Origin: Pseudobdellovibrionaceae bacterium
Lineage (GTDB): Bacteria; Bdellovibrionota; Bdellovibrionia; Bdellovibrionales; Bdellovibrionaceae
Reading direction: 5' to 3'
DNA: 64,000 bases
Assembly: GCA_019637875.1 (NCBI GenBank)
Contig: JAHBUW010000005.1
Coordinates: 124,001-188,000, forward strand
Each line of letters begins with the position of its first letter. Position 1 is the first letter of the stretch. The notes beneath the pieces are model-generated. The model had not been told where the DNA came from and ran no database searches. It saw only the letters and a list, made by a program, of their open reading frames with translations. Both the position numbers and the translations under genes were made by a program. Below, one piece after another: positions 1 to 64,000 of the stretch.

Positions 1-101
1 GAGCGGGAGCGACATCTCCCCCACTCTCCAAATTTAGCGGGCCTGAGGCAAACAAAACTCGCAGACGCGGTGACCGATGGTCCCCCAAGACCCCGTAAAA
101 A

Positions 102-128
102 CAAAAACGCCCCCGTCTCCGGAGGCGT
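102..128 (-). terminator. Rho-independent terminator of the small acidic protein gene
   Basis: An inverted repeat with arms at 107-114 and 121-128 (eight pairs with one mismatch, six-base loop) is followed on the minus strand by a T-rich tract covering about 97-107. It lies about 35 bases beyond the stop codon of the minus-strand gene that ends at 163. The first 100 bases of the window hold no gene that can be supported. Confidence 0.6.
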
Positions 129-162
129 CCTTTGCTTTCTCAAATCTCAGGCGGACCGCAAA

Positions 163-678
163 TTAACGACGACCCGACTTAATCTTGAGTTGCAGCTTCG
201 AGATGAGGTGCACGGCCATCTTCTCTTGCACTTTGCACATCTTCAGCTCGTCCTTGCGGTACGAACGTTGGCTGGGCGTGAGGGTGCCGGTCTCGAGTTC
301 CATTTCGTAATCGAGTTTCGAAGAGCGGATGCCTTCGAGCTCTTTGGTCTGTTGCTTGAAGAGCTTCGAAACCTGGCTCAAGGGGCCGACTTCGATCCAC
401 TCTTCTTTACCGCGGTACCAGCTGACCATACGGAGGAAGCGCGCTTTGTTTTTTGCCAGAGTGAACTTCGGATAACGGGCCTCTTCCAGATCGAGGATGT
501 TCTCGATCTCGTCCAGGTTCACGTCGTCTTCGGTGTCTTCGAGCATCCCGCTGGCGGCGAGCTTCTCCATCTCCTCCAACGCGGCCTGCTCTTCGCGCAT
601 GGCTGCGTCGCGAGCTTCTTTGTCCAAATCGTCAGAGTCGTTGTCGACATTATCGAAGTTTTCAACGTCGGTGATCAT
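163..678 (-). CDS. Hypothetical acidic, coiled-coil-like protein
   Basis: A 171-residue protein of unknown function. The start at 678 (MITDVENFDN) is preferred over an in-frame upstream codon because GGGGAGG lies about ten bases before it. The first 70 residues are very rich in Asp and Glu; the rest is charged and helical, with many Lys and Glu residues and a basic C-terminus (KSGRR). There is no signal peptide, membrane segment or recognisable catalytic motif. A promoter-like sequence precedes it and a terminator follows, so it appears to be a monocistronic cytoplasmic protein. The acidic N-terminal and basic C-terminal ends would suit an adaptor or nucleic-acid-associated protein, but nothing shows this directly. 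Confidence 0.7.
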   Translation of the reverse strand: MITDVENFDNVDNDSDDLDKEARDAAMREEQAALEEMEKLAASGMLEDTEDDVNLDEIENILDLEEARYPKFTLAKNKARFLRMVSWYRGKEEWIEVGPLSQVSKLFKQQTKELEGIRSSKLDYEMELETGTLTPSQRSYRKDELKMCKVQEKMAVHLISKLQLKIKSGRR

Positions 679-740
679 GGTGGAACGGCCTCCCCGGCAT
701 GCAAACAATCGAAAGGAATTATCCCTTGGAATGGTCTGCC

Positions 741-770
741 CTTATACTTCACAACAGTGTCTTAACACAA
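741..770 (-). promoter_or_regulatory. Putative sigma-70 promoter for the acidic protein gene
   Basis: Read on the minus strand, TTGTGT (770-765) and TATAAG (746-741) are separated by 18 bases, about 60 bases upstream of the start at 678. The -10 matches the sigma-70 consensus well and the -35 moderately. The surrounding 100 bases are noticeably more AT-rich than the flanking genes. Confidence 0.45.
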
Positions 771-818
771 GAGGTCAAAGAACAAATTTTGGCGGTTCTT
801 CTGAAATAAGTTCAGGAC

Positions 819-1715
819 TTACGGGCTCCGGCGGCCCACCAATTCGAGATGATCGGCCGCCTTTTCGCTGCTGGCTTCAAAACAAAGGAAAAGCCCGGGA
901 TAGCTGTCCTCGATCTCGCGGACCTCTTTGTCGCTCAGAGCCAAGACCGCGATGCCGCCCAGCACGACGGGAATTTCGACCCGCGCGAGGTTCGGCAGAT
1001 CACGGCGAAGATGCTCGAGATCCACGTAGCTGATGCCGAAAATCTGCGCCCCGGATTCTTGAAGCGCCTCGTTCAACGCCGTGAACGGCAGATCCACCCC
1101 GAAGTAGTGAACCGTGTAGCCGCGGTATTTCAGATGGCAGCCCACGAGCATCAGCCCGCCCTCGTGACGCTCCCCTTCGAGTGTCGCCAGCGCGAAGCTC
1201 GTCGCCTGCGTGGCGGGAAAATCGAGGGTCATGAATGCCCCAAGTTTCATGCGCAAAAACCCCGAAACGAAGTGCTCTTGCGCGACGGAAATCTGACCGC
1301 GCGACCAATCGTCGCCCAAACGGCGCAGCAGCTCTTCAAAGACCAGACTGAACATCTGTTGCGGAGCGAGCTTCGCCCCGAAAATCATCCAGTGCTGCGC
1401 GGTCGCCGCGATGTCGTAACGGAGGAGCGACTCGTAAACGAGGCGCACGCGGAACGTGACGTCGTCACTGGAGGTGACCGGCGCCGGCTCCTCGTCGACG
1501 TAGCCTTCGTACAGTTTCGTGAGATCTTGAAGTTGGCGCCCTTCGTTCTGCAGCCGCAGCGCGAGCTTCAAAAAGCTCACGTCTTTCTGCGCGTATAGCC
1601 GGTGCCCGCCCGCACTGCGCGCGGGCTGAGGGTATCCGTATCGTTTTTCCCAGTTTCGCAACGTCGCCGCCGGAAGGCCGGTCAACTTCGAAACGGTTTC
1701 GATCGAGAACTTCAT
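819..1715 (-). CDS. MerR-family regulator with cobalamin-binding light-sensor domain (CarH-like)
   Basis: A 298-residue transcription regulator built like CarH/LitR. An N-terminal MerR-type winged helix (residues 1-70; ATLRNWEKRYGYPQP, GHRLY) is followed by a four-helix segment and a Rossmann-type B12-binding domain (about 170-290). W137 is followed after nine residues by E147-H148, the Wx9EH signature of light-responsive CarH proteins, where the histidine is the upper cobalt ligand. E182-x-H184-xx-G187 gives the ExHxxG motif with the lower ligand, and a GG pair follows at 253-254. In known CarH proteins, adenosylcobalamin holds a DNA-bound tetramer in the dark and light breaks it, releasing carotenoid genes. 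The crt operon of this window lies about 20 kb away on the other strand, so regulation of it is inference. No strong ribosome binding site is seen. Confidence 0.87.
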   Translation of the reverse strand: MKFSIETVSKLTGLPAATLRNWEKRYGYPQPARSAGGHRLYAQKDVSFLKLALRLQNEGRQLQDLTKLYEGYVDEEPAPVTSSDDVTFRVRLVYESLLRYDIAATAQHWMIFGAKLAPQQMFSLVFEELLRRLGDDWSRGQISVAQEHFVSGFLRMKLGAFMTLDFPATQATSFALATLEGERHEGGLMLVGCHLKYRGYTVHYFGVDLPFTALNEALQESGAQIFGISYVDLEHLRRDLPNLARVEIPVVLGGIAVLALSDKEVREIEDSYPGLFLCFEASSEKAADHLELVGRRSP

Positions 1716-1768
1716 CGCGGCAACTGTGACATGAAAATGAGGTGGCGGCTAGTTTCCCCGAGGAAACC

Positions 1769-2383
1769 TCACGGAGCCGCGCACTCTCCTGCTTTTTGAC
1801 AGTCCATCATCGTGCGGCGCAGATCCATCAGATCTTCCAACCCCAGACGGAGTTCACGCTCGAAGCCGTGACGACGGCTGCCGCGCGGACCGATCAGAAC
1901 GAAGTCCCGCAGATCGCTGAAGCGCGACATCTTGAAGTAGCGATGGTCTTGACGGACCCAGAGTCCTTGCGTGCGTTGGATGTGATCCATGAAACGCAGG
2001 CGTTGGGCGGCGCCTTTCGCCTGCGCGCGACCGGGTTCGGTCCAACACTTCACCTCACCGACGAGGATCACGGCATCCGAGAACTTCTCGGACACGACGA
2101 CATCGAGTTCACCCAGAACTTGGTTCCCCAAGCCGTAAGCGAGATTCACGTCGACCTTATATTGTTGGCGCGGATACTCGGCTTCGAGTTCCAAACGAGC
2201 AACCTGTTCGCAGATCGCGCCGTCCACTTGGTAATTGACGGAGATGTTCCGTAAACGATTCACGTAGGCGTCCTGCCAGGCTGAATAAGCCCAAGCCTGA
2301 CCACCCCACACGCTGACCAAGGCCAGCATGAAAAGTGCGTAGACCTTTCCCCCACGTTGAACGAGCCCCTGCTCTCGTTGCAT
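1769..2383 (-). CDS. Exported protein with PD-(D/E)XK nuclease-like motif
   Basis: A 204-residue protein starting MQREQGL at 2383, chosen because GGGGGG lies about five bases upstream. It has a signal peptide with a hydrophobic stretch at 14-30 and probable cleavage after AWA. The middle reads GELDVVV (91-97, D94) and, after a 15-residue strand-turn, GEVKC (109-113, E110 and K112). This arrangement, with a helical Glu region upstream and an Ala/Gln-rich helix downstream, matches the core of PD-(D/E)XK nucleases such as the NERD and Vsr-like groups. An exported nuclease or a catalytically dead relative is therefore plausible but unproven. It ends 53 bases before the start of the CarH-like gene on the same strand. 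Confidence 0.6.
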   Translation of the reverse strand: MQREQGLVQRGGKVYALFMLALVSVWGGQAWAYSAWQDAYVNRLRNISVNYQVDGAICEQVARLELEAEYPRQQYKVDVNLAYGLGNQVLGELDVVVSEKFSDAVILVGEVKCWTEPGRAQAKGAAQRLRFMDHIQRTQGLWVRQDHRYFKMSRFSDLRDFVLIGPRGSRRHGFERELRLGLEDLMDLRRTMMDCQKAGECAAP

Positions 2384-2491
2384 CACGATCCCCCCGGAAC
2401 GGATTTTTTGCGCTGTTTGCAAGGAGCTAGCAAGCGGCCCCGGGGGACGACAACCGGGACCTGGGGATCGGGTAAAGCTTGCCCAAAAGGG

Positions 2492-3343
2492 CTATTGGAC
2501 GCGTTGCTTCTTCGACTGAGCGAGAACCTGTTCGAGGTTATGCCGCAGGCCCGGGTGCGTGGGCGCGCGCGCGACGGCCTCGCGGAACGAGTGAATCGCG
2601 TACTCCACGTCCCCCGCCTCGAACGCCAGAAGCCCCAAACCCGCAGGCCCCTCGAAGGCCCGCGGGAACTCCTGCGCGATCGCGCGATACAACAGAATCG
2701 CTTCGTCAGGGTGACCTTCACGCGCGAAGACCTCGGCGTTCCCGAGCGCTTCATCCAGCGTGGCGCCGACCGGGATCACCTCGGGAGGCACGAAGACGTA
2801 GGACCATCGGTCCGCGCGGTCCCAGGTTTTGGCGAGGCGTTCGAGCGGGACCCGCGCGTCGGCCTGATCACCGGTGTGCAGGAGCAGATCCGCGCCCGCG
2901 TAGCCCGTCACCAAAGCGTAGTGCCACACGGGATAAAACGAGAGGCCCAGATTCTGGAAGACGACGACCGGCATTCCGGCGTCGACCGCACGGTAAACCC
3001 CCGCCATATCGGGGATGCGGTAAGGGGCGAAGCCCAAACGCCGGGCCGCCGCGAGCAGATCGGTTTGAAAGCTCCCCTGCGCGCGCGGCGTGAAGGTCAT
3101 CGCGGTGACGTCCTCTAAACGCACGCCGGCGTCGTAGTGCCGAAGCGCCATCGTCAACGTCGCGGGGCCGCAGTGGTCTTTCTCTTGAACGATGAGCGGG
3201 ATCTCGAGGTGCGCATCCTCGGCGCGCGCCTCCCGGAACGCGTCCCGATCGGCCGCGGTCAGACCGCGACCGCTCGTGCAGGCCGTGAGCGCGAGGCTCA
3301 AAAATGCCAGCGAAAGAAACGTCCGGGAGGGCGCGTTCATCAT
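2492..3343 (-). CDS. PA2778-family lipoprotein cysteine peptidase (C39-like) with TPR tail
   Basis: A 283-residue lipoprotein. The signal peptide ends in lipobox LTAC (C22). A C39-like papain-fold domain follows, with C58 in DHCGPATL as nucleophile and H141 in WHYALVTGY as base. Residues about 195-275 form two to three tetratricopeptide-like helices (AEVFAREGHPDEAILLYRAI and the following repeat). This order (lipobox, C39 domain, TPR) is that of the PA2778 family, which is encoded beside PA2779 in many proteobacteria, as here. The start ATG overlaps the stop of the upstream gene as TGATG, indicating translational coupling. The substrate is unknown; C39 domains usually cut after GG in peptide leaders, but no ABC exporter is nearby. 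Confidence 0.85.
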   Translation of the reverse strand: MMNAPSRTFLSLAFLSLALTACTSGRGLTAADRDAFREARAEDAHLEIPLIVQEKDHCGPATLTMALRHYDAGVRLEDVTAMTFTPRAQGSFQTDLLAAARRLGFAPYRIPDMAGVYRAVDAGMPVVVFQNLGLSFYPVWHYALVTGYAGADLLLHTGDQADARVPLERLAKTWDRADRWSYVFVPPEVIPVGATLDEALGNAEVFAREGHPDEAILLYRAIAQEFPRAFEGPAGLGLLAFEAGDVEYAIHSFREAVARAPTHPGLRHNLEQVLAQSKKQRVQ

Positions 3344-3690
3344 CAAATCCGTTGCGCCACGAAGATGATGAGCAGAACCATCAAAACGACATACAAGATG
3401 TCGCCGCCGGCGCGCAGTTGGGTTTCACCCTTCAGCACGCTTTCGACTTCGCGATCGCTGAGATTCGCGATGCGGGCCGAAGCTTCGGCTTTCGAGATGC
3501 CCAGATCTGCAAGCAACGCCTGCGCGCGGGGATCTTCGAGGTTCTTACGGGCCTGCGCCGCGGGGCTTGCTCCTTGGGCGCGCAGTTCATTCAAGGTGAG
3601 AAGCCGGTCGGCGTTCCCCGCGTAAGTGATCGCGGGGCGGATCGAGACCAAACTTCCAATCATCAGTGCGGTCAGTAACATGCGTGTCAT
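3343..3690 (-). CDS. PA2779-family small membrane protein
   Basis: A 115-residue protein starting MTRMLLTALM at 3690, six bases after GGGAGGTG. A signal-like hydrophobic segment (4-23) is followed by a helical region with LLADLGISKAEASARIANLSDREVE and a C-terminal membrane segment (about 97-113, YVVLMVLLIIFVAQ). The LSD.E pattern, the GGD just before the last membrane segment and the adjacency to the PA2778-type peptidase identify the PA2779 family. It is the first gene of a two-gene operon with the peptidase. Its function is not known; partnership with the peptidase at the membrane is inferred from the conserved pairing. Confidence 0.82.
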   Translation of the reverse strand: MTRMLLTALMIGSLVSIRPAITYAGNADRLLTLNELRAQGASPAAQARKNLEDPRAQALLADLGISKAEASARIANLSDREVESVLKGETQLRAGGDILYVVLMVLLIIFVAQRI

Positions 3691-3891
3691 CGAGACACCT
3701 CCCTCGGGACTCTTCCTCAGCAATTTGGAGTCGCGCGGAATCGCTCCCTTTTTTGGTCGCCAAGCGCCGCCGCGGGGGTCTTTTTCCACAAAAAGGGGCC
3801 GGTGTCGTTCTGGCCACCGGACCGATGGCACCGCTGTTGCTCAATGGACTCGGCGTGGAGTCACAACGTCTCAAACGAAGGGGGAGGCAAC

Positions 3892-4572
3892 ATGGGGAAG
3901 TCATCGCTGGCAAATCTGGGTTTGGTTTTGGGTCTCATCGTCTCGGCCTCGGTCGCGCAAGCGCGCATCCAGATGCAGGGCTACCAGTCGCGGGGCGCGG
4001 GTTGCCCCGAAGGCTCGGTGCAAGTGATGTGGGCGCCCGACTACCGCTCGTTCACCATCCTCTACGACCGCTTGCTCTTGGAGGCCGGTCGCGGTCGCGG
4101 GGCCTCGGGTCAGATCAATTGTGAAGTCGAAATGCACCTGCAGAAACATCGTCTGCAAGGTTTCGCGGTGGAAGCGGTCGACTTCCGCGGTTTCGTGCAG
4201 CTCGATCCCGGTGTGCGCGCCCAACAAACCGTGAAAGTCTCGTCGGGTTCGACGAAAGAACTGCGCGCGATCTCGACGGACTTCGGAATGCAGCGCTGGC
4301 AAGGTCCCGCGAATCAGAACTACACGCTGTCCACCGTGCGGCCCGCGCGTCGTCCGGAAATTTTGAACTGCATCCCCTACCGCGAGAACACGCGTTTGGT
4401 CGTCCAAACCCGACTCGAGATCTCGAACGCCGGCGGCGGTCGCGGCGGGATGATGGCGGTCGACTCGGGCGACGGCCGGGTCATGCAGCGCTACCACGTC
4501 CGTTGGCAGAACTGCGTGGAAACCACGAAAGATTTGATCGAGGATATCATCGGCGCGATCCGCCGCCGTTAG
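3892..4572 (+). CDS. Exported hypothetical protein
   Basis: A 226-residue protein starting MGKSSLANLG at 3892, directly behind GGGGGAGG. It has a signal peptide (hydrophobic 8-22, cleavage near AQA). The mature part is beta-rich with several isolated Cys residues (GCPEGS, INCEVEM, LNCIPYR, WQNCVE), which suggests two disulfides and a folded periplasmic or secreted domain. No family was recognised. The last codons and a related stretch just after the stop (4576-4600) repeat a similar sequence (GCGATCCGCCG), apparently a small tandem duplication of the gene end. Confidence 0.7.
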   Translation: MGKSSLANLGLVLGLIVSASVAQARIQMQGYQSRGAGCPEGSVQVMWAPDYRSFTILYDRLLLEAGRGRGASGQINCEVEMHLQKHRLQGFAVEAVDFRGFVQLDPGVRAQQTVKVSSGSTKELRAISTDFGMQRWQGPANQNYTLSTVRPARRPEILNCIPYRENTRLVVQTRLEISNAGGGRGGMMAVDSGDGRVMQRYHVRWQNCVETTKDLIEDIIGAIRRR

Positions 4573-4602
4573 ATCTTGGCCGCGATCCGCCGTCGGTAAA
4601 GG

Positions 4603-4701
4603 CGCTCCTTCGGAGCTAACCCCGAAAGCGAAGTTCCCGCCCCGAGACTGGAAGCGTCTCGGATCAGGACTTCGCATGACGAAGTCTTCACTTTAGTCCT
4701 G
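4603..4701 (+). promoter_or_regulatory. Hairpin-rich leader of the GH5 lipoprotein gene
   Basis: The 150-base gap before the cellulase-like gene holds a row of inverted repeats: GCTCC/GGAGC at 4603-4615, CCGAGAC/GTCTCGG at 4642-4662, and GACTTCG/CGAAGTC at 4668-4686. A further pair, CAGGACT (4665-4671) and AGTCCTG (4695-4701), overlaps the third hairpin and is followed by AATTTT. The last two structures share bases and cannot fully form together. The block may be the terminator of the upstream gene, an attenuator, or both. Confidence 0.4.
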
Positions 4702-4722
4702 AATTTTCCGATATATCCGTGG

Positions 4723-7700
4723 ATGAATTCGCGGATTTTGGCGACCTTCTTCATTCTGTGCACGGCTCTCGGCTGCGGGAAGTCGGGTTTCAATTTGGAT
4801 CTCGGTGAAGAGCCGAGCCAAGAGGAAACCCCGCCCGTCACGCGCGGGGCCTTTTCGCTCGGCGTGAATCTGTCGGGACTCGAGATCGGCGGTACAATCC
4901 CCGGCGTGCTCGACACCGACTACGCCGCGCCCACGACCGCGTCGCTCGATTACTACAAATCCCGCGGCCTGAAGCACATCCGCCTGCCGATCAACTGGGA
5001 ACGTTTGCAACCCGGCGTGAACGGTCCACTCGATTCCGATTATTTGCAAATCATCGAAGACCTGGCCGACGCGGCCCGCACGCGCCAGATGTTTCTGCTG
5101 TTGGACGTGCACAACTCGGGGCGCCGGACCGAAGGCGTCATCGGCTCACCGGCGGTGCCGGTCACCGCGCTCGCCGATCTGTGGTTACGCGTGGCCGAGC
5201 ACTTCGCCGATCACACGGGGATCGAAGGCTACGACCTGATGAACGAGCCCCACCATATCAGCGAGGCGACCTGGGTCACCGCCGCGCAGGCCGCGATCCT
5301 GGCCATCCGCACGGAAGACGACACCAAGAAAATCTACGTCGAAGGCGCGAACTGGGCCTCGAGCTGGAACTTCGAATCGACGAACCCGACGCTCCACACA
5401 TTGAAAGATCCGAAAGAGAAGCTCGTCTTTTCGGCGCACTGTTATCTGGACCGCGACAACTCGGGCTCGCACTTCATCTGGGCGGACGAGGTCGCGGCCG
5501 GAAGCTCTTCACCCGTCGGTGCCGCGATGAATGAAGACATCGGTCTCGTGCGCCTGGCGAGCTTCGCGAACTGGCTCGAAAAGCACGGTTTCCAAGGCCA
5601 CATCGGCGAGATCGGCACGGGTCACGAAAATCCCGCGTGGTTGACGGCGCTCGACCGCGCGCTGAATTTCGCGCGCGAGAAAAAACTCGAGGTCCACTAC
5701 TGGGCCGGCGGCCCCCGCTGGGGCGATTACGGCTACAGCGTCGAGGCCGGCGTCAGCGGTCAAGCCGACGCCCGGCAGATGGCGGTCCTGACGAAGTACA
5801 CCGAACCTAGCGTGTGGCCCACGCGCTATCTTTTGAGCGGACCTACGCGCGGGACCGGCGGCACGCCCAGCGCGGCCTTCACCGTCGAGTACCGCGGCCT
5901 TCTGAAAGCGAACGTCACCGTCACGCCGAACGACGGCGGTCAGGGCGGAGTCTTCACCCCCGCAACGCTGACCCTGACCCCCGGCTTCAATCCGTCGGGG
6001 AGCTTCACCTACACGCCGAACGGCGCGAAGACCCACTACATCACTTTGTCGAACAGCGGCGGCTGGACGAATCCCGCGCCGCACGCGTTCTCGAGCCAGG
6101 CCGATCTGTTCATGCTGACCTCGGTCGCGCCGACGAACATCTTCGCGCTCCGCAAGATCTACGCGCCCTACATCGGACCGCTGATCCGATTGGCGCGCGA
6201 CGTGGATGGCGCGCAGATGGACTTCGGTTATACGACGAACGGCGAACTCGATCGCCAGGCGATCGTGGACTGGGCGGGCGGCGACACGGCCATCCTGCGC
6301 GTGATCCGTTGGTACGATCAAAGCCCCGCCGGCGCGCACATGCTGCCCGTCTATTCCAACACCGCGTTGGGATTTTCGTCCCCGCGCGACTATCCCTTGT
6401 TTCGCGTCAACGATGGCGACGGTCACCCCGTGATCATCTTCGACGCCAACCGCGCCGACTTCGAATCGAAACTGCAGAACGTGACCGGCCATTCGATCCT
6501 GGCGCGCGCGAACCACCGCGCGGGCGGACGACTATTGAGCGCGCAATTCGAAACCTATTTCAATTTTCTGGATGACGGCGGCAAATGGACGCTTTCGATG
6601 GATACGGTGAACGGCCCTTATGAAGAGCTCGACATGGGCGTCGTCGCCGATCAGTGGCACGACTACGCCGGAACGTTCCACGCCGGAACCGCGAACGGTT
6701 GGAAGAGCTTCGTCGACGGCGGCGCGCAAGCGACCGCGACCTCAATCAATACGTCGTTCTCGATGTCGTACGGGCTGAACACGTACAACGTCGGTTACTT
6801 CCGCTGGTGGGACGCGTCCCGCTGGTACGGGAAGGTGCGCGAGCTCGTGCTGTTCGACGGCGTGATCAGCGACACGCTCGTGCAGGATTTCCACCTCGAT
6901 ACGGACAGCTATTACGCGACGCCGTTGACGCCGCTGCCGGTCTCGACGAATCCGGTGATCATCCCGATGATGGGGCCCGTGATGCCGACCACCTACAAGG
7001 GCGTGAATCTTTCGGGTCTCGAATACAATTCCGTCAAAGGTTATCCCAACTACGACTACGCTCTTCCGAGCGCGGCCGAGATCGACTATTTCGCGGCGAA
7101 GGGTATGACGTTGATCCGTCTGCCTTTCGACTCGGATCGTCTGCAACCGCGTCGCTTCGGCGCACTGAACCCCGGCTTTTTGAAGGTCATCGACGATCTC
7201 GTGCAGCAGGCGCGGATGCGCGGGATGTGGGTGGTGCTGGACCCGCATACCTACGGTTATCTGAAAGATGACGACGGCACCGATCGCGTGATCGGGGTCG
7301 ATCCGCTGATGCCCTCGGCGGCGTTGGCCGACTTCTGGTCGCGACTGGCCGGGGTCTACATCAACCAACCCAACGTCATCTTCGGCCTGATGAACGAACC
7401 GCACAACCAAACCGCGGCCCAGTGGAAAGCGGTGGCCGTCGATTCAATCAACGCGATTCGCGCGACCGGATCGACACATTTGATCTTGGTCCCTGGGACC
7501 TGGTGGAGCGGGGCGCACTCCTGGATCGCCTCGGGAAATGCCGCGGAATGGAGCGGCTTCAGCGATGTTAATTTCGCCTACGAAGTTCACCAGTACTTGG
7601 ATTCGGACAGTTCGGGCACACACGCGGAGTGCCACCCCGGCGTTTCGGCCCGGCTGGACGACTTCATGACCTGGGTCAAAAACGAAAATGCGAAGGGTTT

Positions 7701-7917
7701 CCTGGGCGAGTTCGGCTGGAGTCAAGATGCCAGCTGCCCCGCCGAAGTCAGCGCTTTCATGACGAAACTCGGCGATACCGACGCTTGGATGGGGTGGAGT
7801 TACTGGACCGCCGGTCCGTGGATGGACAACTATATGTTTAGCGTCCAGCCGACCGGCCTGGGAACGGGCACGGTCGTCGACAAGCCGCCGCTCACCGTCT
7901 TGCAATCCAATCTCTAA
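4723..7917 (+). CDS. Lipoprotein with two GH5 cellulase-like domains flanking a beta-sandwich domain
   Basis: A 1064-residue surface or outer-membrane lipoprotein (ALGC, C18). GH5 domain 1 covers about 45-345, with the acid/base in MNEPH (E175) and the nucleophile in GEIGTG (E296). Residues 375-455 look like an Ig-type linker domain. About 475-745 resemble the beta-sandwich fold seen in ArabFuran-catal/LamG proteins (RLARDVDGAQMDFGY, RWYDQS at 529-534). GH5 domain 2 covers about 755-1060, with MNEPH (E892) and GEFGW (E996). Both catalytic pairs are intact, so two active endo-beta-glycanase sites are expected; the real substrate (cellulose, mannan or another beta-glucan) cannot be told from motifs. 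The duplicated GH5 domains share MSGLE/NLSGLE-like starts, which suggests internal duplication. The start at 4723 has only a weak ribosome binding site. Confidence 0.85.
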   Translation: MNSRILATFFILCTALGCGKSGFNLDLGEEPSQEETPPVTRGAFSLGVNLSGLEIGGTIPGVLDTDYAAPTTASLDYYKSRGLKHIRLPINWERLQPGVNGPLDSDYLQIIEDLADAARTRQMFLLLDVHNSGRRTEGVIGSPAVPVTALADLWLRVAEHFADHTGIEGYDLMNEPHHISEATWVTAAQAAILAIRTEDDTKKIYVEGANWASSWNFESTNPTLHTLKDPKEKLVFSAHCYLDRDNSGSHFIWADEVAAGSSSPVGAAMNEDIGLVRLASFANWLEKHGFQGHIGEIGTGHENPAWLTALDRALNFAREKKLEVHYWAGGPRWGDYGYSVEAGVSGQADARQMAVLTKYTEPSVWPTRYLLSGPTRGTGGTPSAAFTVEYRGLLKANVTVTPNDGGQGGVFTPATLTLTPGFNPSGSFTYTPNGAKTHYITLSNSGGWTNPAPHAFSSQADLFMLTSVAPTNIFALRKIYAPYIGPLIRLARDVDGAQMDFGYTTNGELDRQAIVDWAGGDTAILRVIRWYDQSPAGAHMLPVYSNTALGFSSPRDYPLFRVNDGDGHPVIIFDANRADFESKLQNVTGHSILARANHRAGGRLLSAQFETYFNFLDDGGKWTLSMDTVNGPYEELDMGVVADQWHDYAGTFHAGTANGWKSFVDGGAQATATSINTSFSMSYGLNTYNVGYFRWWDASRWYGKVRELVLFDGVISDTLVQDFHLDTDSYYATPLTPLPVSTNPVIIPMMGPVMPTTYKGVNLSGLEYNSVKGYPNYDYALPSAAEIDYFAAKGMTLIRLPFDSDRLQPRRFGALNPGFLKVIDDLVQQARMRGMWVVLDPHTYGYLKDDDGTDRVIGVDPLMPSAALADFWSRLAGVYINQPNVIFGLMNEPHNQTAAQWKAVAVDSINAIRATGSTHLILVPGTWWSGAHSWIASGNAAEWSGFSDVNFAYEVHQYLDSDSSGTHAECHPGVSARLDDFMTWVKNENAKGFLGEFGWSQDASCPAEVSAFMTKLGDTDAWMGWSYWTAGPWMDNYMFSVQPTGLGTGTVVDKPPLTVLQSNL

Positions 7918-8112
7918 TTGGCGGCGCCCCTCTTTACGTGCTAGACTGTCTTTCGTGAGAACAAGACGTTTGCAATTCTCATATTCCCTCGGTTCGAACC
8001 GCGACTCTATTTGGGTCGGCGGTTGCTCACGCGTATCCTGACCAACCGCCCGCTCATTCACATCGTCTGAATTTTTAGCCCCTCGAACGGCCCCCTTTTT
8101 ACGGAGACCTTT

Positions 8113-8487
8113 ATGAACGCCTCGCTCACTTTGACCCGCACGGACTACGAACGCCTTTCGCATTTGATCCTTTCCGCTCCGGAAGAGATCGCCGAACTTC
8201 TGGAGGGCGAGCTCGCGCGCGCGAACGTCGTCGACGATACCCAGCTGCCGCTGAACGTCGTCGCGATGAATTCGGCCGTGCGCTACCGCGTGGTCGCGAA
8301 CGGACAGGAAAATGAAATCACTTTGGTTTATCCCGCCGACGCCGACTCGGCCACCGGCCGCATTTCGGTGCTCGCGCCCATCGGGGCCGCGCTCATCGGG
8401 CTCAGCGTGGGGCAGAAAATAAAATGGCCGCTCCCGCAGGGCGGCCACAAAGAAATCGAAGTTTTGTCCGTACGCCGGGTCGACTAG
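8113..8487 (+). CDS. rnk: GreA/GreB C-terminal-domain protein (Rnk-like)
   Basis: A 124-residue protein with a short helical N-terminus (about 1-45) and a C-terminal FKBP-like GreA/GreB domain (about 50-122; EITLVYPADADSATGRISVLAPIGAALIG, then a GQ-x-IKWPLP-type loop). Length and layout match Rnk, the regulator of nucleoside diphosphate kinase, rather than full GreA, whose long coiled coil is missing. Rnk-type proteins bind RNA polymerase near the secondary channel. GGAG lies six bases before the ATG. It stands alone and converges closely with the next gene. The 195-base gap upstream shows only a weak GGCGGTTG/CAACCGCC inverted repeat (8018-8050). Confidence 0.78.
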   Translation: MNASLTLTRTDYERLSHLILSAPEEIAELLEGELARANVVDDTQLPLNVVAMNSAVRYRVVANGQENEITLVYPADADSATGRISVLAPIGAALIGLSVGQKIKWPLPQGGHKEIEVLSVRRVD

Positions 8488-8490
8488 GAC

Positions 8491-8907
8491 CTAGCGCAGG
8501 ATCCAGCAGCGAAGCGCGATCGTTTCTTTATAACCTTCTTCGCCGTTGATCTGCAGATAGCCTTTGAACGGAGCGGTCCGCGCGCCCAGATCCTTCGGCA
8601 GGACCGCGCGGAACCAATGCCACGCATCTTCCAAGGCCGCGAAACGATTGTGACCTTGGTAGCTTTTCGCGACGGGTTTGTAGTTGGGGTCCGCGGCGAT
8701 ATCGTACGTATCCGATTGGTAGGCGCCTTTCACGACGGCCTTCACCAAGCGCTCGTCCGATTCCACGTCAGCGGTGAAATAAACGTAGTCATTCGTGGGC
8801 GACGCGTTCCAACCTTCGACCTTTGCGAAGGACTTGCAGGACAGGACCGGCGCGGCATTCGCGACCGCGGCAAAAAGCGACATCAGGGCGACGAAGACGA
8901 ATTTCAT
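8491..8907 (-). CDS. Small exported hypothetical protein
   Basis: A 138-residue protein starting MKFVFVALMS at 8907, with TGGAGG about six bases upstream. The signal peptide is clear, with cleavage after ANA. The mature protein has two Cys residues (LSCKSF near the start, LRCWIL at the end) that could form a disulfide joining its ends, and many aromatic and beta-type segments. No family was recognised. It ends four bases from the stop of the Rnk-like gene, tail to tail. Confidence 0.7.
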   Translation of the reverse strand: MKFVFVALMSLFAAVANAAPVLSCKSFAKVEGWNASPTNDYVYFTADVESDERLVKAVVKGAYQSDTYDIAADPNYKPVAKSYQGHNRFAALEDAWHWFRAVLPKDLGARTAPFKGYLQINGEEGYKETIALRCWILR

Positions 8908-9016
8908 GGGAACCTCCAGATGCGCGCCTTTTCCGGGACGCGGCACTCCAGGTCAAGCGTGGAAATGCGGCGGCCATGCGTTGACGTCGATCTTGGCGGC
9001 ATCCAAACTTAAAACC

Positions 9017-10537
9017 ATGAATTTTGCGCTCATCGCCCTCGTTTTGACCGGTTCCCTGTTCGCCCAGACGCCGACCCCGCGGCCCGCGACCTTAAACGAA
9101 CGCCTGAAACCCCTCGCCACCGTGCCGGCCGAGCGCAAATTCCCCACCCTTCTCGATCCGGTCACGGACGTCGTCATGACCTTGACCGGTTCGAATGCCG
9201 AGTCCATTCGCGGAGTCGCACGCGTGCTCGCGAAAAATGCGCCGACGGTGAAGCTGTGGGTCTTCTTTCCGGAAAGTTTTGACCCTTTGAATCCGAAACA
9301 AAAGCCGCGCGTGGCGAAGACGCTCGCGGATTTGCAAAAGGATCTGAAGAAAGAAGCGGCGGGAGTGCACGTCGAATACCAAACGCATCCGTATTTGCAG
9401 TACCCGAACCCCCAAGATCTCGGTCAGTTCTTCTGGTATCTGGAGCAGAAAACCTGGCGCACGGGTTTCGTGGATTTTCACCGCGGCGGGCGCGAGCTGA
9501 AAACCGAAATCTGGCCGCTCGAGAACGCGAAGATCTTCAAAGCCGAACTGCCCCTCGAAGAACCGCTGCTCTTGGTCGACCGATTGAAAACGAATTTCGG
9601 CGCCGAAATCCTGCGCCTGCCCGTCCCGGCCCGCGACTTTGGCGACGCGATCGCCGCGAATCATGGCGGGAACGCCGTCCTACTTCCCGGCAAGATCCTC
9701 GTCGTCGGCGCGAGCCTGGCCGAAGCTCCGCGCGCAATGCTCGCCCAGTGGACCGGCGCGCACGCGCTCACGGTGGCTACCCGCTTTTTGCAACAGCCGC
9801 TGCTGTCGCAGGCCTACGCGTTCGTGCCCGCGACCGGGCCTTGCGGTTACGCGCTGGTCGTCGCCTCGCCGCTCGAGGGATTGCAGGTTCGGCAGAAAGA
9901 GTCCTTCAAAAAGGGCGACCTCGATGAACGCATTCTAGAGACCGTTTTTTACTTCGCGAAGAACCCGAACCTGAACGCGGACGGCGTTTGGAAAGTCGAG
10001 GACTTCGAACTGACCCGCGCGCCCCGCACCTACCGCGAACGCGAGACCGGGGACGACTTCGTCGGCCAACCGCGCTTTTTCGACTTCGTGGTGCAAAAGA
10101 CCTTGCAGGCCGAAGCCGAGATCCAAACCTCGGCGCGCGAGCTGCGGGCGGCGCTCAAGGCGCGCAAGCTCTGCGCGGATCTGCCCGTCCTGCGCGTGCC
10201 CGTGATCGCTTTCGTCGCCGACGAGAACGAATACTTCGACGGCGAAAACGGCGTCGGCGCCGACGGGCGCGCGCAGATGTTGAGCCCCACCACGAACCTC
10301 GTCTCGGTCGGCCCGGACGTTTTGATGGGCGATTTCCAGAATTCCCCCGAGCCCTACCGTAAAGAACTGCGTGAGCGCACGCAGAAGGCACTGGAAACCG
10401 GCGGGGTCCCGCGCGAGCGCCAACACTTTCTGCCGAGCGAGTTCTACAACGAAAGTCTGGGTTCGCTGGGCGGTGGTCTGCTTCTTCTGCGGCGACCGGC
10501 GGAAATCCCGACGGAAGCCCCGGCCCGTTCACAATAA
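9017..10537 (+). CDS. Exported hypothetical protein of about 500 residues
   Basis: A 506-residue protein starting MNFALIALVL with a short signal peptide (cleavage near LFA-QT). The mature part alternates beta and alpha segments; notable stretches are FVDFHRGGRELKTE, NHGGNAVLLPGKILVVG and, near the end, NLVSVGPDVLMGD and EFYNESLGSLGGG. The repeated GGN/H-D type motifs and a C-terminal region with conserved-looking Asn and Gly residues loosely recall the amidinotransferase/peptidylarginine-deiminase propeller fold, but the diagnostic catalytic Cys is not evident. This is only a suggestion, and the function is unknown. It is followed after 38 bases by another exported protein on the same strand. 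Confidence 0.72.
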   Translation: MNFALIALVLTGSLFAQTPTPRPATLNERLKPLATVPAERKFPTLLDPVTDVVMTLTGSNAESIRGVARVLAKNAPTVKLWVFFPESFDPLNPKQKPRVAKTLADLQKDLKKEAAGVHVEYQTHPYLQYPNPQDLGQFFWYLEQKTWRTGFVDFHRGGRELKTEIWPLENAKIFKAELPLEEPLLLVDRLKTNFGAEILRLPVPARDFGDAIAANHGGNAVLLPGKILVVGASLAEAPRAMLAQWTGAHALTVATRFLQQPLLSQAYAFVPATGPCGYALVVASPLEGLQVRQKESFKKGDLDERILETVFYFAKNPNLNADGVWKVEDFELTRAPRTYRERETGDDFVGQPRFFDFVVQKTLQAEAEIQTSARELRAALKARKLCADLPVLRVPVIAFVADENEYFDGENGVGADGRAQMLSPTTNLVSVGPDVLMGDFQNSPEPYRKELRERTQKALETGGVPRERQHFLPSEFYNESLGSLGGGLLLLRRPAEIPTEAPARSQ

Positions 10538-10575
10538 TTTCTCGGGTAAATGCCCCCGGCGTCCGATAAGAAGAC

Positions 10576-11967
10576 ATGCCGGAATCGGGATTTTTCGCTC
10601 GCCTCATCGGACTTAGCTTCGCGCTCGCCTTGATGGCGGGCCCGTTCCCGCTTGCCGTCGCGAAGAACCACTCTCCGCTTCCGGAAGTCATCATGCTCGA
10701 AGACGAGATCGAAGAGATCTTGCCGCCCGCGCCGAAACAAAAAGGCGCGCAGGCGAAACCCACGCCGACTCCCGACCCCATCGAAGAAGAAGATCAGGAC
10801 GCCGAGGCGGCCGCAAGTCAAACGCCCGACCTCGATCGCATTCCGGTGCGCGAAGAGCCCGCGAAGGCCCCCGCCCGTCGCAGTGCGAGTGCGGTCGCCG
10901 CGCCCGCGGTGGTCCCCGCCGCGAAAACCGTCACGACGCCTCCGGTGAAGTCGGCCCCGCAGACCACCGCGAAGCCCGTAGCGGCGCCGAACGCGGAGTC
11001 CCCCGCACCGCAAGTCAAAGCTCCGCCACAGACGCAACCGAAGCCGGCCGTCACGACGAAGACTCCGCCCGTTGCGAAGCCCGCTCCCACCGCGAAGACG
11101 AAAGCCGCCGAGGCCGCGATCTTCGGCGCGACCGGCGATGCGCAACTTCCGCAAAAAGAGGCGACGGCTCCCGTCGAGACCGCGCCCGTCAAACCCGCGA
11201 ACGTGGAAAGCATCGCGGTTCCGCCCGCGCCGGAAAAAAGCGTCGCCGCGCCGACGACGGAAACGACGGACGTCACCGAGGCCCCCTCCGTGGCGGCGCC
11301 TTCGGGAGGATTCTCCGTGAAGCCCAAAGCGGCCGACGCCGTCATTCGGCCCGCGGCCGCCGATGCCGCGCTCGATCCGCAGAGCGTGCGTGATCCACTC
11401 GCGCCGCCAGCTATGGACGAGATCGTCGTCGATCCCGCGAAAGTGCCGCGCGTCCTGCCCGAGAAAGCGGGAACCGCGAGCCCTCCGAAAAAAGCCGCCA
11501 AAGAGATCACGAAGAAAAAGCCGAAGTCCGCGATGGGTAAAAAACCCGCCGCGCGCAAAGCGGCTTCGACCGCGAAACGTGTTCCCGCAAAGAAAGCCAA
11601 AACCGGCGGCGTTTTCGAAAAAGCGCCCGCGGCGGCGCTCGACGACAATCCGGATGCGCCCTACCGCGACCCTTCGCTTGATCAAGAAGGTGAAGACGAC
11701 GTCGAAGAGTACTCCGAGCCCGAACGCGAGCCCGCCGACGAAGGCGACGTGCGCACCTTCCGCGACACCATCAGCTCGGTCGTCGACTTCAATCAAAATT
11801 GGGAAGTGAACTTCGTGAAAAACGGCCGCTACCGCATCCGCGGTCAGCCGAACGAGATTTTCGATTACCAACAGAGCGGTCAGTATTTAGAGGTGCAGGT
11901 GCTTGAAAGCGAGCGCCGCATCCTCTCGATTCAACCGATCAAAGTGCGTTTCCGTCAGATCCGTTAG
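10576..11967 (+). CDS. Exported Ala/Pro/Lys-rich protein with small C-terminal domain
   Basis: A 463-residue protein with a signal peptide (about 1-29). Residues 30-395 are low-complexity, rich in Ala, Pro, Lys, Thr and Val, with mixed acidic and basic runs and no clear fold. The last 75 residues (VDFNQNWEVNFVKNGRYRIRGQPNEIFDY onward) look like a compact beta domain. Such long disordered, charged linkers are typical of envelope-spanning tethers or wall-binding proteins. The Pro-Ala-Lys bias resembles TonB-like stalks, but no TonB domain or membrane anchor beyond the signal is seen. Function unknown. It may share a transcript with the genes on either side. Confidence 0.7.
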   Translation: MPESGFFARLIGLSFALALMAGPFPLAVAKNHSPLPEVIMLEDEIEEILPPAPKQKGAQAKPTPTPDPIEEEDQDAEAAASQTPDLDRIPVREEPAKAPARRSASAVAAPAVVPAAKTVTTPPVKSAPQTTAKPVAAPNAESPAPQVKAPPQTQPKPAVTTKTPPVAKPAPTAKTKAAEAAIFGATGDAQLPQKEATAPVETAPVKPANVESIAVPPAPEKSVAAPTTETTDVTEAPSVAAPSGGFSVKPKAADAVIRPAAADAALDPQSVRDPLAPPAMDEIVVDPAKVPRVLPEKAGTASPPKKAAKEITKKKPKSAMGKKPAARKAASTAKRVPAKKAKTGGVFEKAPAAALDDNPDAPYRDPSLDQEGEDDVEEYSEPEREPADEGDVRTFRDTISSVVDFNQNWEVNFVKNGRYRIRGQPNEIFDYQQSGQYLEVQVLESERRILSIQPIKVRFRQIR

Positions 11968-11984
11968 CCAGGGAGTCCTCGAAC

Positions 11985-12998
11985 ATGCGTCACCACCTGT
12001 TCTTTTCGATCCTCGCGCTCACGCCCGCGGTTTTCGCGGCGAACCCGATCGTACCCGTGACGGCAAGCGCGCCCGCCCCCGCCGCGAAACCCTGCTCGAT
12101 CGAAGAACGCAAGACGAAGTCCGGCCTTTCTTACGTCCGCTTCACGGGACGTACGGGACTGCGTACGGATATCCTGTACGCGCCGCACATGGACCCGTCG
12201 ATGCTCGCGGACCTGCAGACGTTGCTTTCGAACGAAATCAAGACGCCCGCGACCTTCAAGACCATCAAAGAGCTCGCGAACAAAGTGAAGTCCACCCACC
12301 GCGAGATCACCGCCGCGAAACGCCGCGAGCTCGCGTTGCTGGATGATCTGACCGAAGGCGAAAAAATCCGCTGGCTGGGCGTGGAGCTTCCCGAATCGGA
12401 CGTGGCCGCGCTTCGCAAACACATCGTGCTTGAAAGAATCAAACTGGAAAAACTTTTGACCGACGCCGGCGTCAGCCTGCGCGACTCGGACGACATGGTT
12501 CTGCTCATCCACGACAGCGTCCAGTACTGGCTGACGGCGGCGCCCGACCGGATCAAGACCTACAATTTCATCGGCATCGAAAGCGAGAAAGAGCACGGCA
12601 TCGCTTTACGGAGCGCCGAGAAGATTGAAAAGCTCAAACGCGCTTTGCAAGAGTACGACACGCAGATTCAGTCGGTCAGCCCCGAGGACTTGAAAAGCCT
12701 CGAAGAGGAGATCGGTCACATCCTGGGCGAAAAACGCTCGATCGCGCGTGAATCCGAGAAACGTATCGTGCAGCGCTTTCCCAGCAGTGAATCGCAGGGA
12801 ATGGCGCAGTCGCAGATCCAAGCGGCGCGTGACCTCGTCCTCGCGTCCCGCCGTCGCGATCAGCTGATCGCCGAGCGTATCAACCACAACATCGCGGGCC
12901 ACGGCATCTTGACCATGGGTCGCGCGCACAAGGACAGTCTGGCCGAGTTCCTCATCCAGACCTGTGAACGCCAGCCGGAAGCGAAAGCGCGGCTTTAG
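11985..12998 (+). CDS. Exported TraB/PrgY-like hypothetical protein
   Basis: A 337-residue protein with a clean signal peptide (MRHHLFFSILALTPAVFA-AN) and GGGAG about nine bases before the ATG. The mature protein is largely helical and ends with RRRDQLIAERINHNIAGHGILTMGRAHKDSLAEFLIQ. A C-terminal 'RD..IAERI' helix followed by a strand and G-x-x-H-x-x-x-L is the pattern of the TraB/PrgY/GumN-type hydrolase-like fold. The match rests on this tail alone, so the family call is tentative. Its stop overlaps the stop of the converging gene by four bases. Confidence 0.62.
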   Translation: MRHHLFFSILALTPAVFAANPIVPVTASAPAPAAKPCSIEERKTKSGLSYVRFTGRTGLRTDILYAPHMDPSMLADLQTLLSNEIKTPATFKTIKELANKVKSTHREITAAKRRELALLDDLTEGEKIRWLGVELPESDVAALRKHIVLERIKLEKLLTDAGVSLRDSDDMVLLIHDSVQYWLTAAPDRIKTYNFIGIESEKEHGIALRSAEKIEKLKRALQEYDTQIQSVSPEDLKSLEEEIGHILGEKRSIARESEKRIVQRFPSSESQGMAQSQIQAARDLVLASRRRDQLIAERINHNIAGHGILTMGRAHKDSLAEFLIQTCERQPEAKARL

Positions 12999-13639
12999 AT
13001 CTTGATCACGAGGTCGTTCTTGATCTCGTCCGCATTTTCGCCCGTGCAGGGAAAATGTTTTCGCAGCACTTGACCGACTTTACGGATCGCGGTGGTGAAT
13101 CCCTCGGGCAGACGGCCCGAACGCAGGTCATCGGCGAATTCGGCGGTCAGGGCCTCCCACTCGTCGGGACGCACGGCTTGCGCCACCGCCTCGTCACCCA
13201 ACACGACCACCTTGCGCTCGTGCCAAGACACCATCAACAGCACGCCCGTGCGTTTTTTCGTATGACGTAAACGCACGTTCTCGAGTTCCACGATCGCGCG
13301 ACCGTGCACGGCCGCCCGCAGATCCTCACGCGGGATCAAACGCCGTCGGAGCGACGGAAACGCGCGAAAGACGTAGGGCGGCAGCAGAATCGCGATCGCC
13401 ACGAGGGCGATCTCGGCCAGCCAGAAGCTCCAGTGCCCGGGATCGATCAACGTCAGCGGTCCCGTCAGCAAAAGTAAAACGAGCGTGAGCGTCCATTCGG
13501 CGCTGCGACCGGGGGTCGATTGCGAGACGATCATGGGGACGATCTCGCCCCAGGTTCCCTCTTCGGCGCGGTGAACTTCGTCCGAGATCTTCAGAACGTC
13601 TTGAGCCGACAGACGGCCTTTCAGGAAATCACCAGTCAC
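12995..13639 (-). CDS. TPM-domain membrane protein
   Basis: A 214-residue protein. The start is a GTG at 13639, overlapping the upstream ygcG-like gene by 11 bases and preceded by GGAGGAGGGG. The N-terminal part (KISDEVHRAEEGTWGEIVPMIV) and the C-terminal part (RTGVLLMVSWHERKVVVLGDEAVAQ) are two halves of a TPM-type alpha/beta domain. They are separated by two membrane segments (about 48-62 and 68-85, the second ending at LLPPYVF). It is the third gene of a lemA-ygcG-TPM operon, a grouping found in many bacteria. TPM proteins are known from photosystem repair in plants; their bacterial role in the envelope is poorly defined. Confidence 0.82.
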   Translation of the reverse strand: MTGDFLKGRLSAQDVLKISDEVHRAEEGTWGEIVPMIVSQSTPGRSAEWTLTLVLLLLTGPLTLIDPGHWSFWLAEIALVAIAILLPPYVFRAFPSLRRRLIPREDLRAAVHGRAIVELENVRLRHTKKRTGVLLMVSWHERKVVVLGDEAVAQAVRPDEWEALTAEFADDLRSGRLPEGFTTAIRKVGQVLRKHFPCTGENADEIKNDLVIKI

Positions 13640-14390
13640 CGCTCGCCCCTCCTCCGGAAAATCCACCACCGCCGCCGGACCAACCTCCGCCCGAACCGCC
13701 ACCCCAGCTGGAGCCTCCGCCACCGCCAGACCAACCGCCACCGGAGCCCAGATAATAGCCGCCGAGAAACGGCGCAAGTCCTCCACGACGACGGCGACCG
13801 CGGCCGAGGAAGCTCAGCAAAATGATCACCACGAGTATCATCAGATGAATGTACTGCGCGACCTGGTCGGACATCCCCTCATCGGTGGGTGCGGCCTCGA
13901 CGAATTCGTCACCGGCCGCGGCCAAGATCCGCAAAGTCCCCTCGCGGATGCCGCCGGCGTAATTTCCGGATCGGAAAAACGGCGCCACCCGGTCAGCCAA
14001 AATGCGCTTCGCGGTCACGTCGGGAAGATCGCCTTCGAGGCCCTGTCCGACTTCGATGCGCATCTTGCGGTCGTTGATGGCGACCAGGAAAAGGGCGCCT
14101 TGATCGCCCTTCGCGGTGCCGAGCTTCCAGGCGTCGACGACCTTGAGCGCCGCTTGCTCGACGGGTTCGCCGCCGAGAGTGGGCACGATCAGAATTTGCA
14201 GTTGGATTTTTCCCGCGGCGTGCGCGTTGCGGATCAAAGCCTCGAGCTCGGACTTGGTGCCCGCATCAAGGACGCCCGCCATGTCCTGGACGGGTTCGCG
14301 TAAGGGCGGGACCGTGAACTGCGCTTCGGCGATCACCGCCGCGAACAGCAGCGCGACCAGAAGTCCCGCTTTGAACACGAGACCTCGCAT
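13629..14390 (-). CDS. YgcG-family TPM-domain protein with glycine-rich tail
   Basis: A 253-residue protein. A signal peptide (cleavage after AEA) is followed by the TPM phosphatase-like domain (about 30-165; VQDMAGVLDAGTKSELEALI, GALFLVAINDRKMRIEVGQGLEG). A membrane segment follows at about 180-195, then a basic RGRRRR stop-transfer stretch and a Gly/Ser/Trp repeat tail (GGGGWSGGGGG type), as usual in YgcG. The start codon overlaps the lemA stop as TGATG, so the two are translated together. It should be membrane-anchored with the TPM domain outside. Confidence 0.9.
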   Translation of the reverse strand: MRGLVFKAGLLVALLFAAVIAEAQFTVPPLREPVQDMAGVLDAGTKSELEALIRNAHAAGKIQLQILIVPTLGGEPVEQAALKVVDAWKLGTAKGDQGALFLVAINDRKMRIEVGQGLEGDLPDVTAKRILADRVAPFFRSGNYAGGIREGTLRILAAAGDEFVEAAPTDEGMSDQVAQYIHLMILVVIILLSFLGRGRRRRGGLAPFLGGYYLGSGGGWSGGGGGSSWGGGSGGGWSGGGGGFSGGGASGDW

Positions 14391-14989
14391 CAGAATTTCA
14401 CTTCCGGTGCTTTTTCATTTTGTTCTTTTTCCGCCGCCGAGACGTCCCATTGGGGCATCTTGTCGTGGTGGTAAAGAATCGAGTTCGTCCAGCTCGTCGG
14501 CGGAACGGTAATCAGATTGTTGAAGGCCTTGATGTCTTCGATCAAACGTTGGCGCGCGACGGTGATGCGGTTTTCGGTGCCCTCGAGCTGCGCTTGCAGA
14601 TCGCGGAAATTCGCATCGGCCTTCAGATTCGGGTATTGCTCGGAAACGACCATCAAACGACCCAACGCCTGGGACAACTGCCCCTGAGCCGCCTGGAACT
14701 CGGCCAATTTTTCCGGCGTCACTTTCGAGGGATCGACGGTGACCGCCGTCGCTTTCGCGCGGGCTTCGGTCACTTGCGTGAGGGTCGCTTGCTCGTGGGA
14801 GGCGTAACCCTTCACCGTGTTCACAAGGTTCGGCACCAGATCGGCGCGGCGTTTATACTGATTCGTGACTTCGGCCAGCGCGGCTTCGGTTTGGTTTTTC
14901 GCGGTGGGGATGCTTTGCCAACCACAGCCAGCGAAGAAGAGCGCGGTGAAAGACAGTAGGAACAACGACGACAGCTTTTGCAGTTTCAT
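14390..14989 (-). CDS. lemA: LemA-family protein
   Basis: A 199-residue protein starting MKLQKLSSLF at 14989, with AAAGGAG at a good distance. The N-terminal hydrophobic segment ends FFAGC, so it may be lipidated. The long helical domain carries the LemA hallmarks NQYKRRADLVPNLVNTVKGYASHE, EAQ-type helices (LAEFQAAQGQLSQALGRLMVVSEQYPNLKAD) and AFNNLITVPPTSW at the end. LemA proteins form helical bundles anchored to the membrane, and their biochemical role is unclear. It is the first gene of the lemA-ygcG-TPM operon. Confidence 0.92.
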   Translation of the reverse strand: MKLQKLSSLFLLSFTALFFAGCGWQSIPTAKNQTEAALAEVTNQYKRRADLVPNLVNTVKGYASHEQATLTQVTEARAKATAVTVDPSKVTPEKLAEFQAAQGQLSQALGRLMVVSEQYPNLKADANFRDLQAQLEGTENRITVARQRLIEDIKAFNNLITVPPTSWTNSILYHHDKMPQWDVSAAEKEQNEKAPEVKF

Positions 14990-15099
14990 GGTTCGACTCC
15001 TTTGATCAGGTCCCGTGCGCATTATGGGATTTGCGCGCGGAAACTCAATCTTTTTGCCCATGACTCTTGGCGCAACCCGGAGTAGTTTGAAGCGCATTC

Positions 15100-16698
15100 A
15101 TGGAAAAAATCCAGTGGCGACATTTTGAAACCGAAGACCTGCTCTTCGTCGATAAACCCGACGGCATCGCCACGCACGCGCCCCATCCCGGGCTCGAGGG
15201 TTATATCGAAACCTGGCAGGAGCAACTTCGACACGAAGGCCGCCTGAGCGGCCGACCAGAGTCCGAAGGCCGCCTGAGCGACCGACCGGAGCCCGGCCTT
15301 TGGGTTTGCCACCGCTTGGACAAAACCACCTCGGGCGCCATGGTCTTCGCGAAAACCAAAGAGGCCGCGAACCGTTTGCGCCTGGATTTCGAAAATCGTC
15401 GTGTCGGGAAAACCTACTGGTTTTTGACCGATCGTCGCTCCGACCAAGAAGAACTCCTGATGGAAAGCGAGATCCGCAAGGAGGGCTCCGCTTTTGTGAG
15501 TGATCCCTCCTCTTCGTCACCCAATTCAAAAACCCGCTTCGCGCGCATCAAGCGCTCGCCCTTTTTTGAACTGTGGGCCGCCTACCCCGAATCCGGAAAA
15601 CCCCACCAGATCCGTTTGCACGCACGGGATTTGGGGCTGCCGATTCTGGGCGACGGCCTTTACGGCGGTTCCAGCTTCGCGCGTCTGTGTCTCCACGCGG
15701 TCGAGCTGCGCGTTCCGGGCGCGCCCGTTTGGACCTGCCCGGCCCCGCGTTTGTTCGAACGCCTCGGCGTTCTGAAGGCGAACGAGATCGTCACCGCACT
15801 GTGCGCGATCGACCGGCGCTACCGTCAGTTCGATTTTCTGCGCGATCCCGAAATGTGTCTGCGGCTGATGGAGTTCGAAGCGCCGGGTTTACAGATGGAC
15901 CTTTTGGGTTCCCAAGCCTGGCTGCAATGGTTCCGCGAGGCCGATCCGACCCCGCGCGAACTGGAACGCTGGGCGCTCGTCTCGCGCATCTTAGGTCGTC
16001 CGCTTTTGATCCAGAAGCGCTGGAACCGCGGCGAAAAGTCCGGTCCCGCGCCGAAGTGGCGCGACGAGAACTACCGCGACGTTTGGACCGCGCGCGAGAA
16101 CGGCGTGACCTATGAGTTCCGCACGGACTCGGGCGAATCCCACGGCTTGTTCCTGGATCAACGCGCGAACCGCACGCGCGTGCGCGAAATCTCCGAGGGG
16201 AAAAGCGTTTTGAATCTCTTCGCGTATACGGGCGGCTTCGGCATCGCCGCCGCTTTGGGGGGCGCGACGTCGGTCACGACCGTCGACCTCAGCAAAGCCG
16301 CCATCGAGTGGAGTAAACGCAACTTCGCGCTGAACCCCGAAGCCGGCGCCGGAGACAACCAAGAGTTCTTCGCCGCGGACTGCTTCTTCTTCCTGGAGCG
16401 CGCGGCGAAACGTGACCGCCGCTGGGATTTGATCGTATGCGATCCGCCGATCTTCTCGCGCGGGGAACGCGTCTTCCGTTTAGAGAAGGACCTGCCGCTG
16501 CTCGTGAAGCTCTGCCGAAGTGTGCTCGCGAAAAACGGGACGCTCTTTTTTTCGACTCACTTCGAAGGCTGGGACTACGTCGATATCGAAAAGATCCTGC
16601 GGAAGAACTTTCCGTCGGTGAAAATCGAACGCGGACAGCTGGAGCGCGACGTGCCCCAGCCTCCCTGCACGCTCAAATCATTTTTTCTGAGGTTTTGA
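15100..16698 (+). CDS. Fused RluA-type pseudouridine synthase and RlmI-type rRNA methyltransferase
   Basis: A 532-residue two-domain RNA-modification protein. Residues 1-225 are an RluA-family pseudouridine synthase, with HRLDKTTSG at 71-79 (catalytic D74) and PHQIRLHARDLGLPILGDGLYG at 168-189. Residues 270-532 are a class I SAM methyltransferase of the RlmI/RlmK type: SGESHGLFLDQR, motif I NLFAYTGGFG (372-381), VDLS (395-398) and DPPIFS (448-453). Either domain could act on 23S rRNA; target positions cannot be read from sequence. A 30-base tandem repeat inserts GRLSGRPESE/GRLSDRPEP (47-65) in the N-terminal domain. The gene overlaps the converging gene by 21 bases. Confidence 0.87.
   Translation: MEKIQWRHFETEDLLFVDKPDGIATHAPHPGLEGYIETWQEQLRHEGRLSGRPESEGRLSDRPEPGLWVCHRLDKTTSGAMVFAKTKEAANRLRLDFENRRVGKTYWFLTDRRSDQEELLMESEIRKEGSAFVSDPSSSSPNSKTRFARIKRSPFFELWAAYPESGKPHQIRLHARDLGLPILGDGLYGGSSFARLCLHAVELRVPGAPVWTCPAPRLFERLGVLKANEIVTALCAIDRRYRQFDFLRDPEMCLRLMEFEAPGLQMDLLGSQAWLQWFREADPTPRELERWALVSRILGRPLLIQKRWNRGEKSGPAPKWRDENYRDVWTARENGVTYEFRTDSGESHGLFLDQRANRTRVREISEGKSVLNLFAYTGGFGIAAALGGATSVTTVDLSKAAIEWSKRNFALNPEAGAGDNQEFFAADCFFFLERAAKRDRRWDLIVCDPPIFSRGERVFRLEKDLPLLVKLCRSVLAKNGTLFFSTHFEGWDYVDIEKILRKNFPSVKIERGQLERDVPQPPCTLKSFFLRF
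15238..15294 (+). repeat. 30-bp tandem repeat inside the pseudouridine synthase domain
   Basis: Two copies of a 30-base unit beginning GGCCGCCTGAGCG lie in frame at 15238-15267 and 15268-15294 (the second copy is three bases short). They encode GRLSGRPESE and GRLSDRPEP. The segment falls where other RluA proteins have a short loop just before HRLD, so it is likely a recent in-frame expansion that the fold tolerates. Confidence 0.75.
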
Positions 16699-18882
16699 GG
16701 CCTTGCCGCTGGGCTTGCGCGGGGGCACGGCTTGTTTCGCCGCGGTTTTTTTCGCGGGCGCAGGCTTGGCCTGAGTCTGCTTCGCGGGTGTCGGCTTCGC
16801 CGGCACGGGTTTGGCCGCCGGTGCGGGCGCGCTGTGCGCCTGGGGCGTCGCCACCTGATGCTGTGGCGTAGCCACCACCCGCTTGGGCGGCATGGGCGAC
16901 TTCATGGGCGTGAGTTTTTTCGGATAGTACTTCGTCATACCCGTCGCGGGACCGACCCGTTTCAGCTGAATTGAGGGACCGTCGCTCGCGAGTCCCCGCT
17001 GGACGCCGCCTTGACGCAGCTCCTGGGGGCTTTTCAGGATCAGGATACGGCTCGCGAGGCAGCCTTTGATCTGCCCTTGCAGCGAACGGAACTCTTTGGA
17101 TTTGAGTTTCGCGTTCGGAATCTCGGGCATCTTGAACATTTCGGTGTAGGTCAGATAGCCCGAGCCCGCACGGTTTTTCACCGAGACCTCGATGTTCAGC
17201 CACGGCGATTGGATCTTGCACGACTCTTCGCCCGACATCACGAACTGACGGTTCTTGAACTCCACCTCGTAACGACGATCGGACGGGAAACCGAAATCGA
17301 AATCCGAAATCCACGTGTCGTTCACGTCGAGAAGCGCGCGCAGAAATCCCGAATAGCCCAGACGAAGACCGTCGCCCATGGGCGTGCGGTCGAAGACGTC
17401 CTCGAACGTCCCCAGCCCCCGCGCGCGATGTGCCCACGGACGCGAGATGCGTGGCGAGTGCGTATGGAACTCTTGGGATGTCGCCTTGATGTCGGGGAAG
17501 AAGGTCATCATCCAGCGGATCATGGGATTTTCGACGTTGTTCTCATCGCGGGCGAATTTGCTTTCGAGGCCCCAGGATTCGATCTCCAAGTCGCCGAGGA
17601 AACGCTGATTGTTCGTCGGCGTCATGACGAGTTTGTAGCGGAAACCGTTGTCGGTTTCTTTGTACGCGGGGATCCGGCGCATTTCGGGAGTGTCGCCCCA
17701 CACGAGGGCCTTGCGGTTCGCGAGCGTATCGTCGGCCAGCGCGACCTCGTCTTGCGACGTGGGGTCCAGCCAATACTCCTGCTTGCCGATCTGCACGTGC
17801 ACGATCTGGTGATTGAAGTAGTTGTTCGGATGCGTGTAGTAGAAGTCAGGCACCGGGATGCGGTCCGAGAACACCGACGCGAAGTTCGCTTTGTAACCGA
17901 TGGTGCGCAGGATCTTCGTCGCCATCAGCGCGAAGTCCTTGCAGTCGCCGAACTGACTTTCGGAAATGGAAGCGATCGAGCGCGGAACCTGCCCCGAGTG
18001 ACGGCCACGCCAGTCGCCCATGTAACGGATCTCATTGCCAAGCAGGCGGTTCAGCTCGCGCGCCTGATTGTGGAAGCCGCGCTGACGTTTCACCTTCAGC
18101 AGGATGCCGTTCAGGAGCGGGCTCAAAGGTTCGTTCAGACGGTCTTCGTATTTTTGCTTGAGCCCCGCGCCGATGTCCGCCCACTTCGCCGCCGTTGAAA
18201 CGAAGAGCGTTGGGAAACGGGTCTGGCTCAAAACGCCGTAGGTTTCGTTCACGATGTAGTGGCTGATGGATTTTTTCAGGCGCGCTTCCATACCGTTCCC
18301 CTTGCGGGTGATCTCGAGCACGCCGTTGGGGTCGTTCTCCCAGAAAGAGATCGGGAGTTCGCTGTTCACCTTAAAGCGGAAGCCCTCCGCCGTGTGGTAC
18401 TCCGAATCCAAGCGGTAAAGGTACGAGAAAAATCCCAGCACGGGCGCGACGGTCTCTTCGATCTCGTACTCCCAGCGGATGTTGGAGCCGACGTTCATCT
18501 TCGGGAAGGCGACCTCGATCGTGACGTAAGACGAAAAGCCCGCTTCTTCCGACACGGGCGTCGTCTGCACCATGTTCGACGGGACTTCGCTTTCCTCGTC
18601 GCCGTTCACGGTCCAGGCCTTGAAGCTGTTCAGGCGCATTTCGTTTTTGTCGAACGAGATCAGCCGCACTTTCGGCACCTGGCCGTCCTCGGTCTGGATC
18701 TTCTGCGCGCCTTTCACTTTGATTTTCGAACGGTGATCTTTGAAGACCGTGATCTCGGTCTCTTCGATGACACTAAGTCGCGGAATGAGCGAACGCGGTC
18801 CGACCGCGGCGGTCGCGGCGGCGCTGAACAGAAGCAGTGAAATCAGGCCCATCAGGCGCAGTGCCCGCGTCATTCCCGGCAT
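16678..18882 (-). CDS. DUF3857/transglutaminase-like exported protein with Lys/Pro/Ala tail
   Basis: A 734-residue protein. The start MPGMTRALRLMG (18882) is chosen; a TTG farther upstream would only add a polar extension before the signal peptide. DUF3857 covers about 40-210 and is followed by a transglutaminase-like domain with C314 (GDCKDFALMA), H358 (YFNHQIVHV) and D373 (YWLDPTSQ) as the expected triad. A further beta-rich domain ends about residue 650. The last 90 residues are low-complexity (AKPVPAKPTPAKQT-type), resembling a wall- or membrane-interacting tail. Proteins of this kind often act as periplasmic cysteine peptidases or crosslinking-type enzymes; the substrate is unknown. Confidence 0.82.
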   Translation of the reverse strand: MPGMTRALRLMGLISLLLFSAAATAAVGPRSLIPRLSVIEETEITVFKDHRSKIKVKGAQKIQTEDGQVPKVRLISFDKNEMRLNSFKAWTVNGDEESEVPSNMVQTTPVSEEAGFSSYVTIEVAFPKMNVGSNIRWEYEIEETVAPVLGFFSYLYRLDSEYHTAEGFRFKVNSELPISFWENDPNGVLEITRKGNGMEARLKKSISHYIVNETYGVLSQTRFPTLFVSTAAKWADIGAGLKQKYEDRLNEPLSPLLNGILLKVKRQRGFHNQARELNRLLGNEIRYMGDWRGRHSGQVPRSIASISESQFGDCKDFALMATKILRTIGYKANFASVFSDRIPVPDFYYTHPNNYFNHQIVHVQIGKQEYWLDPTSQDEVALADDTLANRKALVWGDTPEMRRIPAYKETDNGFRYKLVMTPTNNQRFLGDLEIESWGLESKFARDENNVENPMIRWMMTFFPDIKATSQEFHTHSPRISRPWAHRARGLGTFEDVFDRTPMGDGLRLGYSGFLRALLDVNDTWISDFDFGFPSDRRYEVEFKNRQFVMSGEESCKIQSPWLNIEVSVKNRAGSGYLTYTEMFKMPEIPNAKLKSKEFRSLQGQIKGCLASRILILKSPQELRQGGVQRGLASDGPSIQLKRVGPATGMTKYYPKKLTPMKSPMPPKRVVATPQHQVATPQAHSAPAPAAKPVPAKPTPAKQTQAKPAPAKKTAAKQAVPPRKPSGKASKPQKK

Positions 18883-18982
18883 AAGAGACTTTTCGGCATC
18901 TTCCGGAAAGAATTCAGGTATTTCGCGGCTTTTTCTCAATTGAAGGCGCGCTCCGCACCCGCCGTCTCAGAAAGGTACAGAA

Positions 18983-19033
18983 GGTACCACGTACCGCACG
19001 CGGTACATGGTACCGCGTGCGGTACGTGGTACC
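18983..19033. repeat. 51-bp perfect inverted repeat (GGTACCACGTACC family)
   Basis: Perfect 24-base arms (18983-19006 and 19010-19033) flank a three-base centre ATG. The arm starts GGTACCACGTACCGCA. It begins one base after the queF stop codon and lies upstream of the DUF3857 gene on the same strand, a position suited to a terminator or transcript-stabilising hairpin, although no T-run follows. The same 16-base arm occurs at 57463-57494. Confidence 0.9.
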
Positions 19034-19034
19034 C

Positions 19035-19574
19035 CTAGTACACCCGGGAGAGGGGCATGGTGTAGGTGCCCGGGGAATAGCGGGCGAAGCGTTCTTCTTG
19101 AAGGCGTTTGTTTTCGGGGCCCGGGCCGGCTTTGGCGGCGTAGGGGTAGATGGCGATGCCGCCGCGAGGGGTGAACTCGCCGATGACTTCGAGGTAGTGG
19201 GGCTTCATCAGCGCGAAGAGGTCGTCGCAGATGGTTTGTACGCAGTCCTCGTGGAAGTCGCCGTGATTGCGGAAACTGAAGAGGTAGAGTTTCAGGCTCT
19301 TCGATTCGACCATTTTGTCGGCCGCGACGTAGTTGATGAAGAGGCGCGCGAAGTCGGGTTGGCCCGTCTTCGGACAGAGCGAGGTGAACTCGGTGCAGAC
19401 CAGCGTCGTCCATGCGCGTGCGCCGGGATTTTTGTTCTGGAAGGCCTCAAGTAAGCCCGGATCGTAGGTCACGGGGTAGTTCGTCTCGGACTCGCCGAGT
19501 TTGAAATTTTTCAGCTCGGTCGAGCGGCTGACGGATTTCTTTTTCGGAGTGTTTTTCGGAGCGTTTTTCGCCAT
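19035..19574 (-). CDS. queF: NADPH-dependent 7-cyano-7-deazaguanine reductase (QueF)
   Basis: A 179-residue enzyme that reduces preQ0 to preQ1 in queuosine biosynthesis. It is of the short, single-domain QueF type. It carries the catalytic Cys in [15 protein letters not shown], the QueF motif [20 protein letters not shown] (NADPH-binding region), and [10 protein letters not shown] near the C-terminus. A lysine-rich N-terminal extension (about 25 residues) precedes the domain. The ATG at 19574 is chosen over a TTG two codons upstream because AAGGA sits seven bases before it. A GC hairpin lies just upstream of the ribosome binding site. Confidence 0.95.
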
Positions 19575-19586
19575 GTCCAAGTCCTT

Positions 19587-19602
19587 CGCGCGCTTACGCG
19601 CG
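19587..19602 (-). promoter_or_regulatory. Hairpin upstream of queF
   Basis: CGCGCG (19587-19592) and CGCGCG (19597-19602) pair around a four-base loop immediately upstream of the queF ribosome binding site on the minus strand. The 80-base gap to the TrmH-like gene also contains a second CGCGC/GCGCG pair near 19620. These may be an intercistronic terminator or stabiliser; no preQ1 riboswitch pattern was recognised. Confidence 0.3.
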
Positions 19603-19655
19603 CCACAGTTTCCGGGCCCCGCGCTTGCGCGTGCCGCTGCTTCCAGGCTGCGAGC

Positions 19656-20390
19656 TTACGCCCGCAGCTTTCCCTCATCGCGCAGGCGGAACAAAATGTC
19701 AGCCGCCGAGTCGAGCGTCCGTAAGGAGTACACGGCGCGCAGGATGTCCTGCTGCTCGGGGGAGAGGTCGCCCTGCCCGCCTCGGCGTTTCACGCGGTCT
19801 TGAACGACCTGGTAAAACGCCAAAGCCCCCGCCACCGAGATATTGAAACTCTGGACGAAGCCGAACATCGGCAGAATCACGCGGTCGTCGGCGAGCTCCG
19901 CCATCTCAGACGTGATCCCCTCTTTTTCGTTTCCGAGAACCAAAGCCGTGGGCTGAGTGAAGTCGATGGCCTCAATGGGTTTCGCATCCGCCGACAAATG
20001 CGTCGCCACGATCCGGTAGCCCTGGCCGCGCAGATGCTCGACGCAGGAACGCGTCGATTTCCATTTGCGGGTCTCGACCCATTTGTCGGCGCCGGCGGTC
20101 GTGCGCTGGCTCTCTTTGAACTTTTCGCCAAGCTCGATCATGTGGACCTGGTACAGGCCGAAGGCTTCGGCCGAGCGCAGAACCGCGCTGATGTTGCCCC
20201 GGTCGTAAAGATTTTCGAGAACCGGAATCACCGTCCCCGTCCGACCCTTGACGACATCGAACATCCGCCCCTGACGCTCGGGCGTCAGCAGCGGGAAGAT
20301 GTGCGTGAGCACGTCACGGTGGTCGACGTGAAAGTCGCCCGTGACGTGGACCGCATCGGAAAACGGAAAGTGCGCGGAGCCCGAACTCAT
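19656..20390 (-). CDS. trmH: TrmH-family (SPOUT) tRNA/rRNA methyltransferase
   Basis: A 244-residue SPOUT methyltransferase. It shows the family motifs NLYDRGNISAVLRSAEAFG (motif 1), ALVLGNEKEGIT (motif 2) and ILPMFGFVQSFNISVAGALAFY (motif 3, knot region). The substrate is probably a 2'-O position, as in TrmH (Gm18 of tRNA), but TrmH-family members also modify rRNA. The start ATG overlaps the stop of the dehydrogenase gene as ATGA, with no own ribosome binding site, so translation is likely coupled. A frame extension upstream exists but lies inside the preceding gene. Confidence 0.88.
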   Translation of the reverse strand: MSSGSAHFPFSDAVHVTGDFHVDHRDVLTHIFPLLTPERQGRMFDVVKGRTGTVIPVLENLYDRGNISAVLRSAEAFGLYQVHMIELGEKFKESQRTTAGADKWVETRKWKSTRSCVEHLRGQGYRIVATHLSADAKPIEAIDFTQPTALVLGNEKEGITSEMAELADDRVILPMFGFVQSFNISVAGALAFYQVVQDRVKRRGGQGDLSPEQQDILRAVYSLRTLDSAADILFRLRDEGKLRA

Positions 20391-21598
20391 GTGAGGAGCG
20401 ACGGATTCTTGCACAGATCGCGCGTGATGTTTTTCTGGTGAGCCTCGAGAGTCCCGCCGCCGATTTCCAGAAGTTTCGCGTCCCGCCACAGGCGCTCGAC
20501 GACGTACTCGCCGACGTAACCGTAACCACCCAGCACCTGGATGCCGCGGTCGGCGACATTCTTCGCCATGGTTGTCGCGACGAGCTTCACGCCGTCGGAG
20601 TCCATGCGATTGCCTTCGCGGTTCAAATCCATCTTGCGCGCGGTCTCGTAAACGTAGGTCTTCGCCGCGCGGTACTCGGCGTAGGAGTCGGCGATGTAGC
20701 GCTGAATCTGACCGAAGCTCGCAAGCGGCTTACCGAAAGCGGCGCGCTCGTTCGCGTAACGGGTCATGATGTCGATCGAGCGGCGCGCGATCCCGATCGC
20801 CATCGCGGCCAGGGTCAAACGCTCGATCTCGAGGTTACGCATCATGTGCAGCATGGAGTCGCCTTCGTGGCCGATCAAGGCCGACGCGGGCACGCGGCAG
20901 TTGTCGAAGACGAGCTCGGCCGTGTTCGAGGCGCGCATCCCCAGCTTGTCGCGAATCTTTTGTCCCACTTGGTAGCCGGGATGGAATTTTTCGACCAGGA
21001 AGGTCGAGATCTGTGCGCGGCCATTTTTCTCGCCGGTTTTCGCGTAAACCAAAACCAAATCTGCCGCAGTTCCCTCTTCGTCGAGCGTTCCGTTCGTGAT
21101 CCACATCTTGCGGCCGTTGATGACCCACGAGTCGCCGTCTTTTTTCGCGGTCGTCTCCATGCCCATGACGTCGGTGCCGATGTTGGGCTCGGACATCGCC
21201 ATGGCACCGACCCACTCGCCCGAGCAGACTTTCGGCAGATACTTTTTCTTCTGCTCTTCGCTGCCGTTCACGGCCAGGTTGTTCACCATCAGCATCGAGT
21301 GCGCGAGGTACGCGAGACAGAAACCGGGATCCGAATACGAAAGCTCTTCGTGAACGATCGCCGCCGCGAGCGCGTCCTGACCGGCGCCGCCGTACTCTTC
21401 GGGAACGGTGATGCCCAAAAGTCCCAACTCGCCGAGCTTGCGGAACAGCGGCAGATTGAAACGCTCGGTGCGGTCATACTCGTGCGCCTGGGGCTCGACT
21501 TCCGAAGAGGTGAAGCTCTGGAGCGTTTCGCGGATCATCGCGTGCTCCGAGGTCGGATTGAACAGATCGAAGGTTTTCAGCTCCACGTTTTGGCTCAT
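20387..21598 (-). CDS. Acyl-CoA dehydrogenase, isovaleryl-CoA type
   Basis: A 403-residue flavoenzyme of full family length. It has the acyl-CoA dehydrogenase N-domain (GELGLLGITVPEEYGGAG), middle domain (MAMSEPNIGTDVMGM, WITNG) and C-domain (GKPLASFGQIQ, QVLGGYGYVGEY). The Glu expected late in the C-domain of short/medium-chain enzymes is replaced by Gly (LEIGGGTLEAHQ), whereas NLEIERLTLAA supplies E259 at the isovaleryl/long-chain position. This suggests branched-chain acyl-CoA oxidation as in leucine breakdown; other leucine genes are not present here. AGGGG lies upstream of the ATG. Confidence 0.88.
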   Translation of the reverse strand: MSQNVELKTFDLFNPTSEHAMIRETLQSFTSSEVEPQAHEYDRTERFNLPLFRKLGELGLLGITVPEEYGGAGQDALAAAIVHEELSYSDPGFCLAYLAHSMLMVNNLAVNGSEEQKKKYLPKVCSGEWVGAMAMSEPNIGTDVMGMETTAKKDGDSWVINGRKMWITNGTLDEEGTAADLVLVYAKTGEKNGRAQISTFLVEKFHPGYQVGQKIRDKLGMRASNTAELVFDNCRVPASALIGHEGDSMLHMMRNLEIERLTLAAMAIGIARRSIDIMTRYANERAAFGKPLASFGQIQRYIADSYAEYRAAKTYVYETARKMDLNREGNRMDSDGVKLVATTMAKNVADRGIQVLGGYGYVGEYVVERLWRDAKLLEIGGGTLEAHQKNITRDLCKNPSLLT

Positions 21599-21744
21599 CG
21601 GCTACCCCTAACTACGTCGCGGCCTCCCGCCGACGCATTGATATTATGAGTCGGCAATCTGCACCGGCTCGAGAGTCCGATCAAGCATCGCTAACACGCC
21701 GCATGAGGGTGGACCGCGAGCGCGAATCCCTTCAAGATGGCGCC

Positions 21745-22875
21745 ATGAATGCCGCCATCCTCGCCATCGGCACGGAGCTTTCCCTCGGACAAATCGTCAA
21801 TCGCAATGCGAGCTGGCTCGCCGCCCGCTTACATGAGCTGGGCCTCTTCACGCCCTACCACCGCGTGGTGCCCGATGACCGGGCGATGATGGTCGCCGAG
21901 ATGCGCGACCTCGCGGGCAAAGTCGAAGTGCTCGTCGTGACCGGCGGCTTAGGCCCCACGACGGATGATTTCACGCGCGACGCCATCGCCGAGTTTCTGG
22001 GACTGCCGCTCGAGTGGGACGAGGGCGCATGGACGTGGATTCAAGAGCGGCTCCAAGAACGCGGCGTCGCCGTCCGCGATTTTCAACGTCAGCAGTGCTA
22101 CTTCCCGAAAGGCTACCGCCTTTTGCACAACGACCGCGGCACCGCCCACGGATTTCGTCTGGAGACGCCCGCGCACAACGGCCCCCTCCGTCACGTCATC
22201 GTGCTGCCCGGGCCGCCCGCGGAAGTCGAAAGCGCGTTCACGAATGGCGTGCGTCCGCTGCTTGAGCCTTTGAAAGCCACGCTCGATCCTCTCGAACTCC
22301 GCATCTGGGAATGCCTCGGCGTCGGTGAATCCGACGTCGCGGACCGAGCGGAAAAAGCCCTTGTCGGCTGCCCGTTCGAGAAGGCCTACCGCGTGCATCT
22401 CCCCTACGTGGAGTTCAAACTGCTGTATCCGTTTTCCAAACGCCGTGAGGCCGAGCCCTGGTGCGCGAAGGTCGACGTGGCCCTCGGAGAATGGGTCGCG
22501 CTTCGCGGGGGCGAAGACGCCGCCGAAAATCTGTTCGCCGCCATCGCGAAGCTCGCGCCCCAACGTCTGCTGCTTGTGGACCGCGCGACCGAGGGTCACT
22601 TCATGGGGAGAATCGCGACGGCGCTCAAAACCTCAGGCCTCGGCGACCGTATGAATCTTCTCAGCTCGAAAATCGCGCAGCGCGAAGGCGATCTGGAGCT
22701 GGAGGTCGTCTCCACCGATGGACTTCAAGCCGAAATTCATGTGAATTGGCAGGGACTCACGAAATCCTCACATGTCACGGCTCCGCAGAAAGCCGCTGCG
22801 CTCAGTGAGCGACGCAAGCAGTACTTCATGGAGTGCGCGCTGCTGTTCTGGGCCCGCGAAATCCGCAACTTTTAA
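21745..22875 (+). CDS. cinA: CinA N-terminal-domain protein
   Basis: A 376-residue protein starting MNAAILAIGTELSLGQIVN at 21745. The MoaB/MogA-like CinA domain is clear: IGTEL, VVTGGLGPTTDDFTRDAIAEFLG, and LPGPPAEVESAF. In CinA this domain has ADP-ribose/NAD pyrophosphatase activity. The remaining C-terminal half (after about 240) is weakly conserved, and the usual NMN-deamidase domain is not evident, so it may lack that activity. It is the first gene of a run that continues into crtE after 77 bases, an unusual partner for carotenoid genes. Confidence 0.8.
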   Translation: MNAAILAIGTELSLGQIVNRNASWLAARLHELGLFTPYHRVVPDDRAMMVAEMRDLAGKVEVLVVTGGLGPTTDDFTRDAIAEFLGLPLEWDEGAWTWIQERLQERGVAVRDFQRQQCYFPKGYRLLHNDRGTAHGFRLETPAHNGPLRHVIVLPGPPAEVESAFTNGVRPLLEPLKATLDPLELRIWECLGVGESDVADRAEKALVGCPFEKAYRVHLPYVEFKLLYPFSKRREAEPWCAKVDVALGEWVALRGGEDAAENLFAAIAKLAPQRLLLVDRATEGHFMGRIATALKTSGLGDRMNLLSSKIAQREGDLELEVVSTDGLQAEIHVNWQGLTKSSHVTAPQKAAALSERRKQYFMECALLFWAREIRNF

Positions 22876-22952
22876 TCCGCCGCGCAAGAGCGATCGCCGC
22901 TTTCAAGCCCCCCGCCTGCATGGTAGCAACTGTCGGGAAACTGGAGGGGTTT

Positions 22953-23990
22953 TTGATTTCGTTTCGCGAGAACGGACTGCGATCTTTTTTGTGCCTGAGC
23001 CGACGTGAGGGCGATGCCGCCGCCACGGTCGAAGCCGCGCTTCAGAAGTCGCTCGCCGTCCCCCTTCAGGATTTCTACAACCGCCCGCGCAAGGAGTTCC
23101 GCGCGCAGCTCGTGCGCATCGGCTTTCGCTTGTTCGCGGACGCCGCCATCGAAGGCGAAGCCCGAGAAGACATCGCTGCGGCGTTGGATCTCGCTGCCGA
23201 AGCGATCGAGGCGCTCCATACGGGCTCGCTCATCGTCGACGACATCGAAGACCAAAGCGAATGGCGTCGGGGCGCGCCGACTTTGCATTTGCGCTACGGC
23301 ATGCCCACCGCGCTGAACGCGGGGAACTGGCTTTACTTTCACGCCTTCCAGAAACTGAAGTCCATCATGTTCACGGGCGCGGACGCGACCGCGCGGAAAC
23401 TTCTGCTGTATGACCTGACCGAAAACATCCTGCGCGAGGCCCACTGCGGACAGGCCATCGATGTCGGCACGGATATGGCCGAGCTGTCCCCCCGCGACTG
23501 CATCGAGATCAGCCGCGCGAGCCTCGAACTCAAAAGCGGCGCGCTCATGGCGCTCGCCCTGGGCCTGGGCGCCATCATCGCGGGTGTGAACGAGGACAAA
23601 CTCAAACGCATCGTCGCGCGCGGACTCGACTTCGGGGTTTCGCTGCAGATGTTCGACGATCTGGGAAATGCCCGCGTGGATCAGCCGACGCCGAAACACC
23701 TTGAAGATCTACGCCTGCGCCGCCCCTCGTTTTTGTGGTGGCACTGCTCGGAAGAGATCAGTGACGAACTGCCCGCCTTCAACGAAGCGGTGGGTGCGCT
23801 CCCCTGCACGAAGCGTCTGGCCGACTTCTTCGATCGCACGGCGCTTCTGCAAACCGGATTTCAGCGCGCGCAGGATTTCCAGACGCGCGCGCTTTTGAAC
23901 TTTGAAAACGAACTTCAACCTCAAGCCGAGGCTTTCCGAGAACTGAAAGCCGTCGCCGAAAGGGTCACCCATGCCTACAACCGCACGTAA
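22953..23990 (+). CDS. crtE: Geranylgeranyl diphosphate synthase-like polyprenyl synthetase
   Basis: About 345 residues. A TTG at 22953 is chosen because GGAGGGG sits about four bases before it; an ATG at 22920 has no ribosome binding site. The first aspartate-rich motif is DDIED (96-100) followed by RRGAPTLH. The second is DDLGN (235-239), where the usual final Asp is Asn. The gene directly precedes and overlaps crtI by 20 bases. It should supply geranylgeranyl diphosphate to phytoene synthase. The N-terminus and the last 70 residues differ from typical CrtE/IspA enzymes. Confidence 0.83.
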   Translation: MISFRENGLRSFLCLSRREGDAAATVEAALQKSLAVPLQDFYNRPRKEFRAQLVRIGFRLFADAAIEGEAREDIAAALDLAAEAIEALHTGSLIVDDIEDQSEWRRGAPTLHLRYGMPTALNAGNWLYFHAFQKLKSIMFTGADATARKLLLYDLTENILREAHCGQAIDVGTDMAELSPRDCIEISRASLELKSGALMALALGLGAIIAGVNEDKLKRIVARGLDFGVSLQMFDDLGNARVDQPTPKHLEDLRLRRPSFLWWHCSEEISDELPAFNEAVGALPCTKRLADFFDRTALLQTGFQRAQDFQTRALLNFENELQPQAEAFRELKAVAERVTHAYNRT

Positions 23991-25461
23991 AGCCGCCGTC
24001 ATCGGGAGCGGATTCGGGGGCCTGGCCACCGCGATCCGCCTGCAAGCCGCCGGCATCCAAACCCGCATCTTCGAAAAACGTGATCTTCCCGGAGGCCGCG
24101 CCTACGTCTTTCACGACAAGGGCTTCACCTTCGACGCCGGCCCCACGGTCATCACCGCACCCGAGTGCCTGGAAGAGCTCTTCACGCTCACGGGTCGCGA
24201 CATCAAGGACTATGTGGATCTGAAACCCGTCATGCCCTTTTACCGTTTGCTCTTCGACGACGGTTACGTCTTCGATTACTCGAACGACGACCAAGAGCTT
24301 TTCGGCCAAATCGCAAAAAAGAACAAAGCCGACGAAGCCGGTTACCGCCGCTTCCTCGAGTATTCCAAAGAGGTCTTCAACGAGGGCTATACGAAGCTCG
24401 CCGCCGTCCCCTTCCTCTCGTTGTGGGACATGGTGAAGGTCGCGCCCCAGCTCGTGAAGCTCGGCGCGCACAAAAGCGTCTATTCGACCGTCTCGCGCTT
24501 CATCAAAGACGAGCATCTGCGCCAGGCCTTCAGCTTCCACTCGCTGCTCGTGGGCGGAAATCCCTTTCAAACCTCTTCGATCTATACGTTGATCCATTTT
24601 CTGGAAAAAAACTGGGGCGTCTTTTTCCCCAAGGGCGGCACCGGCGCGCTCGTGCAGGCACTCGTGAAGTACTTCGAAGAGCTGGGTGGCACCATCGTCT
24701 ACCAATCGGCGGTGGACGAGATCCTGACCCGCGACAACAAAGTCGTCGGCGTGCGCGCGGTGACGGGCGAAGTCTACGACTGCGACGTCGTGGTTTCCAA
24801 CGGCGACATCTACCACACCTACAAGGATCTTTTGAAGGACAACACCCGCGCGCAGGCGAAGGCCCGTAGTCTGGATAAGAAGGCCTTCTCGATGAGCCTG
24901 TTCCTGATCTACTTCGGCACCAACAAGAAATTCCCGAAACTCAAACACCACAACGTCATGTTCGGCCCGCGCTACCGCGAGCTGCTCGACGATATCTTCA
25001 AAAAGGGCGAGCTGCCGGAAGACTTCTCTTTGTACGTGCACAATCCCACGCAGACCGATCCGTCCCTCGCGCCCGAGGGCTGCGAGACCTTCTACGTGCT
25101 CGCGCCCGTTTCCCATTTGGGGAAACTGGATTACGACTGGAAAAACGGCGCCGACGCTTACGCGGACAAGATCCTGACCTACCTCGAAGACAAATACATG
25201 CCGGGGCTCAAAGAGTCGATCGTGACGAAACGTTACTTCACGCCACTCGAGTTCCGTTCCGAGCTGAATTCGCACGTGGGCGCGGCCTTCTCGCTGGAGC
25301 CCCGCCTGACCCAAAGCGCTTTCTTCCGTCTGCACAACCGCGACGAGAAGATCAAAGGCCTGTACTTCGCGGGCGCGGGCACCCACCCCGGCGCGGGCGT
25401 TCCCGGCGTCGTGAACAGCGGCAAGGCGACCGCGGGTCTCGTGATTGAGGACTTGGCTTGA
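23971..25461 (+). CDS. crtI: Phytoene desaturase (CrtI)
   Basis: A 496-residue FAD-dependent desaturase/isomerase. The Rossmann fingerprint GSGFGGLATAIRLQ is at 12-25, with FEKRDLPGGRAY next. The family C-terminal motif GLYFAGAGTHPGAGVPGVVNSGKATAGLV sits about 30 residues from the end. It converts phytoene to a conjugated carotene such as lycopene; the number of desaturation steps cannot be deduced. It starts within the end of crtE, and its stop overlaps the crtB start (TGATG). Confidence 0.95.
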   Translation: MPTTARKAAVIGSGFGGLATAIRLQAAGIQTRIFEKRDLPGGRAYVFHDKGFTFDAGPTVITAPECLEELFTLTGRDIKDYVDLKPVMPFYRLLFDDGYVFDYSNDDQELFGQIAKKNKADEAGYRRFLEYSKEVFNEGYTKLAAVPFLSLWDMVKVAPQLVKLGAHKSVYSTVSRFIKDEHLRQAFSFHSLLVGGNPFQTSSIYTLIHFLEKNWGVFFPKGGTGALVQALVKYFEELGGTIVYQSAVDEILTRDNKVVGVRAVTGEVYDCDVVVSNGDIYHTYKDLLKDNTRAQAKARSLDKKAFSMSLFLIYFGTNKKFPKLKHHNVMFGPRYRELLDDIFKKGELPEDFSLYVHNPTQTDPSLAPEGCETFYVLAPVSHLGKLDYDWKNGADAYADKILTYLEDKYMPGLKESIVTKRYFTPLEFRSELNSHVGAAFSLEPRLTQSAFFRLHNRDEKIKGLYFAGAGTHPGAGVPGVVNSGKATAGLVIEDLA

Positions 25462-26420
25462 TGGAGGTCTCTGCGCGCGAGGATCGGACTCCCGTCCTTG
25501 CGACGTCCACCGACCTGGTCGGTTTCAGTCGTGATCAGATTCAGAAGGGCTCGAAGAGCTTTTCTTTCGCCTCGTTCTTTTTCTCGAAGACCGAGCGCGA
25601 GGGCGCCTGGCTTTTGTATTCGTGGTGCCGGGCCTGCGATGACCGCATCGATCAAGCCCCCTCGGCGGAAGCGCAACTGCAAGCGCTGGCGGATCTCGAG
25701 CGCGACACCCGTCGGGCGGCGCGCGGCGACCAGACTTTGACCGATCCCGTTTTTCAGGGACTGGCCGTGGTCCTTCGCGAATTCCAGATTCCCGAAAAAT
25801 ACCCTCTCGATCTTCTGCGCGGCATGCGTATGGACGTCGAAGGACGTGAGTACCAAACGCTCGAAGAGCTTGAAGAGTACTGCTACTGCGTGGCGGGCGT
25901 CGTCGGCTTGATGATGTGCCACGTGATGGGCCTGAGCGATAGCCGCGCCCTTTCGAACGCGGTCGCCATGGGTTCGGCGATGCAGCTCACGAACATCTGC
26001 CGCGACGTCGAGGACGACCTGGCGCTCGGCCGCATCTATATCCCCACCAACTTTCTGCTGGAAGTGGGACTGACCCGCGCGAATTTCGCCACTCCCCTGG
26101 GCCGCGCGCGCTGGCCGGCTTTGACGGCGCGGCTTTTGGACGCAGCCGACGAGCGTTACCGCCACGGCGTCGCCGGGCTTCGCTATCTGTCCTTCCGCGC
26201 GGCGCTCGCCGTCGCCATCGCGGGTCGCGTTTACCGCCGTATCGGCGTGAAAGTCCGTGCGCGCGGCGCGCACGCATGGGAAAATCGGACCTACACTCGC
26301 CTTCCCGAAAAACTCGCGACCGCGCTGATCGCGACCGCAGATGTGGGACGGCGACTGTTCACGCGGCTCTGGCGCCCCTGGCGACCGGCGCGTATCGACC
26401 GGGTTTGGGGGCAAACATGA
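25461..26420 (+). CDS. crtB: Phytoene synthase (CrtB)
   Basis: A 319-residue squalene/phytoene synthase-family enzyme condensing two geranylgeranyl diphosphates. The two Asp-rich motifs are visible: CRACDDRIDQ and NICRDVEDDLALGRIYIP. YSWCRACDDRID and GMRMDVEGREYQTLEELEEYCYCVAGVVG are characteristic of CrtB. The first ATG overlaps the crtI stop. The C-terminus (about 290-319) is Arg/Trp-rich and runs into the crtZ start by a four-base ATGA overlap. Confidence 0.95.
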   Translation: MEVSAREDRTPVLATSTDLVGFSRDQIQKGSKSFSFASFFFSKTEREGAWLLYSWCRACDDRIDQAPSAEAQLQALADLERDTRRAARGDQTLTDPVFQGLAVVLREFQIPEKYPLDLLRGMRMDVEGREYQTLEELEEYCYCVAGVVGLMMCHVMGLSDSRALSNAVAMGSAMQLTNICRDVEDDLALGRIYIPTNFLLEVGLTRANFATPLGRARWPALTARLLDAADERYRHGVAGLRYLSFRAALAVAIAGRVYRRIGVKVRARGAHAWENRTYTRLPEKLATALIATADVGRRLFTRLWRPWRPARIDRVWGQT

Positions 26421-26911
26421 TGTACGGATGGACGCTCAGCTCGTGGATGATTTTCGTCGCGACCTTCGTCGTCATGGAGTTCGTCGCCTGGGGCCTGCAC
26501 AAATACGTCATGCACGGCTTTCTGTGGTGGCTGCATCGCGACCACCACGATCCCGCGCACACGGCGACCTTTCAGAAGAACGACGCCTTCGCGTTTTTCT
26601 TTTTCGCCCCGAGCTTTCTGTCGATCTTGTTCGGCGCGATCTATCTGAATCCGGATCTTTCGGCTTTCGGCTTCGGCATCATGGCCTATGGCGCGGCCTA
26701 CTTCACGGTTCACGAGGTCATCATCCACCGTCGCCTCACCTGGTTCCGCTCGCGCGGCTTCTACATGAACGCGCTGGTCGCGGCCCACAAAAAGCATCAC
26801 GCGAAACACGGCAAAGAGGACGGCGCCTACTTCGGGATGTTGATGATCCCGCCGGAAGAGATCGTGCGCGCCTTCCGACGCGCACGCGGGCGGACTCGCT
26901 CCACCACTTAA
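26417..26911 (+). CDS. crtZ: Beta-carotene hydroxylase (CrtZ-type)
   Basis: A 164-residue membrane di-iron hydroxylase of the fatty-acid hydroxylase superfamily. All four His clusters are present: HKYVMH, HRDHH, HEVIIH and HKKHH. Hydrophobic stretches lie between them. The enzyme adds 3-hydroxy groups to beta-ionone rings. The C-terminus ends GMLMIPPEEIVRAFRRARGRTRSTT, and a near-identical DNA segment is found 2 kb downstream (28855-28888). Overlap with crtB shows it is the last gene of the operon. No lycopene cyclase is present in the window, so the ring-forming step must be encoded elsewhere if the product is zeaxanthin. Confidence 0.93.
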   Translation: MMYGWTLSSWMIFVATFVVMEFVAWGLHKYVMHGFLWWLHRDHHDPAHTATFQKNDAFAFFFFAPSFLSILFGAIYLNPDLSAFGFGIMAYGAAYFTVHEVIIHRRLTWFRSRGFYMNALVAAHKKHHAKHGKEDGAYFGMLMIPPEEIVRAFRRARGRTRSTT

Positions 26912-27744
26912 CGGCAGTAGCCCAGAAGCTGGCACTGCTCAGTCTCGGCCTCGTTGAACTTCTCGAGTAAAGAGCGGGGATCGCCGTTGTCACGCAGTTG
27001 ATTCAGATCCAATTTGAGTTTTCCCGTCGCATCGTACTGACTGGCGAAGGTCCCCATATCCGTCAGGTCGAGAATCCAGTCGCTCAGCCGCCCCAGAACG
27101 TAATTTCCGAACTGGAAGGCCTCGAACTCATTCGCCAGCGTCAGAAAGTCGCAAAACGAACGGATGTCCGTCGTTTGCGCCGTAAACGCCGCCCGGTAGG
27201 AGCGCGCCGCCGGCGATGAGGCCCACGCGGGCGAGAACGCGAGCTGCAGCTGCGCCGAATGCCGGGTTTCGTGAATCAACAGCGCGAGCGCGGCGGACTT
27301 TTCCATCTTCGCCAGCACATCGGGATTCAGGATGACCTTGCCCGCCCCGGGACTTTTCAAATCGAAATCAAAGTAGGCCGCGCGGCCCGGAATTCTCTGG
27401 GCGTCGAAGATCAACTCGGGGGCGGTGATCCCCATCAGGCGGACCTCCAAATCGAAGATCCGACGCAGATGCGGGAGCTGCTCGTCGAAGCTCAGCGTTT
27501 CCCAGGTCTTCAGAGCCTCCCGGAGCGTCGGATCGCCCGCGATGGCCGCAACGAGCGCGTCGCGCAGAAGCCGGGTCTCGTCCTCAAGGTTGCGCACGAA
27601 GGACTGCGCTTCGGGCTGAAGGACGAAGGCCTCCGGGTGACGACGCTGGACGGACTCGTTGGCGAAGAAAGGCGAGTCCGCCGCGAAGCTGGGCGTGGTC
27701 AGGGCAAAGAGAAAAACGAAAAGGACCTTTTTTAAACCGTGCAT
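26908..27744 (-). CDS. Exported HETRH metalloprotease-like protein
   Basis: A 278-residue protein starting MHGLKKVLFV at 27744 (GGAG eight bases upstream). It has a signal peptide cleaved near SFA-AD. H158-E159-T-R-H162 in ALLIHETRHSAQLQ matches the zinc HEXXH motif, and ANEFEAFQFG (about 204-213) follows at a distance that could supply the third glutamate ligand. It could be a secreted zinc metalloprotease of an unnamed family, though no flanking family motifs were recognised. Its start lies 13 bases inside the end of the Old Yellow Enzyme gene on the same strand. Confidence 0.68.
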   Translation of the reverse strand: MHGLKKVLFVFLFALTTPSFAADSPFFANESVQRRHPEAFVLQPEAQSFVRNLEDETRLLRDALVAAIAGDPTLREALKTWETLSFDEQLPHLRRIFDLEVRLMGITAPELIFDAQRIPGRAAYFDFDLKSPGAGKVILNPDVLAKMEKSAALALLIHETRHSAQLQLAFSPAWASSPAARSYRAAFTAQTTDIRSFCDFLTLANEFEAFQFGNYVLGRLSDWILDLTDMGTFASQYDATGKLKLDLNQLRDNGDPRSLLEKFNEAETEQCQLLGYCR

Positions 27745-28751
27745 GAGAGAACTCCATTGAGATTTTGCCGTCCCCACGCCGCGGGATCGCGAAGGATCGC
27801 CCGCCCGACGGCCGCGAGGTTGACGTATTTTTCATTCAAGATGTGGTCGACGTAGTCGGCGCTTTCGATGCCGCCAACACCGATCACGGGAATCGAGACG
27901 TGCGCTTTCAAAAAAGCCGCATCATCCACGAGGTAACCTTCGGCCTCACGGTGTGCGGGACGTCTCCATCCCCCCAGTCCCGACGAGACATCGAGTAGAT
28001 CGATGCCCAAAACCTCGAGCTGCCGCGCGACCCACGCCATCTCGACGGGTTCGAGGCCTCCCGGAAGATGATCCTGCGCGGGCAACCGCACAGCGAGCAA
28101 AAGACCGGGCACTTCACGCTTCAGACGAGCGACAAGATCCAGAAGGAGTCGGTTTCGTCCCTCGATGCCGCCGCCGTAGGCATCGTCACGCCGATTGGTG
28201 AGCGGCGAGAGCCATTGATTCAGACCGTAACCGTGGGCCGCGTGCAGCTCGACGATATCGAAGCCCGCGGCTTCGGCCCGACGTGCGGCCTCGAGAAACC
28301 AATCCGACCAGTTTTGGATGTCTTGCGCGTTCATCGGCGTCGGCGTCTCAAGTTCGCGCCCTTTCACGGGCACCGGAATCGCGCTCGGTCCCATCAAAGG
28401 ATGTCCCGTCAAAGCGGAGGTCGTCTTGCCGCCCACATGCACGAGCTGCAAACCCGCGAGCGCGCCCGCCGCGTGCAGACTCTCGGCGATCCGCGTGAGG
28501 CCCGGCACCTGCGCGGAAGAATGCGCACCCAGCTGCCGCGGTTCGCCCTTTCCCGTGGGGTGCACGTAGCTGTACTCCACAAAGATCAGCCCCGCTCCCG
28601 CCTCCCCTAGTCGCGCGTAGTGCGCCCAGGTTTCGGGAGTCGCGAAGCCGTCCGCGTCCGCGGTTTGCGAGGCCATGGGCGGAATCACGATCCGATTCCG
28701 CGCAGTCTTTCCGTTTCTAAAATGCAGGGGCCGTAGCCGGGGCTGAGTCAT
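27732..28751 (-). CDS. Old Yellow Enzyme-family FMN oxidoreductase (YqjM/NADPH dehydrogenase type)
   Basis: A 339-residue TIM-barrel flavoenzyme. Motifs include RNRIVIPPMASQTADADGFAT near the N-terminus, QLVHVGGKT, ELHAAHGYGLNQWLSPLTNRRDDAYGG (substrate-binding histidines and the barrel's strand 5) and VGGIESADYVDHIL. The size and MASQ.. start region fit the YqjM-like class, which reduces activated C=C bonds using NADPH. AGGAAAAGGA precedes the ATG at 28751. It overlaps the metalloprotease-like gene by 13 bases, so the two likely share a transcript. Confidence 0.9.
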   Translation of the reverse strand: MTQPRLRPLHFRNGKTARNRIVIPPMASQTADADGFATPETWAHYARLGEAGAGLIFVEYSYVHPTGKGEPRQLGAHSSAQVPGLTRIAESLHAAGALAGLQLVHVGGKTTSALTGHPLMGPSAIPVPVKGRELETPTPMNAQDIQNWSDWFLEAARRAEAAGFDIVELHAAHGYGLNQWLSPLTNRRDDAYGGGIEGRNRLLLDLVARLKREVPGLLLAVRLPAQDHLPGGLEPVEMAWVARQLEVLGIDLLDVSSGLGGWRRPAHREAEGYLVDDAAFLKAHVSIPVIGVGGIESADYVDHILNEKYVNLAAVGRAILRDPAAWGRQNLNGVLSCTV

Positions 28752-28845
28752 CACGACGTCCTTTTCCTGACCATGGGTCTAAAGGGCGACGTGGTTTTAG
28801 AAAAGAAACAATTTCGAAATGGATGTTTCGATTTCGAAAACTATT

Positions 28846-28965
28846 GGAGTCTATTTCGGGATGTTGATGATCCCGCCGGAAGAGATCGCGCGGGCCGCTC
28901 TCAGGAATCGTCCCGGATGCGGATCCTGCTGCAAGAACCAGCCAAGCCCCGGGTTCGCACGTTAG
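28846..28965 (+). pseudogene. crtZ 3'-end remnant
   Basis: An open stretch translates GVYFGMLMIPPEEIARA, almost the same as GAYFGMLMIPPEEIVRA near the end of crtZ. Bases 28855-28888 are identical to 26831-26864 (34 bases). Upstream of 28846 nothing resembling crtZ remains, only AT-rich unrelated sequence, and the frame then diverges and stops at 28963-28965. It looks like the end of a duplicated or replaced crtZ copy. The rest of 28752-29156 (about 400 bases between genes) holds no other gene; its early part (28795-28850) is AT-rich. Confidence 0.72.
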
Positions 28966-29156
28966 CAATAAAGCCCACTCCTCATCCCACTCACGACCGG
29001 TGTATGTATATGACGTCCGAAGAAGAGGCGAAGCCGAAATCTCCGCTTAATTCGCGGAGATCCTCACCCATCCCTTTAAGAGACCCAAGATGACCACCGT
29101 CATACGCCGTCAATCGAACCCCTCACGCCGGATCGCAGAATCACAGAAGAAATAAT

Positions 29157-29927
29157 TTGACCGAAAAATCGAGTCTCTTTCAGTACTGCGTTCATGAGCT
29201 CAAACTCTCTGAAGCGGTGACTTCGGCGTTCATCACGGTCTCTCGAAAAGCGGCGGTGATTCCCCCTCTGATGGAGGCGTTGGAAACCCAAGCCCTCACC
29301 GTCTCGAAAGCGGCGAAGATCACCTCGGCACTGGATATCCAGCACGTCGAAGAAACCAATGACGTCATCGAGTTCGCGTCCCAACACTCGACCGCCGAGA
29401 CCGAGAAGTGGCTTCGGGAGAAGAAGGGGATCGAAACTGTCCACAACTTGAAGCTCGATTCGGCCACGATGGCGAAACTCAAGAAAGCGCCCACGCTCAC
29501 CAAACAGAGTCTCACGCTTGAACAAACCCTCGCGTTGGTTCTGGATGAATACATCGACAGACACGACCCGCTCGAGAAAGCGAAGCGCCGTCAAAAACGG
29601 AAAGACACTGGATATCCAGTGCGGAAAACTCAGTCGAAAGACGGAAATATTTTGCCAACGGCGAAACCTCCCGCATCCGGCACCATCACGAAAACTCAGG
29701 TCGTACGGTCCGTCACGCGCCGACCCCTTCCAGCCCAGATCAAACACTTCGTGATCCAGCGGGACCAAAACCGCTGCACGTATGAGATCCGGCCCGGCCT
29801 TCGCTGCGCCCATACGAAAAATCTGGAAATTCATCACCGTACGCCCCTCCAGAACGGAGGAACCGACAACCCGGAAAATCTGGGCCTGCTGTGCTCGGCT
29901 CACCATCAAATGGCGCACCGGCACTGA
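29157..29927 (+). CDS. HNH endonuclease, Bdellovibrio-type, N-terminally short
   Basis: A 256-residue protein starting with TTG at 29157. The C-terminal HNH domain has C207, C217, H226-H227, N241, C246 and H249/H250 (CTYEIRPGLRCAHTKNLEIHHRTPLQNGG). The N-terminal half (LSEAVTSAFITVSRKAAVIPPLMEALETQ) matches the helical region of HNH proteins common in Bdellovibrio, which usually begin about 50 residues earlier. This copy therefore appears truncated at its start or uses another start. It contains CACTGGATATCCAGTG-type palindromes in two frames. Such proteins are often multicopy and may be mobile or involved in genome plasticity; its activity is unknown. Confidence 0.75.
   Translation: MTEKSSLFQYCVHELKLSEAVTSAFITVSRKAAVIPPLMEALETQALTVSKAAKITSALDIQHVEETNDVIEFASQHSTAETEKWLREKKGIETVHNLKLDSATMAKLKKAPTLTKQSLTLEQTLALVLDEYIDRHDPLEKAKRRQKRKDTGYPVRKTQSKDGNILPTAKPPASGTITKTQVVRSVTRRPLPAQIKHFVIQRDQNRCTYEIRPGLRCAHTKNLEIHHRTPLQNGGTDNPENLGLLCSAHHQMAHRH
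29329..29344. repeat. Imperfect copy of the CACTGGATATCCAGTG palindrome
   Basis: CACTGGATATCCAGCA matches the palindrome at 14 of 16 positions. It is read as ALDIQH in the HNH protein, whereas the second copy (29606-29621) is read in another frame as TGYPV. Confidence 0.6.
29606..29621. repeat. Perfect CACTGGATATCCAGTG palindrome
   Basis: A 16-base perfect palindrome inside the HNH gene, translated DTGYPV. The same 16 bases occur at 56442-56457 in a non-coding stretch. Confidence 0.85.
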
Positions 29928-29942
29928 ACACGTCCCGCCGCC

Positions 29943-30659
29943 CTAGGTCTTCGCGAAAAACGGAAAATACAAATCCTCTTCGGGACTCATGCGCAAGGGC
30001 GAGTCGTCCTCGCCGTCGATAAACTCCGCGTCCACGCCTTCGATGGTGACGAGCGGTCGCCGCTCGCCGCCTTCGCCCATGACCAAAACCGCCGCCGCGG
30101 CCAGCGCGTCCGCGATATCTTGGTGGGTGAACTTCAGTTCGCGGCCGAAGACGTCCTTTTCACCGATGCAGTCGCGTGTCCCACGGAAACCCGCGTGCGC
30201 GAGCGAGATCCCCACGACGCCGCGACGAAGCGGGATCGTATGCGAATCGGTCAGCAGAATGCCGAAGTTCTTCAGTCCGTAGTGCGTGCAGAGTTCCGCG
30301 CGCAAACGTCGCGCGCTCGCCCACGGATCTTCGGGATACAAAATGTAGTCGCCCGTCGGGCTGTTGGATTCATCGATGCCCGCCGAGATCATCATGAGTC
30401 CGTGCTTCAACGTGAGCGTGCAGTTGTGCGCGAGCTCGGCCAGAATCCGATCGGCCTCGCGTTCGATGAGCGCCTTTTTCTCGATGGAGTCGCGCGCGAC
30501 CAGACGGTTTTCGCCCAGACTCACGATCTTGGTCGTGACCGCCAGGATTTGCCCGTCCCGCGGGGGTTCCGCCGCCAACGCGTCGATAATGAACGCCGCC
30601 ACCGAGTCCCCGGGTTGGAAAATTTTGGTTTGTCTCGGAATGAGAGAGAGCCGTCCCAT
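29943..30659 (-). CDS. CofE-like (F420-0:gamma-glutamyl ligase family) protein
   Basis: A 238-residue protein starting MGRLSLIPRQTKIFQPGD at 30659. It has family-like motifs DGQILAVTTKIVSLGE, LKHGLMMISAGIDESN (with N and D near the GTP/metal site), FGILLTDSHTIPLRRGVVGISLAHAGF and FTHQDIADALAAAAVLVMGEGGERRP. CofE adds glutamates to coenzyme F420; most bacteria outside the Actinobacteria lack F420, and homologues without the partner genes may use a different substrate. No other F420 gene is present here. The gene ends 15 bases beyond the HNH stop, converging with it. Confidence 0.8.
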   Translation of the reverse strand: MGRLSLIPRQTKIFQPGDSVAAFIIDALAAEPPRDGQILAVTTKIVSLGENRLVARDSIEKKALIEREADRILAELAHNCTLTLKHGLMMISAGIDESNSPTGDYILYPEDPWASARRLRAELCTHYGLKNFGILLTDSHTIPLRRGVVGISLAHAGFRGTRDCIGEKDVFGRELKFTHQDIADALAAAAVLVMGEGGERRPLVTIEGVDAEFIDGEDDSPLRMSPEEDLYFPFFAKT

Positions 30660-30694
30660 TGTGGTTACCACCCGGTCAAGAGTCCTGATTAAAC

Positions 30695-30722
30695 TCAAGT
30701 TCCTGTTAAACCAACCGAATTA
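30695..30722 (+). promoter_or_regulatory. Putative sigma-28 (FliA) promoter
   Basis: TCAAGTTCC (30695-30703), an 11-base spacer and CCGAATTA (30715-30722) match the sigma-28 pattern TAAAGTTT-N11-GCCGATAA with the correct spacing. The element lies about 60 bases upstream of the degenerate HD-GYP gene, on the same strand, in the divergent gap with the CofE-like gene. It would place that gene in a motility regulon. Confidence 0.5.
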
Positions 30723-30748
30723 GTAAAGGTCAAAGACATTGGGACCCC

Positions 30749-30768
30749 GGTTTGGGGGACCCCAAACC
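30749..30768 (+). promoter_or_regulatory. Inverted repeat between promoter and ribosome binding site
   Basis: GGTTTGGGG (30749-30757) and CCCCAAACC (30760-30768) pair perfectly with a two-base loop. The repeat ends six bases before GGAG of the downstream TTG-started gene, so it could be an operator or a translation-blocking hairpin. Confidence 0.5.
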
Positions 30769-30784
30769 AGGGACGGAGTAGGCC

Positions 30785-31891
30785 TTGTCATCACAGAGCA
30801 CCAAGGACGTAAAACATCCGCAAGCGGAAGCGGACACCATGGATCTGCTCGCGCAGTTCCAGCGGGGCGATGACGATCTTGTCGCGATCGACAAGGACGA
30901 GTTTTTGCCGGGCCTTCCGTTGCCCACCGATTTGTTCGTGCGCATGCCGACCGGCAAAGCCATCATGATCGCGAAACGTGGCGCCAAGAGCTCCTTACAA
31001 GATCTGCACGTCAGCCAAAGCAATACCGTCACGACCTTTTACGTACGGCGCGAGGATTACTACGCCGCCGTCGACCAGAACTTGAAAATCGTGAGCGTGC
31101 TCGTGCAGCGACGCGAGATCCCGATCTCGAAAAAGGCGGCCTTCGTCAAGACGGCGGCGCATTCGGTCTTCATCGAGCTCGATCACTTGGGCCTCAGCGA
31201 AAGCACGCTCGCCCACTCGCGCGCCGCCGTTCAGGCCGTCACGACCCTCGTGCAATCGCGCGAAGACTATTTAGAATTGGTCGAGTCGCTCAAACAGCTC
31301 CCGGGCAACATCATCAAAACGGCGGTCGCGGGCTCCGCGCTGTCGGTGGTCATCGCTAAAGAAATGGGATGGCAAAACGGCGCGAATCTCGAGAAGCTCG
31401 CGCTCTGCGCGTTCCTGCGTGATGTCGGCCTGAAGGAAATCCCGCCCGAGATTCTAGAAAAACCCCGCGCACGCATGACTCAAGACGAGCGCGCGATTTG
31501 GGAAACCCACTGCTTCCGCGGCGCGGAGATTCTGCGACAGCTTCCGGGAATGCCCTCCGAGGTGATCGCGACGGCCCTGGAGCATCATGAAAACGCCATC
31601 GGTCAGGGATTCCCTCGCCGCATTCGCGATATGAAGATGAATCCCTTCGCCAAGATCGTGGCGCTCGCGGATCTTTACATCGACCTGACGTTCCCCTCGC
31701 CGGGGAACGACGGGATGAGCATGCACGAAGCCATGCAGCACATCGAATTCGTGCTCGGCTCGCCTTACAACAAGGCCTGCATGGTGGCGCTCAAACGTTC
31801 TTTCAATATCCAGACTTCGAAGCCCGAAGAGGCCGAAGCCGCGGAAGAGACGATCCCCGAGAACACGAACCCGGGAAAGAAAATCGCCTAG
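30785..31891 (+). CDS. Degenerate HD-GYP-domain protein
   Basis: A 368-residue protein; the start is a TTG at 30785 behind GGAG. Residues 1-110 form an N-terminal domain of PilZ-like or unknown type (FVRMPTGKAIMIAKRG). The C-terminal HD-GYP-like domain runs from about 140 to 340: the HD pair is R212-D213 (LRDVGLKEIPPEIL), HH-E is present at 267-269 (LEHHENAIG), and the GYP motif reads GQGFP (273-277). Loss of the metal-binding His and of Tyr suggests no c-di-GMP phosphodiesterase activity and perhaps a ligand-binding or scaffold role. Unconventional HD-GYP proteins have been reported from Bdellovibrio. A sigma-28-type promoter lies upstream. Confidence 0.82.
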   Translation: MSSQSTKDVKHPQAEADTMDLLAQFQRGDDDLVAIDKDEFLPGLPLPTDLFVRMPTGKAIMIAKRGAKSSLQDLHVSQSNTVTTFYVRREDYYAAVDQNLKIVSVLVQRREIPISKKAAFVKTAAHSVFIELDHLGLSESTLAHSRAAVQAVTTLVQSREDYLELVESLKQLPGNIIKTAVAGSALSVVIAKEMGWQNGANLEKLALCAFLRDVGLKEIPPEILEKPRARMTQDERAIWETHCFRGAEILRQLPGMPSEVIATALEHHENAIGQGFPRRIRDMKMNPFAKIVALADLYIDLTFPSPGNDGMSMHEAMQHIEFVLGSPYNKACMVALKRSFNIQTSKPEEAEAAEETIPENTNPGKKIA

Positions 31892-32529
31892 TAGCCCGAC
31901 CACTCCCAGTAGCCGTTCGAGTCCATCACCTCACCGCGATGGTTCACGGTGAAGTGGTTGCTCCAAGAGACGTCGGCGCCCGTATCCCAACCGGCGGCCC
32001 GCGCTTCTTCTTCGGTATCGAAGTGGGGTCCGTAGGATTCGGTGTCGTGCCCCGCGCCGTCCTGGAAAAGACCGAAACGAACGGCCAGCAGCTGTCCGTT
32101 CAAAAGATACACCGTTAAAGAGACCGAGGGTTCGCCGACGCTGGTGACGAATTCGCCGTCGACTTCGAACTCACCGATGGCTTCCGCATAGCCCTTTTTA
32201 TAGAGCGCCACGGCTTTTTGAGCCTCGGCGGCGGTGAAGAGTTTTTCCTGACGTTCGTATTCACGATCCTTGATGACCACGTAACGGACCAGGCGGATTT
32301 CGCTTTGCGCGGCCTCGAACTCGGTTTCGCTCTGGCCATCGTCGCTTTCCCACTCTTCGATCACGTCGGGCAGTTCGCCGAGCAGATCTTTTTGCTCATC
32401 CGTGGACAGGGCCTCCCAGGCTTCGAACGTGAGCGGGGTCTTTTCCGCGGGCGTTTCTGTCGCCGACACTGTGCCCGTCACCGACAACACCGAAACTAAA
32501 GCCAACACCGCGAACAACTTGAGCTTCAC
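31888..32529 (-). CDS. Exported acidic hypothetical protein
   Basis: A 213-residue protein. The start is taken as GTG at 32529 (translated KLKLFAVLALV after the initiator) because GGAGG lies five to six bases upstream of it; an ATG four codons earlier overlaps that ribosome binding site. The signal peptide is cleaved near VSA-TE. The mature part is very acidic with Glu- and Asp-rich helices (EWESDDGQSETEFEAAQSEI) followed by an alpha/beta region (SLTVYLLNGQLLAVRFGLFQD) and an aromatic C-terminus (WEWSGY). No family recognised. It converges on the HD-GYP gene with a four-base overlap. Confidence 0.75.
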   Translation of the reverse strand: MKLKLFAVLALVSVLSVTGTVSATETPAEKTPLTFEAWEALSTDEQKDLLGELPDVIEEWESDDGQSETEFEAAQSEIRLVRYVVIKDREYERQEKLFTAAEAQKAVALYKKGYAEAIGEFEVDGEFVTSVGEPSVSLTVYLLNGQLLAVRFGLFQDGAGHDTESYGPHFDTEEEARAAGWDTGADVSWSNHFTVNHRGEVMDSNGYWEWSGY

Positions 32530-32631
32530 GAAGACCTCCATGGGAATGCCTCCGGCCTACAAGGCCCGGCCCCCACACGCAAACTCCACCGCGCCTTCCG
32601 GCCCCCACCCTGTAAAAGAGCGAGTATTGCT

Positions 32632-35025
32632 TTAGCTGCAGCCAATAACAGTCCCGCAGTTGGGGCAGCGGAAGCAGCCGCCCGAAAGCTCCGTCTGCGT
32701 TCCGCACTCAAAACAACGCGGCATATCCAGCGGCAGCACGGGGCTGGCGGGTCGCCAACGCCCGGCGTCCTCGTCGGCCTTCACGCCAAGCGTCGCCTGT
32801 ACGGGCGAGGCGTCGTTGGCTTCGAGGCGGTCGGCCACCTCTTCCTTCGCTTTCACGACGAGGGGTTGGAAGCCCTTCGATTGATCGCGATAAATCGCAA
32901 CGGCCTTCAGTCCCAGATCCCAAGCACGACGGTAAAGGCGCTCGATCTCGGCAATGCTGGCCTCATGGGGAAGGTTCACGGTTTTCGAGATCGCGCCGCT
33001 GACGAAGGGCTGCACCGCCGCCATCATCTCGATGTGCGCATCGGGCGAGATCTCGAGCGCCGTGCGGAAGACCGCACGCTGTTGCGGAGTCAGCTCGGGG
33101 CAATCGCTGAGGCTTCCCTTCTCGTCCGCCCAAGCGAGCACGCGCACGATCCGATCCTCATCTAGATTCCAACGCCGAAGTGCCGCTTCGACCGAAGGAC
33201 TCGTCAGACGAATCACACCCCCGCCCGCCAGATTTTTGAAACGCACGAGCGCGTATTCGGGTTCGATGCCCGTCGTTTCCGAATCCATGATGAAGCTGAT
33301 CGTCCCCGTGGGCGCGATGACCGTCGCCTGAGCGTTACGGAATCCCGTCTTCGCGGCGAATTCCAAATTTCGGTCCCACACCGCGCGGGCTTCGGCTTTC
33401 AATTCCGCCGGCAGTCCCGCGGCGCCGATGCCGTTCACGGCTTGGCGATGGCGTTTCATCACACCGGCCATCTCGAGTTTATTTTTCTTCCAGCCCGCGA
33501 AAGGCCCGACGCCCTTCGCAACTTCGCCCGAGAGCTCATAGGCATATCCGGTCAAGAGCGCGGTCAAAACTGCGCCCCAGTGACGAGCCTCGGGCGCATC
33601 GTAGGCGATCCCCCGACGCATCAAGAAGGCACCGAAGCCGGTGAAGCCCAAACCGAGCGTACGGTAGTCGTGACTGTTCTGCGCGATCCCTTCGGTCGGG
33701 TAACTTGCGAGGTCGACCAAAATCTCCTGCGCGAGAAAGAAACAGCGCGCGGCCGCGCGGAACGACGCGAGGTCGAAGTTCAAATCCTCGTCGACGAATT
33801 TCAGAAGATTCAGACTCGCCAGATTGCAGGCCGAATCATCAATGAACAGATATTCGCTACAGGGATTGGAACCACGAATGGGCGCGGTCTTCCCGCAGGT
33901 ATGCCATTTGTTGATGATGTCGTGGAATTGCAGCCCCGGATCCGCGCACTCCCAGGCCGCGGTCGCAATCCGCGTCCACAGCTCGCGCGCTTTCACTTCG
34001 CGCACGGCTTTGCCGCTCAGCCGGTCGCGCAGTTTCCAAACACCGTCTTTCTCCACCGCCTTCATGAAAGCGTCGGTCACGCGCACGGAGTTGTTGGAGT
34101 TCTGCCCCGAGACCGTGCGGTAGGCCTCGCCTTCGAAGTGCGCGTCGTAGCCCGCCTGAATCAAGGCCTTCGCTTTTTTCTCTTCGCGCGCTTTCCAGTC
34201 GATGAACTCCTCGATCTCGGGGTGATCGACGTCCAGAATCACCATCTTCGCCGCGCGCCGGGTGGTCCCGCCGGATTTCACCGAACCCGCGCTGCGATCA
34301 AGGACCTCCAGGAAACTCAAGACGCCCGAACTGGTCCCGCCGCCCGCGAGTTTTTCGAAACGCGAACGCAGATGCGAGAAGTTGGTGCCGCTCCCGCTAC
34401 CGAACTTGAAGATGCGGGCCTCGTTGCGAACGAGATCGAAAATGGAGTCGAGATTGTCGTCCACCTTTTGAATGAAACACGCCGACACCTGCGGTCGCTC
34501 CAAGGCCTCTTGCGAAAGACGCACATCCCGCGTTTTGAAATCCCAGATGTACGAGCGACTATCCGAGGTCAGCCCGTAGCGGTGATGCAGACCCGCATTG
34601 AACCAGACGGGCGAATTGAAGCTTCCGCGTTGGTGATACAACAGCCACTCCAGATCCTGGCGGAAGGCGCGCGCCGAAGCGGGGTCCTTGAAGTAGCCCC
34701 GCGCTTTGGCGAAGCTCTCGATGGATTCGGTCACGCGGGTGACCATGTCCTCGACCGAGTTTTCCGAGCCCTTCCCGTCGCCGAAGCCCTTGGGAACGCC
34801 CCTTTTCCGAAAATACTTCGAGGCGGCGATTTCCACGGCAAGAGGGCTCCAGAATGCCGGCGCGCGGGCCTTTTTCATGGCGAAATAGACCTCACCGCGG
34901 CTATTGCGCAGCTCGAGATCGCGTGTCTGCCACTTCAGGCTCGTGGCCACGCTTTTTTTCGGATCGCCCAGATAGAAATGCCGCGTATAGGAGAGTCCGT
35001 GTGTCTTCCGAAGTGTCTTCGCCAT
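32632..35025 (-). CDS. nrdJ: Vitamin B12-dependent (class II) ribonucleotide reductase
   Basis: A 797-residue enzyme reducing ribonucleotides with adenosylcobalamin. Diagnostic segments are SFNSPVWFNAG, KFGSGSGTNFSHLRS, CADPGLQFHDIINKW, NPCSEYLFIDDSACNLASLNLLKF (substrate and radical-site region) and TGTISFIMDSETTGIEPE. The C-terminus bears a C-x2-C...C-x2-C zinc-type tail (RCFECGT...CFRCPNCG), as found in many NrdJ proteins. At about 800 residues it is on the short side for NrdJ. It is a single gene facing a divergent nifS-type gene 75 bases away, too close for a cobalamin riboswitch. With the CarH-like regulator, this makes two B12-using proteins in the window. Confidence 0.96.
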   Translation of the reverse strand: MAKTLRKTHGLSYTRHFYLGDPKKSVATSLKWQTRDLELRNSRGEVYFAMKKARAPAFWSPLAVEIAASKYFRKRGVPKGFGDGKGSENSVEDMVTRVTESIESFAKARGYFKDPASARAFRQDLEWLLYHQRGSFNSPVWFNAGLHHRYGLTSDSRSYIWDFKTRDVRLSQEALERPQVSACFIQKVDDNLDSIFDLVRNEARIFKFGSGSGTNFSHLRSRFEKLAGGGTSSGVLSFLEVLDRSAGSVKSGGTTRRAAKMVILDVDHPEIEEFIDWKAREEKKAKALIQAGYDAHFEGEAYRTVSGQNSNNSVRVTDAFMKAVEKDGVWKLRDRLSGKAVREVKARELWTRIATAAWECADPGLQFHDIINKWHTCGKTAPIRGSNPCSEYLFIDDSACNLASLNLLKFVDEDLNFDLASFRAAARCFFLAQEILVDLASYPTEGIAQNSHDYRTLGLGFTGFGAFLMRRGIAYDAPEARHWGAVLTALLTGYAYELSGEVAKGVGPFAGWKKNKLEMAGVMKRHRQAVNGIGAAGLPAELKAEARAVWDRNLEFAAKTGFRNAQATVIAPTGTISFIMDSETTGIEPEYALVRFKNLAGGGVIRLTSPSVEAALRRWNLDEDRIVRVLAWADEKGSLSDCPELTPQQRAVFRTALEISPDAHIEMMAAVQPFVSGAISKTVNLPHEASIAEIERLYRRAWDLGLKAVAIYRDQSKGFQPLVVKAKEEVADRLEANDASPVQATLGVKADEDAGRWRPASPVLPLDMPRCFECGTQTELSGGCFRCPNCGTVIGCS

Positions 35026-35100
35026 AGACGATCATTGTAGTCAATTTCAGGCGGGACGCCAGAGCTTGCGGTGCGTAGCGCAGAGGAGTAAAAACGTCCC

Positions 35101-36252
35101 ATGTCCAAAGCGCTTTACTTCGATTACAACGCGACCACGCCGACCGACCCCCGCGTCGTCGAGGCCATGCTCCCCTACTTCACCGAACGTTTCGGGAACT
35201 CCATGTCCCTGGGCCACGAGTTCGGCTGGGCCGCCGACCGCGCCGTCGAGGACTGCCGCAAAAAGATCGCGGACCTCATGGGCGCCGCCAAAAACGAAAT
35301 CACCTTCACCTCGGGCGCCACCGAATCGAACAACTGGGCGATCCAGGGCGTGCTCGAAGCCGTCTCTTCAGCTGAGCCCGGAGCAAAAGTCCATATCCTG
35401 TCGCTCCCGGTGGAGCACTCCTCGGTGCTGATGGCGCTCGAACACGCCCGCAAATTCTATAACGCCGAAATCGAGTTCCTGCCGCTCGCGAAAGACGGAC
35501 AGCTCGATCCCCAAGAAGTCGAAAAGCGCATCCGTCCCGAAACGCGGCTCGTCTGCGTGATGTGGGTGCAAAACGAGATCGGTACGATCTACCCGATCCG
35601 CGCCATCGGCGAGATCTGCAAAGCCAAAAAAGTCTATCTGCTGTCGGACGCGACCCAGGCGATCGGGAAAGTTCCCGTCGATCTGCGCGACGTGCACGTC
35701 GACCTGATGTCGTTCTCGGCGCACAAACTCTACGGCCCCAAGGGCGTGGGTTTTCTGTATCATCGCAAACAGAACCCCCATGTGGAGTTGCTGCCGCTCA
35801 TTCACGGCGGCGGGCACGAGCGCGGCGAACGCAGCGGTACGCTCAACGTGCCCGGCATCGTCGGGATGACAAAGTCCATCGAGCTGGGCCTGGAAGTCAT
35901 GACGGTCGAGATGGAAAAACTGCGCGCCCTCAGAAACGAACTCTGCCTGCGCTTGCAGTCGATCTATCCCGACGCCATCGTGAACGGTCCGTCGTGCGAA
36001 AGCGATTTGCGCGCGCCCCACAACCTGAACATCAGCTTTCCGAAAAGCCTTGTGCCCGAACATATTCCGCTGCTTGCGTTCTCGCGGGGCTCGGCCTGTT
36101 ACTCGGGAAAAACTTCTACCAGCCACGTTTTGAGCGCGCTGGGCCTTTCCGAAGAGGCCGCCCGCCGCACACTGCGTCTGAGCCTGGGGCGAATGACCGA
36201 GCCCGGAGATATCGAGCAAGCCATCAATATCATTCAGAAATTCATTAAATAG
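35101..36252 (+). CDS. Cysteine desulfurase (NifS/IscS type)
   Basis: A 383-residue PLP enzyme providing sulfur for Fe-S clusters and thio-modifications. The PLP lysine is K209 in SFSAHKLYGPKG, and the active-site loop Cys is in RGSACYSGKTSTSHVL. TSGATESNNWAIQG and HSSVL are also typical. GAGGAG lies upstream of the ATG. An IscA-type gene follows after 44 bases, giving a small Fe-S assembly operon. Confidence 0.95.
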   Translation: MSKALYFDYNATTPTDPRVVEAMLPYFTERFGNSMSLGHEFGWAADRAVEDCRKKIADLMGAAKNEITFTSGATESNNWAIQGVLEAVSSAEPGAKVHILSLPVEHSSVLMALEHARKFYNAEIEFLPLAKDGQLDPQEVEKRIRPETRLVCVMWVQNEIGTIYPIRAIGEICKAKKVYLLSDATQAIGKVPVDLRDVHVDLMSFSAHKLYGPKGVGFLYHRKQNPHVELLPLIHGGGHERGERSGTLNVPGIVGMTKSIELGLEVMTVEMEKLRALRNELCLRLQSIYPDAIVNGPSCESDLRAPHNLNISFPKSLVPEHIPLLAFSRGSACYSGKTSTSHVLSALGLSEEAARRTLRLSLGRMTEPGDIEQAINIIQKFIK

Positions 36253-36296
36253 GCCGGGACTACCCACGACTCCCGGACAGTGGTAAACTAAAAAAC

Positions 36297-36623
36297 ATGA
36301 TCCAGATCACTGAAACCGCCGCTCAAAAATTAAAAGCCCTCAAAGCCGAAGAGAAACGTCCCGCGGGGGACTTCCTGCGTGTGGAGGTCAAGAAGGGCGG
36401 CTGCTCGGGCCTGAGCTACAAAATGGCATTCGAGTCCGATGCGAAAGCCGGCGACAAGTTCTTCGAACTGGACGGAGAAAAAATCGCGGTCGATCCCCAG
36501 AGCTTCATGTACCTGATCGGCATGACCCTCGATTATTCGGGCGGTCTGAACGGTAAGGGCTTCGTGTTCAACAATCCGAACGCGACCAAGAACTGCGGCT
36601 GCGGCGCGAGCTTCAACGTTTAA
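36297..36623 (+). CDS. Iron-sulfur cluster assembly protein, IscA/ErpA type
   Basis: A 108-residue A-type carrier with the three conserved cysteines: C36 in KKGGCSGLSY and C100/C102 in NCGCGASF. It binds Fe-S clusters or iron and delivers them to apoproteins. It follows the cysteine desulfurase in the same direction. The gap contains a CCGGGA/TCCCGG pair (36254-36276) that could act as a weak stem. Confidence 0.95.
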   Translation: MIQITETAAQKLKALKAEEKRPAGDFLRVEVKKGGCSGLSYKMAFESDAKAGDKFFELDGEKIAVDPQSFMYLIGMTLDYSGGLNGKGFVFNNPNATKNCGCGASFNV

Positions 36624-36661
36624 TCGCTGACTCGCCCGTCCCCGGCCCGCACAATGGCCTC

Positions 36662-37243
36662 ATGGCCAAAAAGATCCTCTTGATTCAGGGACATCCCGAT
36701 AACGAAAGCTTTTGCCACGCGCTGCACGCCGCTTACCGCGACGGCGCGCGCTCGGCGGGCGCCGAGGTCGAAGAGATCTTCGTCGCGAAACTTCAGTTCA
36801 ATCCCAATCTCGCTCACGGCTACCGCGAACGCACCGAGCTTGAGCCCGACCTGCTCGAGGCCCAACGCAAAATCAAAAACGCCGATCACATCGTCGTCAT
36901 CCATCCCGTGTGGTGGGGCGCGGCCCCGGCGCTCTTGAAAGGTTTCTTCGACCGCGTGCTGCTGCCGGGTTTCGCGTTCAAGAAACGCCCCGGCTCGCTG
37001 TTCTGGGATAAATACCTGACCGGAAAAACCGGGCGCCTGATCGCCACCATGGATCAGCCGCGCTGGTACTACTGGCTCGTGTACTGGGCGCCCAGTCACC
37101 GCGCGATCAAGAATCTGACGCTCGAGTTTTGCGGCATCCGCCCGGTCGGCGTCACGTCCATCGGACCGATTCGTAACTCCGAAACGGCCTTTCGCGAAAA
37201 GTGGATTTCGAAAGTGAAAGCGCTCGGCGCGAATTTACGTTAG
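36662..37243 (+). CDS. Flavodoxin-fold NAD(P)H-quinone reductase
   Basis: A 193-residue protein of the NQO1/KefF/MdaB family. LLIQGHPDNESFCHALHAAYRDGARSAGAEVE is the FMN/FAD phosphate-binding start, and IVVIHPVWWGAAPALLKGFFDRVLLPGFAF is the family signature. It probably transfers two electrons from NAD(P)H to quinones. No dedicated ribosome binding site is obvious. It ends with a four-base overlap of the stop of the converging hydrolase gene. Confidence 0.88.
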   Translation: MAKKILLIQGHPDNESFCHALHAAYRDGARSAGAEVEEIFVAKLQFNPNLAHGYRERTELEPDLLEAQRKIKNADHIVVIHPVWWGAAPALLKGFFDRVLLPGFAFKKRPGSLFWDKYLTGKTGRLIATMDQPRWYYWLVYWAPSHRAIKNLTLEFCGIRPVGVTSIGPIRNSETAFREKWISKVKALGANLR

Positions 37244-38082
37244 CCGACGTCTTTCGAGGGCGCGCGAACCGGCGCCTTGTCCAAGAAGAACTTCATCACT
37301 TCCCACCCGATCAGGTGCGGAGAATTCAGCGGCGAGATGTGGCCCGCCCCCTGAGTCACGAAGAAATTCTCGCAGCCCATTTTGCGTGAAAGCTCCTCGT
37401 AAGCGTCAAAACGGATGAGCGGATCCTCGTCGTCACAGATGAAAAGCGTTTCGGGCGTCCAGTACTCGAGCTTGTTCGCCCAGATGTGCCAACGTTCGCT
37501 TTTGATGATCCACGCGAACCGGTGAATCAGATGCGCGATGAGTAGAAGCTTGCGCCCCTCGAGCGACTCCACGCGATCCAAAGCGGGCGCCTGATCGACG
37601 TTGCGGAAGATCTCGGCCGCGCGACGCAAGAAATTGCGTCCCCAGCCCGTGCGGAGCATGAAACCCAGAACGGCTTTGCGAACCGGCAGCGACAAAAAGA
37701 TCTGGAGCGCGCGCCACTGAAAACTTGAAACCGGATGGGGCGGCATCGGATTGATGAGAACGACGCGCGCGATGAGCTCGGGATAACGGATCGCCAATCC
37801 CCAGCACAAAGCGCCGCCGTAACTTAAGCCCACCAGATGGACGGGTTTATCGAACTCCGGTGAACGCAGGAAACGCGCAAGCTCATCGATCTGCGCCGAG
37901 AAGCTGAAGGCCTCGCGCCCGAGGGTCAGATGCGTGAGATTCGGCACGACCACGCGGTAGTATTTCGCGAGTTGCGGGCGGAGCGGCTCCCAATGGGAGA
38001 CCGAACCGGCGAAACCGTGCAGCAGGACGACCGTTTCGCCCTCGCCGTAACTGCGGTAATTGATTTTGGATTCGCCGCCCAA
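37240..38082 (-). CDS. Alpha/beta hydrolase
   Basis: A 280-residue alpha/beta-fold hydrolase starting with TTG at 38082, preceded by GGGAG. LLHGFAGSVSHW supplies the oxyanion-hole region. GLSYGG holds the Ser nucleophile; D in DDEDPLIRFD and H in GAGHISPLNSPHL are the likely acid and base. Substrate unknown; esterase or C-C hydrolase activities are possible. A hairpin (AAGACG/CGTCTT, 38099-38116) lies just upstream. Confidence 0.82.
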   Translation of the reverse strand: MGGESKINYRSYGEGETVVLLHGFAGSVSHWEPLRPQLAKYYRVVVPNLTHLTLGREAFSFSAQIDELARFLRSPEFDKPVHLVGLSYGGALCWGLAIRYPELIARVVLINPMPPHPVSSFQWRALQIFLSLPVRKAVLGFMLRTGWGRNFLRRAAEIFRNVDQAPALDRVESLEGRKLLLIAHLIHRFAWIIKSERWHIWANKLEYWTPETLFICDDEDPLIRFDAYEELSRKMGCENFFVTQGAGHISPLNSPHLIGWEVMKFFLDKAPVRAPSKDVG

Positions 38083-38143
38083 ATCTTTACTCCCGATGAA
38101 GACGTTTCGTCGTCTTTCACGGGAGACGTAAGTCTAGAACGGA

Positions 38144-38169
38144 AAAAGGCGGCATGAACGCCGCCTTTT
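38144..38169 (-). terminator. Terminator after the ferredoxin gene
   Basis: AAAAGGCGGC (38144-38153) pairs with GCCGCCTTTT (38160-38169) around a six-base loop, and a T-run follows on the minus strand. It lies ten bases past the stop of the ferredoxin gene and ends the tyrS-ferredoxin transcript; the symmetry would also allow use from the other side. Confidence 0.85.
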
Positions 38170-38179
38170 GAGACACGGA

Positions 38180-39181
38180 TTAGGATTTCGGAGCGCCGCC
38201 ACCGGGACCGCGGTTGCCACCGCCGCCACCACCACTGCCGCCGCTTCCTCCGCGACGACCACGACCACCCCGACGACGCCGGCGTTTCTGTCCGCCGCCC
38301 TCACCGGAAGCTCCTGGGCCGCCACCACCTGGACCCCGCGCCTGCTGCGGGCCGCCGCCGCGATGTTGTCCACCGCCGCCGCCGCCACGAGCCCCCCCCC
38401 GATTTGCGGAAGAGCCGCCGCGGTTCTGACCGCCTTGACGGGCGGGCGCCTCGGCGTCGCCGCCGTCCTCGCCCTCGTCGTCATAGTCCTCATCGTCCTC
38501 GTCATCGGCTTCGATTTGACGGCCGAGACGTTGGGTGATCGCTTCACTGGTATCGGCTTCGTCGCCGGCGTAGATGTCGCCGCCCGCATGGAGCGCGTCG
38601 ATCACGCCCTCGTCCCCGCTGCCGTCCAGATCCGCAGAGTCGAGAGGTTCAGGATGCTCACTTCCCGCGACGAGTTCGTCGCCGGGGTGTTTCACCTGAC
38701 GTCCCCGATCGTTCGCCGCGGCCCGATTTTCATTGCCCGCACCGCCGCCGCGACCGCGACGTCCGCCGCCCGCAGGTTCTGCCGGTAGCGATGGCTCTTG
38801 CAGCACCATCGTGCCCTGTACCGCTTTGGATTCGCGCGACTGCCCGGGGGGCGCGCGGTAACCACGCAGTTTTTTGGTCGTATTGTCGTCTTCTTTCAGG
38901 TGATCAGTGATATCGACCGAGATATCGCCGAAGCAGCGGATCTGGCAGGCCAAACGCCGCCCGTCGATGTAGTAGCTCGTCCCGATCAGCGAGAGTTCCG
39001 CTTTATTCGGCGGAATCACGTTCGCGTCGCCCGCCAGGATTTTGATCCGGCATTCGGCGCAGCTGGGAACCCCTTTGCACAGGCTCTTCAGCTCGACTTT
39101 GTTGTCGTGACAGAGCTGCAGCAAAGAGCGGTTGGAGTCGCCTTCGATTTCAAGGCCTACGGGGTGCAGACGGATTTTCAT
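38180..39181 (-). CDS. [2Fe-2S] ferredoxin with long acidic and RGG-rich tail
   Basis: A 333-residue protein. Residues 1-95 are a [2Fe-2S] ferredoxin with C35-x5-C41-x2-C44-x34-C79, the spacing of adrenodoxin/Isc-type ferredoxins ([24 protein letters not shown]). From about 100 to 333 it is disordered: an acidic stretch ([18 protein letters not shown]) lies between Gly/Arg-rich blocks, ending in [20 protein letters not shown]-type tails bind RNA or assemble condensates in other proteins, so this could be an electron carrier tethered to RNA or ribosomes. It overlaps the tyrS stop by four bases, giving co-translation with a tRNA synthetase gene. Confidence 0.87.
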
Positions 39182-40422
39182 TCGACCACCACCTTCGCGT
39201 ATTTCTTTTTCCCGGAGCGCAGGATGAACGAAGTCCCCGCCACCAGATCGATCATCTTTTTCGGATCTTCGACTTTCACTTGGTCGATTTCGACCGCGCG
39301 ACCTTCAACGGCGCGTTTCGCCTCGCCGTTCGAGGCCGTCATTCCCAGCTGGGTCAAAAGCTGGCAGATGCCCATCGCGGGACCGGCCGCCACGCGCATC
39401 TCTTCGATTTGATCGGGAAGACCTTTTTCTTTGAAGATGCGATTGAATTCATCTTCCGCCGCTTGCGCGGCCGACTCCGAGTGGAAGCGCGCGACCAAAA
39501 ATTTCGCGAGCGCCACCTTGATGTCGCGGGGGTGTTTCGCGCCCGACGCCATTTCGGCTTTCATCTTCTCGATCTCGGCGGGGGTCATCGTGGTCAGAAG
39601 TTCGTACCAACGGAACATGAGCGTGTCGGACACGCGCATGGTTTTCCCGAAGATGTCCTTCGGCGTATCGACGACCGAGATGTAGTTGTCCAAAGACTTC
39701 GACATCTTGTTCACGCCGTCGAGCCCTTCGAGGATCGGCACCGTGATCACGACCTGCTGCTCGGTTTGGCCGTAGGCCTTTTGCAGCTCGCGGCCGACCA
39801 GCAGATTGAATTTCTGATCGGTGCCGCCGAACTCGATGTCGGATTTCAAGTGCACGGAATCGTAGCCCTGACAAAGCGGGTACAAGAGTTCGTGCATCGA
39901 GATGGGCGTATTGGACTTGTAGCGTTTCGTGAAATCGTCGCGTTCGAGCATCCGCGCCACCGTGTACTGCGCGGTCAGCTTGATGAAGTCGACGGAGCTC
40001 ATCCGGCCTAGCCAGTGCGAGTTGTAAACGATTTCGGTGCGCGCGGGATCGAGCACCTTGAAAATCTGCTCGGCGTAGGATTTTCCGTTTTGCGCGACCT
40101 CTTCCGCCGTGAGCGGCGGACGGGTTTCGTTTTTCCCCGTAGGATCGCCGATCATGCCGGTGAAGTCCCCGATCAGGAACTTCACCTGGTGACCGTACTC
40201 TTGGAACTGGCGGATCTTGTTCAAGACCACCGTATGTCCCAAGTGCAGATCGGGGCGCGTGGGATCCGCGCCGAGTTTCAGCTGCAAGGGCTTGCCGGAT
40301 TTCAGCGAGCGGTCGACCTTGCGCAGAAGGTCCGGCTCGGAAATGAAGTCCACCGTCCCCGCCTTCAAGCGGGTGACTTGGTCGATGGCCTCCTGAGAGA
40401 TTTTGACGTCGGCTTGGCTCAT
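39178..40422 (-). CDS. tyrS: Tyrosyl-tRNA synthetase
   Basis: A 414-residue class I synthetase. The HIGH-type motif is HLGHT (60-64) and the KMSKS motif is KMSKSLD. The S4 RNA-binding domain is at the C-terminus (about 350-410, [24 protein letters not shown]). The ATG overlaps the rny stop codon as TAATG, so it is translated with RNase Y; fdx-like follows. This order (rny-tyrS-ferredoxin) forms the end of a four- or five-gene operon. Confidence 0.96.
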
Positions 40423-41987
40423 TAGCGGGCCATTTCGACCGAACGGGTTTCGCGGTAAACCGCGACCTTCACTTGACCGAGGTGGGGCATCTCGCGCTCG
40501 ATCTTACGCACGATATCGCGCGAAAGCATTTGCGCCAGATCGTCGGTGACCTTCGAAGCCTCGACCAGCACGCGGACTTCGCGACCCGCCTGCACCGCGA
40601 AGGTGCGCAGCACGCCGTCGAAGGAGTTTCCGATGGATTCGAGTTCTTGCAGACGGTGGATGAAGTTGTCCATGCCGGGACGACGGGCGCCGGGACGGCC
40701 CACCGACATCTGGTAAGCGGCCGCCACGATGTGCGCGAGCGCCGAGTTCGCCGGTTCGTCCCCGCGGTGCGCGCGGATCGCGTGGCAAACCGCATCGGGC
40801 TCACCGTACTTTTTGCAGAAGTCCGCGCCGACCATCGCCGACGAGCCGTCCACCGTATGGTCGATCGCCATACCGATGTCGTGCAGAAGGCCCGCGCGTT
40901 TCGCGAGCTTCACGTTCACGCCGAGCTCGGCCGCCATCAGGCCCGACAGGTGGGCCACTTCGAGGGAATGCGAGAGCAGGTTCTGCGTGAAGCTGTGACG
41001 GAACTTCAAACTTCCGATCGCGCGCGTGATTTCGTTGTGCATTTGGCCCAGACCCAATTCGACGACGATCTTGTCGCCCTCTTCGCGCAGGTCCTTTTGC
41101 AGCTCGACTTTCACTTTTTCGACGACCTCTTCGATGCGCGCCGGGTGGACGCGGCCGTCTTCCAGAAGTTTGGTCAAAGTGCGACGGGCGAGCTCGCGGC
41201 GAACGGGATCAAAACCCGAGATGACGACCGCTTCGGGCGTATCGTCGACGATCAGATCGACCCCGCACATGGCTTCGAGCGTCCGGATGTTACGGCCTTC
41301 GCGACCGATGATCTTCCCCTTCATCTCTTCCGAGGGGAGTGCCATCACGCTGACCGTGCGCTCGGACGTGTACTCGCTGGCGAAACGCGACACCGCGACC
41401 GCGATGATACGTTTGGCTTTACGGTCGGCGTCTTTTTCGGCTTCGGCTTCGATTTCACTCAGACGTTTTGCGGCAGCGGCTTTCGCTTCGCCCTCCAGCG
41501 CCTGGACGATTTCACGTTTAGCTTCTTCGGGAGTCATGGTGGAGACGCGCGAGAGTTTTTCGCGAAGTTCTTGGTATTCGGCTTCGATTTTGACTTCGAG
41601 TTCTTCAATCCGCTTTTCGGTGATCTCGATCTTGGCGGTCTTGTCTTGCAGGGATTTCTCGAAGCGCTCGACGTCGTCGAGTTTGGCCTTGTGCTGATCG
41701 TCGAGCTCTTTCAGGCGACGTTCGAGCTGGCCTTCCTTCTGCTTCATCTGGCTTTTTTGCTTTTGGATGTCGGTTTCGACGTTCTTGCGCGCGCGGGCTT
41801 CGAAGTCTTTCGCTTTGGCTTTCGAATCGCGGTCGATTTTCTGCGCTTCGGACTTGGCGCGGTTGATGATGCGGTCCGCTTCCGCTTTGGCCGACTTCTT
41901 TTGCGTTTCGTCTTGCGCACGCTTGATCAAGAAAACGGCGGCCCCACCAATCAGCAGTCCGACGACCGCTGCTAAAACAAACTCCAT
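40422..41987 (-). CDS. rny: Ribonuclease Y
   Basis: A 521-residue membrane-anchored endoribonuclease controlling mRNA turnover. The start [15 protein letters not shown] (41987) is set by GAGGAG upstream. The order is an N-terminal membrane segment (1-22), a long coiled coil (about 25-190, rich in Lys and Glu), a KH domain ([24 protein letters not shown]) and an HD domain ([29 protein letters not shown]). It shares an operon with fau, zapA and tyrS. Confidence 0.96.
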
Positions 41988-42031
41988 GACTTTACTCCTC
42001 GTACCGGTCGCCCCCGCGACCCAACCCCCGC

Positions 42032-42568
42032 TTACGAAACCGGCCGTACGCCCTTTTCGCTCGCGATCCATTCCACCCGCTGATCCCAACTGTCTGCGGG
42101 CAAGCTCTCAAGAATCCGGCTGGAGTGAATGACCCCGACGCGGACTCCGGTAAAGGTCTCAAGGAAGCGGTCGTAAAACCCTTTCCCCCGTCCCAGCCGT
42201 TGCCCCGAATGATCGAAGGCGAGCGCCGGAATCAGTAGACCCTGGAGTTTTCCGTTCTCAATCACCGGGCAGTGCGCGGCCGGCTCGGGGCACAAAGGGC
42301 CCCGGACCAGATCGGCGTCGCCTTTCACTTCGCAGAACTCAAGGCTTGCGCCTTGGATGCGGGGAAAGACCCACTGCAGATGCTTGAGGTGCGGAAGTTT
42401 CGAAAGAAGCGGTGGCTCATCCTTTAACGGAATGAAGGCCCCCCAGGTGCCGCTCGCGTTTTGGCTCAGCCAATCCATGAGCGGACGTTCCCAATCTTCC
42501 GGCCAACTCGGGCCCGACACGGGATATGAGCTTTGAATCCGCCGCCGAAGCGCGGATTTATCGCTCAT
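42032..42568 (-). CDS. 5-formyltetrahydrofolate cyclo-ligase
   Basis: A 178-residue enzyme converting 5-formyl-THF to 5,10-methenyl-THF with ATP. The signature LIPALAFDHSGQRLGRGKGFYDRFL (ATP-binding loop) is intact. The start overlaps the zapA stop by four bases (ATGA). The zapA/5-FCL pairing is conserved in many bacteria, where 6S RNA lies between them; here the genes overlap and no 6S RNA is present. Confidence 0.92.
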   Translation of the reverse strand: MSDKSALRRRIQSSYPVSGPSWPEDWERPLMDWLSQNASGTWGAFIPLKDEPPLLSKLPHLKHLQWVFPRIQGASLEFCEVKGDADLVRGPLCPEPAAHCPVIENGKLQGLLIPALAFDHSGQRLGRGKGFYDRFLETFTGVRVGVIHSSRILESLPADSWDQRVEWIASEKGVRPVS

Positions 42569-42927
42569 GAATTCACCGACGTCGTCGAAGCTCCTTTGGA
42601 TGTTTTCGTCTGGTCGAGATCTTGGGCCAACTGACGGGCGCGGTTTTCGATTTGATCGATTTCTTTCAAGGCACGGCGTTTAAGGACCATGAGTTCTTCG
42701 GCGATATTGAGGGCGGCGAGAATTGCCGCGCTCTGGAGCGACCCGCTTTTGGTCGCCTTCATGGCCAATTGAATTTTTTGATCAACATAAGAAACCAGAG
42801 CTTTAACGCTCTCTTCGTCTTGCGACGAACGCAGGCGGAAGGGCATTCCTCCGATTGTGAAATCGTGGGCATCGGGAGCCGACTTTACAGTCGATGCACG
42901 TGTGCGGCCACTTTCGCGTCCTGACAT
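42565..42927 (-). CDS. zapA: Cell division protein ZapA
   Basis: A 120-residue Z-ring-associated protein. The ZapA globular part HDFTIGGMPFRLRSSQDEESVKALVSYVDQKI is followed by a coiled-coil tail with AAILAALNIAEELMVLK. It stimulates FtsZ bundling. GAGG is upstream of the ATG. The 225-base gap before it, to the divergent L,D-transpeptidase gene, should hold promoters for both; no clear elements were assigned. Confidence 0.9.
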   Translation of the reverse strand: MSGRESGRTRASTVKSAPDAHDFTIGGMPFRLRSSQDEESVKALVSYVDQKIQLAMKATKSGSLQSAAILAALNIAEELMVLKRRALKEIDQIENRARQLAQDLDQTKTSKGASTTSVNS

Positions 42928-43152
42928 GAGTCCAAACCTCAGTTAGCTACAATCTAAAACCAGAATCCAAACATCCAAATACCGCTCTAGGTTACTGAGA
43001 ACTCTGCGAAAAGGCCACGTCTTTGTAAGGATGAACTGTGCAGAATCCTGACAGTCGCGGCCCGCACGGGCCAACGAGTACATTGCATGATGTCATCGCC
43101 GTCGCAACGAAGTCGGCTTGTGGGAGCTGGCTCTAAATTGAGGGGTTCTCTC

Positions 43153-44202
43153 ATGTCTCTGAAATGGTATTCGCCCATCGCTTGGGCAACGCTGACGATT
43201 CTAGCGACTCTATTTATGCAGAGCAATGCAAATGCGGCTCTGTCGAAGTACATCCTCGTGCAAAACGTCGCGACCGAACGCTCGCGGGTCTACGAACGCT
43301 GCCAGAGCTCACCTTGCCGCCACAAGCTCATTTTTGAATCCGAGATGGTCGTCGGCCGTCAAGAGGGCGACTGGAACAATCCCAGCCGCTTCATCACTTG
43401 GCTTGGCCGCTACAAGCTCACCAAATGGGTGAAGTTCTACGAGGACAACGAACGTCACTATCCGTCGTGGTACCACCCTCAGTATCCGCAACTTCCCCGT
43501 CCGTCCTCGCGCGATCAGCTGTCCGCCACCATGTGGATGAGCCGCGACGCGCTTCCGAACGGACAAGGGAACGGCCGCGGCGCTTTCGGTTGGTATGCCG
43601 CGATGGTCGGCCCCAACGCGAACTCGCAGTGGATCCACGGAACCTACGGCTGGGGGATCGAGGGCGATCGCTACATCGAATACACCCGCAGCTTCTGGGT
43701 GAACCTGTTCGCCAATCCCCGCTCGGCGGGTTGCACGCGCTTTGAAAACCGCGCGGTCGCTTACCTGCGCCACATTTTGGGCGAAGGCACCGACGTCGTG
43801 CGGATCTACGCTCGCGAAACCTATCTGGACGAGACGCTCGCCGCTTACCGCGGCCGTCCCCAGGCGAAGAACTTCCCCTGGATCCTGACGACCGAAGGCG
43901 TGAAGCAAACCAACGCCGCGACCATCGAAGCGAACGCGGTTCGCGCCCGTGGCGTGAAAGCCTCGCAGGTGCTGGAGTCCGGCAACTACACCGTGGATAT
44001 GGTGCCCACGGCGGTCGGTCTTTCCGGCGGCAATCGCTCCTCGGGAAGTTCGGGGAACACCTACGGCATTCCGCAGAACCTCTTTAACGGTTACTTCCTG
44101 GTGGACGCGGGGCTGACGTATGAGTATCGCCATCCGCGCGGACTCGCGGTGGGCGGCTTCGCCGATCGCGGACTTCCCGCCGATATGGAGTACAAAAAAT
44201 GA
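43153..44202 (+). CDS. L,D-transpeptidase (YkuD)
   Basis: A 349-residue periplasmic enzyme starting MSLKWYSPIA at 43153 (GAGGGG upstream), with a signal peptide cleaved near ANA-AL. The YkuD domain has H162 in WIHGTYGWG and C194 in RSAGCTRFENRAV, the catalytic pattern. The region SRDQLSATMWMSRDALPNG and the Gly/Ser-rich linker at about 305-325 flank it. It may crosslink peptidoglycan (3-3) or attach proteins. The stop overlaps the next gene by four bases. Confidence 0.9.
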   Translation: MSLKWYSPIAWATLTILATLFMQSNANAALSKYILVQNVATERSRVYERCQSSPCRHKLIFESEMVVGRQEGDWNNPSRFITWLGRYKLTKWVKFYEDNERHYPSWYHPQYPQLPRPSSRDQLSATMWMSRDALPNGQGNGRGAFGWYAAMVGPNANSQWIHGTYGWGIEGDRYIEYTRSFWVNLFANPRSAGCTRFENRAVAYLRHILGEGTDVVRIYARETYLDETLAAYRGRPQAKNFPWILTTEGVKQTNAATIEANAVRARGVKASQVLESGNYTVDMVPTAVGLSGGNRSSGSSGNTYGIPQNLFNGYFLVDAGLTYEYRHPRGLAVGGFADRGLPADMEYKK

Positions 44203-45092
44203 GGATTCTTTTCGCGATCCCGCTCGTGATCCTGAGCGCTCAAGCCCGCGCGCAAGTCAGCTTCACCGCGGACGAAGTGCGCGTGCACCAAGAGCGCATC
44301 GAACTCATCACCGACACGGCGGCGAAGTGTTTGGACGCGACCTACGCGGAGCATGTGAGTTTCTTCCGCAAGTACGGCGTTTCGAAATTCTACGGCGATC
44401 GCCGCAAAGATTATGAAACGTCCGCGGGTCGCGCGGCGGCTTTGCGCGGTTACGGTTTGTCCGAGGCGAAGGTCGCCGAGATCCTGCCGCAAATGAAAAG
44501 CACGAGCTGCGTCGGCATGACCATGGACTGCCTGAAGAAGGGTTTTGCGGCCGCGGGACAATCCGCAACCTGGGACAAGATCTACGCGCACTTGAAGATC
44601 GACAACAAATTCTACGGCACCGATCTGCAGAAGATGCTGCGGGGTTTGGGCTGGCGGACCCTGTATTGGAATCCGCTGCCCGCGAAGAACGCCGTCTGGG
44701 ACGTGGAAGATCTCGAGAAGAATCCGCCCTCGGCGCCGGGAAAATGGATGCCGGTGTGGGGCGGTCACGCTTATCGCTACAACGACGTGATGAAGAACGG
44801 CTCGTACTACAAAATCCCGATCGACGACCGCACGACGCTCGTGAACTTCGACGAAGCCGTGCCGCAGTCCTTCAAGCGGATCAACTTCTTCGTCGGTACC
44901 GCGCATGCGGGCTATCACGTTTTTCCGGGACGTTTGGGGCAGGTCATCGAGGCGCACTCGATGCGTGAGATCAGCTCTTACGACAATCTGGAGTACAGCG
45001 ACTTCAATCCGCTCGCCACCGGCGGCGGACCGCGCTGGACACGCACGGAACGCTACCGGTCCGGGGTGATCGTCGTCCCGCCAGGACGCTAA
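44199..45092 (+). CDS. Exported cysteine-peptidase-like partner of the L,D-transpeptidase
   Basis: A 297-residue protein with a signal peptide (cleavage near ARA-QV). It is coupled to the L,D-transpeptidase by ATGA. A possible nucleophile C104 lies in STSCVGMTMDCLKKGFAAAG, a Cys followed by a helix as in papain/NlpC folds. Candidate bases H236/H240 sit in TAHAGYHVFPG and H253 in EAHSM. No family was recognised, so this is inference from layout. A peptidoglycan-processing enzyme working with the transpeptidase would fit the pairing. Confidence 0.68.
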   Translation: MRILFAIPLVILSAQARAQVSFTADEVRVHQERIELITDTAAKCLDATYAEHVSFFRKYGVSKFYGDRRKDYETSAGRAAALRGYGLSEAKVAEILPQMKSTSCVGMTMDCLKKGFAAAGQSATWDKIYAHLKIDNKFYGTDLQKMLRGLGWRTLYWNPLPAKNAVWDVEDLEKNPPSAPGKWMPVWGGHAYRYNDVMKNGSYYKIPIDDRTTLVNFDEAVPQSFKRINFFVGTAHAGYHVFPGRLGQVIEAHSMREISSYDNLEYSDFNPLATGGGPRWTRTERYRSGVIVVPPGR

Positions 45093-45093
45093 A

Positions 45094-45117
45094 GTAGCCG
45101 GGGGCGCCTAGCCGCTG
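45094..45117 (+). repeat. Repeat head shared with 52371-52394
   Basis: A 24-base segment starting GTAGCCGGGGGCGCC follows directly after the stop codon of the upstream gene and is identical to 52371-52394. Here it is followed by a short stem (CGCTGAGCG region), not the long one found at 52386-52434. The site also lies just before the converging gene end at 45122. Confidence 0.8.
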
Positions 45118-45121
45118 AGCG

Positions 45122-45535
45122 CTACTGCAGCTTGAGGCGGATCTTGTAGGTGGCCGTCGATTTACAGACGGTCATCGCGGTCGCTTCGGGCGCGCAGCGC
45201 GAGCTGCCGCAGTTCATGCTCAGGATCTGATTGTCCTTGTTCAGCTCTTTCACTTCTTTTTTCCAGTCGTCGCAGGCCTTTTTCCAGTTCGCTTTCGCGG
45301 CCTTGGTCAGCGGCGCGGCTTCGCCTTCGATTTCAACGCTGGAATCCAGAACTTCGTTTTGCACGGGCTGAGTCGCCTGGCCGGGACGAGTTCCGGGTTT
45401 ATTTTTTTCGATGGTAATGGTGGTTGAAGAGCCTTCCTCGCCATCCAGCGGAAGGTCTTTGATGTTCGCGGATTGCGCGAAAGCTTGGGTCGCGATCAGG
45501 GACAGAACAACGAGGGTCAATTTCATCAGGTTCAT
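45122..45535 (-). CDS. Small exported hypothetical protein
   Basis: A 137-residue protein starting MNLMKLTLVV with AGAGGTG upstream. Signal peptide cleavage is near AFA-QS. The mature part carries a disordered Thr/Pro/Gly segment, a helical Lys/Trp region (KAAKANWKKACDDWKKEVKELN) and four Cys (DACDD-type, MNCGSSRC, MTVCKS) that may form two disulfides. Function unknown. Confidence 0.72.
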   Translation of the reverse strand: MNLMKLTLVVLSLIATQAFAQSANIKDLPLDGEEGSSTTITIEKNKPGTRPGQATQPVQNEVLDSSVEIEGEAAPLTKAAKANWKKACDDWKKEVKELNKDNQILSMNCGSSRCAPEATAMTVCKSTATYKIRLKLQ

Positions 45536-45654
45536 GGTTCACCTCTTTTCGAGTGACTCCATTGTAGCCCACGCCCGCCCCCGTTTGCCTAGAGGATCTT
45601 TCCGCGGCAAGTCTGTAACACCCCGGAGCTTCGCTATAGCGGCTCCCCCACGGA

Positions 45655-45698
45655 GCGTGGCCCCAAAGCCACGCCTCGATCTGGTGGCCCGAAGCCAC
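45655..45698. repeat. Two related hairpins downstream of ftsY
   Basis: GCGTGGC/GCCACGC (45655-45674, loop CCCAAA) and GTGGC/GCCAC (45684-45698, loop CCGAA) share the GTGGC...GCCAC core. A weaker stem (AAGC/GCTT with GTC/GAC) next to the ftsY stop, followed on the minus strand by six T, could be its terminator. Confidence 0.5.
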
Positions 45699-45731
45699 GG
45701 TTCTGGAAAAAAGCGTCAGCCACAGACTCGC

Positions 45732-46946
45732 TTAAGCGTCGTTGAGGATGCTGTCGATGAATTCACGGGAACTGAAGGCGCGCAGGTCCTGGACCTTTTC
45801 GCCGACGCCGATCAAACGGATCGGGATCTTCAGCTCGTTCGAAAGTCCGACGGCCACGCCGCCCTTCGCGGTGCCGTCCATCTTGGTCAAGATCACGCCC
45901 GTCAGTCCCAACGCCTGGTTGAACTCGCGCGCTTGATGAAGCGCGTTCTGACCGTTGTTCGCGTCGAGCACGATGAGCGTTTCATGGGGCGCCTCGGGAA
46001 TGACCTTCGTCATCACGCGCTTCACTTTTTTGAGCTCATCCATCAGGTGCGCCTGGGTATGCAGGCGGCCCGCGGTGTCGATCAAAAGCACGTCGAACTC
46101 GCGCCCGTTCGCCTTCGCCACGGCGTCGAACGCGATGGCCGAGGGATCGGTGATCCCCTCGGGATGGAAGATCTCGACAAGTCCTTCGCCCGCCACCGAC
46201 GCACCACTCGCGCGATCGGTCCAGACCTTCAGCTGCGCACCCGCGGCGGCACGGAAGGTGTCGCCCGCGGCGACGAGGACTTTTTTGCCCTGCGAGGCGA
46301 GCTGCGCCGCGATCTTGCCGATGCTCGTGGTCTTACCGGCGCCGTTCACGCCGACGATCATCCAGACGACGGGTTTCACGTCACTCTTCAGATGCGCGAG
46401 CGGATTGTCTTTGGGTTCGGGAATCTGCGCTTCGTCGAAGATCTTCGTGAACTCTTCGCGCAGCTTTGACTTCACGCTCTCGAGCCCCTGCTTCGAAGCG
46501 GGCGTGATCTCTTCCAAAAGCCGCTCGACCGTTTGCGGTCCGAGGTCGCTCGTGTACAGCACCTCTTCCAGATCCGACAGATCGAGCGGTGCGCCCGCGC
46601 CGAAAAGGCCTTTCACCCGGCCCCAGAAGTGGGACTTGGTTCCCGAAAGCGCATCACTCAACGGTTTCGCGGTTTCGACGGGGACTTCGACCGGCGGAGG
46701 TGCGGGCGTCGCCGCGACGGGCTCGGGCTCGGCGGGTTTTCCGACGGGGACAAGCTCGGGAGTGCGAGGCTCGGTGAAGTCGGGGCGCGCGGCGGCGGGA
46801 GCCAGCGCTTTCGGCGGCGGCGGCGAAGTTTTGCCTTTGGCTTTGATCCGAATGTAGGCGAGGAGCCCCAGAACAAGGAGTGCGGCGCTCAGGCCGATCA
46901 GCCCCCAGAAGGTCGTCGAGTTGGGATTATTTAAGAGTTCGTTCAT
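45732..46946 (-). CDS. ftsY: Signal recognition particle receptor FtsY
   Basis: A 404-residue GTPase. Start MNELLNNPNS at 46946 behind GAAGGA. An N-terminal membrane segment (about 12-32, GLIGLSAALLVLGLLAYI) is unusual for FtsY and is followed by an acidic/Pro-rich linker. The NG domain shows GVNGAGKTTSIGKIAAQLA, DTAGRLHTQAHLMDELKK and TKMDGTAKGGVAVGLS. It targets ribosome-nascent chains to the translocon. The ATGA overlap with the next gene upstream shows coupling. Confidence 0.95.
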   Translation of the reverse strand: MNELLNNPNSTTFWGLIGLSAALLVLGLLAYIRIKAKGKTSPPPPKALAPAAARPDFTEPRTPELVPVGKPAEPEPVAATPAPPPVEVPVETAKPLSDALSGTKSHFWGRVKGLFGAGAPLDLSDLEEVLYTSDLGPQTVERLLEEITPASKQGLESVKSKLREEFTKIFDEAQIPEPKDNPLAHLKSDVKPVVWMIVGVNGAGKTTSIGKIAAQLASQGKKVLVAAGDTFRAAAGAQLKVWTDRASGASVAGEGLVEIFHPEGITDPSAIAFDAVAKANGREFDVLLIDTAGRLHTQAHLMDELKKVKRVMTKVIPEAPHETLIVLDANNGQNALHQAREFNQALGLTGVILTKMDGTAKGGVAVGLSNELKIPIRLIGVGEKVQDLRAFSSREFIDSILNDA

Positions 46947-47128
46947 TTCAGATCCTTCCGTACCGGCTTCTCGGGATAGGGGCAGTGCCGGCAGCCCGAA
47001 CCGCAACAGCGTCCTTGCTTACGCAAAGCTAGCTCCGTCGCGACCCAATTTCCCGTTTCGGGATCCTGATAAAAATCCAGGCCTTGAGCCACGGCTTGAC
47101 GGTGAAGCTCTTCCCATTCGGGTTTCAT
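46943..47128 (-). CDS. DUF5522-type small Cys-rich protein
   Basis: A 61-residue protein starting MKPEWEELHRQAVAQGL at 47128, four bases overlapping ftsY. The end GRCCGSGCRHCPYPEKPVRK has four clustered cysteines and a His, as in DUF5522 proteins, suggesting a small metal-binding site. DFYQDPETGNWVATELAL is also typical. Function unknown; its link to ftsY is positional only. Confidence 0.75.
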   Translation of the reverse strand: MKPEWEELHRQAVAQGLDFYQDPETGNWVATELALRKQGRCCGSGCRHCPYPEKPVRKDLK

Positions 47129-47261
47129 CGTCTTGGAGATAGAGGCCCCCGCCCCCGGGGTCAAACCCGAAAAAAGCTCCAAGCCTTCATTTCCCCCTGG
47201 GAATTTCGGACGTCGTGCCCTAAAAGCGGGCATCCCTCAACCTCTGCCCCTGGAGTGATCG

Positions 47262-47825
47262 ATGCGTTTGTTCTGGTTCGCCGCCCTGACCTTCGTGAGC
47301 CTGTCTTCGACCGCTTTCGCGCAAAATTGCGATCAGCGCCGCGATCCCCACTCTTTCGCCTGCTCGGATGACGCCTTTCGCGGACGCGTCTTCCCGATGG
47401 TGCCCATGAGCGAGGGCCGCATGCAGGGCCGCTGGTCGCTCGTGACTTACGCCGACGTTCGCGGCACCCAAGGACCCGAGTTTCAGATGCGTACGAATCC
47501 GCAAAATCCCCGCATCCCCCTCGGCGTATTCAACAACTTCGACGGCACCCGCGCGGGCGGCATGACGTGGCAACGCGACCGCAGCGTGCTCGGAAACTTC
47601 GGCGCGGCCGGCAACAATCTCGGCGAGCAGGTGGGCCAAACGCACGTCTCGGACGAGTGGACTTCGCAGATCATCTTCCGCTCTTCACGCGAAACTCACT
47701 CGCTTCAGTGCCGCATCTTTGATCGCAACCGCATCGAACATCTGCAATGCCGCTGGCAGTCCTTGTCACGGAGTCAAAATCGCTTCATCCTGCGTGGGTA
47801 CTTGGGCTTTCTGCGCGCACGCTAA
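47262..47825 (+). CDS. Exported hypothetical protein
   Basis: A 187-residue protein with a signal peptide (MRLFWFAALTFVSLSSTAFA-QN) and GGAG before the ATG. The mature sequence is beta-rich with Cys residues at NCDQ, FACSDD, QCRIFD and QCRWQS, probably two disulfides. No family was recognised. A membrane-anchored acidic protein follows after 24 bases on the same strand. Confidence 0.7.
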   Translation: MRLFWFAALTFVSLSSTAFAQNCDQRRDPHSFACSDDAFRGRVFPMVPMSEGRMQGRWSLVTYADVRGTQGPEFQMRTNPQNPRIPLGVFNNFDGTRAGGMTWQRDRSVLGNFGAAGNNLGEQVGQTHVSDEWTSQIIFRSSRETHSLQCRIFDRNRIEHLQCRWQSLSRSQNRFILRGYLGFLRAR

Positions 47826-47849
47826 GCCCAATTCCTTTGGGGGTTCGGC

Positions 47850-48284
47850 ATGACGCAAAAACAGAAATCGATCTTCGCTATCGTGGCCGCGACCGTCGTG
47901 GCCGCCGCCTTGATCTGGGCGCTGTGGCCGAAGGCGCTGAGCCCCGCCCCGGGCGAAGGAGCGGACGAACTTCCCGCCGCGACGGTGGAAGGGGAAGTCG
48001 GCGATGAAACCCCGGTCGATCTTTCGGGGGACGCGACCATGAACGACATTCCCGCCCCGGTCGAAGGGGACAACGACGCGCCCGTGGGCGGCGCCAAACT
48101 CCCCGCCCCGAACTCCGCCGAACTTGTCCGTCTGCATGAAGAGGCGCTCGCGGGGAATCGCGAATCCCTCGAAGAGATCTGCAAATACGTGAGCGGTGCG
48201 GACATCTACGATCTGGGAGATTTCAAAGCTTCCGACGAGCTGACTTCGAGCTGCGGCGAATTCCGCCCCGAACCGGAGGAATAA
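47850..48284 (+). CDS. Membrane-anchored acidic protein
   Basis: A 144-residue protein. A single N-terminal membrane segment (about 8-26, IFAIVAATVVAAALIWALW) anchors a mostly disordered Pro/Glu/Asp-rich domain (EGADELPAATVEGEVGDE) and a short helical C-terminus with C112 and C136. GGGGG precedes the ATG. No family recognised. Confidence 0.68.
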   Translation: MTQKQKSIFAIVAATVVAAALIWALWPKALSPAPGEGADELPAATVEGEVGDETPVDLSGDATMNDIPAPVEGDNDAPVGGAKLPAPNSAELVRLHEEALAGNRESLEEICKYVSGADIYDLGDFKASDELTSSCGEFRPEPEE

Positions 48285-48287
48285 AAA

Positions 48288-48312
48288 AACCGGAGGGGTT
48301 CGCCCTCCGGTT
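48288..48312 (-). terminator. Terminator of the polysaccharide deacetylase gene
   Basis: AACCGGAGGG (48288-48297) and CCCTCCGGTT (48303-48312) form a ten-base stem with loop GTTCG, followed on the minus strand by a T-run (48283-48289). It lies 30 bases past the stop of the minus-strand gene and also just past the plus-strand gene, so may serve both. Confidence 0.85.
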
Positions 48313-48341
48313 CGTCAAGATTCGACAATTCGAATTCGCGC

Positions 48342-49862
48342 TTATTCTTCCATGGTGTGAGCTTCGATCGTCTCACCCTGCATGGCGCGGTCTTCGAGGG
48401 GCCCGGTGACGGTCTCTTCGGGAGTCCCGACGTTTTCGTACTTGAAGGTGCTCGCGTTCACTTCGACGCCGTCACGGGTGACGAGCGACGCGCGAACCAG
48501 GGCCGAGTTGCCTTGGCCGACCTGTTTCACGAAGGCTTCTTTCGTCATCGTCGCTTCGTTCGCCTCGATGGGCTGGAAGTTCACGCTCAGACGTTTGCGC
48601 CAGCCGAGGGCGGGCATACGATCTTCAACCGCGAGCTCGGTCATGACTTGCAGACCGTCCATCGTCTCTTCCAGGCGGACGTCCGCCAGCACGGGAGTCG
48701 CGATGTTTTTGATCGTGCCGTCGTCACGCAGACGATTGAACTGACCCGAGCGGTAAGCCGCCAGTGTCGAAGACTCGTTGCGCTCCAGGTTTTCGAGCCA
48801 CGAAACGTACTCACGGTAAGTCACGCAGCGAACGCCGGGCTTATTACACACGAACTGCGCGAATTCCTTCATCGCCACCCAGTACGCGCCACGGTTCCAC
48901 TTCGAGAAGTGGTGACCGATGTGGATCGGACCACGACCGCCGAAGTAGTTGATTTTGAAGTAGTACTTATACGAGTCGAGCATCTGGTTCTTCAGGCGCA
49001 GATACTCCGCATCGCTCAGCTTTTCCGAGATCGACGCGCAAGCGGTCTGACGGCACATGAAGTTGTAGTCCATCGAGTAGGTCGTGCGGTTGGTGCCGGC
49101 GATCTTGATGGTTCCCAAAGGCATGTTCCAGATTCCCGTGGGGTGACGCTGCGGCCAGTAGGTGGGCTCGCTCGACTTCGAGGTGTCGTACTTGAAGCCG
49201 TTCGCTTTCAGCGCGGGCCACATTTCGGGAGTATGCGCGAGCAGCGGCGCGCGGAAGCCGATGATGTCCGACTTATCGAAATCGAAACCCTTGGGGTTCG
49301 CCGCCGAAGGCGACAGACCGTTCACGCGGAACAGGTTGAAGAAGATGTCGTTGAATTGTTTGAACTCCGACATCCACTCTTTCAAGCCCCAACGGCGACC
49401 GTACATGGGGTTCGACTTGTCGACGCCCGTCTGATCACAGTGCGAGTTCGCGTGCGAACCGATCTCGTGACCGCGTTTGTACGCGCGGTTGGTCAGATCG
49501 ATACGGGGCACGACGGTGTCGCGGCTTTTCGACCAGCCGATGCAGCTCACGGGCTTGTTCAGGCCGGGAGTCTGGTAAGCGGATTTCTTCGCGGGATCCA
49601 GGTAGTACGGAGGATTTACGAAGTAGGTGAACTTGACGGTCGTTTTCTTGCCGTCGATGCCTTCGGTGGTGACCGTGTCGGCGAAGTCTTGCGACTCTTT
49701 CCAGAACTCATTCGAGAGCGATCCGTCGAACGCGAGAATCACGTATTGCGGGGGCGCTTCGATCGCCTGCGGTTTACGTTTGTCTTTTCCTTTCGCCGCC
49801 AGGGCCGAGCCTGCCGCGAGCGAAACGAAAAGTGCACCGGTGACAATTCTTGTCAGCTTCAT
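48342..49862 (-). CDS. Polysaccharide deacetylase-like exported protein
   Basis: A 506-residue protein with a signal peptide (cleavage near LAA) and AAGGA upstream. The NodB-type fold is shown by VILAFDGSLSNEF (motif 1, D46) and HEIGSHANSH (132-141; H137 and H141 as metal ligands). Motif 1 has only one Asp where classical enzymes have two (TFDDG), so activity may be altered or the family is closer to insect-type chitin deacetylases. Residues 360-506 form an added C-terminal beta domain. Likely substrates are N-acetylglucosamine polymers, including peptidoglycan. Confidence 0.85.
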   Translation of the reverse strand: MKLTRIVTGALFVSLAAGSALAAKGKDKRKPQAIEAPPQYVILAFDGSLSNEFWKESQDFADTVTTEGIDGKKTTVKFTYFVNPPYYLDPAKKSAYQTPGLNKPVSCIGWSKSRDTVVPRIDLTNRAYKRGHEIGSHANSHCDQTGVDKSNPMYGRRWGLKEWMSEFKQFNDIFFNLFRVNGLSPSAANPKGFDFDKSDIIGFRAPLLAHTPEMWPALKANGFKYDTSKSSEPTYWPQRHPTGIWNMPLGTIKIAGTNRTTYSMDYNFMCRQTACASISEKLSDAEYLRLKNQMLDSYKYYFKINYFGGRGPIHIGHHFSKWNRGAYWVAMKEFAQFVCNKPGVRCVTYREYVSWLENLERNESSTLAAYRSGQFNRLRDDGTIKNIATPVLADVRLEETMDGLQVMTELAVEDRMPALGWRKRLSVNFQPIEANEATMTKEAFVKQVGQGNSALVRASLVTRDGVEVNASTFKYENVGTPEETVTGPLEDRAMQGETIEAHTMEE

Positions 49863-49986
49863 CCTTCATTTCCTTCCGTTGAGATCCTGGGTGACCTCCA
49901 AATTCTAGATGGAGAAACCGTCAGGATCCAAAGCCATTTTATCGGCTCCGACGGAGGGCTGAACGAGTCCGGTTCCTCGAGTGAAG

Positions 49987-50006
49987 ACTGTCAGGAACAT
50001 GACAGT
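49987..50006. promoter_or_regulatory. Operator-like inverted repeat
   Basis: ACTGTCA (49987-49993) and TGACAGT (50000-50006) flank six bases in the 180-base divergent gap between the deacetylase and the protease lipoprotein genes, a good position for a shared operator. Confidence 0.4.
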
Positions 50007-50043
50007 TTCGGGGGCCCGGCGGACATGGTAAATTGCCCCCCGG

Positions 50044-51021
50044 ATGAAATGGATCTATCGTTTTCCCTATGCCCTTCTCGTGATCGCGCTTTTCGCGGCC
50101 TGCACCCCGGCGGGGGAGCGGAGTGGGCATATCGTTGTGAAGGAATCGCAAAGGATCTTCGGCGGCGACGAGGTCCAGGTCCAGTCCGGCAGCAGCCTGA
50201 CCGTGGCGATGATCACCCTCGACGATGACATGGGCCAGAGCTTCGTCTGCACGGGAACTTTCATCTCGGCCCGCCTGCTGTTAACCGCCAGCCACTGCGT
50301 GACGACGAACAAGAGTCAGATGCGCGTGCTTTTCGGCGCAGCGCCCTTCGCGGGCACGGCGTTCGTGGACGTGCCGATCGCGGACGTTCACGTTTATCAC
50401 GAGATCGTCGCGGACGGTTCCTCCGCCGAGACCGGCAAACGCCATGACCTGGCGTTGATCGAAATCCGCGGACTTCCCGACGGGGCCCGCACGGCGGAAC
50501 TTCCCGAGTCGGCCCAGGGTCAAGATCTACAACTGAAGAATGACTCGCGCGCGGCCACGGCGGTGATCCAGTCGAGCCGTCAAACCCTTCTGCACGCACA
50601 GAACTTGGGTTTCGTGGCGCTCGGCTACGGTCGCCTGGATGGACTCGATTTGGGTGCGAGCGACACCGGGGGTTCCGGCGTGCTCCGGCGCGTGGATCTT
50701 TCCGCCGAAAACTACTCTGCGAAAGCGACGACCTTCACCGTTCTGCAAGAGACCGGGGAACGCGGCGTCTGCTTCGGCGACTCGGGTGGCCCGGCCCTGC
50801 TCGAGCGCACCACGGTCGACGGCGTTTCGGCCGTCGTGATGGGCGTCGCTTCGGGAGTCTTGGATCTTGAAGGCGCCGATCCGTACGCGCATGGCTACGA
50901 CGCCTGCAAACAGCGCTCGATCTACATGAACGTCATCCCCTACCTGCCGTGGATCGAACGCATCCAGAAAAAGGTCGATCTACTTCGGCAAAATTCGGAT
51001 ACGACGGGTACGATTCAATAG
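50044..51021 (+). CDS. Trypsin-like serine protease lipoprotein
   Basis: A 325-residue protein with lipobox FAAC (C20). The S1A triad is intact: H84 in LTASHC, D135 in RHDLAL and S247 in CFGDSGGPAL. The residue six before the Ser (chymotrypsin position 189) is Gly, pointing to a chymotrypsin/elastase-like rather than Arg/Lys specificity. Paired cysteines flank the active sites (C69/C85). It would be anchored to the outer or inner membrane with the protease domain exposed. It is 75 bases upstream of an S41 peptidase gene. Confidence 0.9.
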   Translation: MKWIYRFPYALLVIALFAACTPAGERSGHIVVKESQRIFGGDEVQVQSGSSLTVAMITLDDDMGQSFVCTGTFISARLLLTASHCVTTNKSQMRVLFGAAPFAGTAFVDVPIADVHVYHEIVADGSSAETGKRHDLALIEIRGLPDGARTAELPESAQGQDLQLKNDSRAATAVIQSSRQTLLHAQNLGFVALGYGRLDGLDLGASDTGGSGVLRRVDLSAENYSAKATTFTVLQETGERGVCFGDSGGPALLERTTVDGVSAVVMGVASGVLDLEGADPYAHGYDACKQRSIYMNVIPYLPWIERIQKKVDLLRQNSDTTGTIQ

Positions 51022-51096
51022 TGCGCGGGCACCGTCTCAAAGCGCGACGTTCTCAGGCGCATTTAACCGGGGACGCTGGACCTCCGAAAAGACATC

Positions 51097-52374
51097 ATGG
51101 CGAAGCGGCTTTGGACGGTGGGGGTTTTGGCCCTCCTGTCCGGCATTTATTTCGGCGCGCGGAGTCCCGATCTCGATGATCCGGGATCTTTCGAGGCCGT
51201 GAACATGGATCTCGGCGTGCGCCGTCACGTGCTCACGGCGGCGGAGCAGCGCGCGGACATCGAGTTCTTGCTGCGCGGGATGCAAGAGGTCTACGCGGGA
51301 CGGAAGGTCGACCCCGTCTTGTTTGAAGCTTACGTGCGCAAAATGCGCGGCTTCCAGGCCGCGACCTTCGACGACATCACGGCCGAGCAGTTCTACTATT
51401 TGCTGCAATTTGAAATCGCCATGCTCGACGACGGTCACCTCCAGTTCGAATCCTGGTACAAACAGCGCGCGGCGAACGAAGCCCGCGCCCCCGCCGTGGG
51501 GCGCGACTACGCGAGCCGCGAGATTCACGACTCGCGCCTGGGTCCCGTGCACGTCTTCCGTATGCCGATGTTCAACCCTCCCGAATTCGAAGAGGCCGAG
51601 CGCATCGTGCAGATGGTGGAGGAAAGCCTGCCCCACGCCGGGGCTTTGATCTTCGATCTGCGCGGCAACATCGGGGGCTTCGGCTTCGTGCCGCTGCAGA
51701 TCGCGGCGCGACTGTGGGGAAAGCCCTACCGCGCAGGCTCGATCATTCAGAATTTTCCGCAGCCCGTGCAAGAGGTCGGAAGCCTGGGCGGGCCTTACGT
51801 GCACGCGCTCATCAAGAACTCGGCGATTTCGGGCGGAACGCCCTACGGTCGCTACATCGAAAGACAAACGGGGCGCGGTTTCGTGGGCCGCGGGATGGAT
51901 CGCCTCTTTGGTTGGTTTTCCGGAGGGGCCGCGGGCGAGGACGTGCTGAAGGAAAGATGGGCCGTCGACTCCATCGACATTCCGGAAACCCGCATCGAAG
52001 TGAATGACAAAGTGGTGGGGCACGAAGGGCTTTACGAAAAGGGTTTCACCAAACCCATTATCGTCATCGTGGACAAGGGCTGCGCCTCGGCCTGCGAGAT
52101 GTTGCTCGAGAGTTTGGAAGAACACCCCTTCGCGACGACCTGGGGCGAGCGCACCATGGGCGCCGTGCAGTTCGGCTCGACGTGGACCCTCGTTCTGCCG
52201 AAGAGCCACCTGAGCATCTCGCTGCCGACGAGCTACACTCTCTACAAAGACGGCCGCAAACCCGATGTCACGGGTTATACGCCGGAATTCCCGCTCCCCC
52301 TCACCGAAGGCGACCCCGTGAAACACATCGAGGGCTTGATCAAGGCGGGCCGGCTCCCCGCCTCGCGGAGGTAG
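51097..52374 (+). CDS. S41-family peptidase
   Basis: A 425-residue protein with an N-terminal signal anchor (about 5-20). DDGHLQF (111-117), IFDLRGNIGGFG (185-196) and KPIIVIVDKGCASACEM (319-335, nucleophile S331) match the S41 tricorn/CtpA-like domain. There is no PDZ domain. The protein is probably exported or membrane-bound. Its stop codon TAG lies inside the repeat element that starts at 52371. Confidence 0.85.
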   Translation: MAKRLWTVGVLALLSGIYFGARSPDLDDPGSFEAVNMDLGVRRHVLTAAEQRADIEFLLRGMQEVYAGRKVDPVLFEAYVRKMRGFQAATFDDITAEQFYYLLQFEIAMLDDGHLQFESWYKQRAANEARAPAVGRDYASREIHDSRLGPVHVFRMPMFNPPEFEEAERIVQMVEESLPHAGALIFDLRGNIGGFGFVPLQIAARLWGKPYRAGSIIQNFPQPVQEVGSLGGPYVHALIKNSAISGGTPYGRYIERQTGRGFVGRGMDRLFGWFSGGAAGEDVLKERWAVDSIDIPETRIEVNDKVVGHEGLYEKGFTKPIIVIVDKGCASACEMLLESLEEHPFATTWGERTMGAVQFGSTWTLVLPKSHLSISLPTSYTLYKDGRKPDVTGYTPEFPLPLTEGDPVKHIEGLIKAGRLPASRR

Positions 52375-52434
52375 CCGGGGGCGCCTAGCCGCTGCCTTCT
52401 TGAAACGCAGCGCGTTTCAAGAAGGCAGCGGCTA
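52371..52434. repeat. Repeat with 23-bp perfect inverted repeat
   Basis: A 24-base head (52371-52394, identical to 45094-45117) overlaps a perfect inverted repeat with 23-base arms (52386-52408 and 52412-52434) and a three-base AGC loop. The following CTTTTC could make it a plus-strand terminator. It joins the ends of the S41 peptidase and smc genes. Confidence 0.93.
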
Positions 52435-52439
52435 CTTTT

Positions 52440-55400
52440 CTACAGATCCTGCAGGTTGACGGAAACCATCGTCGAGACGCCGCGTTCTTGCATCGTCACG
52501 CCGTAGAGTTTCTTCGCCACTTCCATGGTGTGTTTGTTGTGCGTGACCACGATGATCTGCGAGCGTTTGGACATCTCGCGGACCAGGTCGTTGAAACGGA
52601 AGACGTTCGCGTCGTCAAGCGGCGCATCGACCTCATCCAACAGACAGTAGGGCGACGGCTTGACGAGGAAGATCGCGAAGACCAGCGAGACCGCGGTCAG
52701 CGCCTTCTCGCCACCCGAAAGCAGCGAGATGTTCTGCATCTTCTTGCCGGGAGGACGCGCGACGATCTCGATCCCTTGGTCGCCCTTTTCCAGGTCTTCC
52801 ACGAGGGTCAGGTGCGCTTCCCCACCGCCGAAAAGGACGGGGAACACTTTGGTGAAACGTTCGTTCACGAGGTCGAAGGTCTCTTTGAAACGCTTCGAGC
52901 AGATGCGGTTGATCCGGTCGATCACGCGGCGGAGCTGCTCTTTCGACTCGGTGAGGTCCGCTTGCTGCTTCACGAGGAACTCGTAACGTTTCGAGTTTTC
53001 CTCATACTCTTCGATCGCGGACAGGTTCACTTCGCCGATCTTGCCGAGTTTTTCGCGCATCTCTTTGAGTTCCGCTTCGGCATTTTCAGTTTCCACCGGC
53101 GTCTCGAGGCGCTGCTCGTACATATCGGGTAGATTCAGCATATAACGTTCGCGGATTTGGTCGATCAGGTACTGCTCTTTGAGCTTCGCCTGTTCGAATT
53201 TCATCTGCGCTTCGTTCATGCGGGTCTGACGTTCGTTGCGCGCGCGGATCGACGAAGAAGAGGCCTCTTCGACTTCGCGGACGCGGGCGTATTCTTGCTC
53301 GTAGGCGTCGCGGCGCTGGGCCACTTCGGTCCGGAGTTCTTCGAGGGCGCTGACCGCGCGTTCGAATTCGATCTTCTTCTCTTCAAGCAGGAAGGTCGAC
53401 TCAGTCGCAACCGTCGCGTTCTTTTCGGTTTCGTCGGACATGCGGCTCAGCTGCGTTTCCAGATCTTCGATCTGACGCTTCAGGGTCGCCACTTGGCGTT
53501 CGACGCCTTGGTACTCCTGCTGACGGCTGGCCGATTTGACTTTCAAATCGGTGACTTCGTTCTGCAGCCCATCGAAGCCCAAACGCGTCGAGGTCAGCTC
53601 TTCCTGCAGGGACTCGGTCTCGCTTTCGAGCGCTTCTTTTTTCAGACGCGTTTCGGTCAGCTGAGCGTCGATCTCGTTGATCTTGTTCTGCGTGTTCGTC
53701 AGCTGCTCGGTCGTATTCAGGACCTGGCGATCTTGACGGTTCACCGCGTGCTCGGCGTTTTGCAGTTCGGTCTCGGCGCGCTCCAGGTCTTTACGTAGAC
53801 CCGCAACTTTGACCTCTTGCTCGACTTTACGTTTTTGCGCGCCTTCGAAGTCGTTCACGACGCCCTCGAGTTGCGCCTCGACTTTTTTCAGCGCCTGCTG
53901 CGCGAGCGCGAGTTTCCCCGACCACTCTTGTTTCTGCTCGGAGAGTTCTTTGATCTCGCGACGACGGCGCAGAACGCCCGAGTCCGCGCCTTCCGACGAA
54001 CCGCCGGTCAGAACGCCCTCTTTGGTCAGCGTATCGCCGTCCATGGTGACGAAGGTCCATCCCGGATAGTTGGGACGCATATTGAGCGCGGTGCGGATCG
54101 AATCCACCACCGCCACGCCGTCCAGCAAATAACTGACGGCCGGACGGTATTCCTCCGACGCCTGCACGACGTCGCGCAGAAGGGCGCGGACGCCTTCTCC
54201 GGTGGGCGCTTCCGAGTGGGGCGCCGTCGCATGGGTTTCGTCCGACAAGAAGAAGCTCGAACGTCCCGACTGCTGGGTTTTCAGATAATCGACGGCTTCG
54301 AGCGCGGGCGCGCTCGTCGGCGACATCAGCATTTGCAGACGTGTGCCGAGCGCGGCTTCCATCGCCATCTCAAATTCGCCGGGAACTTCGACGACTTCCG
54401 AAACGGGCAGGAAGTTGACCGAACCGTCGGCCGTGACTTCCGCCTGCTTCGCTTTTTGCCAAAGCATGACGTTCTTCACGCCCTCTTCGAAACCTTCGAA
54501 GCTTTGCGCGAGGTTTTCCAGACCGTACAATTTCCCGGTCACTTCGTTCAGGCGGTCTTTGTATTCGTCGACTTGATCGCGTTTTTCGTTGATCGAAGCC
54601 TGCAGGATCTTTTTGTTCGCTTCAAACGACTCGACATCCGAGGCCAGATCCATCTGCAGCTGGCGCTCTTTATCGTAGTCGCCGGTGATGCGACCACGAC
54701 GCTCTTCGAACTCGATCTTCTTCGCGCGCAGCTCTTCCAGAACCAAGCGTTCGTCACCCGCGCGCGACTCTTGGTCGGCGAGCTGGGTGTGCAGCGACTG
54801 GAGTTTCGCGTCGATGGCCGACACGCTCTGGCCAATCGCGAACAGCTCGCGACGTTTGATCGTAAGCTCTTCATCGACCGTGGCGATGCGGGACTGGGCC
54901 TCTTGGAAGGCTTCATTCTTCGCGGTGAATTCGGTCAGTAAGTTTTCGGCGTCCGCACGCAGCTCTTCGGCCTGCGCTTCGAACTGACCGAGGTCGCGGA
55001 CGTAGAGTTCGTGACGGGCCTGCTGCTCTTGCAGAAGGCTTCCGGCCATCTGCTCGTTGCGGCGGGCTTGCTCGATCTCGAACTTCAGGGATTGGATTTC
55101 CAATTCCTGCTTTTGAACTGCGGATTGCTTTTCGAATTGGGTCGCTTGCAGCTCGTTGACCTTCTTCTCTTGCTCGACGAGCGAGAGCTTCAGGGTTTCC
55201 AGTTCCGATTGCAGGCGGCTGACTTCGGCTCCGCCCTCGGCTTCGAGCGCTTGCAGCTCTTGGAAGATGTTCTGCGCTTCGTCCGCGCCCGTTTTCAGAT
55301 CGCGAAACTGCACCGACGAAACGTAAAGGTCCAAGCCTTCGATCTGGTTTTTCAGATTGCGGTAGCGCTCGGCGCGCTGAGCTTGTCTTTGCAGCGAATC

Positions 55401-56015
55401 GAGCTGGCGCTTGAGTTCCCCGATGATGTCCTGCAGACGGACCAAGTTCTGATCGGTCGACTGGATCTTACGCTGGGATTCTTTTTTGCGCGCTTTGAAC
55501 TTGGTGATCCCCGCGGCCTCTTCGATGAGCATGCGGCGGTCTTCGGGTTTCGCGGTGATGATTTTGCCGATCATGCCCTGCTGGATGATCGAGAAACCTT
55601 TCGAGCCCGCTCCCGTATCCATGAAGATCTCTTGGACGTCTTTCAGGCGCGAGGGTTCTTTATTGATGAAGTATTCCGATTCGCCGCTGCGGTGCAGACG
55701 GCGGGTCACCATGATCTCGGTGAAACGCAGATACTTCGCGGGGAAAGGTCCGCCGTCGTTTTCGAGAGTCAGCGAAACTTCCGCGAGGCCCGAGGGCGCA
55801 TAGCCTTCCGCTCCGGCGAAGATGACGTCGGTCATGGTCGAGCCGCGCAGGTCTTTCGCGGACATCTCACCCATCACCCAAACGAGGGCGTCGACGATAT
55901 TGGATTTACCGCAGCCGTTCGGTCCGACGATCCCGGTGATGCCGGCGTCGAAGTGGATGACCGTGCGGTCTTTGAACGATTTGAAACCGATGAGCTCGAT
56001 CTTTTTAATTCTCAA
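52440..56015 (-). CDS. smc: Chromosome segregation ATPase Smc
   Basis: A 1191-residue condensin. Start is TTG at 56015 behind GGGGAATG. The Walker A motif is GPNGCGKSN (31-39). Two coiled coils (about 170-480 and 680-1020) frame a hinge (about 500-680, EGFEEGVKNVMLWQK, GGSSEG). The ABC signature LSGGEKALTA and Walker B YCLLDEVDAPLDDAN are at the C-terminus. It organises and separates the chromosome with ScpAB. Confidence 0.97.
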   Translation of the reverse strand: MRIKKIELIGFKSFKDRTVIHFDAGITGIVGPNGCGKSNIVDALVWVMGEMSAKDLRGSTMTDVIFAGAEGYAPSGLAEVSLTLENDGGPFPAKYLRFTEIMVTRRLHRSGESEYFINKEPSRLKDVQEIFMDTGAGSKGFSIIQQGMIGKIITAKPEDRRMLIEEAAGITKFKARKKESQRKIQSTDQNLVRLQDIIGELKRQLDSLQRQAQRAERYRNLKNQIEGLDLYVSSVQFRDLKTGADEAQNIFQELQALEAEGGAEVSRLQSELETLKLSLVEQEKKVNELQATQFEKQSAVQKQELEIQSLKFEIEQARRNEQMAGSLLQEQQARHELYVRDLGQFEAQAEELRADAENLLTEFTAKNEAFQEAQSRIATVDEELTIKRRELFAIGQSVSAIDAKLQSLHTQLADQESRAGDERLVLEELRAKKIEFEERRGRITGDYDKERQLQMDLASDVESFEANKKILQASINEKRDQVDEYKDRLNEVTGKLYGLENLAQSFEGFEEGVKNVMLWQKAKQAEVTADGSVNFLPVSEVVEVPGEFEMAMEAALGTRLQMLMSPTSAPALEAVDYLKTQQSGRSSFFLSDETHATAPHSEAPTGEGVRALLRDVVQASEEYRPAVSYLLDGVAVVDSIRTALNMRPNYPGWTFVTMDGDTLTKEGVLTGGSSEGADSGVLRRRREIKELSEQKQEWSGKLALAQQALKKVEAQLEGVVNDFEGAQKRKVEQEVKVAGLRKDLERAETELQNAEHAVNRQDRQVLNTTEQLTNTQNKINEIDAQLTETRLKKEALESETESLQEELTSTRLGFDGLQNEVTDLKVKSASRQQEYQGVERQVATLKRQIEDLETQLSRMSDETEKNATVATESTFLLEEKKIEFERAVSALEELRTEVAQRRDAYEQEYARVREVEEASSSSIRARNERQTRMNEAQMKFEQAKLKEQYLIDQIRERYMLNLPDMYEQRLETPVETENAEAELKEMREKLGKIGEVNLSAIEEYEENSKRYEFLVKQQADLTESKEQLRRVIDRINRICSKRFKETFDLVNERFTKVFPVLFGGGEAHLTLVEDLEKGDQGIEIVARPPGKKMQNISLLSGGEKALTAVSLVFAIFLVKPSPYCLLDEVDAPLDDANVFRFNDLVREMSKRSQIIVVTHNKHTMEVAKKLYGVTMQERGVSTMVSVNLQDL

Positions 56016-56441
56016 GGTTCATTCCCCAAGGCCGGAGTTCCGATGCGCGCGTTGGCGCACGGGTTCACTGGCAGTACTGATCCATCCTTGGAGTCTGATC
56101 CTCGTGCGCCGTCCGTGTCGCCCGAGCCCCTCACACCGGCGGCCGAAATCATTCGGAGCCCGGTGCGCTTTATCACTAACGATTCAGAGTGCTTGATGTA
56201 GATCCGGATTGCAGCCGTTCCCGCAAAAAATGCGGCGTGGCATACGCGCTTCGGACATCCTTGGACACTCTGGTTTTCAACTCTGTCTTGGAGTTTCTGG
56301 GACTGTCAATAGTGGATTTGACGTGGAGCCCTATCTCCCGCGGACGAGAGGCGAATCGCGATGTTTCTCGGCAGTCGCGAGGGGCCGACGAGAGGGGCCG
56401 CGTCATGAGTGCGGACGAGGTGGGCGCGGGGCTTGGGGGAG

Positions 56442-56457
56442 CACTGGATATCCAGTG
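56442..56457. repeat. Perfect CACTGGATATCCAGTG palindrome
   Basis: The same 16 bases as 29606-29621, here outside any supported gene. Confidence 0.85.
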
Positions 56458-56489
56458 TTGGGGTGCGTGGCGATTCGAAAATCGACTTC

Positions 56490-56512
56490 GTCACTTCCGA
56501 ATCGGAAGTGAC
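56490..56512. repeat. Inverted repeat GTCACTTCCGA-A-TCGGAAGTGAC
   Basis: Two perfect 11-base arms around a single A. It could be a dimer operator or a recombination-related site; no gene starts close to it. Confidence 0.75.
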
Positions 56513-56554
56513 TTCGAAGGTTCAGACGTCCGCTTCAAAAACAGGGGCCGCGAA

Positions 56555-57418
56555 TCAACCTCCGAGAAACGCCCTCAACTCACGGTCAAACTCTCGCCTC
56601 TGCTCCAGCCACGGAATATGCCCGCACTCCGTGAAAATCCGTAGCTCGGACGCCGGCATCGCAGCCGCGAGACGCTCGGCCTGCGCGACCGGCACAGAAT
56701 CATTCGCACCCACCGCGATCCACATCGGTGTGGATGATTTTTTCTCCCACGAGAACCAGCCTTGCTGCGCCTCCCAGATCCAGCGGTTCACCTCGCGGTC
56801 GGGCGGCGGGTCTTGGAAATAGTCTTTCAGAAACTCCTCGCGAAGCGCGGGATTGTAGACCCAGGCTTTCACGCGCAGGCGCATGAGCTTCTCGTCGAAA
56901 AGATTCACGGCGTCGATGTCGCCGCGGTCGCGGGCCGCATTTCTTTGGGACTGATAGTCCGCCCACTCCCCTTTTTCGGCGTCGGTCAGCACCGACGTCA
57001 GATGCTCCGAGGTGGCGCGCTCCATCTCGGCGTCGAGCGGGCCCATATTCAGAAGCGCCGCGCGCGAGAATTTTTCCGGAAATTCGAGGCCAGCGTAAAG
57101 CGCGTACATCGCGCCCCAGGAATGGCCCACGAGCGCGGGCTTCTCGCCGGTCGCCCCGCAGGCGTGATCCGCCACTCGGATCAGGTCGTCAAAAAGCCGA
57201 TCCATCGTGAACTCGGCCGGATTCCGACCGATGTCCGACGACGCCCCCGTTCCGCGCTGATCAAAGAGAACGCAGCGAAATTCTCCGAACAGCGGCTCGG
57301 CCATTCGCTTCATATAATGATGAGTGTCGCCGGGGCCACCGTGTAGAAAAATGACCGTCGGACCCCGCCCGACAATTTCAACACCCAAATGTCCACCACG
57401 GACCGGAATCAACTCCAC
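56555..57418 (-). CDS. Proline iminopeptidase-like alpha/beta hydrolase
   Basis: A 287-residue protein starting with GTG at 57418 behind GAGGGGGAG. HGGPGD (26-31) is the proline iminopeptidase oxyanion motif, GHSWG holds the Ser, and the acid and base lie in GANDSVP and CGHIPW. It fits family S33, removing N-terminal Pro residues, but related hydrolases also have this layout. It lies downstream of ppdK behind the 57463-57546 repeats and a terminator. Confidence 0.87.
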   Translation of the reverse strand: MELIPVRGGHLGVEIVGRGPTVIFLHGGPGDTHHYMKRMAEPLFGEFRCVLFDQRGTGASSDIGRNPAEFTMDRLFDDLIRVADHACGATGEKPALVGHSWGAMYALYAGLEFPEKFSRAALLNMGPLDAEMERATSEHLTSVLTDAEKGEWADYQSQRNAARDRGDIDAVNLFDEKLMRLRVKAWVYNPALREEFLKDYFQDPPPDREVNRWIWEAQQGWFSWEKKSSTPMWIAVGANDSVPVAQAERLAAAMPASELRIFTECGHIPWLEQRREFDRELRAFLGG

Positions 57419-57438
57419 TCGCTCCCCCTCGAAAACAA

Positions 57439-57460
57439 AAAGGCGGCCGAAGCCGCCTTT
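57439..57460 (-). terminator. Terminator downstream of ppdK
   Basis: AAAGGCGGC (57439-57447) and GCCGCCTTT (57452-57460) form a stem with loop CGAA followed by a T-rich run on the minus strand. It lies between the ppdK stop and the hydrolase start. Confidence 0.8.
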
Positions 57461-57462
57461 CG

Positions 57463-57546
57463 GGTACCACGTACCGCATGCGGTACGTGGTACCGCGCGC
57501 GGTACCTGCTACCTTCCAGAAAGTAGCAGGTACTTTCCGGAAAGTA
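57463..57546. repeat. Cluster of three palindromes of the GGTACC family
   Basis: A 32-base perfect palindrome (57463-57494) uses the same 16-base arm as the 51-bp repeat at 18983. It is followed by GTACCTGCTAC/GTAGCAGGTAC (57502-57533, loop CTTCCAGAAA) and an overlapping TACTTTCCGGAAAGTA (57531-57546). The block starts three bases beyond the terminator and ends four bases before the ppdK stop. Confidence 0.88.
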
Positions 57547-57550
57547 GATG

Positions 57551-60208
<2,658 letters not shown>

Positions 60209-60233
60209 CTGCGGACCTTTCAAAAAGTAAAAA

Positions 60234-60259
60234 GCCCCGCCGAGTTTTGCGGGCGGGGC
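60234..60259 (-). terminator. Terminator after glyS
   Basis: GCCCCGCC (60234-60241) and GGCGGGGC (60252-60259) pair around a ten-base loop, followed on the minus strand by TTTTTACTTTTTG. It separates glyS from ppdK. Confidence 0.85.
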
Positions 60260-60268
60260 CGTTCGTTT

Positions 60269-61630
60269 CTAGAAATTCTTGATGCCGTTGCGAACGTATT
60301 CGTTCAGCTTCTCGATCGGCACACGGTCTTGCTTCATCGTATCGCGGTGACGGACCGTCACGCACTGGTCGTTCAAGGTATCGAAGTCGACGGTCGCGCA
60401 GTAGGGCGTTCCGACCTCGTCCTGACGACGGTAGCGTTTACCGATGGAGCCGCTCTCGTCATAGGTCGAATCGAACTCTTCCGCGAGCTGCGCGTAGAGC
60501 TTATCCGCCACCGACGTGAGCTCTTCTTTTTTCGAGAGCGGCAGGACCGCCACTTTCAAGGGCGCGATTTCGGGGTGCAGCCCCAGAACGATGCGGACGT
60601 CTTCGCCCTTTTCGTCGCGGGTCACTTCTTCACGGTACGCATCCACGAGGAACGCCAGGAACAGACGATCGCAACCGACCGCGGTCTCGATGACGTAGGG
60701 GATGAATTTTTCCTTCGAAGCTTCGTCGAAGTACTCGAGCGTTTTGCCCGAGAATTTCGTGTGCTGAGTCAGATCGAAGTCCGAACGATTGTGAATCCCT
60801 TCCAGCTCCGACCAGCCCATGGGGAAGAGGTACTGCACGTCGAACGCCGCTTTCGCGTAGTGCGCGAGTTCGTCTTTTCCGTGAGCTTCGAAACGCAGGT
60901 TCTCGAGTTTGAAGCCGTACTTTTTGTAGAAACCCATACGGAGTTCTTTCCAGGTCTCGAACCACTGCTCATCCGTTCCGGGTTTGACGAAGAATTGCAT
61001 CTCCATCTGTTCGAATTCACGGGTGCGGAAAATGAAGTTTCCGGGAGTGATCTCGTTACGGAAGGACTTACCGATGGCCGCGATCCCGAACGGAATTTTA
61101 TTCCGCGAGCTCTGCTGGCAGTTCAGGAAATTCACGAAGTGACCTTGCGCGGTTTCGGGACGCAGGTAAACGACCGAACCGGTGTCCTCGACGGGACCCA
61201 TATGGGTCTTGAACATTAGGTTGAATTGACGGGGCTCGGACAGATTTTTCGAGCCGCAGTTCGGGCACTTCTTGTCTTTGAGGTAAGACTCGGTGTTGTC
61301 CGAACGGAAGCGGGTTTTACAGTCTTTGCAGTCGACCAAAGGATCCGAGAAACCGTCGACGTGTCCCGACGCCTTCCAGACCGTGGGGTGCATCAGGATG
61401 GACGCGTCCAGTCCGACGATGTCTTTCCGGCGGGTCATGGCGTTCCACCATGCGCGCTTCACGTTCAGCTTCATCAGCGAACCGAGCGGACCATAGTCCC
61501 AGCACGAACCTAGACCTCCGTAGATCTCTGAGCTCTGAAAGACGAACCCCCGGCGTTTGGACAGGGAAACGAGTGTGTTCAGATCAGGAAGTCGACGGAT
61601 TTCGGGGCTTGAAACCGTGCCTTCGGCCAT
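60269..61630 (-). CDS. glyS: Glycyl-tRNA synthetase, single-chain (eukaryotic/archaeal) type
   Basis: A 453-residue class II synthetase, start at 61630 ([17 protein letters not shown]) behind [31 protein letters not shown] opens the catalytic domain, [24 protein letters not shown] holds a zinc-like CxxC, and [18 protein letters not shown] is motif 2. It is a homodimer-type enzyme rather than the alpha2beta2 form. Confidence 0.95.
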
Positions 61631-61743
61631 GCAGGTCCTCCTTGGGGATTTGGGTCTTGAATCTAGCTTCCCACCCCCCAATTTCGTCAATGAAAACAGG
61701 CCTTGTGGCGTTTCGACCCCGAGAGTTAAATGGAGGAAAGCCT

Positions 61744-62193
61744 ATGAACAGACCGACCCTTCCTCGAAACGGCCTTCCCCGCGCACTAGTGCTGACCTTC
61801 AGTGCCTGTGTTTTGCTCGTTCTGATGCTGAGCGGCCCCATCGGTCACGGCCAATCCGCCCAACTGGCGGGCGCCCGCGACGCGAAACTCCGCGACGAAG
61901 AGGTCCGCGCGCAGATGATCGTGATCTCACGTCAACTGGGCGTGAACTGCCTGACTTGCCACGACAACGCGAACTTCGCCTCGGACAAGAAAAAGGAATT
62001 CAAGGTCTCCCGCGAACACATGAAGCTCGTGCAGGTCTTGATCGATGCGGGCATGAACGGTCGCGGAGCCAACCCCAAAGCGGACTGTTACCTCTGCCAC
62101 CGCGGCCAGCTCAAACCCGACTTCAAAGAACCCCACGATCCCCTCACCATGGGGAAAATGAAAACTGAAAGCGCCTCCAGCGAGGCGCACTGA
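61744..62193 (+). CDS. Diheme-type c-type cytochrome-like protein
   Basis: A 149-residue protein with a long hydrophobic N-terminal segment (about 13-32, signal or anchor). Two CXXCH heme sites are visible: C69-x2-C72-H73 (NCLTCHDN) and C115-x2-C118-H119 (DCYLCHRG). RDEEVRAQMIVISRQLGVNC and HMKLVQVLID resemble the region around heme sites in small reaction-centre-type cytochrome subunits. GGAGG lies upstream. It is coupled by TGATG to the papain-like gene. Confidence 0.85.
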   Translation: MNRPTLPRNGLPRALVLTFSACVLLVLMLSGPIGHGQSAQLAGARDAKLRDEEVRAQMIVISRQLGVNCLTCHDNANFASDKKKEFKVSREHMKLVQVLIDAGMNGRGANPKADCYLCHRGQLKPDFKEPHDPLTMGKMKTESASSEAH

Positions 62194-63215
62194 TGCGCTT
62201 CGGGCTCGCACTCCTCTTGATCGTCGCAAGTCTCTCGGCGTGGGCCGGTGCCGGCAAACTCACCAACAGCGTCAAAACGAAAGTCACCGTCACCCCGCCG
62301 GAAACACCCGAACAAGTCGCGGGTCGCTGCGCACCGGTGAACTTGCGCTCCACCTTGGGGCCGGTTCGTAATCAAGACGACCTGTACTGGTGTTACGCCT
62401 TCACCGCCGCGGACATGGTCTCGCAAGCGCTCCGCCAAGAGAAATCGGGATTGGTCGGCCTGACTGCGGACGGCGTCTTGCGCGACGACGTCTCTGCACT
62501 TCACGTCACGGGTTCACATCAGCTGCGCAAACGCCAAAACCTGCTCGATCACCAGAAACAAGGGGGCAATATCGCCGAGGCCGCCCGCTCGGCCATCGCC
62601 CGCGGTCGTCTCTGTCGGGAGTCCGAACTGTCTTCGCAAGGCGGGACCCGAAATCCCGAGCTCGTCCGCCTGCAAGAGGCCAGTCAGCGCAGCCGTTCGG
62701 CGGAAAATCGCTCGCAGATGAACCAACGCTTATCCGAAGAGTTGATCCAATCCCGCTGTCGCGCGGCCGAGATGGACATGCAGGTCCTGTCCTTCGGTAG
62801 CGACACGCGCGCGAGCGAGTACGCCAGGAACGACAGCGTCAGCGAGAACCGCAAACTCCGGCAGGAAATGGACAAGGCTTTGAATCAAGGCCGCATGGCC
62901 GGCATCGGGTTCCGCTCGGCCTTCATGATGGATCGGCCCGGCCACCGCTACCACGCGGTGGGCATCATCGGCCGCAAGATGATCAACGGCAAATGCAACT
63001 ACCTCGTGCGCGACTCTTACGGCCCCGGCTGCCGTAGCGACTACCATCCCGAATACCGTAAACGTTGCCAGAATGGGGAAACCTGGGTCGAAGAAGACGC
63101 GCTCGTCAAAAACATCGCGACCGTCAACTACATCCCCGCCTCGGAGAAAACCGCGAACGACTGGCGCGAAAAAGTCGACAAGGCCGGACTCACGCCGACC
63201 GAAGGCGTTCAGTGA
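62193..63215 (+). CDS. Exported papain-like (C1-like) cysteine peptidase
   Basis: A 340-residue protein with a signal peptide (cleavage near AWA-GA). LGPVRNQDDLYWCYAFTAADMVS corresponds to the Q...C-W-A-F/S motif around the nucleophile. HRYHAVGIIGRKMINGKCNYLVRDSYGPGC holds the His and, in place of the usual NSWG, DSYG. Several Cys pairs may form disulfides. The long insert (about 120-225) is helical. Coupling to a cytochrome is unusual. Confidence 0.8.
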   Translation: MRFGLALLLIVASLSAWAGAGKLTNSVKTKVTVTPPETPEQVAGRCAPVNLRSTLGPVRNQDDLYWCYAFTAADMVSQALRQEKSGLVGLTADGVLRDDVSALHVTGSHQLRKRQNLLDHQKQGGNIAEAARSAIARGRLCRESELSSQGGTRNPELVRLQEASQRSRSAENRSQMNQRLSEELIQSRCRAAEMDMQVLSFGSDTRASEYARNDSVSENRKLRQEMDKALNQGRMAGIGFRSAFMMDRPGHRYHAVGIIGRKMINGKCNYLVRDSYGPGCRSDYHPEYRKRCQNGETWVEEDALVKNIATVNYIPASEKTANDWREKVDKAGLTPTEGVQ

Positions 63216-63586
63216 TCCGTCGAGTTCTCCATCCGCACGAAAACCACTTTTAAACTCTCGGGCAGATTCGTCGTCATGCCGGGTTGATACTCGGCGACCT
63301 TCCGTTTACCGAGTTTGACGACGTATTTAAGACCGCCGTCAGAGTCCGCGCGCAGCGCCTTCCAGGAGCCGACCTGCACGCCCATCTCGTCGAACGGAAC
63401 TTCGCGGCGCAGTCCCTCGAGAGAGGGGTCGGCGTGCGGCCCTTCCAACGTGAAGCGCGCGCCGCTGAAACTTTCCGGAAGCAAGATCACGGTCGCGCCC
63501 ACTTCGTCGGCGGGAATGTGGAAGTGCCACCACAATCCTCCACCGACCGCCATCAAGAGCAAACCGACCGCGACCGTGAACTTCAC
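63209..63586 (-). CDS. Small membrane-anchored hypothetical protein
   Basis: A 125-residue protein with one N-terminal membrane segment (about 3-21, FTVAVGLLLMAVGGGLWWHF) and a beta-rich exposed domain (TVILLPESFSGARFTLEG, GLKYVVKLGKRKVAEYQPG). No family recognised. It is one base beyond the DsbA-like gene on the same strand, so probably its operon partner, and converges with the papain-like gene by seven bases. Confidence 0.68.
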   Translation of the reverse strand: MKFTVAVGLLLMAVGGGLWWHFHIPADEVGATVILLPESFSGARFTLEGPHADPSLEGLRREVPFDEMGVQVGSWKALRADSDGGLKYVVKLGKRKVAEYQPGMTTNLPESLKVVFVRMENSTDH

Positions 63587-63587
63587 G

Positions 63588-64000
63588 TTACTTCACCGCC
63601 GTCGTCAGGTCGCGGATCTTGTCGAACATCGTCGGGGGCTGCGCGCCCGGAAGCGCCACGCCGTTCATGATGAACGAGGGCGTGCCGTTGAAACCGAACT
63701 TCGTGAACTCTTCGATGTCCGCTTGGATGATCTTTTGCGCCTCGGGAACGCGCTTCGATTTCTTCAGCGTCTTCCAGTCGTAACCGACCTTCTTCACGAT
63801 CGCTTCCAGATCTTTTTCGGAGTTCATCGCGCCCGGCTCGGCGAAACACTCCTCGTAAAACTTCATCGCCTTTTCGCGCGAGTCCATCCGGATCAGCTCG
63901 AACGCCAGCGCGGCGTCTTTCGCCATGGGATGGAAATCCAGCGGCATGTGCTTGAAGATGAACTGCATCTCGTCCTTGTAGCGCTCTTTGAAGGACTTGA
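63588..64000 (-). CDS. DsbA-like thioredoxin-fold protein (partial)
   Basis: The C-terminal part of a gene running past the window end. The frame stays open through 64000 (SFKERYKDEMQFIFKHMPLDFHPMAKDAALAFE). HMPLDFHPMAKDAALAFE and the cis-Pro loop GFNGTPSFIMNGVALPG match DsbA-family thiol oxidoreductases; the CXXC site lies upstream, outside the window. It would form or isomerise disulfides in the periplasm. Confidence 0.87.
   Translation of the reverse strand, partial: KSFKERYKDEMQFIFKHMPLDFHPMAKDAALAFELIRMDSREKAMKFYEECFAEPGAMNSEKDLEAIVKKVGYDWKTLKKSKRVPEAQKIIQADIEEFTKFGFNGTPSFIMNGVALPGAQPPTMFDKIRDLTTAVK

Follow-up and report, generated by a model that had tools for sequence, protein, structure and literature searches.

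DUF222-HNH proteins, such as those of the 13E12 repeat family of mycobacteria, consist of a DUF222-type N-terminal domain and a C-terminal HNH domain and are encoded in multiple copies per genome, and in all these respects they resemble the protein family described below. In the open-licence literature searched, neither cognate palindromes nor a ParB-like fold was reported for the 13E12-type DUF222-HNH proteins, and no description of a system composed of an HNH gene and a palindrome was found. Another likeness is to those homing endonucleases, such as I-TevI, that in addition bind an operator of their own gene: a nuclease gene lies near sites that its product recognises (a recognition that is predicted in the present case). 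The HNH loci differ from them in showing neither an intron nor a disrupted target and in having intact sites on both sides of the gene. Proteins and short palindromes are also paired in the ParB/parS, Noc/NBS and KorB/OB systems: the DNA-binding domains of ParB contact palindromic parS with two-fold symmetry (PMC7383237), and Noc nucleates on 16-bp NBS sites (PMC8429893). With these systems the HNH family shares a predicted DNA-binding fold, one short perfect palindrome per protein (here of 14–20 bp) and a specificity that varies between related proteins; unlike parS and NBS, the HNH palindromes are situated at the protein's own gene and away from oriC, and there are many paralogues per genome. 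Finally, in RAYT/REP (REPIN) systems the enzyme gene has short palindromes of a particular class on its flanks, these are also found alone in the genome, and enzyme and palindrome co-vary (PMC3116915). The arrangement of the HNH system is similar, but its enzyme is an HNH nuclease instead of a Y1 HUH enzyme, its palindromes also occur inside the enzyme gene and carry no evident GTAG tag, and it combines a multi-copy gene with few palindromes, whereas RAYT is single-copy with many REPs.

The gene compared here with these systems lies in the window (the whole stretch of 64,000 nucleotides that was analysed) at positions 29157–29927 of the plus strand (ORF 29157–29924). Based on its ORF, alignment and leader comparison, it is a 5'-truncated HNH gene of subfamily A, encoding 256 amino acids from a TTG codon, and it shows 68–76% identity to four paralogues of the source genome (G000), located on contigs C1, C4, C12 and C25 (the window belongs to C5). 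Three parts are distinguished on the plus strand: the remainder of a predicted N-terminal ParB/Noc-like (DUF222-type) DNA-binding domain (29169–29432; from alignment to the full-length paralogue L012 and from the L012 model), a linker between this domain and the HNH domain (29583–29712; from alignment, variable in the family and partly disordered in models) and the HNH nuclease domain (29805–29921; Pfam PF01844, E 1.6e-5, residues 217–255). The subfamily A paralogues start with MTNQELHLKTKSVAKTYLQIE, and their conserved leader begins with TTGACCG, 182 bp before the ATG. In the window, the codon for residue 43–44 follows TTGACCG almost directly, which indicates that about 300 bp, including the first long helix, are missing; the gap takes in about 42 codons of the N-terminus and the greater part of the 182-bp leader. 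As judged from its sequence, the gene may be a degraded, non-functional copy, and since it is truncated its sites may be relics bound by the proteins of the intact paralogues.

Repeats were also observed around the HNH genes. A 46-bp piece at 26827–26872, which is the 3' part of an ORF (26276–26911) probably encoding a carotenoid hydroxylase/fatty-acid hydroxylase type protein, recurs with 93% identity at 28851–28896, just upstream of the HNH gene. At the very start of contig C25 (L014:1–40) a GATA tandem repeat stands directly upstream of an A-type HNH gene, and several HNH loci of relatives likewise stand at the ends of contigs, a pattern suggestive of assemblies being broken by repeats.

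In the first-pass annotation of this DNA, a palindrome perfect at 29606 and imperfect at 29329 was described as being translated as LDIQ in one copy and as TGYP in the other; motif search and the frame of the HNH ORF bore out both statements. The 16-letter palindrome CACTGGATATCCAGTG (palindrome A) is matched perfectly at 29606–29621, within the linker, where it is read as D-TGYP-V, while positions 29329–29344 of the plus strand read CACTGGATATCCAGCA, which agrees with it in 14 of 16 bases, retains a perfect 12-bp core and is read as A-LDIQ-H. A third perfect copy, overlooked at first pass, was found at 56442–56457, between an SMC gene and an alpha/beta hydrolase gene. These are the three matches with up to 3 mismatches in the window (0.15 expected; 3 were reached in 0 of 100 shuffles). 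The two copies within the gene are different in kind, as that at 29329 is homologous and conserved in the paralogues, while that at 29606 is placed in the fast-evolving linker. The stand-alone copy is separated by 32 bp from a stand-alone copy of palindrome B, GTCACTTCCGAATCGGAAGTGAC (56490–56512), the palindrome of a second HNH subfamily. A 111-bp stretch that includes the 56442 copy is 67% identical, in inverted orientation, to DNA upstream of the C12 gene (L012:994–1098), in which palindrome A and a degraded palindrome B are spaced similarly to those at 56442–56512, an arrangement that could have arisen by copying of a composite unit. An HNH gene remnant at 56442 was considered and rejected, as tblastn gave no convincing match (best E 0.01).

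In the source genome, palindrome A hardly occurs outside a single small family of HNH nuclease genes. Its 12-bp core, CTGGATATCCAG, is present in 9 copies in the 3.98-Mb genome (reversed control: 0), 8 of which lie within about 0.6 kb of four of the five subfamily A genes (C4, C5, i.e. the window, C12 and C25), the ninth being the stand-alone site at 56442. The earlier proposal of a genome-wide motif is thus wrong, since the core occurs nine times in 4 Mb and almost every copy is at an HNH gene. The copies occupy three kinds of places: about 250–380 bp upstream of the ATG (C4, C12 and C25), the linker (intact in the window gene; C12 and C25 have degraded versions) and the LDIQ codons (in each of the five paralogues, with a one-base variant in C1). 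Outside the LDIQ position, 4 of 5 sites fall in 0.25% of the genome (P about 2e-10). The count over the genome and other HNH loci that had been proposed with the first-pass annotation therefore gave a frequency above chance and presence at the paralogues, the opposite of a random frequency with absence from other HNH loci. Beyond the source genome the word behaves differently: a 13-mer gave 6 hits in 60 relatives, which is the chance level, and the 16-mer occurred in 47 stretches of the GTDB collection (85,000 species, 257 Gb), compared with about 60 expected with random bases, with no HNH family proteins found near these 47 stretches. A universal or phylum-wide motif was ruled out by these chance-level counts in relatives and species. 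A peptide-pattern search of GTDB contigs revealed no close homologues, and phage and plasmid records gave no match.

Selection or copying at the DNA level, as opposed to the peptide, had been suggested from the two reading frames, and it is supported by the fact that the same word also occurs in non-coding DNA upstream of paralogues and by synonymous-site conservation at the LDIQ copy. Four A paralogues use identical codons at only 35% of their invariant amino acids, and the LDIQ site lies within the gene's longest run of codons free of synonymous differences (ten codons; P 0.001 in a permutation that treats codons as independent); when the fifth paralogue was added, the longest run gave P 0.02 and adjoined the LDIQ site. 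The upstream and linker copies are located in regions without alignable homology between paralogues (a homology of the C12 upstream flank to the C25 linker, E 0.01, was too weak to use). Disordered linkers tolerate extra residues, which explains the use of two reading frames: in the linker the DNA site matters and the peptide does not.

Sister HNH families have palindromes of their own. Subfamily B of the same genome is associated with the odd-centred palindrome ACTTCCGAWTCGGAAGT, of which 17 copies were found by the pattern ACTTCCGNNNCGGAAGT, 9 of them beside B-type HNH genes (P about 6e-14). Separately, a tandem array of twelve or more 14-bp units, AGTTCCCAATCGGA, which are like half of palindrome B, stands upstream of a B-type HNH gene on contig C11 (L021:173–343). 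HNH genes of relatives are accompanied by further palindromes (CCTGTCGYRCGACAGG, CAGTTCTTAAGAACTG and others), again upstream, downstream and in the linker. Genome G038 contains 47 copies of CCTGTCGYRCGACAGG, with arrays of up to six palindromes and downstream copies, and G055 contains 8 copies of AGTTCTTAAGAACT; both palindromes flank HNH genes on both sides, and each is absent from four other genomes tested. Several further classes are found in G052 and G047, with at least four palindromes in G052. Linker palindromes occur in B genes, in G038, G052 and G047 and in the pair L081/L084, and an arrangement of one upstream and one in-gene site, about 0.8–1.2 kb apart, recurs in several lineages. 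A palindrome with 7-base arms was repeated within the locus at 23 of 104 HNH loci and at 0 of 117 control windows (36 of 104 and 3 of 117 with 6-base arms), although these counts overstate independence, some of the 104 loci being related or appearing twice.

The class of the palindrome follows the lineage of the HNH protein. The tree comprised 85 family members, 33 of which have an assigned class (classes were set by hand, after inspection). These 33 require 6 changes for 7 classes, which is the minimum, while 500 shuffles of class on the tree required 15 or more; when G052 and G047 were taken by themselves, the number of changes was again minimal, at three (shuffle mean 5.9, minimum 3). The residues of the recognition helix vary from class to class but hardly at all within one. 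The same class is found in sister genes of different genomes, i.e. L081/L084, which are syntenic and have kept both sites, and L135/L143, which are not syntenic and whose shared DNA starts about 60 bp outside the upstream palindrome and extends as far as the stop codon. As the shared DNA of the latter pair spans the upstream palindrome, the palindrome travels with the gene.

A domain search of 44 family members detected HNH in all of them and DUF222 (PF02720) in 17. The window protein and the full-length A protein L012 scored for HNH only, so that the assignment of DUF222 in subfamily A rests on alignment with other members. AlphaFold2 models of L012 (subfamily A, mean pLDDT 90.7) and L026 (subfamily B, mean pLDDT 81.8) were compared with PDB chains, and their residues 16–131 and 21–144, respectively, matched the DNA-binding domains of ParB, Noc and KorB best (Z 8.9 for A and 8.7 for B, 101 residues aligned, 2.6 Å; unrelated folds 5.8 or less). 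The top 12 chains for A and the top 10 for B were all ParB/Noc/KorB, with Z of 7.2–8.9 and about 100 aligned residues. From these models, the N-terminal domain appears to have the ParB/Noc DNA-binding fold. Foldseek E-values taken alone were not significant for the model comparison, and profile comparison with local ParB proteins (hhalign) gave a weak link (P 0.003, probability 11%), so the relationship to ParB rests on structure. The modelled A and B proteins differ from ParB in that they appear to lack the CTP-binding ParB N-domain and end in a linker and HNH domain; they begin directly with the helical domain, and none of the 44 members matched ParB Pfam models at the single threshold used (E 0.01). 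Linker residues 210–223 of L012 and 226–289 of L026 have pLDDT below 50. PADLOC returned weak hits only, mostly to the HNH part. An IscB/HEARO identity was rejected: only the HNH part (residues 194–255 of 256) matches IscB, with 34 bits against a cut-off of 175, and no HEARO RNA was detected in ten loci at E 0.5.

The near confinement of palindrome A to one HNH family, together with the separate palindromes of sister families, suggests that it is probably the recognition sequence of the ParB-like domain. That the HNH protein itself uses the palindrome as a parS-like recognition site, with one palindrome per subfamily, is given a probability of about two in three, and binding of a palindrome by its cognate HNH protein is likely on the basis of the models. 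The first-pass annotation had mentioned a recognition site as one possibility, and this is the best-supported reading, given the resemblance of the N-domain to ParB/Noc and the different palindromes of sister HNH families. These proteins combine a predicted ParB/Noc-like (DUF222-type) DNA-binding domain, a partly disordered linker and an HNH nuclease domain, and each subfamily's protein would recognise its own palindrome as a dimer, with copies placed upstream of the gene, in the linker, downstream in some lineages and, in a few cases, elsewhere on their own. Several observations count against a parS-like site: the C1 paralogue of subfamily A lacks a palindrome both upstream and in the linker, there are stand-alone copies (1 of A and 8 of B), palindromes belonging to a named class are absent from 52 of the 85 loci on the tree, every G044 and G012 copy among them, and Z near 9 is moderate for a helical domain. 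RAYT/REP, IscB/HEARO and host operators fit the data worse.

Of the interior homology breakpoints between the HNH loci of G038, 46% fall no more than 30 nt from the centre of a palindrome (10% expected; the breakpoints come from pairwise alignments of related loci and the counts are not independent), and the locus L097, which lacks the HNH domain, is joined exactly from the linker palindrome to the downstream palindrome. Both observations are consistent with breakage or recombination at the sites, whichever enzyme acts. The flanks of L081 in three related genomes contain neither gene nor palindrome, but are rearranged. Nicking or cutting by the HNH domain at or near the site could plausibly drive rearrangement and the spread of gene and palindrome, and the upstream site might plausibly serve for autoregulation. 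A selfish system, in which a ParB-like HNH nuclease would cut or nick its cognate palindrome, palindromes and gene copies would spread and recombine and new specificities would emerge as protein and palindrome co-evolve, is a tentative reading that is less likely than not; such a system would be a counterpart of RAYT/REP with an unrelated enzyme at its base.

Among the alternatives, a purely autoregulatory role would have the HNH protein bind the upstream and in-gene sites, form a loop and repress its own gene, with the nuclease being irrelevant. It is compatible with binding by the HNH protein and agrees with the recurrence of the upstream and in-gene pair in several lineages, but is unlikely as a full account, because the arrays of G038, the downstream and stand-alone copies and the breakpoints go beyond regulation. 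Operators of a host regulator (such as LexA) controlling the HNH genes would account for those palindromes found about 170–380 bp upstream of HNH genes, and 13E12-family (DUF222-type) genes are listed in the LexA regulon of Mycobacterium tuberculosis (PMC5005354); this is nonetheless decidedly improbable, as the sites concentrate at HNH genes, where linker and downstream positions are occupied too, and are not the same in the different HNH lineages of one genome. With different palindromes for several HNH lineages per genome (two in the source genome, at least four in G052), one host regulator is inadequate.

Alternatively, the palindromes could be REP elements spread in trans by RAYT (Y1 transposase) that accumulated in HNH genes by chance. 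RAYT-type genes (PF01797) are present in the source genome and its relatives, REPs can occur within genes (PMC3733652) and stand-alone intergenic palindromes exist, but palindromes A and B are absent at two RAYT loci of the source genome, the G038 and G055 palindromes are absent at six RAYT loci of these two genomes, the palindromes flanking the RAYT gene of contig C8 (L196) belong to another family (GGTACC...GGTACC), inspection of the flanks of palindrome A sites revealed no shared GTAG or CGTC tag, and the palindrome class tracks the HNH lineage, all of which makes this explanation very improbable. RAYT loci of the source genome (L196) and of G038 (L198) have palindromes of their own (GGTACC type; AAAGGTGcctacCACCTTT with a GTAG-like tag) and can serve as a positive control in searching for enzyme–palindrome pairs. 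The window also contains large GGTACC...GGTACC and TACTTTCCGGAAAGTA palindromes (57463–57560 and 18980–19033), and the core TACTTTCC has 18 copies with at most 1 mismatch in the source genome; as the same GGTACC family flanks the C8 RAYT gene, the palindromes at 57463 and 18980 are probably RAYT-associated REPs. Coincidence combined with ordinary coding conservation of LDIQ and a repeated word inherited by gene duplication would suit the homologous position of the 29329 site in all paralogues and the roughly chance number of the 16-mer in 85,000 species, none near the HNH family, yet is hardly credible given the upstream and linker copies without alignable homology, the recurrence of the same arrangement with unrelated palindromes and the contrary result of the control-window comparison.

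DUF222-HNH proteins occur commonly, and in multiple copies, in this group of bacteria, and no function was found for them in the literature searched. The predicted ParB-like fold and the presence of at least seven protein–palindrome classes make binding and cleavage directly testable. If it is true that these proteins move or rearrange DNA at their sites, they would join RAYT as a second type of enzyme tied to dispersed short palindromes.
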